Assembly: GCA_013368315.1 (NCBI GenBank)
Contig: JAACJM010000028.1
Span: forward strand, 124,001-188,000
DNA: 64,000 bases
Direction of reading: 5' to 3'
Source: Tetrapyrgos nigripes
Lineage: Eukaryota; Basidiomycota; Agaricomycetes; Agaricales; Campanellaceae
Shown here in pieces: positions 1-64,000 of this stretch; position 1 is the stretch's first letter, and each line of letters begins with the position of its first letter. The notes below the pieces were generated by a model. That model saw only the letters and a list, made by a program, of their open reading frames with translations. It was not told the origin of the DNA and ran no database searches. The position numbers and the translations under genes were made by a program.

Positions 1-1144
1 GAAACAGAAAGAAACCAAACAGAAATTTGCCATAAATATTTGATACTTGCCGAAAGTCGAGACCACAACGAAATGATTGTTAAAAATCGTAAATCGTAAA
101 TCGTCAACTCGAGATCTGAAGAATCAGAATCGATCGAGACTCGGGAAAATTTAAACAGATGCTGTTGAGTGTCGAAGGTAGGTTCAGTCACACGTCACAG
201 GCCACCTGGTTTTTTTTTTTTTTTTTTGAAATTTACGGTCACATGTGGTCACATCTACGAGAACTAACTCATCCAGACTCATCCGTGTTTGTTTAACATG
301 ATGCGTTAAACTGGTTGAACTGCCCTAGATCGGGGATCTGTCGGTTGTCATAGGATCCCGCTCGCTTGTCCAGGATATTAGGCTAAGGAATAAGTAATGC
401 CATAACGAGTATGTAGGCCTATGTTTAGGGACGACAGGAAGAATCAAGATAGGACGGTAGGTGCGCACCCGCGCATGCGGGCCAATACTGTATACACAGC
501 GTCCTGCGAGAAATTCTTCCCGCTGTTTTAGCTATCCCAACTACGGGTGCCACCGTGCGACGTCAACCCGTTATTTTGCACCTTCAATCAAGTTCTCGTT
601 CTGGCTGGAATCTGGAATCTGGATTTCGTGCATGAAGAAGATAGATGCTATGGTTCTCCTAGTTCTCCTAGGGCTGTCGGAGAGAAACAGGCTCTGGAGA
701 ACGCGAGTATGTGGCAAAACTAACGCGACTCTTGCTGAGCGCTTTCGGGGGTTTTCGAGACCGGTTTGCGACTCCCAGTGTCAGCTCTTCCTTGTCATTT
801 CTTTTCTGTATCGTAACTGGCACTTTTGGATTCATTGCATGGTAATCCAGATCCGGGATAAAAGGAAGTGAAAAAGTGATGATTCGATGAAGCCGTGGTG
901 ACTTCGACTACCTGGACTGTCCGACTGCCTAGCCTAAAGAGGATGACTTGGAAGTCTACACTTCCTGATTCTCAAGCTACGATGGGTACTCCTTATACAG
1001 GTGGAGGCTCAAATCTCAAATCTCCGGTTTTGTCTAGGCGTCCTGTTACGAGCTACAGATTCCCGAACGTTTTGAAATTAGACCCATCTCTGTGCTCACA
1101 ACTCCTTTCAGGTTCTTTTACCGAAATCTGCCTTGTGTGCACCG
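1..1144. other. Intergenic DNA upstream of the first expansin-like gene
   Basis: No gene is supported before 485; a run of about 18 T lies near 210-227. From about 485 to 1144 the sequence is the conserved upstream block of the tandem unit. It is alignable with 3160-4535 and 6370-7011 but has no convincing coding content, since open frames are not shared between the copies. Confidence 0.6.
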
Positions 1145-1150
1145 TATAAA
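1145..1150 (+). promoter_or_regulatory. TATA box of expansin-like gene, copy 1
   Basis: TATAAA followed by AGCTGGACTCTCGCTC lies 87 bases before the ATG. The same box with nearly the same flank precedes copies 2 and 3, so it is conserved through the duplications. Confidence 0.75.
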
Positions 1151-1236
1151 AGCTGGACTCTCGCTCCTACTTTGAGCATTGACACAAATCGTCTTCTCAT
1201 CTAGTCTCATTCAAAGACTTGCACTCTCCAACCACT

Positions 1237-1759
1237 ATGTTCTCTAAACTCGCTGCTCTTACTGCTATCTTCACCGTCTTGCCCATGTTCGCTGTCGCGC
1301 AGTCGGGCACTGGTGACGGTGAGTATCGCAATTTTGCTTACTGCTGATGCCAAGGCTCACCGAACACCATCTTTCCAGCAACCTTCTTCAACCCTGGACT
1401 GGGTGCTTGCGGATTCACCAACAGTGATTCTGATCCCATTGTCGCCGTTTCCAGTCAGATTTTCAACAGGTAACCTCCTACTGCCTTCTCTTCATTGGTA
1501 CAGGATTGCTCATTTTTCGCCTTCAGCGGACTGTGCGGCAGACAGATGAACGTCAACTGTAAGCTGTCTTTTCTACATCCTTTTTTTCCCTACGTGGTCT
1601 AAATGTTATCCAGTTCAAGGACTCAGTGTTACCGTGACCATTGTCGACTCGTGCCCCGGCTGCGGACCAGGAGACATCGATCTCTCCCCCTCTGCATTCA
1701 GCCAACTTGCAGACCTCAGTGTCGGACGTATCCATGGTGTTCAATGGAACATTGTCTAA
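1237..1759 (+). CDS. Small secreted expansin-like (DPBB/RlpA-like) protein, copy 1
   Basis: Four exons join in frame (1237-1318, 1379-1469, 1527-1558, 1614-1759) to give 116 residues. Residues 1-21 form a signal peptide with a hydrophobic core ending in Ala-Val-Ala. The rest is a single double-psi beta-barrel: ATFFNPGLGACG, the central LCGRQMNV, VDSCPGCGPGDIDLSPSAF and the C-terminal VGRIHGVQWN. This is the single-domain fungal expansin-like family, often called riboflavin-aldehyde-forming-enzyme-like. Members lack the second expansin domain and are thought to loosen or bind cell-wall polysaccharide without hydrolysis; a role in fruiting or plant-wall contact is inference. All three introns are GT-AG and sit at the same places in the two neighbouring paralogs. 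The ATG follows a TATA box by 87 bases and is the first in frame. Confidence 0.9.
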
Positions 1760-1859
1760 CGATCTGGTCCATCTGACGACGAACGATTCAACAATTACTG
1801 TTTTGATCCTCTTGCTTGGAAGACCGCTCGGCAACTGACTTACACAACAGCGTAGTATG

Positions 1860-3150
1860 TACTACTTGACGAGTCGTTTAGAAATTACATATAATATATA
1901 TTATTCTATCAGGACCTGCTGAACCTGAATGAACTCACCTCGACCAGGCTTCCCCAATTGTTTCGCGCAACGGCTGTTGCTGGAACGTCCAAAAAGAGCA
2001 ATTTTGCATAGATGAAGAGAGCAGAGTACTCTTTGCCGTCGGTATCCGGACGAAGAGCTAGCGCACCGGCAAGCGCCGAACTAACTTTCTTGAGCAACAT
2101 CATAAACAAATTTCAATCCCAAAGGGCCCAAATAATGTTTCAAGGTGTTATCCCTGTTGAAATGACATTCAAGATTTTCTCAAGCTACTTGTAGAGTTTG
2201 ATGTGGCCGAGGCGTTTTGCTTTCGTTGATTCGCAGCACCGACTCGGAGTTCAACCGAACTAGTCCCTGACCTGCCCACATCGATCCTTACCTACCAAGT
2301 CGGTCTCATTCTCAGCCTTGAAAATGCTTATTTGTGCTGCAGCAATGCGTACCTAGCAAGTTACGAAAAACAAGTTGTACTCTCCCATTTTCTATTGCTC
2401 AGAGTTGTGCCAGAGGATTCATCGGACGCCATATGCACAATCAAGGATGGGTTACGTCGCTGGGGAAGCTGTGTTCTGATTGTATTGAGAGAAGGATGAC
2501 AGCCAACCTACTTAGTCACACAGCAGGTTCGTTCATACTTTGTATCCTACCAATTCTTACTGACGACCTCCATGAGGTGTTTATTTGAGGGATTTTAGCT
2601 ACTTACGGAGTATAAATACGGTAGTTACATAGGCTCTATCTTTCGCTTGCCTCTGATACCAATACGAAGTCAAACGTTCTTTTCTCTCGCTTTTCGCGCC
2701 ACAGCGTATTTCAATGTTAACATTTAAGCCAGTTTCTTTCAGTTATGTCCACCCATGTCCACCCGTCAACTAGTGTCCGCTCACTGAAGCAGACAGAACA
2801 GCATTGTTGGGGTCAGTCAGTTTCATAACTGAGTTTTTACTCGTACGTTACTGAAAAAATGTACGGCACAGCTATCTGCAGGACACCTGTGTCTTCTAAT
2901 AGGAAATGCACGTTCGTTGGATGTTTTACAAAGCCTCGGTGGACTAATGGGACTAGAACATGGAACCTTGCGCTGTGGAGCGCATGTTGAGCGTCTGATA
3001 CGGAGCATTCACATTTATTCGCATTCATAGTCGGCGACACTATTTGCAGTTAGAACCTAGCCAAACTCGGAATTACTACTGCAAGTCCGGCTCTAAACAT
3101 AGCAAGATTATGTGCTCCATAACCGTCCCGGGACAATGCTAAAGTAAAGC
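1860..3150. other. Gene-distal part of unit 1, possible decayed gene
   Basis: This part is alignable with 5250-6360 in unit 2. Several stretches look protein-like and are shared. On the plus strand near 2890-3020, GNARSLDVLQ followed by RCGAHVERLIRSI recurs in unit 2. The minus strand of the same stretch is also open. No frame is intact through both copies and I recognise no family. It is either a decayed gene duplicated with the expansin gene or simply conserved by duplication. Confidence 0.35.
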
Positions 3151-3533
3151 CTATACTGTATACAGAGCGTCCACGGAGAAATCATTTCTTCCCGCTGTTT
3201 TGGCTATCCCGACTACGGATACGACGTCAACCTGTTATTTGGCGCCCTTCAAGTTCTCGTTCTGGATGGAATCTGGATCTCAGTGCCTGAAGAAGATAGA
3301 TGTCATATTTCTCCTGGGTTGTCAGAGAGGAACAAGCAAGGAACAGGCTCTGGAGAACGTGAATCTGCAAAACTAACACGACTCTTGCTGGGCGCTTTTG
3401 AAGGTTTTCGGAGCCATTTTGCGATTCCCGGTGTCAGCTCTTCCTTGTCCATTTCTCTGTATCGTAACTGACGCTTTTTGATTCATTGCATAGTAATCCA
3501 GATCTCGGGATAAAGGAAATGGCGATTCGATGA

Positions 3534-4279
3534 TAAGGTTCCAACCAAATCCAATTAATTACTGGATTTAATCGATTAATGCTGTTACTAGATACAATTA
3601 ATTACCAATGGTCCAAGTATCTAGTATCTAATTGGATACCCTCACCTGAAGTTTCGGAGGGAGCGTACTCAAGTTTTAGCAATCAGTGATCTTATCTTAT
3701 CTTGCCAGTCTCATCATCCGCCGCCGGTCTTGAAGCTTGAAGAATCCGCGCTCACATGTGACAGCTGCCAGCTCGTCACCTTTTGCATCATTGAACGACT
3801 TCTGCCCCTTGTTGCTCACTGCTTTCCTTCAGCGTAAACTGTCTGTACTGTAGTAGTAATGCTACAATAAGTACTGTACACCATTATTTCTTTGCCTGTA
3901 TCATCGGAAGGTGGAAGGTGGAAGCCTGGGACCAGGACAGATAGCGGATAACGGAGGCAAATGAAGATCATGGTACACAGAATACTAACACTGCAAATTT
4001 TAGAGACTGTCTGTCCTGCGATTTCGCCCACTCTTCCTTACCCACATGGTGTTCTATTCCAAGTATGTCAATACCGGTAGGTGGCTGCGATTTTTGATGA
4101 GCAGCTTGCTGATCTTTTGTATTGGACCCACAGCACACCGTAATGCCGGACGTGTCAGACCCGTTCTTGACGCATCTTCTGCAAGAACGGTTGGCGTCCA
4201 CGCGAAATCGTGGTTTCTCATTACACTGGTCACCTTTTTGTGGACTATCCCGTCTCTTTACGGGTTATCATCCCTACAT
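3534..4279. mobile_element. 746-base insertion in the upstream region of expansin-like copy 2
   Basis: Units 1 and 3 read straight through GATTCGATGAAG, but unit 2 has 746 extra bases there. The insertion is flanked by GATGA at 3529-3533 and 4280-4284, consistent with a 5-bp target duplication. The ends (TAAGGTTCC and CCCTACAT) are not inverted repeats and no TG..CA termini are seen, so the class is unclear. A minus-strand open stretch of 77 residues (3968-4201) with a Cys-rich start lies inside; I do not recognise it. It lies about 250-1000 bases upstream of the copy 2 TATA box. Confidence 0.55.
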
Positions 4280-4535
4280 GATGAAGCCGTAGTACTTCGA
4301 CTGCTTGGACTGCCTAGCCTAACGAGGATGACCGTAACGCACTTCCTGATCCTCAAGCTGCGATGGGTACTCCTTATACAGGTTATAACATGTGGAGCCT
4401 CAAATCTCGAATCTCTGGTTTTGTCTAGGCGTCGAGTTACGAGCTACAGATTTCCAAACGTTTCGAAATTAGACCCATCTCTGTGTTCACAACTCCTTTC
4501 AGGTTCTTTTCCCGAAATCTGCCTTGTGTGCACCA

Positions 4536-4541
4536 TATAAA
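4536..4541 (+). promoter_or_regulatory. TATA box of expansin-like gene, copy 2
   Basis: TATAAA lies 91 bases before the copy 2 ATG, in the same context as copy 1 (AGCTGGACTCTCGCTC follows). Confidence 0.75.
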
Positions 4542-4631
4542 AGCTGGACTCTCGCTCCTACTTTGAGCATCGACACAAATCGTCTTCTCATCTACTTAGT
4601 CTCATTCAAAGACTTGCGATCTCCAATCACT

Positions 4632-5149
4632 ATGTTCTCTAAACTCGCTGCTCTTACTGCTATCTTCACCGTCTTGCCCATGTTCGCTGTCGCGCAGTCG
4701 GGCACTGGTGACGGTGAGTATTGCAGTTTTACTTACTGTTGATGCCAAGGCTCACCAAGCAACATCATTCCAGCAACCTTCTTCAACCCTGGACTGGGTG
4801 CTTGCGGATTTACCAACAGTGATTCTGATCCCATTGTCGCCGTTTCCAGTCAGATTTTCAACAGGTAACCTCCTACTGCCTTCTCTTCATTGGTACAGGA
4901 TTGCTCATTTTTCGCCTTCAGCGGACTCTGCGGCAGGCAGATGAACGTCAACTGTAAGTTCTCTTTACTGCATCCTTGTCTGCTATATGTTCTAAATGTT
5001 ATCCAGTCCAAGGACGTAGCGTTACCGTGACCGTTGTCGACTCGTGCCCCGGCTGCGGACCAGGAGACATCGATCTCTCCCCCTCTGCATTCAGCCAACT
5101 TGCAGACCCAAGTGTCGGACGTATCCAAGTTCAATGGAACATTGTCTAA
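4632..5149 (+). CDS. Small secreted expansin-like (DPBB/RlpA-like) protein, copy 2
   Basis: Exons 4632-4713, 4774-4864, 4922-4953 and 5007-5149 give 115 residues with the same layout as copy 1: signal peptide, then one double-psi beta-barrel with VDSCPGCGPGDIDLSP. It is one residue shorter than copies 1 and 3, because a three-base deletion removes the Gly of the C-terminal IxGVQWN motif (here IQVQWN). The signal peptide is identical to that of copy 1. The upstream region carries the 746-base insertion at 3534-4279, but TATA box and proximal promoter are kept. It is probably functional; the effect of the lost Gly on the last strand is unknown. Confidence 0.9.
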
Positions 5150-5249
5150 CGGTCTGGTCCATCCGACGACGAATTCTACAATTACTGTTCTGGTTCTCTT
5201 CCTTGGAGGACCGCTCGAACTGACGTACACAACTTTAGAATAAGCGTAG

Positions 5250-6360
5250 TAAATACTACTTGACGAGTCGTTTAGATACTACATAATGATATATATATTA
5301 TTCTATCAGGACTTGCTGAACCAGAATGAGCTCACCTCCCCCAGGCTTCTCCAATTGTTTCGTGCAACGGCCTGCTGTTGTCAGTAGCATCGAAAAATAA
5401 GCCTGAAGAGAGCAGAATCTGTGTCGGGGCCGGTATCCGGCTGAAGAGCACTGCTAGCGTACCGGCAAGCGCCGAACACTCTTGAGCAACATCCTTCACC
5501 TTATCCCTGTTAAATGACCTTCAAGATTTTCTCAAGCTACTTGAATAGTTTGACGTGGCCGAGGCGAGACGCGTTTTGCTTTTGATGAGCAAACCCGAGT
5601 GCTCTCATTTCAACCGAGTTAATCACTACCTGCCCACGTCGTTGATTCTTTCCCTACCAAGTTGGTCCCATTCTCAGCCAGAATGCCCATTTTCCCTCCA
5701 ACAATGCGTACCTAGCAAGTTACGAAAGACTTGTACGCTCCTACTTTCTATTGCTCAGAGCTATGGAGAATTCATCGGACGCCATATGCACAACCAAGGA
5801 TGGGTTACTGGGACCAGTTGTGCCCTGATTATGTTGAGAGAGGGATGACGGCCGGAGTCAACCAACAGGTTCGTTCATACTTTGTGTTTTACTCAAGCTT
5901 ACTGACGTTGGATCTTCATGAATTGCAGTAAGGCTTGGCTTCATCAACGAGAGGGACCGCTATTTCAACAGCTTTCTTTTGTTTTTGTCCACCATCAACG
6001 GGCCAAGTCGCTTTCTGAAACAGACAAAACAACATTGTTGGAGCTGGTCAGCTTGATAACTAATTTTTTACCCGTACGTTACTGAAAAATGCACGGCACA
6101 GCGGTAAACCTGTGTCTTTCTACTAGGAAATGCACGTTCGTTGGATGTTTTACAAAACCTCGGTCGACTAATGGGACCAGAGCATGAAGCCTTCCGCTGT
6201 GGAGCGCATGTCGAGCGTCTGATACGGAGCATTCGCAGATACATCGCATTCATAGTCGGCGACACTATTTGCAGTTAGAACCTAGCCAAACTCGGAATTA
6301 CTCTACTGCAAGTCCGGCTTTAAACAAAGCAAGATTATGCGTTCCATAACCGTCGGACGA
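5250..6360. other. Gene-distal part of unit 2, possible decayed gene
   Basis: Homologous to 1860-3150. Shared protein-like stretches include a plus-strand SLSETDKTTLLELVSLI near 6010-6060 and CGAHVERLIRSIRRYIAF near 6205-6255. Stops and frameshifts differ between the two copies, so no model can be defended. Confidence 0.35.
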
Positions 6361-7011
6361 TGCTAAAGTCTATACTGTATACAGAGTGTCCCGCGGAGAA
6401 ATCACTTCCCGTTGTTTTGGCTATCCCGGCCACTAATTCAACATCCACCTGTTATTTGGCGCCTTTCAAGTCCTCGTTCTGGCTGGAATCTGGATCTCAG
6501 TGCATGAAGAAGATAGATGTCATGTTTCTCCTGGGGCTGTCAGAGAGAGGAACAGGCTCTGGAGTCTGGAGAACGTGAATCTGCAAAACTAACGTGACTT
6601 TTACTGGGCGCTTTTGAAGGGTATTCGTGGCCATTTTGCAACTCCCGGTTTCAGCTCTTCCTTGTCATTTCTTTTCTGTATCGTTACTGAAGCTTTTTGA
6701 TTCATTGGACGGTAATCCAGATCCCGGGATAAAGGAAGTGGCGATTCGATGAAGTCGCAGTGACTTCGACTACCTGGACTATCTCACTACCTAGCCTAAT
6801 GAGGATGATCGAAACGTATTGGAAGTCTACACTACCTGGTTCTCCAGCTGCGACGGCTACTCCTTATACAGGTGGAGCCTCAAATCTCCGATTTTGTCTA
6901 GGCGTCCCGCTACGAACTACGCATCCCCAAACGTTTCGAGATTAGACAGCGTCTCAGTGTTACCGTAAAGGCTCTGACAAGTCCTTTTCTGGATCACTTT
7001 CTCTGCAGAGT

Positions 7012-7017
7012 ATAAAA
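7012..7017 (+). promoter_or_regulatory. TATA box of expansin-like gene, copy 3
   Basis: TATAAA lies 90 bases before the copy 3 ATG. The flank has diverged more than between copies 1 and 2. Confidence 0.75.
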
Positions 7018-7106
7018 GCTGCACTCTCGTTCTCATTTTCAGCATCAACAACAAACCGCCTTTCTCATCTAGTCTCCTTGGACTTACCTTGCAATCTTCC
7101 ATAACA

Positions 7107-7634
7107 ATGTTCTCTAAACTCGCTGCTCTTACTGCTGTCTTCGCTGTCTTGCCCATGTTCGCTCTGGCGCAGTCGGGCACTGGTGACGGTGAGTATTGTA
7201 GCTTTGCTTACTGTTGATGTCAAGGCTCACCGAGAGCTATTTTTCTAGCAACCTTCTTCAGCCCTGGACTGGGTGCTTGCGGAGTCACCAACAGCAATTC
7301 CGATCCCATTGTCGCCATTTCCAGTCAGATTTTCAACAAGTAAACTCCTACTGCCTTCTCTTCATCGGTACAGGATTGCTCATTTTTCGCCTTCAGCGGA
7401 CTCTGCGGCAGGCAGATGAACGTAAACTGTAAGTTTTCTTTACTGCATCCTTTTTTTTTTTTTACTACGTGATCTAAATGTGATCCAGTCCAAGGACGTA
7501 GTGTTACCGTGACCGTTGTCGACTCGTGTCCCGGCTGTGGATCAGGAGACATCGATCTCTCCCCCTCTGCATTCAGCCAACTTGCAGACCCGAGTGTCGG
7601 ACGTATCCAAGGTGTTCAGTGGAACATTGTCTAA
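7107..7634 (+). CDS. Small secreted expansin-like (DPBB/RlpA-like) protein, copy 3
   Basis: Exons 7107-7188, 7249-7339, 7397-7428 and 7489-7634 give 116 residues. The signal peptide differs slightly (AVFAVLPMFALAQ). The barrel has VDSCPGCGSGDIDLSP and ends IQGVQWNIV. At the end of exon 2 the junction codon is Asn instead of Ser in copies 1 and 2, with the GT donor kept. The third intron has a longer T tract. It is the last unit; similarity to the others stops shortly after the stop codon. Confidence 0.9.
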
Positions 7635-7947
7635 TGGTCTACTGGTTCTCCGCCAGCGATGCTACATCGTTTTGGAATTATTACTTAAAGGGAACTGCAG
7701 CGACCGGCTTACACAGTTTTATAACCAGCTTAGTACTACGTTACGCGTTGTTCTAATGATCATTCTAATTATCTATTTATCCTATCTGCTTGCTTTTAGC
7801 GATTTTCTGAAGTTCTCCTTTTGAAAACGTGGAACAGGGGAATTGCATGGTACACCAGCACCGAGATCTCCTTCACATCCTCACCAAGAAACCATAAATA
7901 AGATCTCAAGGTTGGAAATCCATAACAAAATTAGAATGCTCACACCT
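7635..7947. other. Intergenic DNA between expansin-like copy 3 and the BTB gene
   Basis: AT-rich, with convergent 3' ends on both sides. I see no gene or repeat here. Confidence 0.5.
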
Positions 7948-8934
7948 TTATTTGAGAACTACTGCATCCATCCAGCCCTGCGCTGGATAGGCGAGCTTGA
8001 CACCCTCCGTATGCACATCCTCCAGCTCTTTCCTGAATTCTGCATTCACGGCTCCTTCTATTTCTGATTTTGGGAGCTCAAGGTTGTAATCCGTGCTGTC
8101 CAGTTCGATGACGCACCCGGAGCAAAGTATGCAACTACTTCCCGCAGAGGTACCACATTTGGAGCACGATGCCAGGGTTATGGCATGGGCTTTGCCAATG
8201 CGATAATTTTGAGTGTAAAAGTTGTTGTATCCAATCTTTCTGGTTGATGAGAGTATCTTGCGCTGCTTTTTCCTGGATTCCTCTCGTAATCTTGAGATGC
8301 TGAAAGCAGCAGCGTACCCAATTGTCTCTGCTTCTTCTTTACTCAATGTTTCGGGCTGTGACACTAGGTCGACATACCCGGATCGGAGCCAATTATGAAC
8401 AAAATATCTTCTACCCAACTCTATCTTCTCCCATGCTGTCATCGGAGGCTGACTCGAGCTCAGTTTGTCGACAGTTGACATACGCAGCTCCAGAAACTCC
8501 CAGAGGGTGGCAAGTTTCAGGACTGATTTCCAGTCAATGTTGGCATCCATCTTCCCAGTGATATAGCTAGGTCAACAACAAAAACCAACTATCAGTCAGT
8601 GGTCAGAAAGTGTAGTCGATACTCACCGTGGATAGAGCGCCCTTAGCAGACTTGTAAACTCCGTAGCCAAAATCCCTTCCAACTTGATCGGATTCGCATC
8701 GCTATTCCCTTCGGGTTCTTGATCGCCTTGAGGTAAGGCAAACATGTCTCTGAATACATGCGACTTCTTCTGGAAGTGGTGTCGAGGTACTCTAAACAGC
8801 AAATCCTCGACCTAGAGATTGCAATAAGTCAACAAGGGCAGCCATGATGCAGCGGCGATTTGTACTCATACCTGAAAAGTGACCAACTCCCAGTAGTACA
8901 CATCGTCTCTCCGGGGAGTTGCAGGTTCGGACAT
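7948..8934 (-). CDS. BTB/POZ domain protein of the basidiomycete type
   Basis: Three exons on the minus strand (8934-8872, 8811-8627, 8566-7948) join in frame to 288 residues. The N-terminal part has the BTB fold: FQVEDLLFRVPRHHF, then FRDMFALPQ, an acidic loop, PIKLEGI and FTSLLRALYP. The C-terminal part (from about residue 84) has the usual basidiomycete layout: WKSVLKLATLW, KIELGRRYFVHNWLRSGY, LSKEEAETIGYAAAFSISRLRE. It ends in a Cys-rich patch and FRKELEDV. Such proteins are expanded in Agaricomycetes; they are presumed adaptors, for example for cullin ligases, but individual functions are unknown. It is the only complete member of the local cluster, and both introns are canonical. Confidence 0.85.
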
Positions 8935-9374
8935 GATATTTGAGTCCTAGCCGATGGTAGACAGAAGGGAAGGTCGCGGCAGTGGTCTCAATCAGTGTTA
9001 CGACTCTATATACAGCATGTCGGCGGATAAGGTTTGCTTCTGAATCTCAATCCAGAGCTTTCTTTCGAAGCGTCACAGGACATGTGTTGTCATTGTCCTA
9101 GTCCTACACGCGTTTCTGACCCGCCCACTCTTCTAAAAGATAAAGTCAGCCTCAAGTATGGTACAAGAGACTGGAGATATGACAATGGTTCTAGACAATT
9201 CTTGCGTGCGTCGCCTACATAGCATCCCCTTTCTGTTACCCAGAGACCGAGGAGGAGGAGCTACGAGGTGACGAATTCAAACTAGAATCTTATTTGAGTG
9301 CACGCGATGAATGAGAGACAAGAAAAATCCATTGGAAGAAGTCGAAAAAATGGATTATAAAAGTACAGGGATGA
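8935..9374. other. Intergenic DNA upstream of the BTB gene
   Basis: It contains the presumed promoter of the BTB gene on the minus strand. No TATA box close to the start and no other gene is evident. Confidence 0.45.
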
Positions 9375-9875
9375 TCAATCATACCGTCCATTAGTGTTCG
9401 CCTTGCAGCACATGGCGTCAGCTCTGTATACACCAGCTTTGGACCACACATCTGTCCACTCTGGTCTGAATTCATGATCCACAGTATCCTTCACTTCTCT
9501 TGTTGATAGCACAACTTGACTGTGATTCGAGCTAGTGTCTGTTCGGCTGACGCAGTCAGAGCGGAGAGTGCAAGTGTAAGCTGCAGAAGAGCGGCATCGG
9601 TGACACCACACATGATATATCCAGAGATCTTCGTGATAGATATCTCTTCTGCGTTGAGCGTTTCGGAGTTCCCGTGGATAAAGTGGTTTAAGTAGACTTG
9701 CAAATTCCTTCGCCAGGTATCCCTTCGAGCTGGATTGGGTTCATATCACTATTTCCTTCCGCTTCACAGTCGCATTGAGGAAGTGAAAACATGTTGCTGG
9801 AGACTTGAGGATTCTGTTTGAAGTGACGGTGGGGTACTCTGAACAGAAAACCCAGAATCGAGTCATTGGAGCAAT
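9375..9875 (-). pseudogene. BTB protein pseudogene
   Basis: The minus strand keeps recognisable pieces of the neighbouring BTB gene in broken frames: FRVPHRHFKQNPQVSSNMF and EGNSDMNPIQLEGI near 9745-9860, then after a frameshift near 9720 LAKEFASLLKPLYPRE. The middle of the protein (the WKSVLKL to LGRR region) is deleted. A Cys-rich piece and HEFRPEWTDV remain near 9440-9600. It is clearly non-functional. Confidence 0.75.
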
Positions 9876-10149
9876 GGCTGCAAGCTTGGCAATGCGCAGC
9901 GTATAGACATGTTCGTGGGTCCTCCCTATATGTGATGTTAATGAAGAGCTGCGATTAAGATCAATGAGACGGTTTGAGTCGCGTCGGCAAAGTGAGCAGG
10001 AAAAAAAGAGAAAATATAACGCAAATATGACGTCATAAGCATGCACTACATACTCAATCTTTCCTTCAGCTGCTCAGATTAAGCTCTAACGCATTGGTGA
10101 CACTACCTCTCTCAAGAGCTAGAAGTCATCATAATCGATATCCTAGCTT

Positions 10150-10547
10150 CTAATCACTGTTACGGAGCCTATCATCTTCTTCCAAGACCTCCTTCAACTC
10201 ATTTTTGAACTCCTCATCCACGGCTTTCTCGACGTCCGCCTTCGAAAACTCGTTGCCACAGTAACAGCACACTGTGTCCACGCACCCTCGCGATCCAGCA
10301 GTCTTTCGCTTCACGTTCTGCTTCCTCCTGAGCTCCTCTCGCAACCGCCGGAGAAGGCTCAAAGCAACGGCGTGCCCGACTGCATCTGCCTGCTCTGTCG
10401 TTATGGCAAATGCTTGTATGACCAACTCGACGTAGCCAGATCGAAGCCACTTATGGACCTGGTACTGCCTGCCTAGCACGACTTTTTCCAATGCTGTCAG
10501 CAAGCAGCTGGACAGCCGGTCAATGGCCATCTTCCGAGCAGCAGCGG
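10150..10547 (-). pseudogene. 5'-truncated BTB protein gene (C-terminal half, minus strand)
   Basis: An uninterrupted minus-strand frame ends at 10150 and encodes the C-terminal half of the BTB family: MAIDRLSS, LEKVVLGRQYQVHKWLRSGY, ITTEQADAVGHAVALSLLRRLREE and FKNELKEV. The BTB domain is missing; upstream on the minus strand the frame runs into antisense of the plus-strand copy at about 10548. An ATG further out (10592) exists only by chance in that antisense DNA. The surviving frame is intact, so it may be recent or still translated, but it is not a normal gene. Confidence 0.7.
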
Positions 10548-11168
10548 AATATCTTTTACGGGCACTGTATCCACGGTGAGCAACATTACTATTATACTCC
10601 AAGGAAAAGGACCGACCTCAAACTGACCTCCCTAATTTTTAATGATTTTCGCCCACACATCTGCTTTGCTCGTGTACCCAGCAAAATCCATAGCAAACGC
10701 GAGCTAACAACTATATCCGAGTGGAAATCAGTCTTGAAGCTTGCTACCATCTGGAGATTCTTGGATGCCCGGCAGCTAGCTATCGACAATCTCAACAGTC
10801 TGAAGTTGACGTCGAGTCAGAAAATAGACCTGGGCAGAAGTTATCACGTTCACGAGTGGCTGAGAGCGGGTTATATCAACCTGGTGACACGGTCAGAGAC
10901 GTTAACCAAAGAAGAGGCAGTGACAATTGGCTACGTGGCTGCAGTCAGCGTTTTTCGTCTGCGAGAACAGATCAAGGAGAAGAGGCGGAATATGGATTTA
11001 ACCAGCTATCTGCAAAACATCAAGTGTAGTGTGTGCAGCATCGAGACAAAATACAGATTCGTCCAGAGGTGCACAGAGTGCTATGAAGAACTTTTGGAGA
11101 GCTTGGCGGAATCAGCAGTAGACGAGGAATTTAAACCGGAGTTGACGGAGGCGGAGACAATGTATTAA
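10548..11168 (+). pseudogene. 5'-truncated BTB protein gene (plus strand), head to head with the previous one
   Basis: The plus strand holds the end of BTB exon 2 (EYLLRALYPR, about 10547-10575), a GT-AG intron 10576-10703 and an intact exon 3, 10704-11168. Exon 3 has SEWKSVLKLATIW, IDLGRSYHVHEWLRAGY, LTKEEAVTIGYVAAVSVFRLRE and a C-terminus resembling the intact gene (VDEEFKPELTE). Everything upstream of EYLL is absent and replaced by the inverted minus-strand copy. The intron-exon boundary matches that of the intact gene at 7948-8934. Confidence 0.7.
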
Positions 11169-11577
11169 GCGTACTTACCAGAGTGAGGAGTCTCCTAGCT
11201 CAAGAAGCTTTGACAAATATAACCACTGTCATTGAAGGATCACAGCACCTATGTCTGCGTCAAGCCTTTAGGCGAATCTTTAATCTAAATTTTCGGCTGA
11301 GATATTATTCGGTATTAAGGCTGCGAAACAGGAGCTCAGTCTCGAGAGTTGCATCGTAGGAGAAATGTACCTACCAGAACATATAATAAACGCTATTCGG
11401 TGACTTGAAATGCTGATATTTGAAGGCCGGCTTTTGACAAACAAGATAACTTCACTGCGCGGCGAAATGAGATTAAGAAATAGATAATATTACACCAGCC
11501 TGAGTGTACAAGTCATAGCTAGACACTAGAGCTAACCAAATAAGAGGGAGGACGGGGACGGGTGAGAACAGCGACTA
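11169..11577. other. Intergenic DNA between BTB remnant and SEC11
   Basis: No gene or repeat seen; it holds the 3' flanks of two convergent genes. Confidence 0.5.
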
Positions 11578-12459
11578 TTATTCGCGCTGTATTAACGCCA
11601 ATAGGCCTAGGATACCGAGTAATGCGTATTTTAACTGAGGGAAGTCGTTCTGTGGTCATGGTGGAAGTCAGAAAAGAAACACTCAAGAAGGGGGTAGGGA
11701 AGAACACTAACCATCGCGATCGTGACGTAGCCTACGTAGGGTAGGAATCTGACGGATGTTGACGAGGTGTGAGCGATGCCTGAGAGAGTAACAAGAAGGA
11801 AGAGAGGTAATTGGACAGTAGACGCACCCTCTGACTTTGCCCACTATATGTTTCTTCTCTAACCAGTCAAGTCCTTGATACAATTCAATGTCGTCTACGT
11901 AGTTGTTATCGCCTTTCGTGAGGAGAAGCTGGTCGCCGGGCTGTTTAGTGTCCAATCTAAAAAATAGAAATGATACACGTCAGTTGGAAAAGGTCAACGA
12001 TGGAAGGTGACAGAACTCACCCAGGTATCTTAACCGTCTTTGAAACATCGTGAGTCTCCAGTACCCTGTGCACGATAGGAATATCCGCTCCAGGAATCTT
12101 ATACACTGTAATGTCGCCTGTATGGTATCTTTCAGAAGCAGGGTTGGTCAAGAAAAGAAGGTCGCCGCGGTAAAATGCGGGTTCCATGGAGCCACTGGAA
12201 CATTAAAGATGAGCTTGTGACGAAGAAATCCAGGAAAAGGCCAGACATACCTCAAAACGACGACTATGGGAGATTCTGTATTCGTTATAAGACCCAATCC
12301 TTTCCAGATCATCAATCCAGACGCGATGACGGAGGCAAAGTTGAGAACTTGAAGGAGAACCTGGATAGAAATCTAGTGAGTGGGAAATATATTTGAAGAT
12401 AAGCAACCTACATGTCTAAATCCAAGCCTACGAAAGGCTCTGAGTTCCTCGGTGAACAT
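11578..12459 (-). CDS. SEC11: Signal peptidase complex catalytic subunit SEC11
   Basis: Six exons on the minus strand (12459-12412, 12360-12251, 12194-12021, 11956-11828, 11748-11712, 11649-11578) give 189 residues. The product is the serine protease subunit of the ER signal peptidase complex, which cleaves signal peptides on the lumenal side. After the start [13 protein letters not shown] comes a membrane segment ([20 protein letters not shown]). Then follow SGSMEPAF with the catalytic Ser near residue 55, [17 protein letters not shown] with the catalytic His, and [12 protein letters not shown] followed by VDD with the acidic residue. The C-terminus [22 protein letters not shown] and LALIQRE is typical. 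Length matches the family. It is divergently paired with FOL1. Confidence 0.95.
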
Positions 12460-12748
12460 GGTTTATTTCCAGAAGGGTTTCGATATACGTGTCGGTTATG
12501 CAGTGGCGACGTCACAATTTGAGAGCCGAGAAAACCAAAATCTTGGTGCAAAGAGAGGCGGCAAGGAGAAGAGTTTCTTTGGACTCTAAACGGCGAACGA
12601 AAGTAGTGGGGAAGTAAGACAAAAGATTGGGGACAACTTGACCGTGTTTCCATTTTCGATGACACGTGGAATCTCCGAGAAATTGTTTGTGCATGTTGAC
12701 CAAAAGCTTCCCACAAATGCCGTCCCTGATTTTCTGACAAGACGCGAC
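12460..12748. promoter_or_regulatory. Shared SEC11-FOL1 divergent promoter region
   Basis: Only about 290 bases separate the SEC11 start (12459, minus) and the chosen FOL1 start (12749, plus), so both transcripts must be driven from this interval. If FOL1 starts at the in-frame upstream ATG near 12659, the gap shrinks to about 200 bases. No clear TATA box is seen, as is common for housekeeping genes. Confidence 0.6.
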
Positions 12749-15700
12749 ATGGACTTCATCCGCGTCAACTCTCTTTCACTCACTCCTTCTCTGGGTGGTG
12801 GTTCAAGATGGCCTCCAAAAAATCCAGCTCTGCAGCCCAAACCTCAACCAATTCTCGTTACTCTTACTGTTCCACATGACATCCAAAGCACAGCTCGAAC
12901 GGATGAATTAGAACACTCGATAAATTATTCCACTTTGGCTTCCACGATACGTGATAAAGTCGACGATGAAAGAAAATCGTTTCAGTCTCTGGAGGATCTG
13001 ACAGGATTCATATTTGATTTGTTGTTGGACGTGAACGCGGACACACCCAGATTATCCGGAGCGCGAGTCAAAGTAACTCAAGTCAAACCTCCATTACATT
13101 GTAAATCAGTTTCGGTGGAGGCTGAGGCTACTTCCTCGGGGAACTCATCATGGGTTTTGAGCTCCACTGGAACTATACACACCATCGAAGATCTCGAATG
13201 CGACCTCATCGTTGGAGTCAATTCCGCTGAAAGACTGGAAAAGCAGATAGTCAGGATTAACATCGCGATACACACGCCAACGTTGGACCTAAGGGACAGA
13301 GAACACTGGATAGATTTCCGAGCTCTGAGTCGCACTGTCTATGAAGTATGTTGTCTTCCCAATCCTACTAGTTTTCTATTAACCTGTGTTTCCAGACCGC
13401 TTCCAACACATCATACCAGACCCTCGAAGCCTTAGCTTCCTTTATTGCTGTCGAAACCCTCAAACACCTCTACACCAGCTCATTCTCCTCGCCATCACCA
13501 GACCGCCCATTATCGCCGAAAGTAATGATTAGAGCGGCAAAACCCTACGCTCTCGTGTTCGCTGAATCCTCCGAAGTAGAGATTACGAGGACTCGAGAGG
13601 ATTATCCGGACCATTTTGCTTCATCCTCTTCATCTGCATCTACATCTATATCGACGATAACGCCTGTTCCACCTCCACCTCCACCGCACGGCAACCAACC
13701 CGAACCCAGGCACCAGCCCCAGTCTCAGAGCAAAGTATACACCGCTGCCATAGCCCTGGGCTCCAACCTCGGAGACCGCTATTACCACATCGAGACCGCA
13801 CTCAGGCTTTTAGAAAAGCCCGTAGAGGTGTTCAGCTTCGAAACCATACTTTCTGATCCTTCCGAAACCCAACTTGAAGTAACAATCACCAATACCTCAT
13901 TCCTCTACGAATCTCCTCCAATGTACCTCACCGATCAGCCTCCCTTCCTCAATTGTGCTTGCCTTGTAAGGACGAATATTCCCCCGGTCGAGCTTTTAAG
14001 GTTGTTGAAGAAAATTGAGAAGATGGTTGGGAGGGTTCCGGGTGTGAGGAATGGTCCGAGGAAGGTTGACTTGGATTTAGTTTTGGTGATCGACGGGGAC
14101 GGGAATGAGGCCGATGGGGATCGGGTTGGGGAACGGGATGTGGAAGCAGTTGAAAGCGACGAAGGGCCAGCAGATGCAGCAAATACGACTCAGCGAAGAG
14201 ATGAATTAGATCAAGGTGAGCGTCCTTTAGTATCTTTTTACTTATTTCTAGATGTATCTGAACCCAGTTTTTTTATCTTTCATCTTTTGATAGAAAAAAT
14301 GCTCGAAGACCCTGAAGCCTCCAAGGTTAAGGACTGGAGGCGTAAATTACAGAGGACTTTCCTTAATTTCAAATCGGCTATAAAAGAAGAGGTATGATAT
14401 CCTGATTGCTGCATCCTCTTTGCTAATTGAATAATTTCTATAGGACATGCCCACCATGGACCAACTCTTCACCACCATAGAATCTTACGACAAAATGAAC
14501 AGGGAATACCTCCAATTCTCCAAGGTTGGCAAGGTCATGCGACGTATAAACGCTCTTGAGCCCGATAAGATTCCTAGGGAGAATGAGTTCAAGTTCCGAG
14601 AGCGCGCAAATGTTTTAATCGACAAGTGGCATGCAATCCTTGGACAGTCTGCCGGTAAAGCTGCTACGAATGGCTCTAATGAAGTAGGCCAAGGGATAGT
14701 CGACACCCGACCTGCCCATAAGAGGGTCAATTTGGAAATTGAGAGCTTGGAAGGAGAATTGGTGGTCCCGCACCCAAGAATGCAGGAGAGAGAGTTTGTG
14801 TTGAGGCCTCTGTATGAGTGAGTGGTATTTTCCTTCGCTCTTCGTATTCGATGTTGCCAGAACACATGAGTGACTAAGTGGCTTTTCTACTCTTTTCTTT
14901 TCACAACTCGGCATAAATCTAAATCTAACGTCTTTTTGCTTTCTCAGCATGATACCGACATATAAACACCCTATTCTGCAGAAAACAATCTCGGAACTTC
15001 TTTGGGAGCTCGATTCCTCTTCCTCTTCACCAACAGATGGACCGACCAACCCCATGAGACGAGTCATTCCGTTTCCAAGATATCCTCTTTCTCCTCCCTC
15101 ATCATCTTCAGAACCAGAACCAGCACCTGCCTTGCCTGTGTTCCCATTTATCGACCCCATCCCCCCAACGGCGACGTATTGGACGTACCCTTACCCCGAT
15201 ACAGATACCTCTCTCTCATCTTCCTATCGAACATATCTAATGTCAACTCTCAATACCACACCCGACTCCTTCTCGGATGGGTCTCAACATAACACACTCC
15301 ACACTGCTTTATCCTACGCATACGATTCTTTCGTCAATAACGCCGATATTGTAGACATTGGAGGGTACTCTACTCGACCTGGGGCTCAATATGTTAGTGT
15401 GGAGGAGGAGATTAGGAGGGTTGTACCTGTTGTTGAGGGGATTAGACGTGGTGGAGTTGAGAACGTTGCCAAAATCTCATCGGCTCGACCTTTGGATGGC
15501 GGAGAACAGGAGGAAGAAGAGGTTCAGCGTCTTCTGGAAATTTTGCCGGGTAGAAACATGCAGGGTACAGAGGGTATAGAGGGAAGCAACGAGAAAGGCA
15601 TGACAACGATGGAGCATATCCTCATAAGCCTTGACACATTCCGTCCAGAAGTAGCAAAAGCTGGAATTTTGGCGGGTGCGAATTGCATCAATGATGTTTA

Positions 15701-16376
15701 CGCATTTTGTGGGCCTTCTTATGTTGGTACGACAACGACGACTACAGTGGCCGAAGAACCTTTATTGTTCGACAACAAATCCCCTTCCACGTACATGTCA
15801 GAAATGAAATCCATCGCACGAACCTTGGCTGTTCCTGTCATTCTCATGCATTCCCGTGGAGATGCTGGTTCTAATAAGGACTACTCTTCCTATGCCGCCT
15901 CCTCTTCCTCGTCCACCACTAAAGCAGATGATGGATCAGATGCTCCCGTAATCGAAGCCATTCGCGTAGAACTTGGTGAAAAAGTCGATAATATCGTTTT
16001 GGGTGAAGGAGGAGTACGCAGGTGGTTTGTTATCGTAGACCCTGGAGTTGGGTTTTCCAAAACCGTAGAGGCGAATTTGGATGTGTTGAGGTATGCAGGG
16101 TCAATTACAGATGACGTGTTTGTTGGGACAGGGAGCAGAAGCAAGAGAAATCCACTTGTCGGATACCCTCAACTCATAGGTCCATCGCGAAAATCGTTTT
16201 TGGGGAGTATCTTAGCTGAAGGGCCAGGTGGAAGACAAACGAAAGCGGTTGAAAGGACGTTCGCTACTGCTGCAGCTGTAACGGCTGCTGTCCAGCAGGG
16301 AGCGTTGATGGTGAGGGTACACGATGTGAGGGAGATGGGTGATGTGGTGAAAGTTGCGGATAGGCTTTGGCGGTAG
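12749..16376 (+). CDS. FOL1: Trifunctional folate synthesis protein (DHNA-HPPK-DHPS) with inserted TFIIS-N/IBD-like domain
   Basis: Five exons (12749-13345, 13396-14215, 14294-14391, 14444-14817, 14948-16376) join in frame to 1105 residues. Tandem dihydroneopterin aldolase domains occupy about residues 1-290 (MDFIRVNSLSL, VTLTVPHDI, WIDFRALSRTVYE). HPPK starts near 314 with ALGSNLGDR and continues to GPRKVDLDLVL near 422. Then come about 190 extra residues, after which HPPK resumes with LVVPHPRMQEREFVLRPL near 614. DHPS fills 630-1105: STLNTTPDSFSDG, GGYSTRPGA, SLDTFRPEVA, VILMHSRGD, VDPGVGF, GPSRKSFLG and RVHDV. The insert holds KVKDWRRKLQ, EEDMPTMDQLF, YLQFSKVGKVMRRI and FKFRERANVLIDKWHAILG (about 483-572), which I read as a TFIIS N-terminal/LEDGF-IBD-like helical domain. 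The start has a good context (GAC before ATGG) and matches the family's usual N-terminus. An in-frame ATG near 12659 would add 30 residues, possibly a mitochondrial presequence. The pathway makes dihydropteroate, the sulfonamide target step. Confidence 0.93.
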
Positions 16377-16807
16377 TTTTCTTGTACCATACTCTAGTAC
16401 CATCCACTCCTGTTTTCAGGTGCCAGGAACACACTAAATGCTCAAGGTTGAGCTGATACTTCCGTCCTAAACCCCTCGTTATGAATTGGTTTTGACAGAC
16501 ACTATCATGATCCATTTATGGAAGTTGAAGTGACATAAATGGAAGCGCTCACCAATACATCTAAAGATCTTGCAGCGTTGAGCATAGGTAGCGCTAAGGC
16601 AAACACAAGTCTGCCAAACTTCGAAGTTATGTACATAGGTAGTCCGAATTAGTCCCGCGGAGCCGCCTAGCGCACACTGCGACCGCTGTCTCGACTCGGA
16701 CGAATAAGCGGTTGTCAACGGAAGGAACCTTCAATAACGAATTCAAAAGTGGATCCTAACACGTTTTTTTTTCATCTTTCACTCCTTTATACCTCACGTC
16801 CATACTC
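16377..16807. other. Intergenic DNA, FOL1 to unknown gene
   Basis: No gene seen. It contains the FOL1 3' flank and the promoter region of the gene at 16808, with a T-rich tract just before that start (near 16760-16795). Confidence 0.5.
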
Positions 16808-17845
16808 ATGACCTCGTCTTCCTCTTCTGGCCGCAGTGGCACTCAAAGCCACTTGAGGAACCGATCCAGCCAATCACAATCACATTCTTTCAAACCTCGG
16901 CTAGACCGTGCTCACCCTCGCTTTCAAAATTCTCCTCGACTTCCTCCTCGACCAAGTTACCCTTCCAGCGACGTCCTGTTGGGCCTAGAAACGCACTTCG
17001 ATACCGACTTCGACGACTTCGATCACGAAGCACGAAAGTTTAAATCCTTCAAATTCCCAAGAGGAGATTTTTCGCCCATCTCACCTGTATCTCCCGGGCC
17101 CATCACTCCCACTACTAGTACTCCCGTGTCCCTGAGACACCACCGAAAGCAGACCCTTCATCCGAAAAATTGTTTACCTTCTCCTGTCATAGCGCCAGGG
17201 ACAGATGCGGAGCAGGATGGATATAGTTACGGTTATGATTCTTTGCGCCTTGGCTGGAGGCAAGGGTTAGAGGAGAAGGACCACCATGATTCGGACTTTT
17301 ATTCGCCATCCGTCGTCAACTCGGAAATGTGCAAGTGCACCTGCGATGTTGCACCACCTCCATATCAGTCTCAGTCCTCATCCGACTGCGGGCATTATTC
17401 TCTCTCTCCCTCATATACCTCCGCTCCTTCATACACCTCCGCGTCCTCTCACTCATCATGCATAAACTGTCCCGCCTCATCCCTTTATGCCTCCTGCGAC
17501 GAAAAAGTCCTCGACCTCACACCCATGGACTCTAGCCCTGTGGCATTCAACAATTGCTCCTCCTTCTCCTTCTCTTCGTTTTGGTCAGGGCCCACACAAA
17601 TCCTACCAACGCATCATTTCCACTCGACCGAATCTCAATCTCCTCATTTCCTCGGCTTGAACCAGAGCTATGGCTTTGGCTTTAATCGCTACCTTCCCTA
17701 CTTGGGTTTCCGATCTACGTACCTGTCTAACTGCCTGAGACGTCTCCTCGGTAGAAAAACTATCCGGATCGTGGCGAGAGGAAGTTGGATAGCGCTAGTA
17801 CTTTTCATGGTTCTGGCTTTATGGTTTATTGCGATGGGGTATTGA
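16808..17845 (+). CDS. Unknown tail-anchored Ser/Pro-rich protein
   Basis: A single exon of 345 residues. I recognise no family. The N-terminal two thirds are low in hydrophobic residues and rich in Ser, Pro, His and Tyr, with SP-type motifs (PISPVSPGPITP) that suggest a disordered, phosphorylatable tail. Cys clusters occur around residues 175-190 (CKCTCDVAPPPY) and 220-235. After a basic stretch (LRRLLGRKTIRIVARG) a hydrophobic segment WIALVLFMVLALWFIAMG ends the protein, so it is probably tail-anchored with its bulk in the cytosol. Codon use and composition fit the neighbours. The first ATG in frame is used. Confidence 0.7.
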   Translation: MTSSSSSGRSGTQSHLRNRSSQSQSHSFKPRLDRAHPRFQNSPRLPPRPSYPSSDVLLGLETHFDTDFDDFDHEARKFKSFKFPRGDFSPISPVSPGPITPTTSTPVSLRHHRKQTLHPKNCLPSPVIAPGTDAEQDGYSYGYDSLRLGWRQGLEEKDHHDSDFYSPSVVNSEMCKCTCDVAPPPYQSQSSSDCGHYSLSPSYTSAPSYTSASSHSSCINCPASSLYASCDEKVLDLTPMDSSPVAFNNCSSFSFSSFWSGPTQILPTHHFHSTESQSPHFLGLNQSYGFGFNRYLPYLGFRSTYLSNCLRRLLGRKTIRIVARGSWIALVLFMVLALWFIAMGY

Positions 17846-18616
17846 TGCACCTGGTACATTTGGGGAGGTACTCGGGCGCGATTTGGTTCTGGTATTCATG
17901 TGGCCGTGTAGTGGGTCAGTGCCAGCCATGAGTGAGAAGATTGACAACGATAAGGTCATTAGTCGAAGATAGCTGCAATGTTGTATGCTCCAGCTTGAAG
18001 GCCTGCTGTTTACCTCTTCATGTCACAGTTTATTTCGAGCTTTTTAGAAGCCCACTAGTGCTATTTTCCACATATTGTAATGCTACATGTACCCGGTCGC
18101 CTTTCATATTGTCGAATTTATTAAGGGCTGTCAGGACTTTGCCTAAAGGCCTTGACCGAAGACGCGTCTGGCGCGTCGAAGTTTAATCGTCACGCTCCCG
18201 GCATTTCCCAAGTCCTCAACCAGAACCTTACAGACTGTACTATGGTGTCGCCATGTCAAGGACGTTTCTGATCTATAGATGGAGTTCCAACATGCATTCC
18301 AAGTCCCCGAGTCAAGTCAATGCCAACACGTTTAGATGGCTTGTAACACAAGTTCTCGTTGCTCTTCAAACGCAAAACGTGCACCAATGCCAACGGAAAG
18401 GTTAGTTGCCAGGTCTGATACCAGCGGAAGGTTGGTCGCCACGCTTCGTTGAAGGTTTTGTTGACTGAGGAGTCCGAAACTTGACGATCGGGAAGTGTTT
18501 GGGAAAAGATTTGTCTATTCCAACAGGGGGCGCGTCACAGCTCACTAGAGGGTGGAAGGTTTAAAAACGCATACATACAGCCATGAAATCTTTGTCAACC
18601 CAACCTCGGAGATGCC
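17846..18616. other. Intergenic DNA upstream of the first P450
   Basis: No gene seen. A short imperfect direct repeat (AACGGAAAGGTTAGTTGCCA and GCGGAAGGTTGGTCGCCA) lies near 18389-18440. TTTAAAAAC near 18561 could serve as the TATA-like element of the P450. Confidence 0.45.
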
Positions 18617-20818
18617 ATGCCCGCTACCACAGATCTCGCTATTGTCTTAACGAACTCAGGTCTTTTATCCACACCGTTTGTCAGTGTGTTTTCCATTGGC
18701 TTCGCGGCATTCGTCGTTCACAAACTTGTCTCAGTACGTGCTGAAGAAAACAAGGTGGGTACTCTTGTTGTGTATCCTGCTGCGACGAGGTACTGACGGG
18801 AAAGTACTTGATTAGCTTGGTGCAATACCCACTGTTGGACCGCGAGGTTTTTTTGGCTTCTATGTCGGGGCCTTTCGCTATTTATTTCATGCAAAGGCAA
18901 TGGTCGAGCATGGATATCGTACGGTGTGTCTCTACTTGGGTGAACGTGTATTGCCAGATTATAACCAACCCTTCTTATCTTAGTATCCTGACGGCGCCTT
19001 CAAAATCGCTACAATCAATGGCTGGGTAGTCTTCATCAATGGAAAGAAGATGGCAGAGGAAATGAGAAAAGCCCCGGACGATCAGCTGTCTTTCACTCAC
19101 GCTGTCTCGGAGGTGAGCTTTTTTATTATTCCTTTGCACTTTTGGCTTTCTGATGCTGACATTTTTTTCAGACGTTACAAATCGAGTATACATTGGGCAA
19201 GGACTTTGATTTGCATCGTTCTCAGGTCGTACGAGGTGGTGTAACCAAGAACATTGCGAACAGATTCGACGATATCAGGGATGAGATTATGGAGTCCTTG
19301 AGTGATGAGATTCCAGTATCGGATGGTAAGCTCCTCGATGTAGGTCCTGCATATCCCAGTACTCACTGTGATGCGTATAGAATGGACCAAGCTTGCTCCT
19401 ATGCCCGCCATTAGAAACGTCGTGACGAGGGCAGCAAATCGGTATTATGTTGGGCTCCCTCTTTGTCGTGAACCGGAGTGGATAGTAAGTCTATTTTGTC
19501 GCTCCAGCTCCTCACTCCTCACATTATGGATTACTGACAAGCAATGCCATCGCTCAGAACGTCACTATGAACTTTGCCGTCAAAGTCTTCTTGTCTGCTC
19601 AACTCATAAACCTGTTTCCGACCTTTTTCAAACGGCGAGTTTGCATGGTTTCTCCTTTCTCGATTTTTCATACTGACACATGCTCTTCAGAGTGGTCGGA
19701 CGACTCGTTACTCCTCTACCATCAGCAATGAAAGTGATCATCAAGTACTTTGAGCCCATGATTAAGGAAAGGCTTGCCAAGGAGGAGGAATGTGGTTCCA
19801 AGGATTGGCCTGATAAACCTGTATGGCATATACCCAAGCACCAGAAGCGTTTTGCTTATCTACCTATTCTAGAATGACCTTTTAACTTGGTTATTGGATG
19901 AACCTCCCGTAGGAGAGCAACACACCGTTTACGACCTTGCTTCTCGTGCGCTTTCTGTAAACCTCGCAGCCATCCACCCAACGGTACAGTCTTTGCACTC
20001 ATCTTCTTCAAACTCGGTCTGACTCTCCTCCCAGAGTCTCATGCTTATCAATACACTTCATCATCTTTGTGTCAATCCCGAAGTTGTCAAGGCGCTTCGC
20101 CAAGAGATTGAAGAAACTGTGAATGAATTTGGCTGGACGAAAGCTGCCATTGACAATATGGAAAAGCTTGATAGCTTCTTAAAAGAAACCCAGCGATTGT
20201 CGGGGAGCAATGCCTGTGAGTACTGCTCTTGCCACCCGAAAGTTTTACCCTGACCTCAGATTTTCCATCTATAGCTGGCGTGAGCCGCAAGGCCGTGAAA
20301 GACTTTGTGTTCTCGAACGGAATTGTCTTACCAGCGGGCACCATGATCGCTTGTCCTGCGTATTCATTGCATCATGATGAGGTGTGTGATTGCTCAACGA
20401 TTCTCCAATGTCCATGTCTATGTGTCTGTAGTTCTGACTCGTTCTGTAGAACAACTACAAAAATCCGATGGACCTGGATCCATTCCGTTTCTGCAAGGTC
20501 AAGGTCGAATCAAAGGGGGTCACTCAACAACAAATGGTTACTCCTCATCCTGACTACGTGCTATTTGGCATAGGCAGACACGCTTGGTGAGTCTTATCTC
20601 CTCGAAATGGCGGATTTTGTACTGATATATTTATTGTCTCAAATAGCCCTGGACGATACCTTGCCGTCAGCTTGCTCAAAGGAATTCTTTCGCATATTTT
20701 GATAGCATACGACGTCAAGCTGGAGAAAGACGAAGGCTTCCCTAAACCCCAATGGTTCCAGGATGTGTGCGTTCCTGATATGAAGGCACAAGTCCTGTTC
20801 CGTCGCAGGCAGGATTAG
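18617..20818 (+). CDS. Cytochrome P450 monooxygenase (first paralog)
   Basis: Twelve exons join in frame to 515 residues (18617-18754, 18816-18923, 18984-19112, 19172-19325, 19381-19484, 19558-19634, 19691-19820, 19873-19983, 20035-20215, 20275-20381, 20450-20586, 20647-20818). An N-terminal membrane anchor is followed by the Pro-rich hinge GAIPTVGPRG. The I-helix region reads NLAAIHPT, the ExxR motif is KETQR, the PERF-like region is DPFRF, and the haem loop is FGIGRHACPG with the Cys ligand formed across an intron. All key residues are present. The substrate is unknown; the closest relative in the window is the P450 at 46303. The exon 6 donor is GC instead of GT (19635-19636); no GT alternative keeps the frame, so a GC-AG intron is likely. 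Confidence 0.9.
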
Positions 20819-21330
20819 GCCTTACTATGTGTTCTCGCCGTCCACAAAGGTAGTTTTACTTACATACCCGTATAATGTTGCTCTTCCACAGCGTACTATT
20901 TACCTCGTGTATCTCTAGATCTAATTTGTTGTAGCGTTTGCATGTAATTACTATTGAACTTATAGACATATTAGCCATTGTTATCGCTGTGACGAAAGTG
21001 ATTGAACGAATGTACTGCAATGACCAGCACTTGCGTTGATTCAAGTGATAAAGTTCTGATTCTGTGTGTCCATCGTTGAGAGGCAATCAGATCTGCTAGA
21101 ACTTGAAGAGTATCAGACAGTAATTATAACGACCAAGTGTTAGGAGCAGGAGCGACCGCGCCTATTTCTCCGATCTGCTTCATAGCAGAAGTTGACCATA
21201 TATTCTGACTCTCAGTCACTCCGTTTCATCTTGCTTCATACCGCATCACCAACGATATGAAAGCTCAAGGGGGTCCAGGCCGGAGAATCCCATACCGGGG
21301 CTAGGTAGGTAGGTTCCCTGGCGAAGCCCT
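20819..21330. other. 3' flank of P450-1 with a promoter-like remnant
   Basis: No gene here. Around 21185-21245 the sequence (GAAGTTGACCA, GACTCTCAGTCACTCCGTTT, CATCTTGCTTCATA) closely resembles 45997-46045, which lies upstream of the second P450. Just after it the sequence changes to transposon-like DNA. Confidence 0.5.
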
Positions 21331-22453
21331 CACTGTGAAGCCCACTTAGGTTAAAAGTTAACCTATTTTATAATGAAAATCCACACCAGCCGGTTTTAGG
21401 CTGTTCCACGCAAAAAGAAATATATGTAGGTTGGTTTGGATCAACCTAATTTGCGCTGCAACGTCTGGGCGGAAGAGGTAGGTTGATTTTTATTCCAGCT
21501 CAAGAAGATGCCGGGCACTGCCGGTGATGCATGTGACACCAACGGTCACGTTGTCCATGGTTGGTTTTTTAACATCCACCTCCTGCTCGTCCAAACGTCT
21601 CAACCTGGCCTTTCCACCCCCCAAAACCACCATGATCTCCTCTCAAGCTCCTTCCTTCTACCTCATAGCTCAGGAGGCCAGCAAAATTGCAAGACCTCAA
21701 GTAACATCAAGACTCCAAGCAAGTAACCACAAGCACGCTTCTGGAGATCAAAAGACCTCAAGACGAAAGGCTTCAACCTCTCCTTCAACCTCTCCCTCAA
21801 TAATTCATGCAACTGTTCATATCATTCGCCTCAAGCTCGTCAAGCTGTATAATGCTGCTTCCTCAAGGGCAAAAAACTCGACGGCAATGCATATAACGTG
21901 ACCTCAGTGCTTGGTACGACTGTCGTTGTCAACTGTAGGAATTGGAGGGGGAGGAGGATGTCCAAGGGCCTGCATTTGGTATGTGGTAATTTGCCTATAT
22001 CTATCTCTATCATTGATGACGAACGTTTAGCCGAGCACGTACTCTTGATTGGCTGTGTTGCGCCCCACCAGCTGATCAGTTCCTGCCCCCCCATAGTTGT
22101 CTTATCATATCGATATCCATACTCCTGTGTATGCATAATGTAGTCAAATGTATACCCCTTTATTCCAGTCATCAATTGCGTGTAGCCATAAGGAAATATA
22201 AGCCAACTGGTTGAAAATCAACCTGAAAACCCCAAAGCAACCTAATTGGAGCTGCTCATTATGAAAAAATAAAAATTAGAGGCATAGGTTGAAAGTGGCA
22301 TTTTTAGGTTGATAGTTAACCTACAAGAAATTATTTACTGGTAGGTTGTCTTTCAACCTCCGTAGGTTGAAAAGCAGCTACTGTTAGGTTATATTGCATC
22401 CTAAACCAGGTTGACTTCAGCGCTGATCATCAACCTTTTTGGACCTCACAGAG
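21331..22453. repeat. Segment dense in AGGTTGA/TCAACCT motifs, possible DNA element
   Basis: About eighteen copies of AGGTT(GA) or its complement occur in 1.1 kb, clustered at both ends (21345-21490 and 22210-22440), several as close inverted pairs such as GGTTGAAAATCAACC. The outer ends CACTGTGAAGCCCAC (21331) and, inverted, CTCTGTGAGGTCCAA (22453) match at most positions and may be degenerate terminal inverted repeats. Subterminal short repeats of this kind are typical transposase binding sites. No matching target duplication or transposase is visible, so this is tentative. Confidence 0.4.
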
Positions 22454-22701
22454 CCTTAAATTTTTTTTTTTACTGACTAATTTGGAGCTGGCAAGCATGC
22501 TGGCAGGTGTCAATCTGGTGAGCTGTGAAGTTAAACACATAAATATATGCTCATCAGATGTTTTATGACAATTACGCAGTATCTCTGAGCGCGAGCCGGG
22601 TAAGGTTCTGACTGTCCGGCAAAGCACGAGACTTTAGGTCATGTGCACATACTATATTTGGCAGATAAACTCGTGCGAACTTACCTTATATATAGAAGGT
22701 A

Positions 22702-22934
22702 CAGTAGATGCGAAAAATGATGCGGCTTCCTTTTTTGGAATCTAGCTCCGGGCTGATTTCTGGCTTCCCGGTTGCTTCGGGATGGGTCAACACATACGAG
22801 AGAAGACCCCCGCACAACTTTTTTAGCAATGCTAAGGCTCCGTTGAAGGAGAGTGAAGCAGAAGATTGTGCCCCGGCAGCCCGGCACTCTGCTATTTCCA
22901 TAAAAGGAAGCCGCATCATTTTTCGCATCTACTG
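22702..22934. mobile_element. Small inverted-repeat element with TA target duplication (Tc1/mariner-type MITE)
   Basis: The ends are near-perfect inverted repeats of about 37 bases beginning CAGTAGATGCGAAAAATGAT. Both sides are flanked by TA (22700-22701 and 22935-22936). The interior of about 160 bases shows no coding content. CAGT ends plus TA duplication point to the Tc1/mariner superfamily. Non-autonomous, since no transposase is present. Confidence 0.8.
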
Positions 22935-23161
22935 TAAGGTAGGTAGGTTCCTCGACCGAGGCACTAAATTTTTTTCCAACCCCTGGTCGTTAATTATTTT
23001 TTTCAGACCCCCTTGTGAAAGCTGAGGATGGCTTCGACAATGAGATCACTCTCTCATTGCCAAACCTTTAGGTTTGGCTCATTACAACATCTGGAACCAC
23101 CCTTTGGCTACAGTAGGACATGGTTTGCTACGCGCAGCTATGTAGCTCGAGTAGTCGTGTA

Positions 23162-24063
23162 CAGTTGAGGACAGTTAAAATCAGCAAATTTTATAGCTGT
23201 CGAACTAGCCTTTTTTTGGGGAAAATAATACCGGAATCATGTTCAGCTCATCGAAAGGAGTTGAAAAACGATTTTTCCAGAATTTTCCCACGAGAAATTA
23301 GTTGCGCCAAATTTTTGGGCGGTTTCAGCGCAACGTTGTGTATCCCTTTTGGGCCTCCGGTGGGTGAAAAAGTCTATGTGGCGAAGCTCAAGTTGAGCTC
23401 AAGAGCCAAAAATTGCCGTGACAATATGAACACGACCCATTGACAGGAATGTCAGGGACTTTCAATTCGTAGGCAATTACCAGTTGAATACCTGTGTGTG
23501 TGAAAATTGTGAGCCACCACCAAGCCGATCTGGCCCGGCACTGATTCTGAATGTTTTCGGCTAGAACGGCTAGTGGAAAGGTCAATATTTTGACAGCATT
23601 GTGCTCAGAAAAGTGAAAGGGGTTTCCTTTGGTGCCTCAAACCAGATATATTGCGACCTTTGGGAGGTAGGCGACCTCGAGAGCGAGCAGACGACATTTT
23701 GAAATAGACAAGTGTTATCAGATATCGATTACTCTGACACCTGACTAGGTCCTGACGTCATTTTCGAATACTTTTGCACCATATCAGCTCAAGGGATAGT
23801 CAAATTTTTAATGAAATCGTACTCAGACAAGCAAAAGGAGTCGATTCCGCATATTTTTGTCCCTTTTCGGCTAATTTTCGGCTACGCCAATATTTTTGAG
23901 GTCTTTTTTTAAAATCAAATCGGCTATATCTTCCGAACAGCTCGTTGGACTTTGCTCAAAATATTACCAGAAGAGCCTCTCAATGAGATCTATCGATTCC
24001 GCATATTGTCGGGACCCTGGGAAAAAGTCAAGAAAATTAGTTGATTTTAAGTGTCCGCAACTG
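23162..24063. mobile_element. 902-base non-autonomous inverted-repeat element with TA target duplication
   Basis: The left end CAGTTGAGGACAGTTAAAAT and the inverted right end CAGTTGCGGACACTTAAAAT match at 18 of 20 positions, and the match continues for about ten more bases. Both ends are flanked by TA (23160-23161, 24064-24065). This again fits the Tc1/mariner superfamily but with a terminal sequence different from the element at 22702. The longest open frame inside (107 residues) has no transposase features. Confidence 0.75.
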
Positions 24064-24065
24064 TA

Positions 24066-25704
24066 GGACCGCGTAGGACCGTGTAGAAGCAACGCAAGAA
24101 ACCCACATGGCCCTTACAGCACAAATAGGGTAAGTCCCTGAGAGTTTAGATGCGAGCATTGGACCGTGACATAACCTCATATTACCAAATACCCAGGTGT
24201 ATACAAGCCGGTAAGCGATCGTTGATCCGCTTGTATACAAGGCGATATCTCTTACCTCCCCCAAGTCTGTTAAAGTTGGGGGACTTATAGGAGCTTATAG
24301 GGAGCAGGGAGCTGGATATAGGGGAGGTGCCATTGCTGGTATTAGCAGGAGACCTTCAGGAAAGCTCGGGGGCATCTAGGCGCTCTCCCGTCTGTTCCCA
24401 CGAGTTGTAATGCCTCATTTCCCGCCACTGACACAGTATCCCACCATGTCCTTCCTTCCTCTTGAGGTTTGCAATCATTAAGATGGCGCTCATTTACACA
24501 TTGAGGCACATAGTGATAGCTTTCCTCTAAGTCACTACAGGTAGATCACAAAGGACATTGCTGTAGTATACATGTATATGACTAGTATTCTCTACAATAT
24601 ACTTATGTGGCAATTTGTCTATCAAGGTGAAGCTAGTAGCACTGGACATAGGTAATCTATGGACATGGCTGCATTGATATCGATACTCACACTGACCACC
24701 AGTGTACATAATCCAAGGTAAAACTAAGTAAGTATAGTTGCCCTTGTACACATGATGCATTGATCCACTCTCTGACTCTGACAAACATTTAAGCAGCTAT
24801 ATACCTACTACTGGACGCCTAGTATCCATTTGTTAGGGCTGTCAACGTCAAGAAAAGCCTGTCCTCAACGCTGCTCGGGAAAATCTGATGTTACTTCCCA
24901 TGCTCTCCATCAGACCTGCCCTCTCTTTGCCTCAACTCGGCTTGCCTCAACGGGCCAATATGTGCCTTGGAGGTTGACAGAATATCCTTTGCATATGTAC
25001 AGGTATATGTAGAATATTTATTTCAGTGAGATCATCGGTATTCAGTGGGGTATTGGTGGATTAATCAAAAAGACTCAGAGTTTGGCCATTTCCTGGCATT
25101 CGTACTTGAATGGAGCACTTATCCAAAGGTTTAAAATATCAAATAAATAGCCAAAAGGTAGCTAATACACTATATAATGATCAAATATGTCATCCTGCTA
25201 ATTCAATGTCATTTGGGTATGTCACACTCTTAGAACACTTTAGTATCATGAAGTACATAGGAAAGCTAACACGAAACGGTAACATTCCAGGTTTGAGCAC
25301 TAAATCATTTCAAAAATGCACAGAATTACATATAATAGAAGCTAGGGCATATCAGAACTCTTCAGTGCAGAAATGAGGATATAGATATTGATAGTCATGA
25401 GCTTGCTGTTGTCACAAAGGTACAGTGGTGGGCAGACACTATATCAGCAATGAATGGTGGCATGCTGACTGCCATTGGGTAAATTGGATTCAAACAGATG
25501 TATACACTGTTTAGAATGGGTATTCATACTACGATACATCTCTTTAAAGCTAGAATGCCCCATTACACTTACCACTGTATTTAAAAAATATGTACTGCTT
25601 TCCAGTTCTATGTCCATAAAATAATAACCTAAGTGAAAGATACACTACATAATAACATTCCCCATAAATATCTAATGGTTTTGTGCACAATATTGTGTTA
25701 CATT
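24066..25704. other. AT-rich accessory DNA without a supported gene
   Basis: Short open frames occur on both strands but none shows family features. A 10-base inverted repeat around GTATACAAGC lies at 24200-24240. The stretch before 25704 continues after 26265 across the hAT element, so both sides were once contiguous. It is probably old transposon-derived DNA. Confidence 0.4.
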
Positions 25705-25712
25705 GACAAAGG

Positions 25713-26256
25713 CAGTGTTCGCCTTAAGGGCTTAATTAAGGGTACCCATGGAGCTTATGGCTTAAAGGCTTAGGTGTGGGCTTAAGTTAAGTATTACTTA
25801 AGGGCACTTAAGGCCTTAGTATAAAAATTTGTAATTACCCAACATACTCATCACCAGAGCCTTCCAACTCTCCCTCATCTTGTATCTGGTCCTCCTCCTC
25901 TGCCAACAGTTCCATATGTAAGGCCTCCTCACTCCAGCCAAGTCACTACTGAATGCATCAGCGCACAATATACTATAGCCATCTAGAATCATGTCTGCAC
26001 AGTGCACTCCGTTCTGCAAGGAAACGAGGTAACCATGACAAACTACTGACTGGCAGCCATGGTACTGGGTTGACATGACATGTAGCTCCTCTACTACCTG
26101 TAGTTAAAAATTTTATTTTGCAGTAAAACTATGTGACCACTACAGCTTAAGCCTTACTTAAGGGTGCTTAAGGGTTGCCAGTATCGTTACAGCTTAAGAC
26201 CCTTAAGTACTTAAGCCCTTAGCATAAGTAAGGCTTAGCCCTTACAGTGAACACTG
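25713..26256. mobile_element. 544-base non-autonomous hAT element (MITE) with perfect 8-bp target duplication
   Basis: The element begins CAGTGTTCGCC and its right end, inverted, begins CAGTGTTCACT. It is flanked on both sides by GACAAAGG (25705-25712 and 26257-26264), a perfect 8-bp duplication diagnostic of hAT. The terminal 100-130 bases on each side are packed with CTTAAG, CCTTAAG and GGCTTA motifs in both orientations, likely subterminal transposase sites. A minus-strand open frame of 86 residues (25816-26076) is not recognisable as transposase. Confidence 0.9.
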
Positions 26257-26264
26257 GACAAAGG

Positions 26265-28189
26265 CGCAATGTGATGAGCAATCCCAATGCACGTGCCGTT
26301 ACTGCTGTATTCCCTATATGGCTAATTTGCTTATGTAAGACATCCAGATATGTACATCCGGACATTGCAGAGTTCTAGCTTGTTCCTTGACAGCGACGAC
26401 TCCGAGGATAAAGAAGAGGAGGACGTGCTGGATGGGTCGCTTGCTGATTGCAATGCTGACACTGACAACAGCATCAATTGGCTCCCATATAGTCTTGTAA
26501 ATTGTGTTTTGATTTGAATTTATTATATTTTAGCTGTTTAGTACTTACATAGTACGGTAGGGCAGGACAGTGACGAGGGTGGGACGACGCGCTGGCTGCG
26601 ATGTGTCGTCAGTGCGATGTATAGGAAACAGTGGTGATACAGCAGGTAAACACCTGGCCATGCACCCCATCATTTTGCACACTTCTAATTGAAGTAGTGC
26701 AACCTCACTATATACACAATCAAACCTATGAATTGTCTAGCTTATCCACTAGAATGACTCCCAAATGGGTACCCTTTAAGATGAAAGCTTTCATTTAGTT
26801 TAATCTCAAGAGTTTTACTATAAATGCAGTTGGTAACATGCTGATTGAAGCACACTTGGACTTTACTATCCTTCATTTGGATATGGTCACTATACAAAAC
26901 AGTTCGTTTACCAGATCTCTGACTTCATTTTACTACTCAGACGAGAGATATCTTGTCTGGACTGCGATTGATGATCTGTTCAGCATGTACTTACAATCCC
27001 TGACTCCTACTAACACTCAACGATTACCTACAAATCGCATACAGACTCAGAGGCTTGATGGACCATAGTAAACTACTATATAGTACTTAGCTAATCGTGT
27101 GGCTGACTATAAAAGCGCACTTCGATTAACTTATCATACAACAACTGCTTGTAACCGCCTTCATACAGATACAGTGCAACGGCAATATGAGTATTGTTCC
27201 TGTGGAAAGTAGTTGTCTACAGTTCATCTTCAGTGGGAGGCATCATACCCCTTGAGCTTAACTTCGTCTTCTCAGTGCTCAGTTTTTACATACCAAACAT
27301 TCCACTTGTCATATAGTGCCATACTTGTGGAGGTGTGTTCGTATAGTCACTTGTCGTGTTGTGTGGTCCTTGTGGAGGCATACTAAGTCTTCTTTGATTC
27401 TGAGCCAGTTTTGTTTTCATCTTCGTCTTGTGCTTAGTTTGTCTTCAGAGGTAGCTGCACCTATTCAAGCAGTGTATTACCATCCACTTCTGCCCATCCC
27501 CAGTTTTGTTTCGTGTATTTGTTGGTGTATCACCACAGGGCACCCACATATTCTCTCTCCCCCATCTGTAATCATCCTCCTCATCTTCTATCCATCCTCT
27601 ACCACATTCCGATCCTCCCTGTCACCTACCCTTTACATCCTTTTACCCTTCATCCCCCATCCAAACTAGTCTTTGCCCAGTCAAAGTGCTACTCCATCTC
27701 GTCTTTACTTTGATTATACTTCTTTTACTTCTTCCTTGAAGATTTGGTTCAGCTAGATCTACTGTGAGAGCTTTAGCGTCTCCCTACCCCTGAACTATAC
27801 ACCTTGTCTTGAGTGGAAGGTAGTTGTTGGTTGAGTCATTTGCCTTCAACCCCACGCTTGGTGTCTCAACACTTCTCAAACAATGGGAATACTGTTTCCA
27901 GAATGTAATTTTACATCTTTCTTAGAGATGCAGTATGCATTTTGGATATCTCCTATATACTAATTTTGTATTCTTCCCAGAGATGCTGTATGCACCTTGG
28001 ATCTCTTTCTAGGCACCTTGGACTATTGAAAGACTGTTTTCAGAATGGAGAAAATGGATACATATATTTCAGATAACTAGTACTATCATATAGAACATCT
28101 ACTTCTTTGGGGAGCTTGCTCTGTTGTGATGGCTGAAGGTGCACCACCAAAATCTGACCTTCATGAATGTCAGTCAAATCAAATGCAGT
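26265..28189. other. Accessory DNA without a supported gene
   Basis: A short acidic open stretch on the plus strand near 26385-26500 (LDSDDSEDKEEEDVLDG) and a hydrophobic frame at 27316-27669 could be exon remnants. I recognise neither. A sequence resembling a core promoter (GACTATAAAAGCGC) lies at 27104-27117. No complete gene can be built. Confidence 0.35.
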
Positions 28190-29151
28190 TCAAAACCAAT
28201 TTACACACTGATCAACTTTGTCATATGTATGCTTCCTTGAAAGTGTACCTGTATAAATAGTGATGATGAAGGGTTGGAGAATGGGAGTAGATGGAAATGG
28301 GACACAAATTGAGGAAACAGTGGAGGGAAATAACTTCTCTATCTTCTTGATTGCCTGGTTCTGGGTGGATATAATGGTACCATTTTCTTTTGATATTTCC
28401 TCAAATCTCCACTGGAGTACCTCCACTGTAGGGGTCTTACTGACACCACCATGTCTGCCTGTGGAAATCTTTTGAATGTGGTCAGATTTCTGTTCATCTG
28501 ACAGTGAAGATGAAGGACAGTTACCTTTGGTGGCCAGCCAGGACCACACTTCAATGCATCAAGATCATTTGGATTCAACTTGTTACATTTAGTGTTATGA
28601 AAGTTGTCTGGGCCAATAGTAGTAGAATAGCCAGCTAAGTGGTAATCCTCTGCTGTTACCTGCCATACTCAAATGTCAGCTGTTTGAAAAGATATTTACC
28701 AGTACAATCACTTACTAGTGTATTGATGGATTCATTACCCTTCCACTCAGCTCCTAGCTGGGCATGGACAACTGTGAAGAAGTCTCCATGCTGCCAGACA
28801 GGGAGGATAACTGACTGCGAGATGGATTGGTGATGAGAATGTGCTGTGAATCACAGAGAGTATAGGGTTGGCCTATACTATAGACAGTCAGGATTATATT
28901 GGTAGATGTAGACAGATATAGAAAAAGAAACATACCAATAATGTGTAAAGGATCTAGTAGTCCCGTCAATGCCAAGAAGTTGAACATCTTGATGGGAATG
29001 GAGACAGTTGCCTTCCTAAACACCAGCATACACTTACTGGTGTAGTTGCGATCTGCCCTCTCGTTGAAGGCAAAAGGATTGTTAGAGTTCATGCAGACTG
29101 CAATAAGATCTAAAAAATCCTTCAAGAAGTGATTGTGAAGATACTGAAAAA
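28190..29151 (-). pseudogene. Unknown spliced gene, 3' part, separated from its 5' part by a retrotransposon
   Basis: The minus strand has exon-like stretches: YLHNHFLKDFLDLIAVCMN followed by NPFAFNERADRNYTSKCMLV and FNFLALTGLLDPLHIIG (about 28950-29145), then VWQHGDFFTVVHAQLGAEWK near 28710-28785, and TPTVEVLQWRFEEISKENG near 28360-28440. The first stretch is preceded by TTTTTTCAG once the retroelement is removed, so the element sits in the polypyrimidine tract of an intron. I do not recognise the family. It may be a host gene or a gene of an older mobile element. Confidence 0.45.
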
Positions 29152-29318
29152 TGTAAGGGTGACTCCTGACACGTGAGGCAATCACTCAACAACTGCAGGA
29201 GGAGATCCAAAGATATATAAATCAGAACTAGAAGATACAAGGCTGACATACTATGCACCTGCAGGAGGAGATCCAAAGAGAAAAACTCAAGGATACTTGC
29301 CTGCAGGGAAGGGGTATA

Positions 29319-30073
29319 CAGTCGAACATCTCAGATTGCATAATGTCATATTGCATAAATCTTGGAATGCATCAAGATTTACTGGAACAAGCATGGTTCC
29401 CTGCCAAAATAGTTGAAAATTGCCATTTTGGACCATTATGCATTTGTAGATACATGCAAATGTATGGAATGGAGCATGAAATTCTGGATTAGGGGATAAT
29501 AAAATTATCAAAAGTGAGAAAACAAGGATTTTGCCTGAATAAGAACAAGGGTTTCCCCCAATGTGGCACTCTTGAAATTTCCAAAACAGAAACTTTTTGG
29601 AAAATTTCAAGAATTGACAATCACAAAACTGTAGCAATATTTACCCTTTCCCTCCCCTCCAATCATGCCTCATGAGCAAGAGAAGAAATGAGCTCCCTGT
29701 CAGCTGTGGGGAGATTATAGAAATTGAGGATGACAATGAGGATGAGAGTGAAGCCCCCCCTGACATCAGTCTTGGCAAGTTGATGGGAACATGCCAAACA
29801 CTTGAAATGCAGTGTTTGAGCAGTCGCCTCAATGATTCTGTACTCGCTGAGGAGGGATTGAAGCTACAGGAAGCAATTCTCAAGTTCTGGGGCAAATTGA
29901 AGCGACACACAGGCACTCAGGTCAAGCAGACAACAATGGATGCATATTTTGGACGAAAACTTGAATAGTAGGTACATTTTGTGTAATTTAGTGGTCTATA
30001 GTGGAATGCATACATCTCAGAATGCATAGAGAAATCCTGGAACCACCTCTATGCATTCTGAGATGTTCGACTG
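29319..30073. mobile_element. Pogo/Tigger-like deletion derivative nested in the LTR
   Basis: Inverted repeats starting CAGTCGAACATCTCAGA close both ends, flanked by TA (29317-29318, 30074-30075). Removing the element restores the LTR sequence GGGGTATATATACTCG exactly as in the other copy. Inside, a plus-strand frame (29672-29968, 98 residues) ends KFWGKLKRHTG, VKQTTMDAYFGRK. This resembles the C-terminal tail of CENP-B/pogo-type DDE transposases, where (R/K)QTTxDxFF is common. The catalytic core is absent, so it is non-autonomous. Confidence 0.8.
29672..29968 (+). pseudogene. C-terminal remnant of a pogo-type transposase
   Basis: A 98-residue open frame within the nested element. It has an acidic stretch (EIEDDNEDESEAPPD), an amphipathic helix-like part and the terminal QTTMDAYFGRKLE. 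No DDE catalytic motifs remain. The assignment rests on the terminal motif and on the TA-flanked inverted repeats around it, and is moderate. Confidence 0.5.
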
Positions 30074-30301
30074 TATATACTCGTATGAAGGCCTGGGAAA
30101 AGATCTACAAAACTGTACAGTTGAAACGAAGTAATAGAAAGGTAGAATGATGAGAGATCAAATGATGAACAATGAATGATGGATGATGAAACAATAAAAC
30201 AGGAATAAACAAGTCAATGGAGTCCAGATAAAACAAGAACAAACAAGTCCTAAAGGAGGAGAGAAGGAAAAAGGAAACTGTCCCCTTACATCACCCCCCT
30301 A

Positions 30302-33300
30302 CTAGATCTGCAGTGACCTCGATGCAGCATGCCAGTTCCTGGAATGATCAGCTTGCAACACTTGCACCATTTTAACAGTGTCAGGATGCCTTGCATAGAA
30401 GTCTGCCACTGCCTTTGGAGCATGTACCAAGTCCTCTGCACACTCCCATGAGTCCTCTTGTGGTCCATAGCCTTTCCATCGGACGAGGTATTGCAGCTTT
30501 TTCCAACGTCCATAACGACGACTATCCAAAATCTCTTCAACCTCAAACTCTTCTTTGCCATCGATGATTTCAGGGTCAGGAGGTGGGTCAGGTCTATGAC
30601 CAGGGATAGGATCGTTAGTGTAATGGTCGAGTTTGATGACAGGGAAGACTGGATGGAGGCATTTCATGGATGGGAGAAGTTTCAGCTTGTAGGCACCCTT
30701 GCCGACTTCTTGAAGAACGGTGTAAGGCCCAAGCCAACGGTGACTGAGTTTCTTTGACGGACGGGTTGTATTGATGTCAGAGCCATCCAACCAGACCTTG
30801 TCACCAGGCTTAAAGACGGGGGCAGGGGTACGGCAACAGTTATAGTATTAGGCATACTCTGACTTGGCCTTTGTGAGTGCTGCCTGTGCCTCTGTCCGGC
30901 CTGACTTGAGCCAATCAACAAAGTCATTGACGTTCTCCATTTCTGACTGCTGTATGTGAGGGTTTCGACCAGTGTCAATCATGAAGGGAGTTTGCTGAAT
31001 TGATGCATGGACCTTGTTGTTGTAGGAGAACTCAGCAGTGGGCAGTAGCTCATCCCAATCATCTTGGTGTTGACTCACCCACTGGCACAGGTAACCTTCT
31101 AGCTCTTGATTGACATGTTTGGTCTGCCCGTCTGTCTGTGGGTGGTAGGCTGTAGAAAGCTCCTGTTTGACACCAGCCATCCTACAGAGTTCCTTCATGA
31201 AGTCTGCGACAAACTGTGGGCCACGGTCGGAGTGTGCTGATCTGGGCATTCCATGGTGCTTCCATACTTCCCTGAAGTAGATACATGCAGCTCCTTCAGC
31301 AGTAACTGTTGTATGAGTCTGAAGGAAGTGACCTCTCTTGCCCAACATGTCTACAACCACCATGACTGCGTTGTACCCATGAGCTTCTGGTAGTTTGACA
31401 ATGAAGTTGACTGACACTGACTGCCATGGCTCAGTGGGAGTCTCAGAAGGGACAAGCTCTCCAATGGGGAGGTGACGACGAGTCTTGGTCCACATACACA
31501 GATCACAAGTCTTGGTATACAGCCCAATGTACCGAGACATCTGGGGCCACCAGTAGTTCCGTGAGACAAGTTCAAGGGTTTTGAACCATTCAGAGTGACC
31601 AGTGACCTTGGTGTCATGGTGTTGGAAGACTATGCAACAGCAGAGGTCATGGGAAGGAGGAACATAGATCTTGCCCTGGAAATACAGCAGCCCTTCATGT
31701 TCATCCCATTCTGCACTATGAATAGAGCGAGTGTGGAACTTGTGCAAGGCTTGCACAGCACACATGACTTGTTCCTCTAGCTCGTTTTCACAAACAGCGA
31801 AGCGGACATCTCTCATGATCTCGACTTCTTCACCAGTCAAATCAATTGCAGTAGTGACAGCAGCAATTGAGAACATCTCTGGCTTGAGTAGCACAATGTC
31901 TGAATTGTCATTGGCACCAGTACCATGATCAGGTCAGTGGGACAATGCATCGGGCTTGCCCATAGTGCAGCCAGGACAATGGTGTAGCTGGAAGTCAAAA
32001 CAAGAGAGGTACAGGGACCAACGAGCTTGACATTGATTGAGCTTTTTTGCAGTTTGGAAGTACTCCAAGTTTTTATGGTCTGTCCAGATCTCCACAGGAA
32101 AACGTCCTCCTTCAAGGAAGTGTCTCCATTCCTCAAGGGCTCGGATGATGACTAGCATTTCCTTATCGTGGATCTTGTAGTTGCATTCAACGGCATTAAG
32201 ACTCTTGGAGTAGAAGGCAATGGGGTGCCACTTGTCATCATCTGGAGACTGCTGGGATAAAACTGCTCCTGTAGCATAGTCAGAGCTATCTGACTCCAAG
32301 CAATATGGTCGAGAGTCGTCAGGCATGGTGAGGACAGGGGAGGAGGTGATTAGGGACTTCATGATATCGAAGGTGTCCTGAGCATCCTTAGACCAGTCAA
32401 ACTTGATGTCTTTTCAGGACAGTTCGAACAGCAGTCGTGCGTGATGAGAGAAGTCCTGGATAAACCGACAGTAGAAGCTGGTGAATCCAAGGAAGGAGGA
32501 GACCTCTTTCTTGTTTTTGGGTACAGGCCACTCTGCAACGCCAGACACCTTGACAGGGTCCATTTCAACACGATTATGGGAGATGATGACGCCAAGGTAC
32601 TCAATGCGCATCTTCTCAAACTCACACTTGTCCACTCTAAGGTACAGCTTGTGTTGCCGCAACCGGTCTAGGACTAGGCAAGTCACATGACGATGCTCCT
32701 CAACAGTCTTGGTGTAGATCAAGATGTTGTCGAGATAGACAGATACAACACCCTCCATGATGAGATCATGGAGAATGTCATTCATCATTGTCTGGAAGGT
32801 CACAGGGCTGTTGGTGAGACCGAAGAACATGACAAGGGGTTCGAAGAGACCATGGTTGGTGTGAAAAGCTGCCTTCCATTCGTCGCCTTCACGAATCCAG
32901 CATACATCCAGTTTAGTGAAGTATTGTGCACCTTTGAGGTTATTAACAAGTTCGTTAATCAAGGGCAATGGATAACAGTTCTTAATCGTCATCTCGTTTA
33001 GCACACGATAGTCTTGGACGAGTCAGAGGTTTCCATCCTTCTTCTTTACAAAGAAGACTGGAGACACCATAGGGGATTTGGAGGGACAAATGTGACCAGT
33101 AGACAGATTCTCTGTGAGGAACTCATCAAGGGCCTTTTGTTCATTAGGAGCAAGTGGGTAGACCTTGCAGTTGGCAGGTTTAGAGTCAGGGACTAACTCT
33201 ACTGCATGGTCCCATGGTTTGCAATCTGGCAGCACATCAAAAGAGTCCTTGGAGAAGACATCTACGTACTCATAGAAGTGATCAGGGAGGCCATCATGAG

Positions 33301-34111
33301 GGTTCCTTGAAGCCTTGGCATGTGCTTCTGCTAGATGTTGAGAAGTGGTGCTCATCACGTTGATGAACTCCGACTCTGGAGGAACCAAGGTAACAAATAT
33401 GCGGTCACCTTCCTCAATAGAAACATCGTCAGGGAAGTCATCACAGCCAAAGGTCCCAAGGTTGTTCATCTCATCTTCACCAGGGTCCAATTCAATAACG
33501 TGGGGAGATGGACCTTCCTGACAATGTTCCAGAGCTTGGCGTTGACAACAGGCAGCAGATAGGGATAGTTGATGTTCCTGTTGTACTTCTTCATGACATG
33601 TAGAGCACTGCCTGGGGCATCGGCTGAGCTTGATGTTGCCATTGTCCCAATCCACCTCAGGGTTATGGGCTTGTAACCATCCATAGCCCAGAATGATGTC
33701 CTGGCTGCTGAGCTGAGTGACTACGAGCTGGATGCATTCAGAGTGATCTTTGAAATGCAGGATAGTGTCCAAGATCTTGGTTATGGCTCTAGCCTTGTTA
33801 GGAGTGCCGTCCACATTGAAGACAGGAATAGGCTTCTGGAGTTTCCAAGTAGGAATAGAGTTCTTGGTGACAAACTCAGTGTTGGCATAACCCATACTAG
33901 TGGCTCCACTATCGATGAGCGCACTGCCAGAGATCAGCAAGGCATTAGATGTGGACTCTAGCTCTATTGGGACTGTTAGGCAGTGGCTTCTGTCAGAGGA
34001 GATTACTAATTTGCGAGGTAGACAGTGTTCCCAACACTTTAGACGGCACCAAGGAACTGGACAATGAATGGAAGGAATGGAAGGGGAAATAGAGGGGGCA
34101 GGGGGAGACAT
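30302..34111 (-). pseudogene. Chromovirus pol (protease, RT, RNase H, integrase, chromodomain) with in-frame stops
   Basis: One reading frame series carries protease (ALIDSGATSMGYAN near 33890), reverse transcriptase, RNase H (YCLESDSSDYATGAVL), integrase with an HHCC finger (HDTKVTGH, CDLC) and DDE residues (VVVDMLGKRGH, HSDRGPQFV, STAYHPQTDGQ), and a C-terminal chromodomain (EFEVEEILDSRR, YLVRWKGY). At least four stops break it, near 33020, 32415, 31935 and 30848. The RT active site reads VYLDNILI instead of YxDD. RT also lacks the residues between KLDVCW and IREGDEWKAAF. It cannot be functional. Confidence 0.9.
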
Positions 34112-34227
34112 GACCGTGGCAATTACTTCACATGTGGACTCAGGGACAGAGATACAATCGTTATCATTGGTAGAGTCTGTAGATAAACATGCGAAGTAAT
34201 TATTTTTTGACTATGAGGGCATGTTCA

Positions 34228-35451
34228 TCACTCCTGGTCCTTGGAAAAATCCTCCTGAGCAGGCTCGTTTGCAGGAGCAGCTTGGAAATCCTGGAAAGCT
34301 GCATACGCTTCTGCAATCTCCTGCCAGTCATCAACAGACATATCCACAACATGAACATGTTCACGTTGGCAGTCTGGACATGCTGCAGAGAAGTGACCAG
34401 TTTTGCCACATGTGTAGCAGGTGTGGCAGGCTAGGAACCTCTGCCTCAAAGCGTCGATTTCCATGGGAATGCCTTGGGGAAGGGGAGCTTGGGCAGGGGC
34501 TGGCACATGAGGGCAGGAATGGGGGCAGCAGCAGGGGTAGGGAACTGGATTGGGAAAAAGGAACAACCCTGAGGTTGAGCACAAGAGGGGAAAGTAGGCT
34601 TGGGTGGACCAGGGTGCACACTTCTCTGAGCACCACGGAAGATTGCATCTTCCTGTTCATGCTTATCAAACCTCTTGGCCAGGGAATACCAAGCCATGAT
34701 GTCCCATTCCTGTGGACGAGCCTCTGCCTCTACAACCTTCTTCTCTAAAGCAGGCCACAGTCCACATTGGAATTTGAGGACCACTGTCTGCCCAACATGT
34801 TTTGCGTCCTCAAGTCGGGCCTTGATGGTAGGTTCAGTAGGGTCCGTGGAGTAGAGGATGGGTTCGATGTTAAGGCCAGCCATGGTGATAAGAGCATGGA
34901 AGTTGTCGACGTACTCGTCAACAGAAGCTGTGCCCTGAAAGTAGGAGACACTCTCTAGGGTAAGACTAGCCTGAGTGTGTTCATCTTCTGGCATAAACTC
35001 CTTGATGAACTCAGTTTCGAATTCTCACCAGGTATCAAAGTGGGAGGAGCCGTAGAGGTGTCCATGGTCAATGAGGCTTTGGCAGTAGGTGGCAGCATGA
35101 CCTGTCTGGAAATAGGACAACGCCCCACATGATCTTGGTGACATTGTCTTCGAAACGAACAGTGCTAGCATAAATGATCGCACTGGTCCACCAGACTCAG
35201 CCATTAGCACGTTGACCATCAAAGATGCCAGGTGGGGACGCCTTAGCATGTGAAGCTCCAGAAGAGTGGTGAGAGGGAGGAGTAGAAGATGAAGCAGAGG
35301 ATAGAGGTCGAGTGGGGTGTTGTGATGTGGGTTGGGAAGGTGGAGGGCGATTTCGGCCTTGGAGGGCAGCGAGGATCTCGGCAAGTTGTTCACTCTGACT
35401 CTGAGAAGCCTGCTCTAGATGGGCCAGACAAGCGTCGAAAGCTTCAGACAT
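34228..35451 (-). pseudogene. Chromovirus gag with zinc knuckle, frameshifted
   Basis: Gag begins near 35451 (MSEAFDACLAHLEQ, a coiled-coil-like start, then a Pro/Ser linker), is interrupted by stops and a frameshift around 35030-35200, and resumes with FIKEFMPEDEHTQASLTLE and the capsid-like stretch to about 34640. A CCHC zinc knuckle (CYTCGKTGHFSAAC) lies near 34365-34410 and is followed by a short acidic tail ending at 34228. The order matches chromoviral Gag upstream of Pol. Confidence 0.85.
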
Positions 35452-35648
35452 CGTGGGAGACCCAGGTAATGAGGCAGAAGGAACTGAGAGTGGAGAGAAC
35501 TGAGGAGTGGAGGAGGAGTCTTGGGGAACTGTAGGAGGAGGAGCAAGAGCAGTGTGAGTGCTATCAGAGTCGCTCTCACTGGTATCTGGAGCTCAGAAGG
35601 AAATGGTTGCCAAAGACAACTAGTCCACTTGATGAGGAGTTTTTCTAC

Positions 35649-35932
35649 TGTAAGGGCGACTCCTGACATGTGAGGCAATCACTCAAAAACTGCAGGAGGA
35701 GATCCAAAGAGAAAAACTCAAGGATACTCGCCTGCAGGGAAGGGGTATATATACTCGTATGAAGGCCTGGGAAAAGATCTACAAGACTGTACAGTTGAAA
35801 CGAAGTAATAGAAAGGTAGAATGATGAGAGATCAAATGATGAACAATAAATGATGGATGATGAAACAAGATAAAACAAGAACAGACAAGTCCTAAAGGAG
35901 AAGGGAAGGAAAAAGGAAACTGTCCCCTTACA
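35649..35932 (-). repeat. 5' LTR of the chromovirus
   Basis: 284 bases with TGTAAGGG..CCTTACA ends. It is shorter than the 3' LTR and the solo LTR, because it has lost the segment between two 20-base direct repeats and one repeat copy. It also lacks about 20 bases near GGATGATGAAACAA. Confidence 0.9.
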
Positions 35933-35937
35933 AAAAA

Positions 35938-37200
35938 GTGAGTCAACAAAGCATCTATACAGTTCATCTGACTGGCAGATCAATCATGCAGGAGTGCCAG
36001 GGAAGAGACCAAGTGAATGAAGGCTGTCAGTAATGAGATGACAGCTGAAAGGACTGAACACCATGGAATCATCTATTGCAGAGTTGATGGTTGGAGACCC
36101 AGTCCCATCAACTATGCCATTGTGCCATATGTCTAGCTGTGCTCTGACCAGAGAAGGTTCCTGAAACCAATCAGGCCCACATTTGAACAGAGCCCAAATG
36201 ACAGACCACATCTAAATCACAGAAATAACACAATTAAATAGAGTTTCTATCCAAGTAAAAACATTGTAATGCACCTCTGAACCAGGTTCAAAGTCATTGG
36301 TTTGCCAAGGACAGCTCAATGAGGTAATGTGCATCTTGACAAGGCGAGAAAAGTCACACACTGCCCATACCCAATTGTCAGTGACAATAGCCATAAAGAT
36401 ACACACGTTGCGATGGTCATGTCTCTTCAGAAGTGGCTGTGAGTTTGGCTCAACAAACTGACTTGGGACTGCAAATACTCACAATTTCTCTGCCTTGCTC
36501 TTGTCACCATTGGTTCCAGGGAAACTAGAAGCAATGATCTCTTCATAGACCTTTTGGGACATCTGTACAGGATGTGCCTCCAAGCCCCAAGAGATCATGA
36601 CACAGTGCTATCAAATGAAAAAGGAAGACATGATGCATAATCATATCAAAGTCAGTAAAGACAACACTCTGCAAAAAAGTATAAAAGACGCACATAACCT
36701 GTGGCTACAACAGTGTACTTTCCACGAGTACAAATTAGAACAGGACCTGGTACTTTGGGGCATAGGAGTTGCTCACAGCAGCAATAGTCACAATAGTCAG
36801 CCTCCCTGATGTGCTTGGAGTCATAGACATCACAAGCCAACAGTTCAAGTGGCTCTAGAGACGTGTCAAATCAGCTCTGGTCCACAGTAATCATACAATA
36901 GTGTCACTTTGCAGTACCACAAGCAAACATAGAAGGGTGGATATGTAGAAAACCTAACTGAGTGTTGCAGAATGAAGTAGAAACAATTTTACTGATTTAC
37001 TGACCTTCCAATTGCCTTTTTAAGTGGCTAGTATGCTCCTTGACACTTTTCTTGAATGTTTCATGAAATACAAGAGCCTCCGGACCCTCAGGCATAGTGA
37101 CAAGAAAGGTGGTGAAGTGTGTGTGGAAGTGGTTGAAGAATAAACAGCGCGTGACGCACTGAATCAGGTGATGTAAGTCACAAAGGTTGTGTTGTGAGAA
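35938..37200 (-). pseudogene. Unknown spliced gene, 5' part, cut from its 3' part by the chromovirus
   Basis: The minus strand has good exon-like stretches with plausible GT-AG junctions: HNLCDLHHLIQCVTRCLFFN then MPEGPEALVFHETFKKSVKE (37025-37195), LLACDVYDSKHIREADYCDY then CCCEQLLCPKVPGP (36710-36850), SWGLEAHPVQMSQKVYEEII (36530-36600), NVCIFMAIVTDNWVWAVCDF (36340-36410) and FKCGPDWFQEPSLVRAQLDI (36120-36200). The reading continues at 29145 on the far side of the retroelement. I do not recognise the family. Confidence 0.45.
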
Positions 37201-37437
37201 TTACTAAATCTGGCTTATCTTACTAGATTGGGCTAGATTTGACTTACTACATACATGAAAACAGGTACTGTACACTTGTTTCAATACGGGTGTCAATCTT
37301 CAATGAATACAGGTGACAACTTTGAATGAATACAGGTGCACTTTTGAGTCAGTACAGGTTGAATAAAAGTGCACTTTGACCAGCATAATAGTCTGTTTAG
37401 GGATGACTAGTCACTAGACCCATCTGGTGGTGAAGTC

Positions 37438-37590
37438 TCATCTGGGGAAGGACCCAGTACCGTCTGAAGTCCCAGTCCCAGTCCCAGTCCCAGAGTCTGA
37501 AGAAGACCCAGTCCCAGAATCTGAAGAAGACCCAGTACCGTCTGAAGTCCCAGTCCCAGTCCCAGAGTCTGAAGAAGATCCAGTACCATC
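37438..37590. repeat. Imperfect short tandem repeat (CCCAGT-type, compound)
   Basis: Units of CCCAGT and GTCTGAAGAAGA alternate in higher-order repeats; two larger blocks (about 37459-37530 and 37540-37590) are near copies. Read on the minus strand, one frame gives (GTG)n/SSSDSGTG repeats. The other frames are open too, so open frames here are weak evidence of coding. A related but diverged block lies at 37905-38045. Confidence 0.7.
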
Positions 37591-37599
37591 TGATTCTTG

Positions 37600-38320
37600 G
37601 GTTGTAAGTTGTCTCGCTTGTAGCAGTTCACAATGACAATTGCCAAACAATCTCCCGTGAGTTCTTCTGACCGGTTTTGGGCCGTCATCTGAGGATAAAA
37701 ACAGGCTCCAAGTACTTCATTAGCTGACATGGGTACTATAACATATAAAATAAAGAAAATAGACAAGGAAAACATGCAGAGGAATGTAAAAGACGTGCTA
37801 AGTACAGGATCTCCCTTTTTGGAATTTATGCCAACCACCAAAAGTGCGTGTCCTAGCAGACTACATACTTATACATACGTAGTATGTATTCGTCAGGGGA
37901 GACTAGACCTGTCTGGGGGAGTAGACCTGTCTAGTGGAGAAGACCCGACTAGGTGGAGAAGGGAGAAGACCCAGAAGACCCGGGTAGTGGAGTACACCCA
38001 GAAGACCCGTCCCCAGTCTCTGAAGTCCCGTCTGGTGGGGGAGTACCATCACAAGCGCGATAGAGATGGATAATAGAAATGACTGATCCAGAAGACTCAA
38101 TGGCCCCGTTATCTTGATGCCATTTTGCTAGTCCCATTGATCTCTGCTGAGGCCTGCATAGGTGAAAAGAAGATGCTGGTAAGACACTCTGCTGGTAGCG
38201 CTGATTGACAGAAAAGACAGACTCATGGGAGTGGTATGGGCAAGGCAGAGCCCGGCAAGGTGCTGGTTGTGAGGACAATAGCAAGAAGAACGGACGTAGA
38301 AAGTGCATTTTGTAGGTCAA
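37600..38320 (-). other. Possible small secreted, Gly/Ser/Thr-rich gene (uncertain)
   Basis: On the minus strand a frame from 38308 begins MHFLRPFFLLLSSQPAPC, which would suit a signal peptide, and runs to a Pro/Gly/Ser-rich end (PPPDGTSETGDGSSG) at about 37949. Another exon-like stretch (SANEVLGACFYPQMTAQN, near 37680-37735) precedes the short tandem repeat. I cannot join these with confidence and recognise no family. Confidence 0.25.
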
Positions 38321-39925
38321 GGAGCCTAGATGGTGTTCGGCAATATGAGTCGAAAAGTAACACCAAGTCTTCTACTAGGAAGACTTCTGCTGAAGATGAG
38401 TGCAGGAGTGAGGGCATCTTTTATAGGTTTTGAGTGGAAGTTGATTTGGAAGTGGTCATGCATGGTTGTAACAGAATAATGATGAATGAAGGTGCCGTCA
38501 AAGGATGGGGGCAATGCGCTCGGAAAGTCCTGAAACATGGATCTCAGAATATGTAGCCAGTGCAAACCAGTGAGGATGTTGTAAAATTACAGACCACATG
38601 AAATCGCAGGAAAAAATAGCCAGTCGAATTACAGTAGATGTAAACTCGAGTAACAAACTCGAGCACTGTAGAGCTAAAGTTGATCCATAAATTCGCTGGA
38701 GACACTGAAAGACATTGTCAGCGAAATCGTAGATATGGAGGGCGGGTAAGTAACAGTAACTCCTTGCTAAAAGTATGAAGCTGTACTATGAGCCTACGCA
38801 ACTCCACCTAGACTTGACCTAGACTCCCAGAGAATGTAGAAGATGAAGGCGTCGTTAAGACGACCTTTCCACATTACAAGGAAAGGTATCCCAGTCTATC
38901 CTAATATGACGTGCATTGCGTTGAGGCGGAATACAAGTAAGTATTTGAGAAGCACTTAGCAGATAGAGACAGTGGAAATTTGAAAAGTTGAAACAATGGG
39001 TCGCGAAGGCGAGAGGAATTTGTGCCCTACTCGATCTTCAAAGAGTCCGGGACATGGAGAACTGGACGAGACTTGCAGATGCTAACAAGAAGTGGAGATG
39101 ATGATCGCAGGTGCTGGTAGGCAGAGAATGATGTAGGAAAGGTTTGAGGAATTCATTCGTTAAAGCAATTTCATCAGGAAATAAGGGAGGTACTGGCGAC
39201 GCATTATAATTTCATACCATACATCACCATGTATTATAATCCTGCAAATGATTGTTACTGATGACAATGCATTATAATGCACGCTAACAGTCTAACCATT
39301 TCGCCATTATGTCACTTAACTCCGGTTTCGTACCAATAAGGTCAAGTATTCCAATATCCTGTCAACGTTGGACCAGCCGGAAATCTTTGACTTGATACAC
39401 CAGAAGATTTCAAGGCTTGGTAACAGACTAACTAAGTCGCCATTATTTTACCGAGTTGCAAGTTTGTACCTACGAGATCGAATATTCCAGCATGCTGCGT
39501 ACGTCGGTCTGACTGACAATTGTCAACCTGGTCCATCACCAGATTTCCATCCACTTGTGTTGTGATACCAACTTCCAAGGTGTCGCCGCAATACTTGAAG
39601 TTTCAATTCTGCAATCAGCTTGCTACTCCCATCCAACACATAGCCTGACTGGACACATCTTCCGATCTGCTGTCAGTATTATTTCAGTCCAAAAGCTAAA
39701 GCCATACTTGCTGCTCATGTCAGTACCGTACCACACTGCTACCATTTTCCAAGTTCATAGAAGACTGATATCACACGGCATTCCAATACCAGAGCACACA
39801 TATGTAGGAGGAAAAGATCACTGTATTCCCGGATTAAAATGCAGTTACAGTATGTAGCGACAAACAAAAACTAAACAAGATATGACAGACAGCGGAGGAA
39901 CGGGATGCATGTACGAATACAATAA
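38321..39925. other. Accessory DNA without a supported gene; one tandem duplication
   Basis: No gene can be supported. Near 39282-39360 and 39418-39500 two stretches are imperfect copies (TAACAGTCTAACCATTTCGC and TAACAGACTAACTAAGTCGC, each followed by related sequence and ATTCCA), about 137 bases apart. Confidence 0.4.
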
Positions 39926-41401
39926 TTACGAGGCAGCCGAAGCTGTCGGTGGTTCAGCACCAGGGGTCGACGAACTGGAAGCAGCTTGCTGAGCTTCCCT
40001 TTCCTTGGCAGCCTTACGAATTGCCCTACAGGCAGCCTTTGCAGCCCGCTGAGCACCAAGAGTACCTTTGAATTGCATCAAGGATTTCACACCATCCATC
40101 TTGACCTGATCCTTGAAGATCTGTCTGTTGAAATCCATTCAGTGACCAGACGGAAGAGAAAGAAGGAAGCACACACTTTGTCCACCAGTCTAGTAGCCTC
40201 TTGACATGCTTTCCATCATCAGACTCAGGTTCCGGCTCTTCAAAATAGTCGACTATAGAGTTGTAGAATGCTTGGTAGTCAAAGGATTGGTCTGCGTTCC
40301 AGGAGGAAGCGTCTGACAGGACAAAGCACAACTAAAAGACAGATGATAAACATAAGCCCAGAACATCAGTAGTTGAATTGAGGTGCATACCAATATGGTG
40401 ACATAAGCAATGGTTTGGGGAGTGACAGCAGTCATCTCCATAAGCTGGGCGATGGACTTGCGTGTTGACTTTCGTGCTCGAGTTGTCTTGTTGCGTTTAG
40501 TGGGTGGGGGTCGACTTGGTGTTTGAATGCTATCTTCATCATCACTGCTGTCAGGCAGCTCAGTGCCGTCAGAGTTGTCATCCTTCAGCATTGTAAAAAC
40601 AGCACAAAACAACTAAAGATACCAGAGCTTAGTGAACAAATAGCGCAAGACGATATGCCATGTACCTTGAGCAAAAGCTCGTTCTGTAGGTATCCCTTCT
40701 CTAGGTCATTCTTATCTCCAATGTCATTATAATAGAGCATACGAATGCTGAATGGGGCCGTCAACTTATTCATGACAGAGATTGTTCCATTGCAAATGCC
40801 TGCACGGACCCTAGTAGAAGAGTAGAAGAGTAGAAACATCAGAATTGCAGTCTTAGCCATACAGAGGCAAAACAATGCAAAAAAGACACACTTTGGATCT
40901 GCCCAATTAAGCTCGATGGGACAGAGTAGCATGCCGGTAACATCATTGGGGAAACTGCGGCCAGTAAGGGTGGTATGGTCTAAATGAGGCAAAGGATAGA
41001 CTGGACGCTCTTCAAGCCAATCAACGATGAGGGCCTTGGCTTCGTGAATGTCCTCTCTGCGAGCAGCGGTGGCACCCTTCTCGAGCTGCAGAGGAAAGAG
41101 GTTAACAATTATGTAATCTTCATCCTGCTTCAAAAGTTACCTGGGCATACAGCTGTGAGAGCTCTGCTCCCTCAATGATCGAGTCAATCTGCTTTTTAAA
41201 CCTTGGTACGTACTTGCAAAGTAACTGAAACCCCGTATATTTCCGGTCATGGCTGAAAAATTGTTATCAGTGCAGGTCAGCAGTGAGCTTCAAGGAGTGA
41301 ACTCACTCGCGCTTCACAATCAGTCCTTCCAATCGCTTGGCCTTTTCCTCCTCTGAGAGGAGAGTTTCATCCACTTCTTCGTCTTTCTCGTCGTCACTCA
41401 T
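39926..41401 (-). CDS. DUF6698 family protein
   Basis: A complete multi-exon gene can be spliced. It begins MSDDEKDEEVDETLLSEEE at 41401. Exons then carry YTGFQLLCKYVPRFKKQI (41141-41252), LEKGATAARREDIHEAK with TGMLLCPIELNWADPK (40892-41085) and AGICNGTISVMNKLTAPFSI to LLLK (ending near 40670). The next carries an acidic/basic linker with MTAVTPQTIAYVTIL, then FDYQAFYNSIVDYFEEP with VKRLLDWWTK, and a basic Ala-rich tail ending at 39926. The layout (LLCP.xLDW, IAYV, FY..I.D..E, LL.WW) matches the DUF6698 proteins common in Agaricomycetes and often found in transposon-rich DNA. Function unknown. I see no stop or frameshift, unlike its transposon neighbours. Domain name recalled from family knowledge. 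Confidence 0.75.
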
Positions 41402-41689
41402 CTGTCGTTCTCACTAACAAGGGTTCTCACAGGGTCGAACATTGACGCAAATTTCTTGATGACATAACCCATGGTTTGGTTGGTCCTATGAAGAAAAGGT
41501 CAGGCAAAACCCTCCATGAATAAGGCTAATAAGATACTGACACTGGTCTTGGCTCAGGTTTCTTCAAAATTTCAAGCTCAGTCCTCAAAGTGTCAATTGT
41601 GCGTTTCAAAGAATTGCCGTTCATATTAGCGTCAGTGTTGGGATCAGAGGGTGGTGGGAAACCAGGAGGAGAGCTAGAGGAAAACATTG

Positions 41690-43701
41690 CGAGGTATGTG
41701 ACCTGCCTTTAGCAATTCGACGATCCGTCATTTCACAAGCAATGCTTCTGAGATGAAGAAGCTTGCAGCCCAGGATTTTGAGGATTTGTTGCAGGTAAGT
41801 CCTTTGCTCTAAACAGTTCATATAGTTACTGATAAGATGCTATGTTTGATAGTGCTCAGTTCCGGTGTTTGAGGGGCTTCTGGAAGGCAAACATAATCAA
41901 CGTCTCATGAAGCTTCTATTCAAACTCGCGGAATGACATGCCTTGGCCAAACTTCGACTACATACAGACTCGACAGTGAATCAGCTAGAGAAGACGACTT
42001 CTGAGCTTGGGCGATTAATGTGGGAGTTCCAAGATCATACTGCATCAGGATTCCATACTGTTGAGCTACCTCGAGAACAGCAGGCTCGGGCTCGGCGTGA
42101 GCAACAACTGAGTGACCAGCGTGCAGCAGAAGGCCAGCCTGCTGATGCTGCAACATCAACCCGAGCTACTTCACAGCGAAAACCAAGGACCCTGAATCTT
42201 TTCACCTACAAATTCCATGCCCTTGGGGATTATCCCTCAACAATCAAACTTTTTGCTACAACTGACAACTATTCGACACAATCAGTGATTTGTTTCTCAT
42301 TCGTTTCACATTGCTGATGCTTTGCTGACATGCTTTTGCATCAGGGAGAGCTTGCACACTGCACAGTCAAACAACACTATTCTCTAACCAACAAACGAAA
42401 TGCCACAGCTCAGATTGCACAACGGTACAAACGAGAACAACTCTTGAAATCTGCTAGTCATGCTGCAAAGCGAGCCGCCAAGGGGAAGCAGAGGGCCCAT
42501 ACTTCCAAATCTTCTGTATTACCACCCAGACACCCACATCATGTTGCGTTCAGGGCGAATACTCTCACCGATGACCTACAAATCTCACCCAAGACACACC
42601 ATTTCATTTCACAAAGTCACAACCATCCAATTCATCTGGAAGAGTTCCTTCACAAAGGATCCACAGATCCAGCCAAGAAGGTATGTTGACTGGACTTTTT
42701 ACAATGTATACAGAATAATGAAGTGTACTAATCATGTTTATTTCAGGAATTTCTGTTGAAGTTGAAGGACCACCTCCTTGGACACTTCTTGCAGCAGGAT
42801 TTCGATGGCGACTCCTATGGTGTCTTCACAGATGATGAACGGAATCAAGTTGTTATTTCCAATAACAAAATTTTTACAGTTAAGACCTTTCGCGTGAACT
42901 ACACTACTTATGATGTCTGCCACAATCAAGACGTCGTTAATCCGGCAACAGATCATTGCTTTGTTATGACGTGTTCCACAAGTACGGCTGCCAATGCTCA
43001 TCCCTATTGGTATGCGCACATCCTGGGTGTCTTTGATGCTGACACTGTATGGTTTGATACCAGCCAAGGCAGCATACGAGAAAACCGGTCCATGGAGTTT
43101 CTATGGGTACGTTGGTTGGGAGATGAACCAGGCCGCTATCGAAGTGGTATGAAGCAAGGCAAACTCCCCAAAATTGGCTTTGTTCCTGAAGATGACAACT
43201 ACGCCTTTGGATTCCTGGACCTGTCCTTGGTATTACGTGCTACTCATCTCATTCCGAGCTTTGAAAACGGCCGTACATCGCAGCTGTTAAATACCCAGGT
43301 TGTCACAGCTGCAAGAAATCCCACAGAGACAGATGATTGGATGAACTATTATGTCAACATGCAAGTTTCTCTCGAATTTTGATAGCTGAAGACAATGGCC
43401 TCTGACTTGTAATAGTTTTGCTGATAGGGACATGTTCATGCGGTACCTTGGAGGCGGTATAGGACACGCCGAATTGGGTGTGTCTGATTGAAACAAGGAC
43501 AATGTTGATGCCATGGACCAGGATGAAGAGCTCAGTCCAGAGGGTGGGGTAGCAGAGCATACCTCAGTACTTGCTGTGGAAGGGGATGACTCCGAAGACA
43601 ATGATGATGATGAAAGTGCTGGCGAGAGGTCCTCGGATACTAAATTTGGGGCTGATGATGGAGAAGAGTTGGATGAGGATATGGGATATGCTTCTTTGTA
43701 A
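41690..43701 (+). pseudogene. C-terminal part of a Tnp2/KDZ-type transposon protein, with nonsense codons
   Basis: The 5' part is missing. Surviving exons give MKKLAAQDFEDLLQ, VPVFEGLLEG and MKLLFKLAE, then a TGA where relatives have Trp, then HALAKLRLHTDST, RKPRTLNLFTYKFHALGDYP, GELAHCTVKQHYSLTNKR, FRVNYTTYDVCHNQD, HPYWYAHILGVF, MEFLWVRWLGDEPGR, GFLDLSLVLRATHLIPSF, and FADRDMFMRYLGGGIGH. A TGA at 43489-43491 interrupts an otherwise continuous acidic tail to 43701. One intron appears to use a GC donor (near 43360). The motif order is that of the large transposon proteins of basidiomycete CACTA-like/KDZ elements. Confidence 0.7.
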
Positions 43702-43901
43702 GAGTATTCATACATTATATTTCTATCTAGTTCCTACACAATATGATGTACTGGGAAGACCCCCAAACTATTTGAGAACTTACTCGCTTTGTGCTCACTT
43801 TGTACTCGCTTGGAAATTTCGGAAGTTAGTTAACATGGCTGTGCTTCAGAGCTTTGGCTCCCTACTCCATTGATGACAACTTGTGTTACACTGACTTCCT
43901 T

Positions 43902-44948
43902 ATGATGAAACACCAATCCGAGAATAGTTTTGGTGCATCGCCATCCAAGAAAGCCAAGGTACAAGCACCAGAACGCCCTCCATTGAAACCATTGCGGTAC
44001 GTCTCTGTATACTGTAATACTAGATGATACTTGACATGGAAACTCGTCTGCTAGCACTCCCAACAGAGCAACTAGTATGCGGATACCAATATTCTCAACA
44101 CCTGGCTATGGTAAGGTGCCTCTTGTCACCTCTTCGCTTCTTGTGAAGAGTGAGCCAAAACTGGAATCCCTGTCAGCATAGTATTCCACAATCTTCAATG
44201 CTGATGATCATTGACACTCTCCATCACAGATTGCCTGAGCCAGAATCGCAAATGCAAGATGAATCACAAACACAGGAGGAATCACAAATGCAAGGTGACG
44301 CCGTAGTCCCTTCATCTCGGAGTCCCTCCCCGATGGTAATGGTAAAATCAGAAGGAGTAATGGGCAATGGCTTCAGTGGTTCATTGAATGAGTGCGTCCC
44401 CTGATCATCGTTTCTCTTTCTCATTGTCAGGGACTGATGTGACTGCCATTCCAGAGATGCCAGCTTTGCGTCAAATGACCAGGATGCTCCGAGTCAAGAC
44501 TCATCAAACAGCTGTGAACAGGACATTACACTCATTGATTCAAGAGGCCGTGACCCCAGCAGTGTGTTGGTTGAGGGTACTCTCGAGAACAACTTGAACA
44601 TTTTACAAGAGAACAAGCCTCGTATGTATTCGGTTCATATGCATCTGAATCACATAATGACAGCTGTTCTTAGGATGGCGGCGGGCACATCTGATCCGTC
44701 AAACTGTCCCTCTGACTGCTGAACAACAGCTTTGCATCAACATTGATGTCCTCCACAACAAAATGGGTGATCTAACTGATGAGCTTGCAGTGACGAAGGT
44801 TAAGCTCAGATTTGCGGAGCTGAAGGCATATGTAGCTGAGGCAGAGCGGGATAAGGGACTTGCGGAGAGAGATGCAGCTTTGGCCCAAGTGTCCTCTCTT
44901 ACCACTCAGCTCCAAACCATCAAAAATGTTCTCATTATTCCGGAATAG
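43902..44948 (+). CDS. Unknown spliced gene with C-terminal coiled coil, transposon-associated
   Basis: Exon-like stretches with GT-AG junctions run from MMKHQSENSFGASPSKKAK (43902) through TPNRATSMRIPIFSTPGYG and an acidic Gln/Glu repeat (QMQDESQTQEESQMQ). They end in WRRAHLIRQTVPLTAEQQLC and a heptad-like helix (DLTDELAVTKVKLRFAELKA, AERDKGLAERDAAL) stopping at 44946-44948. I recognise no family. It follows the decayed Tnp2-type gene on the same strand and may belong to the same element. Exact exon borders in the middle are uncertain. Confidence 0.4.
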
Positions 44949-46302
44949 TTATCTTTCTTCATTTGAATTTCTTGCTTAATACACAAGGCACGTTTATGCT
45001 GCGGGGGATCAACCAGACACAGTTAACAATCCCTCACCATCCGTTACCCCTATCATTCCAGAACCTACCACTACCTCTTCTTCCCCTATCCCTTTTGGCC
45101 AATGCCACATATCTTGATGGCCCTTGGCAACGAGTACAATACTAGTTGCACTAATTGCTTGGATTGATACCTACCGGAATACATGTTTTTCCCCTCCTTA
45201 TACCGTTGTGATTTCAGCGCATTGGATTATACCATAGTCTCGTGGGACCTTGAGCTCCCCGCATCTCGGCTTGCAATTCATGTCCTTAATCTACCATCGC
45301 TGTAGATTATCCAGACAAAGCAAAAGAATGGCGGGACCTTTCCACCAATTAAAATCACTGCAAAATACTGCTTCAAGGATGTTACTTGATGACCATCCTA
45401 TGAGCAGACTTCTAGTCTATTCTGAATGTGCTACAATGATTGCATCTGACTGGCCAGCGCTCAAAAGTCGGGGACAAGGATGATAGCAAACTCGCAATGC
45501 ATGGCGACGTCCTTTGCAGACTCATAGTCCATCACGAATATGCTGCGATGATTCAATCTGAATGGTCAGGTCTCAAAATCGGGTACGAGAATGACAGCGA
45601 ACTCACAATGGGTTACAATCTACTACAATACTGCCAGGGAGTTCGGATATTCGGAAATCCTTATACGAATGTCGAAACCGATGGAAACTGAATATATTAT
45701 CAAACGACTATTGTATGAGACGCTAAGTCGTACAACGTTTCACCGTGACTTCCCCGATTTCCTGATGTTGTCAACGCGCCAAAGAATCTGCAGACGCGTT
45801 TCACGTTGTTACAAACCATCACTACCAATGACCAGCAATTGCTTTGACAAGGTTTGAGCTTTGTTTTTGTATGCCTATCGACGTGAAGAGGAGCAGTCAG
45901 ACTCGCTAGAAGAATGCCAGGATCGGTCAACCTGGGTAGATTCGGCAGCATCAACCGTACGTCTCTTTCGCCCATCTTCGTCTCTTTGTTTCATAGCAAG
46001 TTGACCAGACTCTCAGCTGCTCCGTTTCATCTTGTCTCATAGCAAAAGTCGTCTCAAAACTCCAGATATCAAACCCTTCAGCGACTTTAACTTTCACCTG
46101 TGACAGGAATTCCAAAGTTTCAGATGGATTCATCGCGACCACAGCAACGTTTTTCGATCAAGTGGTCAACCTGACATGTCCGTCATGAGACAATTTCGAA
46201 GAGGATGCCGTTTTTGCATGATTTACACTGTTCTGAAACAGAGATTACCTTCTCATAAATAGGAAGGAAAAGGAAACCCTGGATCACTGGCAGGTTGCGA
46301 CG
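44949..46302. other. Intergenic DNA upstream of P450-2, with a tandem duplication
   Basis: Between about 45390 and 45615 two imperfect copies of a ~113-base segment lie in tandem (GAATGTGCTACAATGATTGC and GAATATGCTGCGATGATTCA in register). Either copy reads like an exon (RLIVHHEYAAMIQSEW against RLLVYSECATMIASDW), but frames break. Near 45997-46045 the sequence matches the remnant downstream of P450-1. No complete gene seen. Confidence 0.5.
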
Positions 46303-48404
46303 ATGTCGATTCATGTTTCTCTCAACTCAATGGCTCCTGCGTTGGTGGGCTTAGTTGTGACGCTACTCCTTCACAAAATCTGGCGTGTCCGCAGTGAGCA
46401 AGTTCAGGTGTGTATCTGGTCATTCTCTTGTTCTCATGATTAACTGAACATTTTGCTACGTAGCTTGCTGCTATTCCAACGATAGGCCCTCAAGGTTTCT
46501 TTGGATCTTACATTGGAGCGATCCAATTTATGTCTCGTGGGCGTGAAATGGTCGAGGAGGGATATTACAAGGTGTGTTTCGCTCAAAATCTTTTCATGCA
46601 CCAATCATTGATTTGTGAACTCAGTATCCCGAGGGTGCCTTCAAAATTCCCTTGATAAATGGCTGGGTGATATACGTCAACGGCAAGAAGATGGCTGAGG
46701 ACATCAAGAAAGCATCCACGAATGAGCTGAATTTCGTGGAGGCGGTCGGAGAGCGCTTGAAGTTGGACTATACCATGGGCAAAGGGATCAGAGTGCTTCC
46801 ATACCACGCTGAAGTCGTTCGGACAACTTTGACCAGGTCTATTGCGGCGAGATTTCCGGATATCAGGGACGAGATTGTTCATGCATTCAATAATGTAGTC
46901 CCGGCGACAGAAGGTGGGCTCTTTCTCTCTCTCGAGTTTGCTTTTTCTGCTTCTGAATATGTGACCAGATTGGACGAGTGTCCATGCACTGCCAAGCATC
47001 ATGAAGATCGTGACAAGGACTACGAACCGCTTCCTTGTTGGGCTGCCTCTTTGTCGCGAGCCAGAGTGGATTGTATGTCTTTACACGTTCCAGTGGATTG
47101 CCAACTGAATCACTTTACAGGATCTCAACATGAACTATACGATCAAAGTCTTCTTATCAGCGCAATGTATAGATCTTTTCCCTACCTTTCTTCATCCGTC
47201 AGTCTCTTCTACCTGCATGACACATGGTTTATGCTGACATATCAAGCACTTTCAGAATTATTGCGAGAATGGTAACTCCTTTGCCTTCGGCAATGAGACG
47301 TAGCATGAAGTATCTTGTGCCCATGATCGAAGAAAGGCTCGCCAAGGAGAAAGAGTATGGCAATGAAGACTGGCCTGATAAGCCTGTAAGTTCCATCCTA
47401 CATTTCACGACAACGGAGTCAAACTGACGACCACCAAATTCTAGAACGACCTGTTGAGCTGGTTACTGGAAGACACCCCTGGGCCTGAACAGCGTACCAT
47501 GGAGGAGCTTACTCATCGCGTTCTTGCCGTGAATCTAGCTGCAATACACACCACTGTAAGATGGCCTTTTATCTGGTCCTCTCTACCTGAACTCATTCCG
47601 ATCACTTGCAGAGTATGGCGTTCACCAACACTCTCTATCACCTCGCTGCTGCCAAACCTGATGTTGTCCAAACGCTTCGTGAAGAAATTGAAGAAGCTGT
47701 AAATGAGATGGGTTGGACTAAATTGACTATGGGTAGACTCTGGAAACTTGATAGCTTCTTGCAAGAGACTCAGCGCACTAATGGGACCGGTGCAAGTGAG
47801 ATAGTCTCACCCATGTCATCGTCACCTCTGTTCGTTTGTGCTCATTTGAATCCCATTTATATAGCTGTCATGTCTCGAAAGGTTATGAAGGATTTCATTT
47901 TCTCTGATGGGACATTCGTACCAGCTGGCTCGATCATCGCCTACCCTGGGTATTCCACACACCACGATGAAGTGCGTGTCTTGATTTTGCTTTTCAGATT
48001 TGCAATCTAGCAGTCGAATGCTGACATTTTGTCGCAGAGTTTATACAAGAATGCAACAACGATGGATCCTTTCCGTTTCTCCAAAATGCGAGAACAGAAC
48101 GGGGAGAGTATCAGACATCAAATGGTCACCACTCGAGAGGAATGGGTGTTGTTTGGAACTGGTAAAACTGCCTGGTGAGTTGCATTTACATTGTATATGT
48201 ATGGTCCTTGTGCTTATTTTCGCCAATGTTAGTCCTGGACGATTCTTCGCCGTCAACGAGCTCAAAGCACTCCTTTCCCATGTGTTGCTCACATACGACG
48301 TCAAGTTGGAGCAGGAGGGAGAATTGCCTCAGGACGAGTGGTATGCGGATGCATGTGTCCCCAACAAGAGTGCCCATGTGCTGTTCCGTCGAAGGCAAAG
48401 TTAG
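46303..48404 (+). CDS. Cytochrome P450 monooxygenase (second paralog)
   Basis: Eleven exons give about 515 residues, colinear with the P450 at 18617. The N-terminal anchor MAPALVGLVVTLLLHKIW is followed by AAIPTIGPQG. The I-helix region is NLAAIHTTS, ExxR is QETQR, the PERF-like part is DPFRF, and the haem loop is FGTGKTACPG with Lys in place of the usual Arg/His but the Cys kept. The C-terminus AHVLFRRRQS matches PxxxAQVLFRRRQD of the first copy. Relative to the first copy, the intron between SE and TLQIEYTLG is absent here (VGERLKLDYTMG is continuous), and the exon 6 donor is a normal GT. The substrate is unknown. The MFS gene lies tail to tail, 200 bases away. Confidence 0.9.
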
Positions 48405-48605
48405 GTTAGAAATTCCAGTTTCGGTAACCGGCAATAGTTTACAGTACTTTCTTTCTTAATAATCATTAATCAGTATGCAATCTCTCTTATCCGACTACTG
48501 CAATGAGCGTGTAAATTTGAAGGTGTAAAGCACGGGATCAAAATACCACAAAGCCTTCAAGAGGTCCTGTCTCGCCGAAGCACGACGCTCAGTGCAACAG
48601 CTTCA

Positions 48606-50988
48606 TCAAGATATCACCTCAGACTTTCTCGCATACTTACTCGCACCCCGAATCACTTTACCATACTTCCACAACAACATCGGCGCAGGCCATCCAATAC
48701 TAACTGCCACAGTTCCCAGTATACTGTTTCCGACTCCGGTTCCTAATCGTTCATACATTGACGGCGCGAATAAAGGGAACGCAAATCCTGCGATAAACCG
48801 GAGGAATGAAACAGCAGCTAAAGCCGATGCAGCGTGTAGAGTGAAACAATCAACGATGTAGGTTTGCATGGTTTGGAAGGAGAGGATTATTCCTGCGGAG
48901 ATGAAGGCCATGCCCTACATAATGCAAGATTGATTAGCGGTGAAAAAAAACGAAATGCATTTGAGAACAGACAGAAACTCACGATATCGGTAACAATCCA
49001 ATGAACCGCCTTTTCTGCCGCCCATCCATTGAGGAACAAACCAACCGGTAAAATCAGTGAGCCCAGTAACATCGAAGCTTTTATTAGAAGTATCGTCAGT
49101 AACGACACTCAAGAATTCGCTCAAACTAGGGAACTTGGAGTACTCACGAATACGAAACTCTGGTTCCCCAATCCCTCCATTCCTCTTCTTATAATAAACA
49201 TACACCTTATCCATATACCTCGCATTAATCTGGGATGCACTCGTCAATCCTACACCGAGAGCGAGATAGTTAAGCCCCGCGATGCCTGGGGTTTGGTGAT
49301 AGACTTGGGAGAAGACGAGAGGGATGGTTGTCAAAAAGACTTTGGTTGTTAATTGAGATTACATATATTGAAGTTAAATAGAGGGTCAACGGGGGCAGAG
49401 GGTGGAGGACAATGTTAGCAAGGTTGTTTGCAGACAAGAAAGTATGGACACAGGGAAGGCTCGGAAGTAAAGAAAACTCACTATAGAATATCCCATAAAC
49501 AAATGCCATGTACACTCCAATGACCTGGGCTATAGGTTCCCTTGCGAACAAAGCGAAGGGTCGAGTGAGAGCTTTCGAGAAAATCCTTTGCCATCTGTAC
49601 ATGTATTCGAGAGCTGAGGTTAGCAGAGAAAGGTGTCGAGTATAGAGCACTAGCCAAGTGCAAATGATACGCACGTTCGGTCATCCCCATCATATACAGT
49701 GCTAACCGTAATATTTTGATCAGCCTCTTCAGGATCGGTAGCTAAAGCTTTTCGAATCCGTTTTGCTTTACGTTCCAGGAGGACAGGAGCGTAGGCTGCC
49801 AATCATGCCATGCCCGAGGAAAAGCGAGAGAAAAGGAAGCAAGGCGATGATCAGTCAGATATCTGAGCTGCAAGGAAGGAAAGGACAGACTAGGAACAAC
49901 TACTCACTTTCTGTCAGAAAGAAAAACCCAGCAACTTGAATAACAGCACCAACTATCGACGTAGACCAGAAAACCCATTTCCATGTCGATTTCTGTGCGA
50001 TCCAAGCTGCTGTCAGTGGACCAATGACGGGGCCCAACAACGGTGCAAGGGAATACACTGCGAGCGCTTTGCCTCTTTCCTCTGCCAACCAGACGTCTGC
50101 CAACACGCCACCTCCGACCTTTATGAAGGGGAATCAGGATTGTCATTAGTATCTCATGGGTGTAAACTTAGAAAAAGAACGAAGACGCACAGCTGTAGCC
50201 GCACTCCCTCCTATCCCAGACAAAAATCTGAACACGACGAGTTGGGCTTCATTTTTAGCAAACCCGCAAGCGAGGTTCCAAACTGTATGACAAAAAGGGA
50301 AAGGAAGGAGTTCCGATCAGATTTGCTGCTTTCGGAGGTACGAGACGCATAACACACTCAAGTAGAACATATTGGACAACTGCAATACCCGTGAACGTCC
50401 ATAAATCTCGCTGAGAGGACCAAGAAACTTTGTCTTGGCTCAGTCTTCATTTCGCTCCCATACAGTCAAAAAATAATTCACCAAGGGTCCAATAGCTGTC
50501 CAATGATAGTAAATCTGAGTGAGGATAATAATGAACCAAATTCATAAACGCACCATACGCCAAGAGAAAAATCGAAACAATCATAGCTTCCTGCAATGTA
50601 GTTCTTATCCCGAATTCCTCTGCAATCAAAAAAGTAGCTGGGGCAACCATTGTCGACGATAAAGGCGAGATGAACGCGAACATAGATACACTCGTAGTTG
50701 CTGCCCATTTGGCCTTGAAGGACCAGCTTCAAATTCAGATGAGGCAGTCGCGTCAGAAAACACGGATAAGTATAGTGTAGCAGTGAGCACCCACAACTTT
50801 GGATTCTCCGGGTCCTCGGGTCCATCCCAGTCAACCACTATCGACGTCGTGTCGAGCTTGGTTCCTTGTGGTTGTTCGTCCGTTAGCTTGTTTTCATTAT
50901 GACCACCCGTCTTCTCCAAATCTGAATCTTCTTTGCCTAAGCCTTGAATGATGCCATTTCTGTCACTGCCATCTTCATCATTAGGCAT
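48606..50988 (-). CDS. MFS transporter, DHA1 drug/H+ antiporter type
   Basis: Minus strand, several introns. The N-terminus MPNDEDGSDRNG leads to the typical fungal entry motif DWDGPEDPENPK, then WSFKAKWAATTSVSMFAFIS (first membrane segment, after an intron). MFS motif C appears as LAPLLGPVIGPLTAAWI. The loop FLTESEYAPVLLERKAKRIR precedes the central cytoplasmic part, and the second half has FARPIAQ-like AREPIAQVIGVYMAFVYG, LNYLALGVGLTSASQINAR, GSLILPVGLFLNGW, and a last pair of helices ending at 48606 (RFIAGFAFPLFAPSMYERLG and WKYGK). It probably exports small toxic or secondary compounds at the plasma membrane. The start at 50988 was chosen because the family usually begins with an acidic cytosolic tail; an upstream in-frame ATG at 51069 adds 27 residues. 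Confidence 0.85.
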
Positions 50989-51834
50989 GAAAGACGTCGG
51001 GATGGAAAAGAGTGGACGAAGACATTGCAGCGAAGGGTTCACGACGCGTATATATAGAGTCGATATCAAGTTGATAGAGATCTAGAGGGGATAATTAGAG
51101 GGTCAGAGTTTCTGATAGCCTGTTCGAATGAAAATACATGCCTCGTTGAATCGCCAAGGGAGGATTTGTAAAATTGCCCGTCGGTTGTGGTTTGTTGTAG
51201 TTCCTAATAAGGAAAAACGCTGACAAAAGAGGAGATGGTCATCGACGACTTCCGAAGGACGCATAAGTATGTGGGTCCAATGTGGGTCTTTGGGCCGGTT
51301 GGCTTCCGAGAGCTTTGGATCGGCACTCAGACCCAGAGTAAGTAGAGAATGATAACCATAGACAGGATATTATTCGAAGCAATCATGATGTATATCATCC
51401 CGAATGAAGGCTTTGTGGGCTTTTGTGGGCCACCGCTTCGTATGGCAATAACGAGGCGTTAATTGATTGATACATCTTCGTTGAGCTTCATCGGTGCGAG
51501 GATGATGGTTGAGGCGTGACGGCAAACGCCGGTCAGGTGAAAAAAGACCGGATGCCAAATTGCATAGCCACTAAGAACTCCTCGTAAGTGTCCAACCAAC
51601 GCCACCCTACGCCGCCTCAAATGTAATCAACAAGAAGTGGACAAATTTCTGCTGGACGACTAGCTGTCACATTCTTCCGCCGATTCTCGAGCGGATCTGA
51701 CCACAAAAAATTGTCCGAAGGAGCGATATCTTGACAATCTGATTATGATCCATGTCTACTTACTTGTAGAACTAGCTAATCTATACCTAAGTACCTGACA
51801 CTAAAGTATTATAATCACGAAACAAAAATGTTCA
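50989..51834. other. Intergenic DNA between MFS transporter and dioxygenase
   Basis: It contains the MFS promoter side and the dioxygenase 3' flank. I see no gene or repeat. Confidence 0.45.
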
Positions 51835-53305
51835 TTAAAGTCCGAAAAGGAACGATGCAAAGGCGTAAACAAAGGATGCAAAGACGTAAAGGCGCCATTG
51901 GAACCCTATGATGGAAATTTCAGCAGAAGCATTGGACTCGGACTCGGACTCGGACGACGTCGTTGTGTTAGGAGAGCCACCGCTACCACCAGGTCCACCA
52001 GGTCCACCCATCGAGTTCTCATTGGCAACACCACCATTCTCCGTGAGCGTCGCAGCAGCAGAGGTAGTATAAACAGCAGATGCGTCTATCCCAACCGAAG
52101 ACCACGTCATGAGACCGTCAGACACGCTGTCGCCCAAGAGAACGTAGTTGAGGACGGGGTCAATACTATCCGCTTCTTGAGACAGGATGCCGTCTTCGTC
52201 GTTCGTGGTGAGCGTTTGGGAGTTGGTGGAATAAGGTTCTACGGCTTCGACTTCTGAGATGAGATCCTGGTCGAAAAAGACTTGACCGATGTGGCTGATG
52301 GAGTCACCGATGTAGGTGCCATTCGGGAAATCGGTACCGTTGGTCTGATGGGCCAAGACATGGATATGCGGGGTACGACCGGTGTAGTGACCAGGGAAAA
52401 TACTGAGCCATTGGGCAACACCTTCTTCGTCAGTCTTTTGGATTCCCCGACAGAAAGTGTTGTTCTAGCAAAAAAGAAGCAAAAAAGAAGTCAGGAATTA
52501 CGATCTCCGACATATGTAGAGACATACCAAGTTGGCCTCATCATCTGAATTGCCGTTACCGCTAGCGCTGACGCCAGAATACACACCAGTAGCGTTTGCT
52601 AAAAAAAAAAAAATGGTCAATGTTGACGGTTTCCGTTATAGTGATCAGGACGCACCATGCCAGAAATCGATGTAAACATCAGGTACAGGTTCGCAAGTGC
52701 TAACGTCAATGAGCTGGACATCGACGTAGATGTCGACACCTTTTTGATCCTCACGAAGGTCATATCGGACATATTCACCGTCGACGTCTACAAAAATACA
52801 TTAGCATAACGGTCCTTCAAAGGAGTCACTGAGGAACAGGATATTACTCACAATAAGGTCCTTGTGTTACCTCAGAGGCCAAGACGCAAGAGCTCTCTCC
52901 GTCGAAGATAGTGGAAGCATCAGTGTTGTTGGTGATGCCAGTCTTGTTTGAAAGATGGTCGGTAGCCAAGACAGAGTCAAGGTCTCGCTTGAAGGGAGCA
53001 GCTACAAAGCTCAACGTCAGCCAATTTAGAAGAAAGCGTAGCCTCCACTCACCAGTGTTCAAACCACGAGCCTTTCTGATCTCATTGGCAAGATTTTCAC
53101 GTCGAGCCTTTGCTTGTTCATGGATGCCTCCGCGTTTGCTCAGTGCATCCTGGCAATCGGCGAGCGAACGACGTGCATTCTGCTGGAAGACAGCACGCTT
53201 GATGGCTTCAGGTGACCCAGGAGTCGGATGAGAGTGAGCAGAGGAGAGCTGTGCGAGAGAAACAGCTGTTAAAGCCGTAGAAAGGATGCTGGAGAGGAAG
53301 ACCAT
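51835..53305 (-). CDS. Secreted intradiol ring-cleavage dioxygenase-like protein
   Basis: Minus strand with several introns. A signal peptide (MVFLSSILSTALTAVSLAQL, ending SSAHSHP) is followed by a helical N-terminal region (RRSLADCQDALSKRGGIHEQ). The catalytic domain has CVLASEVTQGPYC, YVRYDLREDQKGV, DVQLIDVSTCEPVPDVYIDF, WHANATGVYSG, FPGHYTGRTPHIHV and GQVFFDQDLI. Tyr of GVYSG, Tyr of GHYTGR and the two His of PHIHV are the expected non-haem Fe(III) ligands. The tail is Gly/Ser-rich and ends in a hydrophobic stretch (FVYAFASFLFGL), which suggests a GPI or membrane anchor. Such proteins open catechol-type rings outside the cell and are linked to lignin or plant phenolic breakdown (family knowledge). 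One intron splits the WH/ANATG motif. Confidence 0.88.
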
Positions 53306-53689
53306 TGGTGATGTCTAGATGCGAGATCGCTGGCTGCTGTTCTGGACGACTGACCCTCACTGACTTTTGCGTCTTCAAGGAGTCTGTTATATGTGAAAAA
53401 GGATACGGCGATACGTACGTACGGATTCGTCCGCAGTCGCTTGACGATTGGCTCACTAACGATTGGCTCGCCAGCCTGAGTATGGTTGACCAGAAATCGG
53501 AACAAGAGAATTTTTTTCGAGTGCGACCAGTCGCGATTGGGAGATTGACGCCGTAAAGCAGCCTATTACGGATGCTGCGCTCATTTAAGATTTTGGATCC
53601 TGTCTTGAGGATGCCCCTTGACGATTGATCGACAAAGAAGCCTAGGGATAAGTAAGAGCTCAGGAAAATTCCACTGCTCACCTGCAGTA

Positions 53690-54136
53690 CAGGAGTAGAT
53701 TCAAGTTCCAAAGCGTACAGTATCAAGGCACATATCAGACCCGAGCTAACGCGCACGCAGTTGGTACGCAGTCAAATACCAGCGTCTTCAACCGTTAAAG
53801 GTTGGTACATCCTTTATCCTACATACGGTAATAGGCGAGAGCGGCAAAAATCAACTTTTCAAAACTCGTTTTTCAGCGAACCTTGCCGTTGAAAAGTTGA
53901 TTTGAAGCTTGTAGCTCTCGCCTACATACATACCGTACCTATCCACCCACCAGGAGTAGACGGGAGTAGATTCCGGAAGCGTACAGGACCAATCATCAAG
54001 CTTTAGTTAGCCTTTGTGTCGCATCAACGACATATCGGACCCGAGTGAACGCGTACGCAGTTGATAGTACGCAGTCAAACATGTACACCTGCATCTTCAA
54101 CTGTCAAAGGTCCGAGTCAATATACATCCCTTATCC
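53690..54136. repeat. Direct duplication flanking a hairpin
   Basis: Two imperfect copies share, in order, GGAGTAGATTC, AGCGTACAG, CATATC(A/G)GACCCGAG, ACGCAGTTG, GTACGCAGTCAAA, TCTTCAAC, AAAGGT and the closing CTTATCC. The second copy has small insertions. The hairpin element lies between them. Confidence 0.7.
53820..53937. repeat. Long imperfect hairpin (possible foldback element)
   Basis: The arms GGCGAGAGCGGC..AAAATCAACTTTTCAA and TTGAAAAGTTGATTT..GTAGCTCTCGCC are complementary, and outer bases TACGGTA/TACCGTA continue the stem. The loop is about 26 bases. Without coding content it may be a foldback/MITE-like element; a transcribed structured RNA cannot be excluded. Confidence 0.65.
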
Positions 54137-55052
54137 ACAGGCTACAGCTATCCACAGCGGCCAGCGTCCACCGTCTCGGCATCAAATTGCGTCACAGATT
54201 CCAGAAAGATGAAGGACTCGTGGTTGAAGGAAGTTCATAGGTCGGAGGTCCTTTGAGCATTGGTGCACGACGTCGGCGCGAAAGGAAAATGTGGTCGGTT
54301 GGCTTCCGATCGTGGCAGTACCTTTGCTCTGGTCTCGCATCCGGTTCCACTACTTATGTACTATGTATACCAACGTAGTACTCAGGCCTCAGCGCTCAAC
54401 ACTCAGATCCAGACGAGAGCTGGAGTAGATAGAGAATCATAACCATAACGTCGTTGCAATTGTTGAATAAGTACTACAGCGAAGCAGAAGTAACTCAGTA
54501 ACTAGTAAGTCCATGTAGGCAAACTTGTAAAAACTATAAAGAAAAAAGTAAGAAAAAAATACGAGGACCATAGAGTACTTGCTGCAGCAGCTATAAAAGG
54601 CTGAAAGCGTAGGCATTCTATGTTACTGTAGAGTACATACGTATGTTGTACGGTAGGAGAAAAAGATAAATCAAAGAGTTGAAATAAAAATAAGAAGAGG
54701 AGTCGGCGTAATGCAGGAAAGTTGGGAAGGGGACGCCGACAAATTCGAAAGACTTTTTTTTGGTGGTGTTTGTTATATGTTAGATCATAATTTGCACATG
54801 TACACTGGAAACAAAGCAGAGGAGAGACGATGTGATCAGCGCAAGCCAATAAAGAAAGACGTAGCTGGAATACTACTCACCGAGAAGTGGAACAGAAAGA
54901 CAAAGACAAAGATAAAATGACAGCCAGATCCAAACCATATACAAGATATTCGGACAAGACGACGATAGCAGTAGCAGTCCAACAGACAAGAGACAGATAG
55001 GTAAAGTAAAAGAGAGACGATATCGATAATGTAAAAGATGTAATCTAATGTA

Positions 55053-55081
55053 AGGTAGGTAGGTAGGTAGGTAGGTAGGTA
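55053..55081. repeat. AGGT tetranucleotide microsatellite
   Basis: Seven consecutive AGGT units. Located in the 3' flank of the transcription factor gene. Confidence 0.9.
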
Positions 55082-55308
55082 ACAGTAGTGGTACTAGTAG
55101 TACAACAGACACAGGCGCATGTCAACGACCACGAAATCGAGACCGACAAAACGAGAGCGAGAGATTTGGAAAGCACGACAGAAACGGGAAGAGACAGAAC
55201 GAATTCGAAAAAAGAGACCATATGAGATAAGGCCGATAAACAAAGAGGCAACTTCCTCTTTCCTCTTTCCCCATTTATGTAACGTCAACCAACCAACCAA
55301 CCACTCAC

Positions 55309-58300
55309 TCAGTCCATATAATACTTCCCATACTCCTCCTCACCCCAATAATGCGCCGCCGACACCGTTGATTGAGGCTGCCACCCCTGCGCGTGTGCGT
55401 GTGCATGGGCATGCCCATGCCCGGCACCAGAACCAGAACCAGGATACCCAGCATGAGCATGAGCGTAAACAGCCGCAGCCGCCGCTTGTTGTTGCTGTTG
55501 CTGATGCTGTTGGACATGTTGTGGATGTTGAGGATGCGGATGCGGATGCGGATGTTGCTGGTGTTGGACATGTTGAGAACGTGAATGTGAATGTTGTGGA
55601 TGCTGGTGCTGATGGGTTTGGGTTTGGGTTTGGGTTTGGACATGTTGCCCTTGCCCTTGCCCCTGTCCCTGTCCCTGTCCCTGTCCCTGACTATGACCAT
55701 GACTATGACTATGACGCTGCTGCTGCTGCTGATGTTGCTGCAAAAGCTGCTGCACCTGCGCCTGCCTCTGCTGATGTTGCTGTTGTTGCTGCGTATGAAC
55801 CTGATTCAAAATCTCCACTGAAGGTTTCACGTCGTAGTTCCCTGCAGCAGCAGCAGCAAAGTCGGGGCTGTAGTCCACCATTGAATCCATTGGGTCCATT
55901 CTTTCCATATCCATCCTCTCCATATCCGCTTGTGCCTGAGCCTGAGCCTGAGCCTGTACAACCTCATAACTCTGATGATACGCAGGATTAGCAGGATAAG
56001 CAACCGTCATCTTCGGCGTAGGTGTCCCCGTCGACGTAGAAGTATTCGTATTCGCAGTCGTCGCAGCAAACGGCGAACTACCAGCACTCGGCGTCGAAGC
56101 AGAGGCAGAAGTAGCACCGTAGGGACTTGCACTTGAGTGGACTTGGACTTGACTGGAAGAACCGGGGCACCGGCACCGTATCCGTCGTCGTAAGTAGGGT
56201 ACGAAGGAGTTTGGGCTTGAGCTTGGGCTTGAGCGTGGGTGTGTTGATCATACACCACCTGAGCTTGCGCCTGGTCATACCCAACACCAACACCAACACC
56301 AGAAACAGAAACAGGCGAACTACCAATATCGTACGCCTGCTGGTCATACGATGACAGCTCGGTCGTGTAACCTTGCTGGTACTCCATCCCCGACTCCATC
56401 TCCATCCCCATCTCCATCTCCATACCCACCTCCATCGAGTCCATGTCCATGTAGGCTTGCGCTTGGGGAGCATGCATCTGCATTTGTACCTGCTGCACTT
56501 GTTGTTGTTGTTGCTGCTGCTGCTGGACCTGAGCTTGAGCTTGGCCCGATTGGACATGTTGAATAGACTGAACAGGCTGGGGCATCATCTGCGTCTGCGT
56601 CTGCGTCTGCGTCAACATTTGGGTCAGCTACTCGGAGCAAAAAATTGATATTAATTCGACTCACACTCACAGCACCACCAATCGACGAACTCGTACTCGT
56701 AGGCGTCGTCGCACCTCCCCGTCTTTCATTATACCCAACACCCACACCCACACCCACACCCACACTACAAGACCTCTCCTTCCCACCACTAGAACTAACT
56801 CGAACTCGCACACCTACACTCGGATGAGGCTTTTTATTCTTCTTTTCCTTATCTTTATCTTTGAATAGGGGGATGGGGATGGATGGGGAACGAGAGAGGG
56901 GGGTTTGGATTGGGAGGGGGTCTTGGGGTTGGGACTGGGACTGAGACTGGGTTGGGGTCTGAGTTTGAAGAGGAGGCAATAGAGCATGCGAATGCGAATG
57001 CGGATGGGGGTACACCTGCTGCGTCTGCGTCTGACTCTGACTCTGTTGATGCTTCCCAGCACCACCATTAACAAGCGCAGCAAATGGCGTTGAACGACGC
57101 GGTGATTGAAGAACGTTGACGTTAACGTTAACGTTATGAACATTCTGAACTGGGACCGGGACTTGTGAACGCTGTGTTTGACTTTGACTAACACCGAAAG
57201 GAGAAACCGATCCAGTCGTCGACGAAGCCGGAGTCAACGCAGGAGGTTGTACCGGTGGGACTGGTGCCGTTGGAAGGGAAGTATGAGACGAAGGAAGAGG
57301 TAAAGGCGGAGGTGGAGGCAACCCAGAGACATCTGGATAGATATATCCTGGTCCGTCTTTATCCTTATTATCCTTATCCTTATTCTTCTGACTGTCCCTC
57401 TCTCTATCCCTCTCCTTCTCCCTCTCCCTCTCCCTCTCCTTATCCCTAGCCTTCTCCTTCATCATAGACCCAGACAACTTATTCGTCCCATGAGACATAC
57501 CCGACTTGACTTTCTTGGGACTAGTCGTAGTCATAGTCGTAGACAGCTTGAGATACTTTTTATTCTTCCCCTTGCCATCATCCCTATCCCTATCCTTATC
57601 ATCCTTGTCCTTATCCCTATCCTCACCTACACCTACACCCTCCATCTCCTCAAATCTCCTCTTCTGTCCATGTAGAGCCGGAGCCGGGGCTTGAGTTTGA
57701 CTCTGCCCGGGACTCCGACTCGCACCCTCACTCACACTCCCCCTCTCACCCCCCCTCCCCATCAACCCCTCCACAATCCTCACCATCTTCTCCACCGGCA
57801 TCACTTTATCATACTCCCCTCTACCTCCCAACCCCAACCCCAACCCCTTTCGCATCCTCCTCACCCCAGACCCAGACCCAAACCCAAATTGTTGAAGTCC
57901 CTTCAAAACCCCAAGCCCCCTGCCCATCCCCCCAATAGCAACCTCTTTCCAAATCGTATGAGGATGGGGTTGTTTGTATACTGCGTGGGCGCAGATGACG
58001 AGAGCATCGAATAGGGTTCGGGGGAGGGGGTAGAGGTCGAGGGTGGAGGGGTGGAGGGATGAGGGGGACGTCGTCGTCGTCGTCTGAGTTTGAGTTTGAG
58101 TTTGGGTGTGAGTCTTCATCCCAGAATTCCAAACCCCCCACAACACCTCTCCAACCTTCACAATCCCATTCGCAGCACTGACCGTTCCCAGACTTGCTTG
58201 GTGCCAGGGGTGTGTCGAGATCTTGGGAGAATGAGACAAAGACAAAGACAAAGTCGAAGCAGCAGCAGAAGTCGAAGCAGAAGTCGAAGCAGACGTAGAA

Positions 58301-61083
58301 GTCAAAGTCGAAGCAGCAGCAGCAGCAGAAGCAGATGTACAAGCCAAACCAGCCTCTCCCCTAATAAAAGGCAAATAAATCCTTATAATCAACCTATACG
58401 CGATTAGCGCCAGTTCACAACGCTGTGAGAGCTGGACGGGGGGAGTCTTTGTCTTTGGCTGTGTCTTTGTCTTCATCTTCATCTCGTTCGTCAACAACGA
58501 GAGGGGGGACTCCAAGTCTTCGTCCAACTCTATACCTACATCCATCTCGTCTCCCTCTCCTCCCATCTCTCCCTCTCCCTCCCCCTCCCCCTCTCCCTCT
58601 TCGTCTTCGTCTTCCATTTCCATTTCCATTTCCATTTCCATTTCAACATCCTCTGCCTTCATCATCGCCCTTGCATTAGCATTCGCCTTTCGCTTTGCTT
58701 TACCCCCCTTAATACCAGGTTTAGGAAGAGGGATAGACGATGGTGATGACGACGATGATGATGATGACGACGACACCGAAACAGGTGTAGAACCAGAACC
58801 AGAGCCAGAAACAGGAACCCCCCACTCTTCAGGTAACCCTTCCAAAAAACTCAACACTTTGGATTCCATCGAGGCGGCTTGGTCTATCGTGTATGGATAG
58901 GGGGTTTGTGTTTGTGTTTGCGTTTGTGTTTGTGTTTGGACATTGGAGGTGGGAACAGTGACGCTGTTCATCCGTTGCTTGATGGATCGAACGAGGTGGG
59001 TTAACCTATCCAATTTTTTGCGTTAGTTTTCAGAAACATCAAGGAAAAAAAAAAAAAACCAGAACCCACCTAGCCCTCCACTCAAACCACCTCATACCCA
59101 TACTTTCATCCTCATCTTCGTCTTTTCCATCATCTCCCCTCCCCCCATCCTCTCCCTTTACACCTAACCCCCCAGGTAGTACCACCAACGGCACCCTCTT
59201 CGACATTGGACAAAACACCCTCTCATCGACAGGGCCGATTGGGAGTTTGGTTGAATAGTTTGAGGTTGAAGAAGTTGGGTCTGTTGGGTCTGTTACAAAG
59301 AATGATTAACAGTAGAGAGAGTCAAAAAGGGAAGAGACGAACCCGAGGGAGCCAGCACAGCAACACCTGGACCTATAAGCGGTGCACAACCACGCATATC
59401 GGATATGAACCTATCATAGACACGCGTTAGCTTCCTGTTTTTTTTTTTGAGGTATAACAACTCACAAATCCCACCAAACCACACTCCACCACGCTCTTCT
59501 ACGCATTTCGGATTGCCAGAGTGTGTATTTCTTGTGTCGAGGCTTGGGCCTTTGTTTGGACTTGGGCGAGGTGCTGGGCTTGGTTTCACTTTCAGGGGAA
59601 GCTTTGGAAGCCTTGTTGTTCTTGCCCTTGGTGTTCGCCGAGGTCAAAGTAGGAACCACAGGGGCCCAGGGCATAATCCCATCTTGACGTTCATCCAGCT
59701 CGTCGTAGTCGTTCTCATAGTCGTCACTGTAGTCGTAGTCATAGCCGTCACTGTAGTCGTACTCAAAGTCGTCATCAGGATCCCGATCCAACCCCATCTC
59801 CCTTGCGAGGTTTGTCATTTTGCCGACCTGTGTCGAACGGTGGGTTGTTAGTGGAAATAAATAGATAAAAAAGACACTCACCAACATAAACACCTCGCTT
59901 TCCCTCTCGCTCTTCTTCCCACTCCCCGAATACCTAACCAACCACACAGCCTGCATCTGCAACGCCGTAATATGGTCTAAATCATCTTGGGCTTTCTTCG
60001 TCGCCTCACTGTCATCGTCCCCAGCCTCCCAAACACTGGACGCTTGCACGGAGAGAGCGTACCAGTATTCTGGGTTTGCCTCCTTCTCCTTCCCCCCATC
60101 AAGTAAGCTCTCTGCAACGGCACACCCCAACGCAGCACACAACGCCGAGAAAAACGCCAGAGAGGGAAGAGAGTTGGAGTTGGCTGTTAGGGCTGGGGGA
60201 GATTGGGGGATTTGTGTGGTTGGTGCACTCGCAGACGCATTCGGCATCATGCCAAAAATCTCCATCGCCCTCTTCTTGTCCCTCTGCTTCTTTTCCTTCA
60301 TCATGTCTTTTTGAGCCGACGCAGCAGGTGGGAACCCCTCGCCCACCAAACACATCTCTCTAACCCTCTCTCTGAAATTCCACCAATTGACGAGACCGGG
60401 ATAAGTCTGTGAGAGAGCGTTGGCTGCTAGAGTGAGATAAGAGTCGATGTGTGGGTGTGTAGGTAACAATGATAAAAGGGTGGATGTTATTGTTGGGAGG
60501 TGGTGGGAAGAGGAAGAGGAAGCGGGAAAGTAGATGGCTGATGGAGGGAGGAGGGAGTGGGCTGGGAGGGAATGGTGTGAGGAGGACTTGTTTTCGAGTT
60601 TAACGGAGATGGTGGCCGGATCCAAATCGTGCAGCCAGGCTCCCGCCAACTCTTGCAGGGGAATGCCCAATGAGGTGTGTATCGCCGTCGTCGTCGTCGT
60701 CGTTGTTGTTGTCGGGGGAGGATTGGTAGACGGATAACACGGGGTAAACTCGCCCGAAGTCATCTTTGCCAGCATACTCTCGACCTGAATCAAGCGGTTA
60801 TTGAGAGAATGCAGGTCGACCTTCTCCGCCGCCGCCGGAGAATAGACACATCGCTGAGTGGTATCCCTCTTGACACAGCTCCCGCAGGGCGTGCGTCGGT
60901 CGCATTTCAGCTTGAGTCGTTTGCACTAGAAAACACCTCAGTATACACGCAACTCGCCGGTAGACCCACTCACCTCTGCACAAACAACTGTTACTCTCGA
61001 TCGTATTTGTCTGGAAAGCCTTTAGCAACACCTCAAGGAGAGAAAGAGAGAACATACGGAGGAGAGGGCTTTGGGTCGTCCAT
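55309..61083 (-). CDS. Very long, repeat-rich Zn2Cys6 fungal transcription factor
   Basis: Minus strand, roughly ten exons, about 1,750 residues. A 26-base first exon encodes MDDPKPSPP. Splicing then gives CAECKRLKLKCDRRTPCGSC followed by VKRDTTQRC, a complete Zn2Cys6 binuclear cluster for DNA binding, and a linker helix (LNNRLIQVESMLAKM). The middle homology region follows: LPTHPHIDSYLTLAANALSQ, YWYALSVQASSVWE, ITALQMQAVWLVRYSG, MTNLAREMGLDRDPDD, RRRAWWSVVWWDL, FISDMRGCAP and KLPIGPVDERVFCP, split by a Glu/Asp/Tyr- and Lys-rich insert. The C-terminal 1,000 residues are low-complexity: QTQTQT, EMEMEM, TSTSAS, DKDKD, EREREK, NVNVNV, GVGVGV, then polyGln, GQGQGQ and HPHPHP tracts to YYMD at 55309. 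The Q-rich tail is presumably an activation domain. A 50-base intron near 56163-56212 is required to keep the frame. Target genes are unknown. Confidence 0.85.
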
Positions 61084-63021
61084 GATGATGGGCGTTGTTC
61101 CCAATCCCGCTTTTTAATGAGTTCCCAAAAAGGAATCGCTCTTCAGTCCCGGTTTTCTCCCGCGCTTGTCAACCAGATTTCGTCACTGGTCCCGCCCGAC
61201 CAAAGTCCACTCCCCCCTTCGCACCCGAACCTGTCTGTCTGCCTTACCTGCCTGCCTTTCTTTCTTTGTTTTTCTCCCCAGATCTACCTTTTTCGCTGCC
61301 GAATACACCATTGGAGCCACTAGCGTCGTTGTCGCTGTCACATCGAGGCTATACTAGTCCTCTTTCGTATACATATCAAATCCAGACAGGCGGCGACCCA
61401 CCATCGCGCCCCACCTAATAATATACACCCACTCCCGCTGTCCCCTCCCTCCCTACCAACCCTTCCAGCGCCAGTGCCACTATCCTGCCCAACTTTCAAC
61501 AACCTTGAGTCATTCCTAGCCCACGGCCGTTCATCGTCTTGTTCTTCATATTAGTCTCGATAGTGCCCTATGCCCCGGCTAATCCTCAACAGCGGTCAAA
61601 CAACTTGAACCTCAAACAGTTACAACTACCAAATGGCACCTCCTGACCTGATTGATTCAAACCGTCAAACAGTTACAAGTACAAAATAGCACCTGTTGGC
61701 TGGCCTGGCGCGCAGGCAGCAGCAGCTGCTCCCGCGAGTGTTTCCCTGCTTCCTGCTTCCTGAGCCGGCGGCTCGATCCCTTCATGGAACTCCTTCTGCT
61801 TCTCTTCTTCTTTCCTCCCGTTTCAACGAGTGGCAAAAACAAATCCTTCTTTCTTTCACGTTCTTCACAGTCTTCACATTAACATTCCCCACGTCAAAAA
61901 CCTCCGGAGTCTTCTGAGTCTTACTTACTCTCGAGTCTAGACAGTGAGAATGCTACGTAGTACATGCAATCACTACAAACGTATGCGCAGGCCAATGCGT
62001 AGGGTCGGCGCCGTAGCCGTAGGCATTTACTGTCCCAGTGTAAATTCAATAAAAATTCGCAATGCATCGCGAGTCAAGACTCCGGGTCCCATACCAGTAT
62101 GTATTGCTGCCGTTATCCGTACTTAACGCGTCGTCGTGATCTACAGACCATAATACCTATCATACCATCGTAGTGCATATATGTACGTACGTACCCCTCA
62201 TTCTGCCCGTCTCGTTAAGACTCAACCGTACTATATATACGCGTACGAATCGCCGTACCGTACCGAAGGCTACCGAAGGCAAAGGCACAAGTTCTATAAC
62301 TAATTTCTAAACCCTGAGCGCTGAGCTCATACACCTTCATACTGTAACACGTTCCACAACCATAACATAGAGTATTTCTGATCGATCACTCGGAAACTTC
62401 TGATAATATATACTGATATCATTCTAATTTCTCCAAGTCCATTGTCTAATGTCCCCTAATGTATATGTCTCCGTCTCAATGTCTATGTCCGTATCAATAT
62501 ACTGATCAATACCACTTAATAGATCCTGACTGCAGAGGCCTGAGCACTGACTGACTGACTGATTACAATGTAGATAGGTAGGCACAAGGCACATCAAGGT
62601 CCAGGTCCTCCAATCCAACGCACTTAACAGATCAACACAACTGCCTCCATCACAAACTGCTACAGTTCTTTGTCCTCCTTCCCCTTCCCTCATCATCAAA
62701 CCCAGAATCCCTCCCCACCTCTCCTCAATACCTACTCCATCCCTTCTATTCACAGACTCAAGTCACACCCTCCCGCTCCCACAAACTTTTAACTTTTAAC
62801 ATTACACCCGAACATTATTAACACTACCATGTATTCATTTTCTTCTGCAAGGCACCAGGTACAAACACCGGTAAGTCCTCTGCTATACAACGGTATTACC
62901 AGCAACTTATACCAGCCTATTCAAGAGATCAACAAAAAGTCTCTTGCAAGGCCAAAAAATCAATACAAATCTCCAGTAAATCTGTTGAGAAGGCCAGGGA
63001 CTTACCAGAGTTTGCACCCAG
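61084..63021. other. Intergenic DNA upstream of the transcription factor
   Basis: No gene supported. It must hold the transcription factor promoter, since that gene starts at 61083 on the minus strand. A short direct repeat (TCAAACAGTTACAA) occurs at about 61612 and 61666. TACGTACGTACG lies near 62183. A short frame at 62829 (MYSFSSARHQVQTPV) followed by GTAAGT may be an exon remnant next to the LTR. Confidence 0.4.
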
Positions 63022-63408
63022 TGAGGGGACAGTTTCGTTTTTCTTTCTCTTTCTCTTCCTCTTCTCCAAGTTTAAGACTGTTTGTTCTTGTTTCATCTGG
63101 ACTTCATTGACTTGTTTATCCTTGTTTCATTGTTTCGCTGTCCATCATTTATCATTCATCATTCTGATCTCTCATCATTCCACCTTTCCAGTACTTCGTT
63201 TCTGGGGTATAGTTTTGTAGACCTTTTCCCAGGCCTTTGTACAAGTATATACACCCCTTCGAGTATCCTTGAGTTTTTCGCTTTGGATCTCCTCCTGTAG
63301 GTGCATAGTATGTTAGTCTTGTATCGTCTAGTGCTGATTTATATACACTTTGGATCTCCTCCTGCAGTTGTTGAGTGAGTGCCTCATGTGGCAGGAGTTG
63401 CCCTTACA
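63022..63408 (+). repeat. Solo LTR related to the chromovirus at 29152-35932
   Basis: In the plus orientation the 387 bases match the reverse complement of the LTRs at 29152 and 35649 over most of their length, ending GTTGCCCTTACA. It retains both copies of the 20-base CTTTGGATCTCCTCCTG(C/T)AG repeat with the intervening segment, like the 3' LTR. No polypurine tract, primer site or internal coding DNA adjoins it and no target duplication is visible. It is therefore a decayed solo LTR or a rearranged end. Confidence 0.8.
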
Positions 63409-64000
63409 GTACTGGGCCACAGAGATGGTTGGCAAGGTCAAACACCTGATCATGCCTTGTTCTTGCACTCTTGTTGATTGAGTAAATGAGGCTACAATAT
63501 GCTGTAAGAGTCAGAGGCTATGCAATGTGCTATGGCAGTTTTCTGAGTTGTGGTTAAGAATAAACAATTGTCCAAGTTACTCATAGTACTACCAATACTT
63601 GCAGTAATGAAGGTGAATAGAGAGAAAGATATGTCATAGCAAAAGTCTGTAAAAAGCAGAGGGAGCTGAGAGGGCGATTCAGAAGGATGGAAGACATATA
63701 CATGATTGAATGGAATAGAAGTATATAAAGTCTGCCCTAACAGTCCCAGTCAATGAAATCACTCTAAGCTTCTTTGAAGCACTCCCTATGTTGTATTCAT
63801 TCTTCAGAGTAAAAATTGATCACCTCTCCTGTCCAAGGCCAATAGTTCCAGTAGTCATTCTCTTCTCCATATAAACCCTCCACCACTTCTCACTCTTCCT
63901 GTCAATCTCAGATCCCCAAATCACACCATTCTCCAAGCATCTCAGAACCTCTCAGTGAAGAAATTGTACCCAAATCAGATATGTTATTGCGTCTATCTCA
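63409..64000. other. AT-rich flank of the solo LTR at the window edge
   Basis: I see no gene, no retroelement coding sequence and no recognisable repeat in this stretch. It may continue into features beyond the window. Confidence 0.4.

Follow-up and report, generated by a model that had tools for sequence, protein, structure and literature searches.

A TFIIS-N-like helical domain inserted in frame in the HPPK domain of Tetrapyrgos nigripes FOL1 and probably copied from a PWWP gene

The folate synthesis protein FOL1 of Tetrapyrgos nigripes carries a real in-frame domain insertion, present in one species among those examined, and a gene of the donor type exists in the same genome. We put at roughly 0.83 the probability that the inserted segment is a copy of genomic DNA of a PWWP gene, received by the FOL1 exon that codes for HPPK, the enzyme having since been translated with a folded domain. 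The window, i.e. the whole stretch of 64,000 nucleotides that was analysed, is part of contig C28 of an assembly of 98.5 Mb in 587 contigs. The features concerned are the following.

12749..16376, plus strand: FOL1 coding region, FolB-FolB-HPPK-DHPS, 1105 aa
12749-13345, 13396-14215, 14294-14391, 14444-14817 and 14948-16376, plus strand: exons of FOL1
13346-13395, 14216-14293, 14392-14443 and 14818-14947, plus strand: introns of FOL1, all GT-AG
13750..14088, plus strand: N-terminal part of HPPK up to DLDLVLV, the best Pfam HPPK stretch (residues 318-430)
14089..14689, plus strand: inserted segment, about residues 431-587 and two introns; the ends come from comparison with relatives and are uncertain by a few codons
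14216..14293, plus strand: intron of phase 1, with an equivalent of 65 nt at the same position and phase in the PWWP gene
14285..14667, plus strand: stretch aligned with the PWWP gene by blastn, in two pieces, broken in the second intron
14294..14644, plus strand: TFIIS-N-like helical domain, split between two exons (about residues 473-572)
14392..14443, plus strand: intron of phase 0, with an equivalent of 115 nt at the same position and phase in the PWWP gene
14690..14817, plus strand: end of the native HPPK loop and C-terminal part of HPPK with PHPRMQER (14768-14791)
14948..16376, plus strand: DHPS exon

Splicing at the four GT-AG introns yields an open FOL1 of 1105 aa, in which HPPK and DHPS are held in frame and the motifs quoted in an earlier note on this DNA are all found in their place. 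The Pfam profiles of FolB (E 5.6e-30), HPPK (2.2e-28) and Pterin_bind (2e-48) matched the protein in the order FolB, HPPK, DHPS, and the best HPPK stretch ends at residue 430, directly after DLD. The public T. nigripes protein D9758_005363 corresponds to the same FOL1 with 4 additional N-terminal residues. The start of the public gene model lies four codons upstream (MPRD) and requires, as judged by eye, an intron of about 20 bases (about 12717-12749); the ATG at 12749 is the plainer start.

We then compared the four domain ranges with those of 41 other aligned FOL1 proteins. At the 115 columns that are invariant in these proteins, T. nigripes FOL1 exhibited no departure, including the 37 columns (26 + 11) that belong to HPPK, and the control rows P0002, P0003 and P0010 depart at 0, 1 and 1 columns, respectively. 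The catalytic motifs are thus intact, as had been claimed. No second FOL1 was found in the T. nigripes assembly, so that HPPK activity, if the fungus makes folate, should derive from the insert-bearing protein.

The distance between GPRxxDLD and PHPRM is 187 aa in T. nigripes FOL1, close to the 190 or so residues first noted, and corresponds to about 157 extra residues. Native FOL1 sequence restarts at IVDTRP, followed by PHPRMQER. The comparison set comprised 119 other FOL1 proteins, taken from the best 120 of 186 matches, and in the 115 of them that could be measured by pattern the gap is 24-31 aa. Short loops were seen by eye in P0022, P0041 and P0068, and P0070 has no GPR motif; the loop is therefore short in 118 of the 119 proteins, one being not measurable. 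A comparison with related FOL1s, proposed in the earlier note, thus leads to the absence of the insert from those examined. Dendrothele bispora and Stygiomarasmius scandens, whose FOL1s are the nearest to that of T. nigripes (tree of 42 FOL1s without the insert columns, quick method, SH-aLRT 100), have loops of 29 aa each. A BLAST search of the insert against the 119 other FOL1s gave E = 1.2 at best. The insert region alone, searched against proteins of about 610-1940 aa, returned only T. nigripes FOL1 (29 candidates scored), the reach of this search being limited, as the domain-bearing P0124, a PWWP protein of 649 aa, was missed. From HPPK structures, we take the insertion point to be the turn that follows the strand carrying the metal-binding DLD residues, at some distance from the active site.

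P0070 is a second FOL1-like protein of D. bispora, encoded on a contig equal in length to that of P0002, and is devoid of the middle of HPPK including GPRxxDLD; it may be a duplicate in decay or the product of a faulty gene model.

A search of the T. nigripes genome (E up to 0.001, 4 candidates scored) located the domain at one place besides FOL1, at C195:88219-88440 on the minus strand. The gene there, on another contig than FOL1, is intact and encodes a protein of 417 aa in which a PWWP domain is followed by a helical domain at the C-terminus, identical to the public D9758_015382. The insert exhibits 70% identity to it over 100 aa, in agreement with the proposal that it is the C-terminal helical domain of a fungal PWWP protein. 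The identities to the PWWP proteins of S. scandens (71%) and D. bispora (69%) are of the same order, the protein of the own genome being no closer.

Against PF08711 (TFIIS helical bundle-like), the insert scored 19.9 bits, just below the Pfam gathering cut-off of 20.6, and the other Pfam families were far weaker (E 0.019-0.047). The corresponding domain of the T. nigripes PWWP protein reached 23.5 bits when cut out alone and 20.4 at full length. With E up to 0.05, PF08711 was matched by 29 of 41 PWWP proteins and by 20 of 21 isolated domains. Two PWWP proteins scored higher (P0124 33.5 bits, P0126 25.7 bits), with two domain copies each, which inflates these whole-protein scores. Membership of the insert in the TFIIS-N superfamily is therefore well supported by sequence comparison, through its homologues rather than through its own score. 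By contrast, comparison with the LEDGF IBD by hhalign gave a probability of 0.14%, whereas the best of 50 shuffled controls reached 3.29%, and a LEDGF-type IBD in the narrow sense is not supported. Of the label TFIIS-N/IBD given at first, only the former half is supported. Neither the sequence of the insert nor the profile of its family gave a meaningful match in the PDB, and it was not possible to map the IBD contact residues given in the accessible part of PMC1839165 onto the insert.

P0124 (Leucocoprinus birnbaumii, 649 aa) and P0126 (Gymnopilus dilepis, 596 aa) carry, downstream of the first, a second and diverged TFIIS-N-like copy, with 47% identity to the FOL1 insert over 78 aa and 44% over 91 aa, respectively. 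In P0124, the second copy becomes recognisably alike at around the second intron site. These double copies may mean that the domain duplicates readily or that neighbouring genes were merged in annotation. In joint alignments of FOL1 with PWWP proteins, the domain was left unaligned in one case and was partly aligned in another.

In the PWWP gene, EKML is preceded by a phase 1 intron and DMP by a phase 0 intron, and these two match exactly the additional introns of FOL1. The check on this gene that the earlier note had suggested thus gave, for both introns that it named, counterparts of the same position and phase. By blastn, the two genes align in pieces of 79% identity over 229 bases and 74% over 136 bases, the latter extending into both introns. 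A local alignment continues to 14677 and, on the 5' side, crosses the first intron into the preceding exon. When the extensions were tested alone, the 5' one was borderline (24 of 500 shuffles reach its score) and the 3' one, after 14648, was within chance (101 of 500). In the second intron, the first 28 bases past the splice consensus are alike in the two genes, with 0 of 2000 shuffles as good; the first intron exhibited a weak likeness at its 5' end only (p 0.036). Without anchoring, the similarity of the intron interiors was not significant (p 0.89 and 0.072).

As the two introns are common in position and phase, the plain reading of these sequences is that the insert would be a copy of genomic DNA from a PWWP-type gene, and a retrocopy was rejected since both donor-type introns are present. 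The claim of a capture of genomic exons rather than of a retrocopy stands in this respect, with the introns kept; the site is within a coding exon and the event is not classical exon shuffling. Intron-mediated shuffling was rejected, as the insert lies within coding sequence and the intron phases are 1 and 0. Non-native coding sequence precedes the first intron of the insert, and HPPK coding sequence follows its end. A search for a target-site duplication found no exact common word of more than 6 bases between 14040-14170 and 14640-14740, and no mobile-element mechanism was found.

The event can be pictured as follows. In the Tetrapyrgos lineage, a genomic piece of about 0.4-0.6 kb from the PWWP chromatin gene would have been copied, with both introns around and inside the TFIIS-N-like domain and probably some of the preceding acidic linker. 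Its landing site in FOL1 would be the exon that codes for HPPK, where a turn follows the catalytic DLD strand, its length and phase preserving the frame and the donor introns being still spliced. FOL1 would since have been translated with a helical bundle protruding from HPPK. We infer here that the modelled splicing is the real one, that the piece adopts a fold and is tolerated by HPPK, and that the copy may have arisen by a route such as break repair.

Over 100 codons, comparison of the insert with the T. nigripes PWWP gene gave a dS of 0.83 and a dN of 0.175, i.e. a pairwise dN/dS of about 0.2. The insert has evolved at about the pace of FOL1 on the T. nigripes lineage (0.35), three to six times faster than the PWWP copy. 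We used simulations in which the PWWP branch evolved at omega 0.06 and the 30 observed amino-acid differences served as benchmark. With synonymous change split equally, an unconstrained insert gave 30 differences or fewer in 0 of 200 simulations, and with a quarter of the synonymous change it did so in 4 of 200. An omega of about 0.35 fits the equal split and one of 0.7 the quarter split (70 of 200); the simulated dS medians (0.91-1.11) are above the observed 0.83. Constraint on the insert is shown by these codon comparisons, its strength being not fixed by them. The lack of stops in the insert means only that FOL1 must be read through.

The junction might in principle be an artefact of assembly or annotation that fuses two genes, a question judged here from one assembly, in which nothing spoke for such a fusion. 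A chimera would be near identical to its source, whereas about 67 of 300 aligned coding bases differ between the insert and the PWWP gene. Both flanks are in frame on the same contig, with a normal C-terminal half of HPPK. A genomic copy with diverged sequence and donor-type introns is thus not a retrocopy and hardly an assembly artefact, and we hold a fusion of this kind to be very improbable. It is also conceivable that the segment is usually removed as one long alternative intron (exitron), most FOL1 then having a normal loop. In-frame GT-AG combinations that span the segment do exist, e.g. 14086-14647. Nevertheless, on a crude consensus count restricted to donors in 14060-14199 and acceptors in 14600-14759, the best of them scored 8.5 compared to 10-11 for the four modelled introns, and the insert coding sequence is under purifying selection, which makes this removal unlikely, if less so than an artefact.

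Concerning the timing, parsimony favours a capture on the Tetrapyrgos branch, because both relatives are devoid of the insert. In a tree of 121 domains (100 columns), the insert and the PWWP-protein domains of the three fungi T. nigripes, S. scandens and D. bispora form a clade (99/91), in which it adjoins that of T. nigripes (83/81); this tree has few columns and its bootstrap was not fully settled. The end branch of the insert is 0.43 compared to 0.075 for the T. nigripes PWWP domain, i.e. 5.7 times as long. In a tree of 30 of these 121 rows, the insert is placed just outside the three PWWP domains (71/84), the four being together at 90/78, with end branches of 0.45 and 0.16 (2.8 times). The latter placement would suit a capture older than the split between Tetrapyrgos and Stygiomarasmius plus Dendrothele, with loss in the last two. 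The AU test is compatible with it, since making the insert sister to the T. nigripes domain gives an equally good fit (p-AU 0.56) and no better one; an arrangement with the S. scandens and D. bispora domains fits less well (0.08), and one outside a wider group of seven was not rejected (0.18). An older capture needs, however, a clean excision giving back a loop of 29 aa, and the 121-domain tree sets the insert beside the T. nigripes gene. L480 and E548 are common to the insert and the T. nigripes PWWP protein, against S. scandens and D. bispora, which likewise argues for the younger event, although the insert agrees with S. scandens and D. bispora at five other sites and with neither side at four. 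Taken together, we regard the older capture as improbable, with a larger share than the exitron, and a capture on the Tetrapyrgos branch as the reading that these sequences favour.

The three PWWP proteins are in agreement at 81 sites, of which 18 are changed in the insert. These changes are not shifted to variable positions (p 0.14; median split 0.37), and 8 of the 18 are R/K, I/V or D/E swaps, the more conspicuous of the others being P30I, I53R, H17R and H67R. Where more than 90% of 117 other relatives have a hydrophobic residue, the insert has kept one in 29 of 30 columns. However, among the 35 positions that are at least 95% conserved, 6 are changed in the insert, whereas none of 120 PWWP proteins has more than 3 such changes. 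The changes include two histidines that 115 and all 117, respectively, of 117 PWWP relatives have retained. The insert thus looks like a domain whose fold was kept and whose family-fixed residues were not.

Because the fold appears to be kept and fixed residues are changed, we consider a folded appendage that is merely tolerated more probable than a docking function that was preserved. That the insert is mainly such an appendage, with its ancestral ligand surface relaxed or altered and retained because its misfolding or loss would harm an essential enzyme, seems to us the somewhat better bet, and its old ligand was probably lost or changed. The main alternative is that it may be a working docking module that binds short linear motifs, as TFIIS-N domains do in transcription factors, and places or assembles the folate enzyme, perhaps near the chromatin or transcription machinery. 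This would be consistent with the 29 hydrophobic columns kept, with the purifying selection on the insert, with the conserved residues kept in the catalytic domains, and with the binding of TFIIS-N domains to short motifs (TIMs, IBMs) in partner proteins, described in the accessible parts of PMC13175633 and PMC7835958. The six changed positions of at least 95% conservation, including the two histidines, speak against a plain retention of the old docking function, and so does the end branch of 5.7 or 2.8 times that of the T. nigripes PWWP domain; we therefore consider the docking module doubtful, with perhaps a minority chance. A new docking function is possible, as it fits the same residue facts as a passive appendage. 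It is a long shot that, in a single lineage of mushrooms, the insert ties folate synthesis to some new partner, which might be the machinery of transcription or chromatin, and so couples the supply of one-carbon units to the demand for methylation or nucleotides. If docking is true, folate synthesis would be linked to a protein-docking network, a link that was not found in the literature searched.

Compared with known systems, T. nigripes FOL1 resembles the other fungal FOL1s (yeast structure 2bmb) in all domains, their order and their conserved residues, and the sequence before and after the insert can be aligned to yeast Fol1. It differs by the extra residues in the HPPK loop. The insert resembles the Agaricomycete PWWP protein D9758_015382 in its helical domain and intron positions and phases, and differs from it by the lack of a PWWP domain, another host protein, faster evolution and changed conserved residues. 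The donor shares with human LEDGF/p75 and HRP-2 (PWWP plus IBD), as described in the accessible part of PMC7835958, the order of a PWWP domain and then a TFIIS-N-type helical bundle, whereas the sequence comparison with the LEDGF IBD did not rise above that of shuffled controls. According to the title of a work cited in PMC9182141, the Plasmodium HPPK-DHPS has non-homologous insertions in HPPK, another case in which HPPK would tolerate insertions.

Among the domain gains of animals (Genome Biol 2010, PMC2926785), as far as the accessible part of that paper goes, internal gain by DNA recombination with a multi-exon piece corresponds to the present case. There, 71% of the gains are at termini and likely intron insertions are below 10%, whereas the T. 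nigripes piece is inside a coding exon. According to the same part, direct examples of the mechanisms of domain gain were still rare in 2010. The kind of event is thus known from that source, and the combination was not found in the proteins or literature searched; in particular, no report of a fusion of FOL1 with a TFIIS-N-like domain was found in titles and abstract openings. In the accessible part of PMC2705460, PWWP and dihydropteroate are mentioned in unrelated table rows, and a lead from the accessible part of PMC8934638 (Ioc4) was dropped.

This one case brings together the likely donor gene, the site, the introns, relatives with an empty site, and selection. It allows testing how an essential enzyme survives an intrusion of about 157 residues into one of its catalytic domains, and what becomes of the ligand of an interaction domain after transplantation, i.e. 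whether it is kept, lost or changed.

Elsewhere in the window, pieces of a Ty3/gypsy-type retroelement lie at 30302-33022 on the minus strand, with matches to reverse transcriptase, integrase zinc-binding and chromodomain in three open frames. Additionally, a frame at 59462-60925 on the minus strand exhibits a match to a Zn2-Cys6 cluster with 21.6 bits, barely above the Pfam cut-off of 21.
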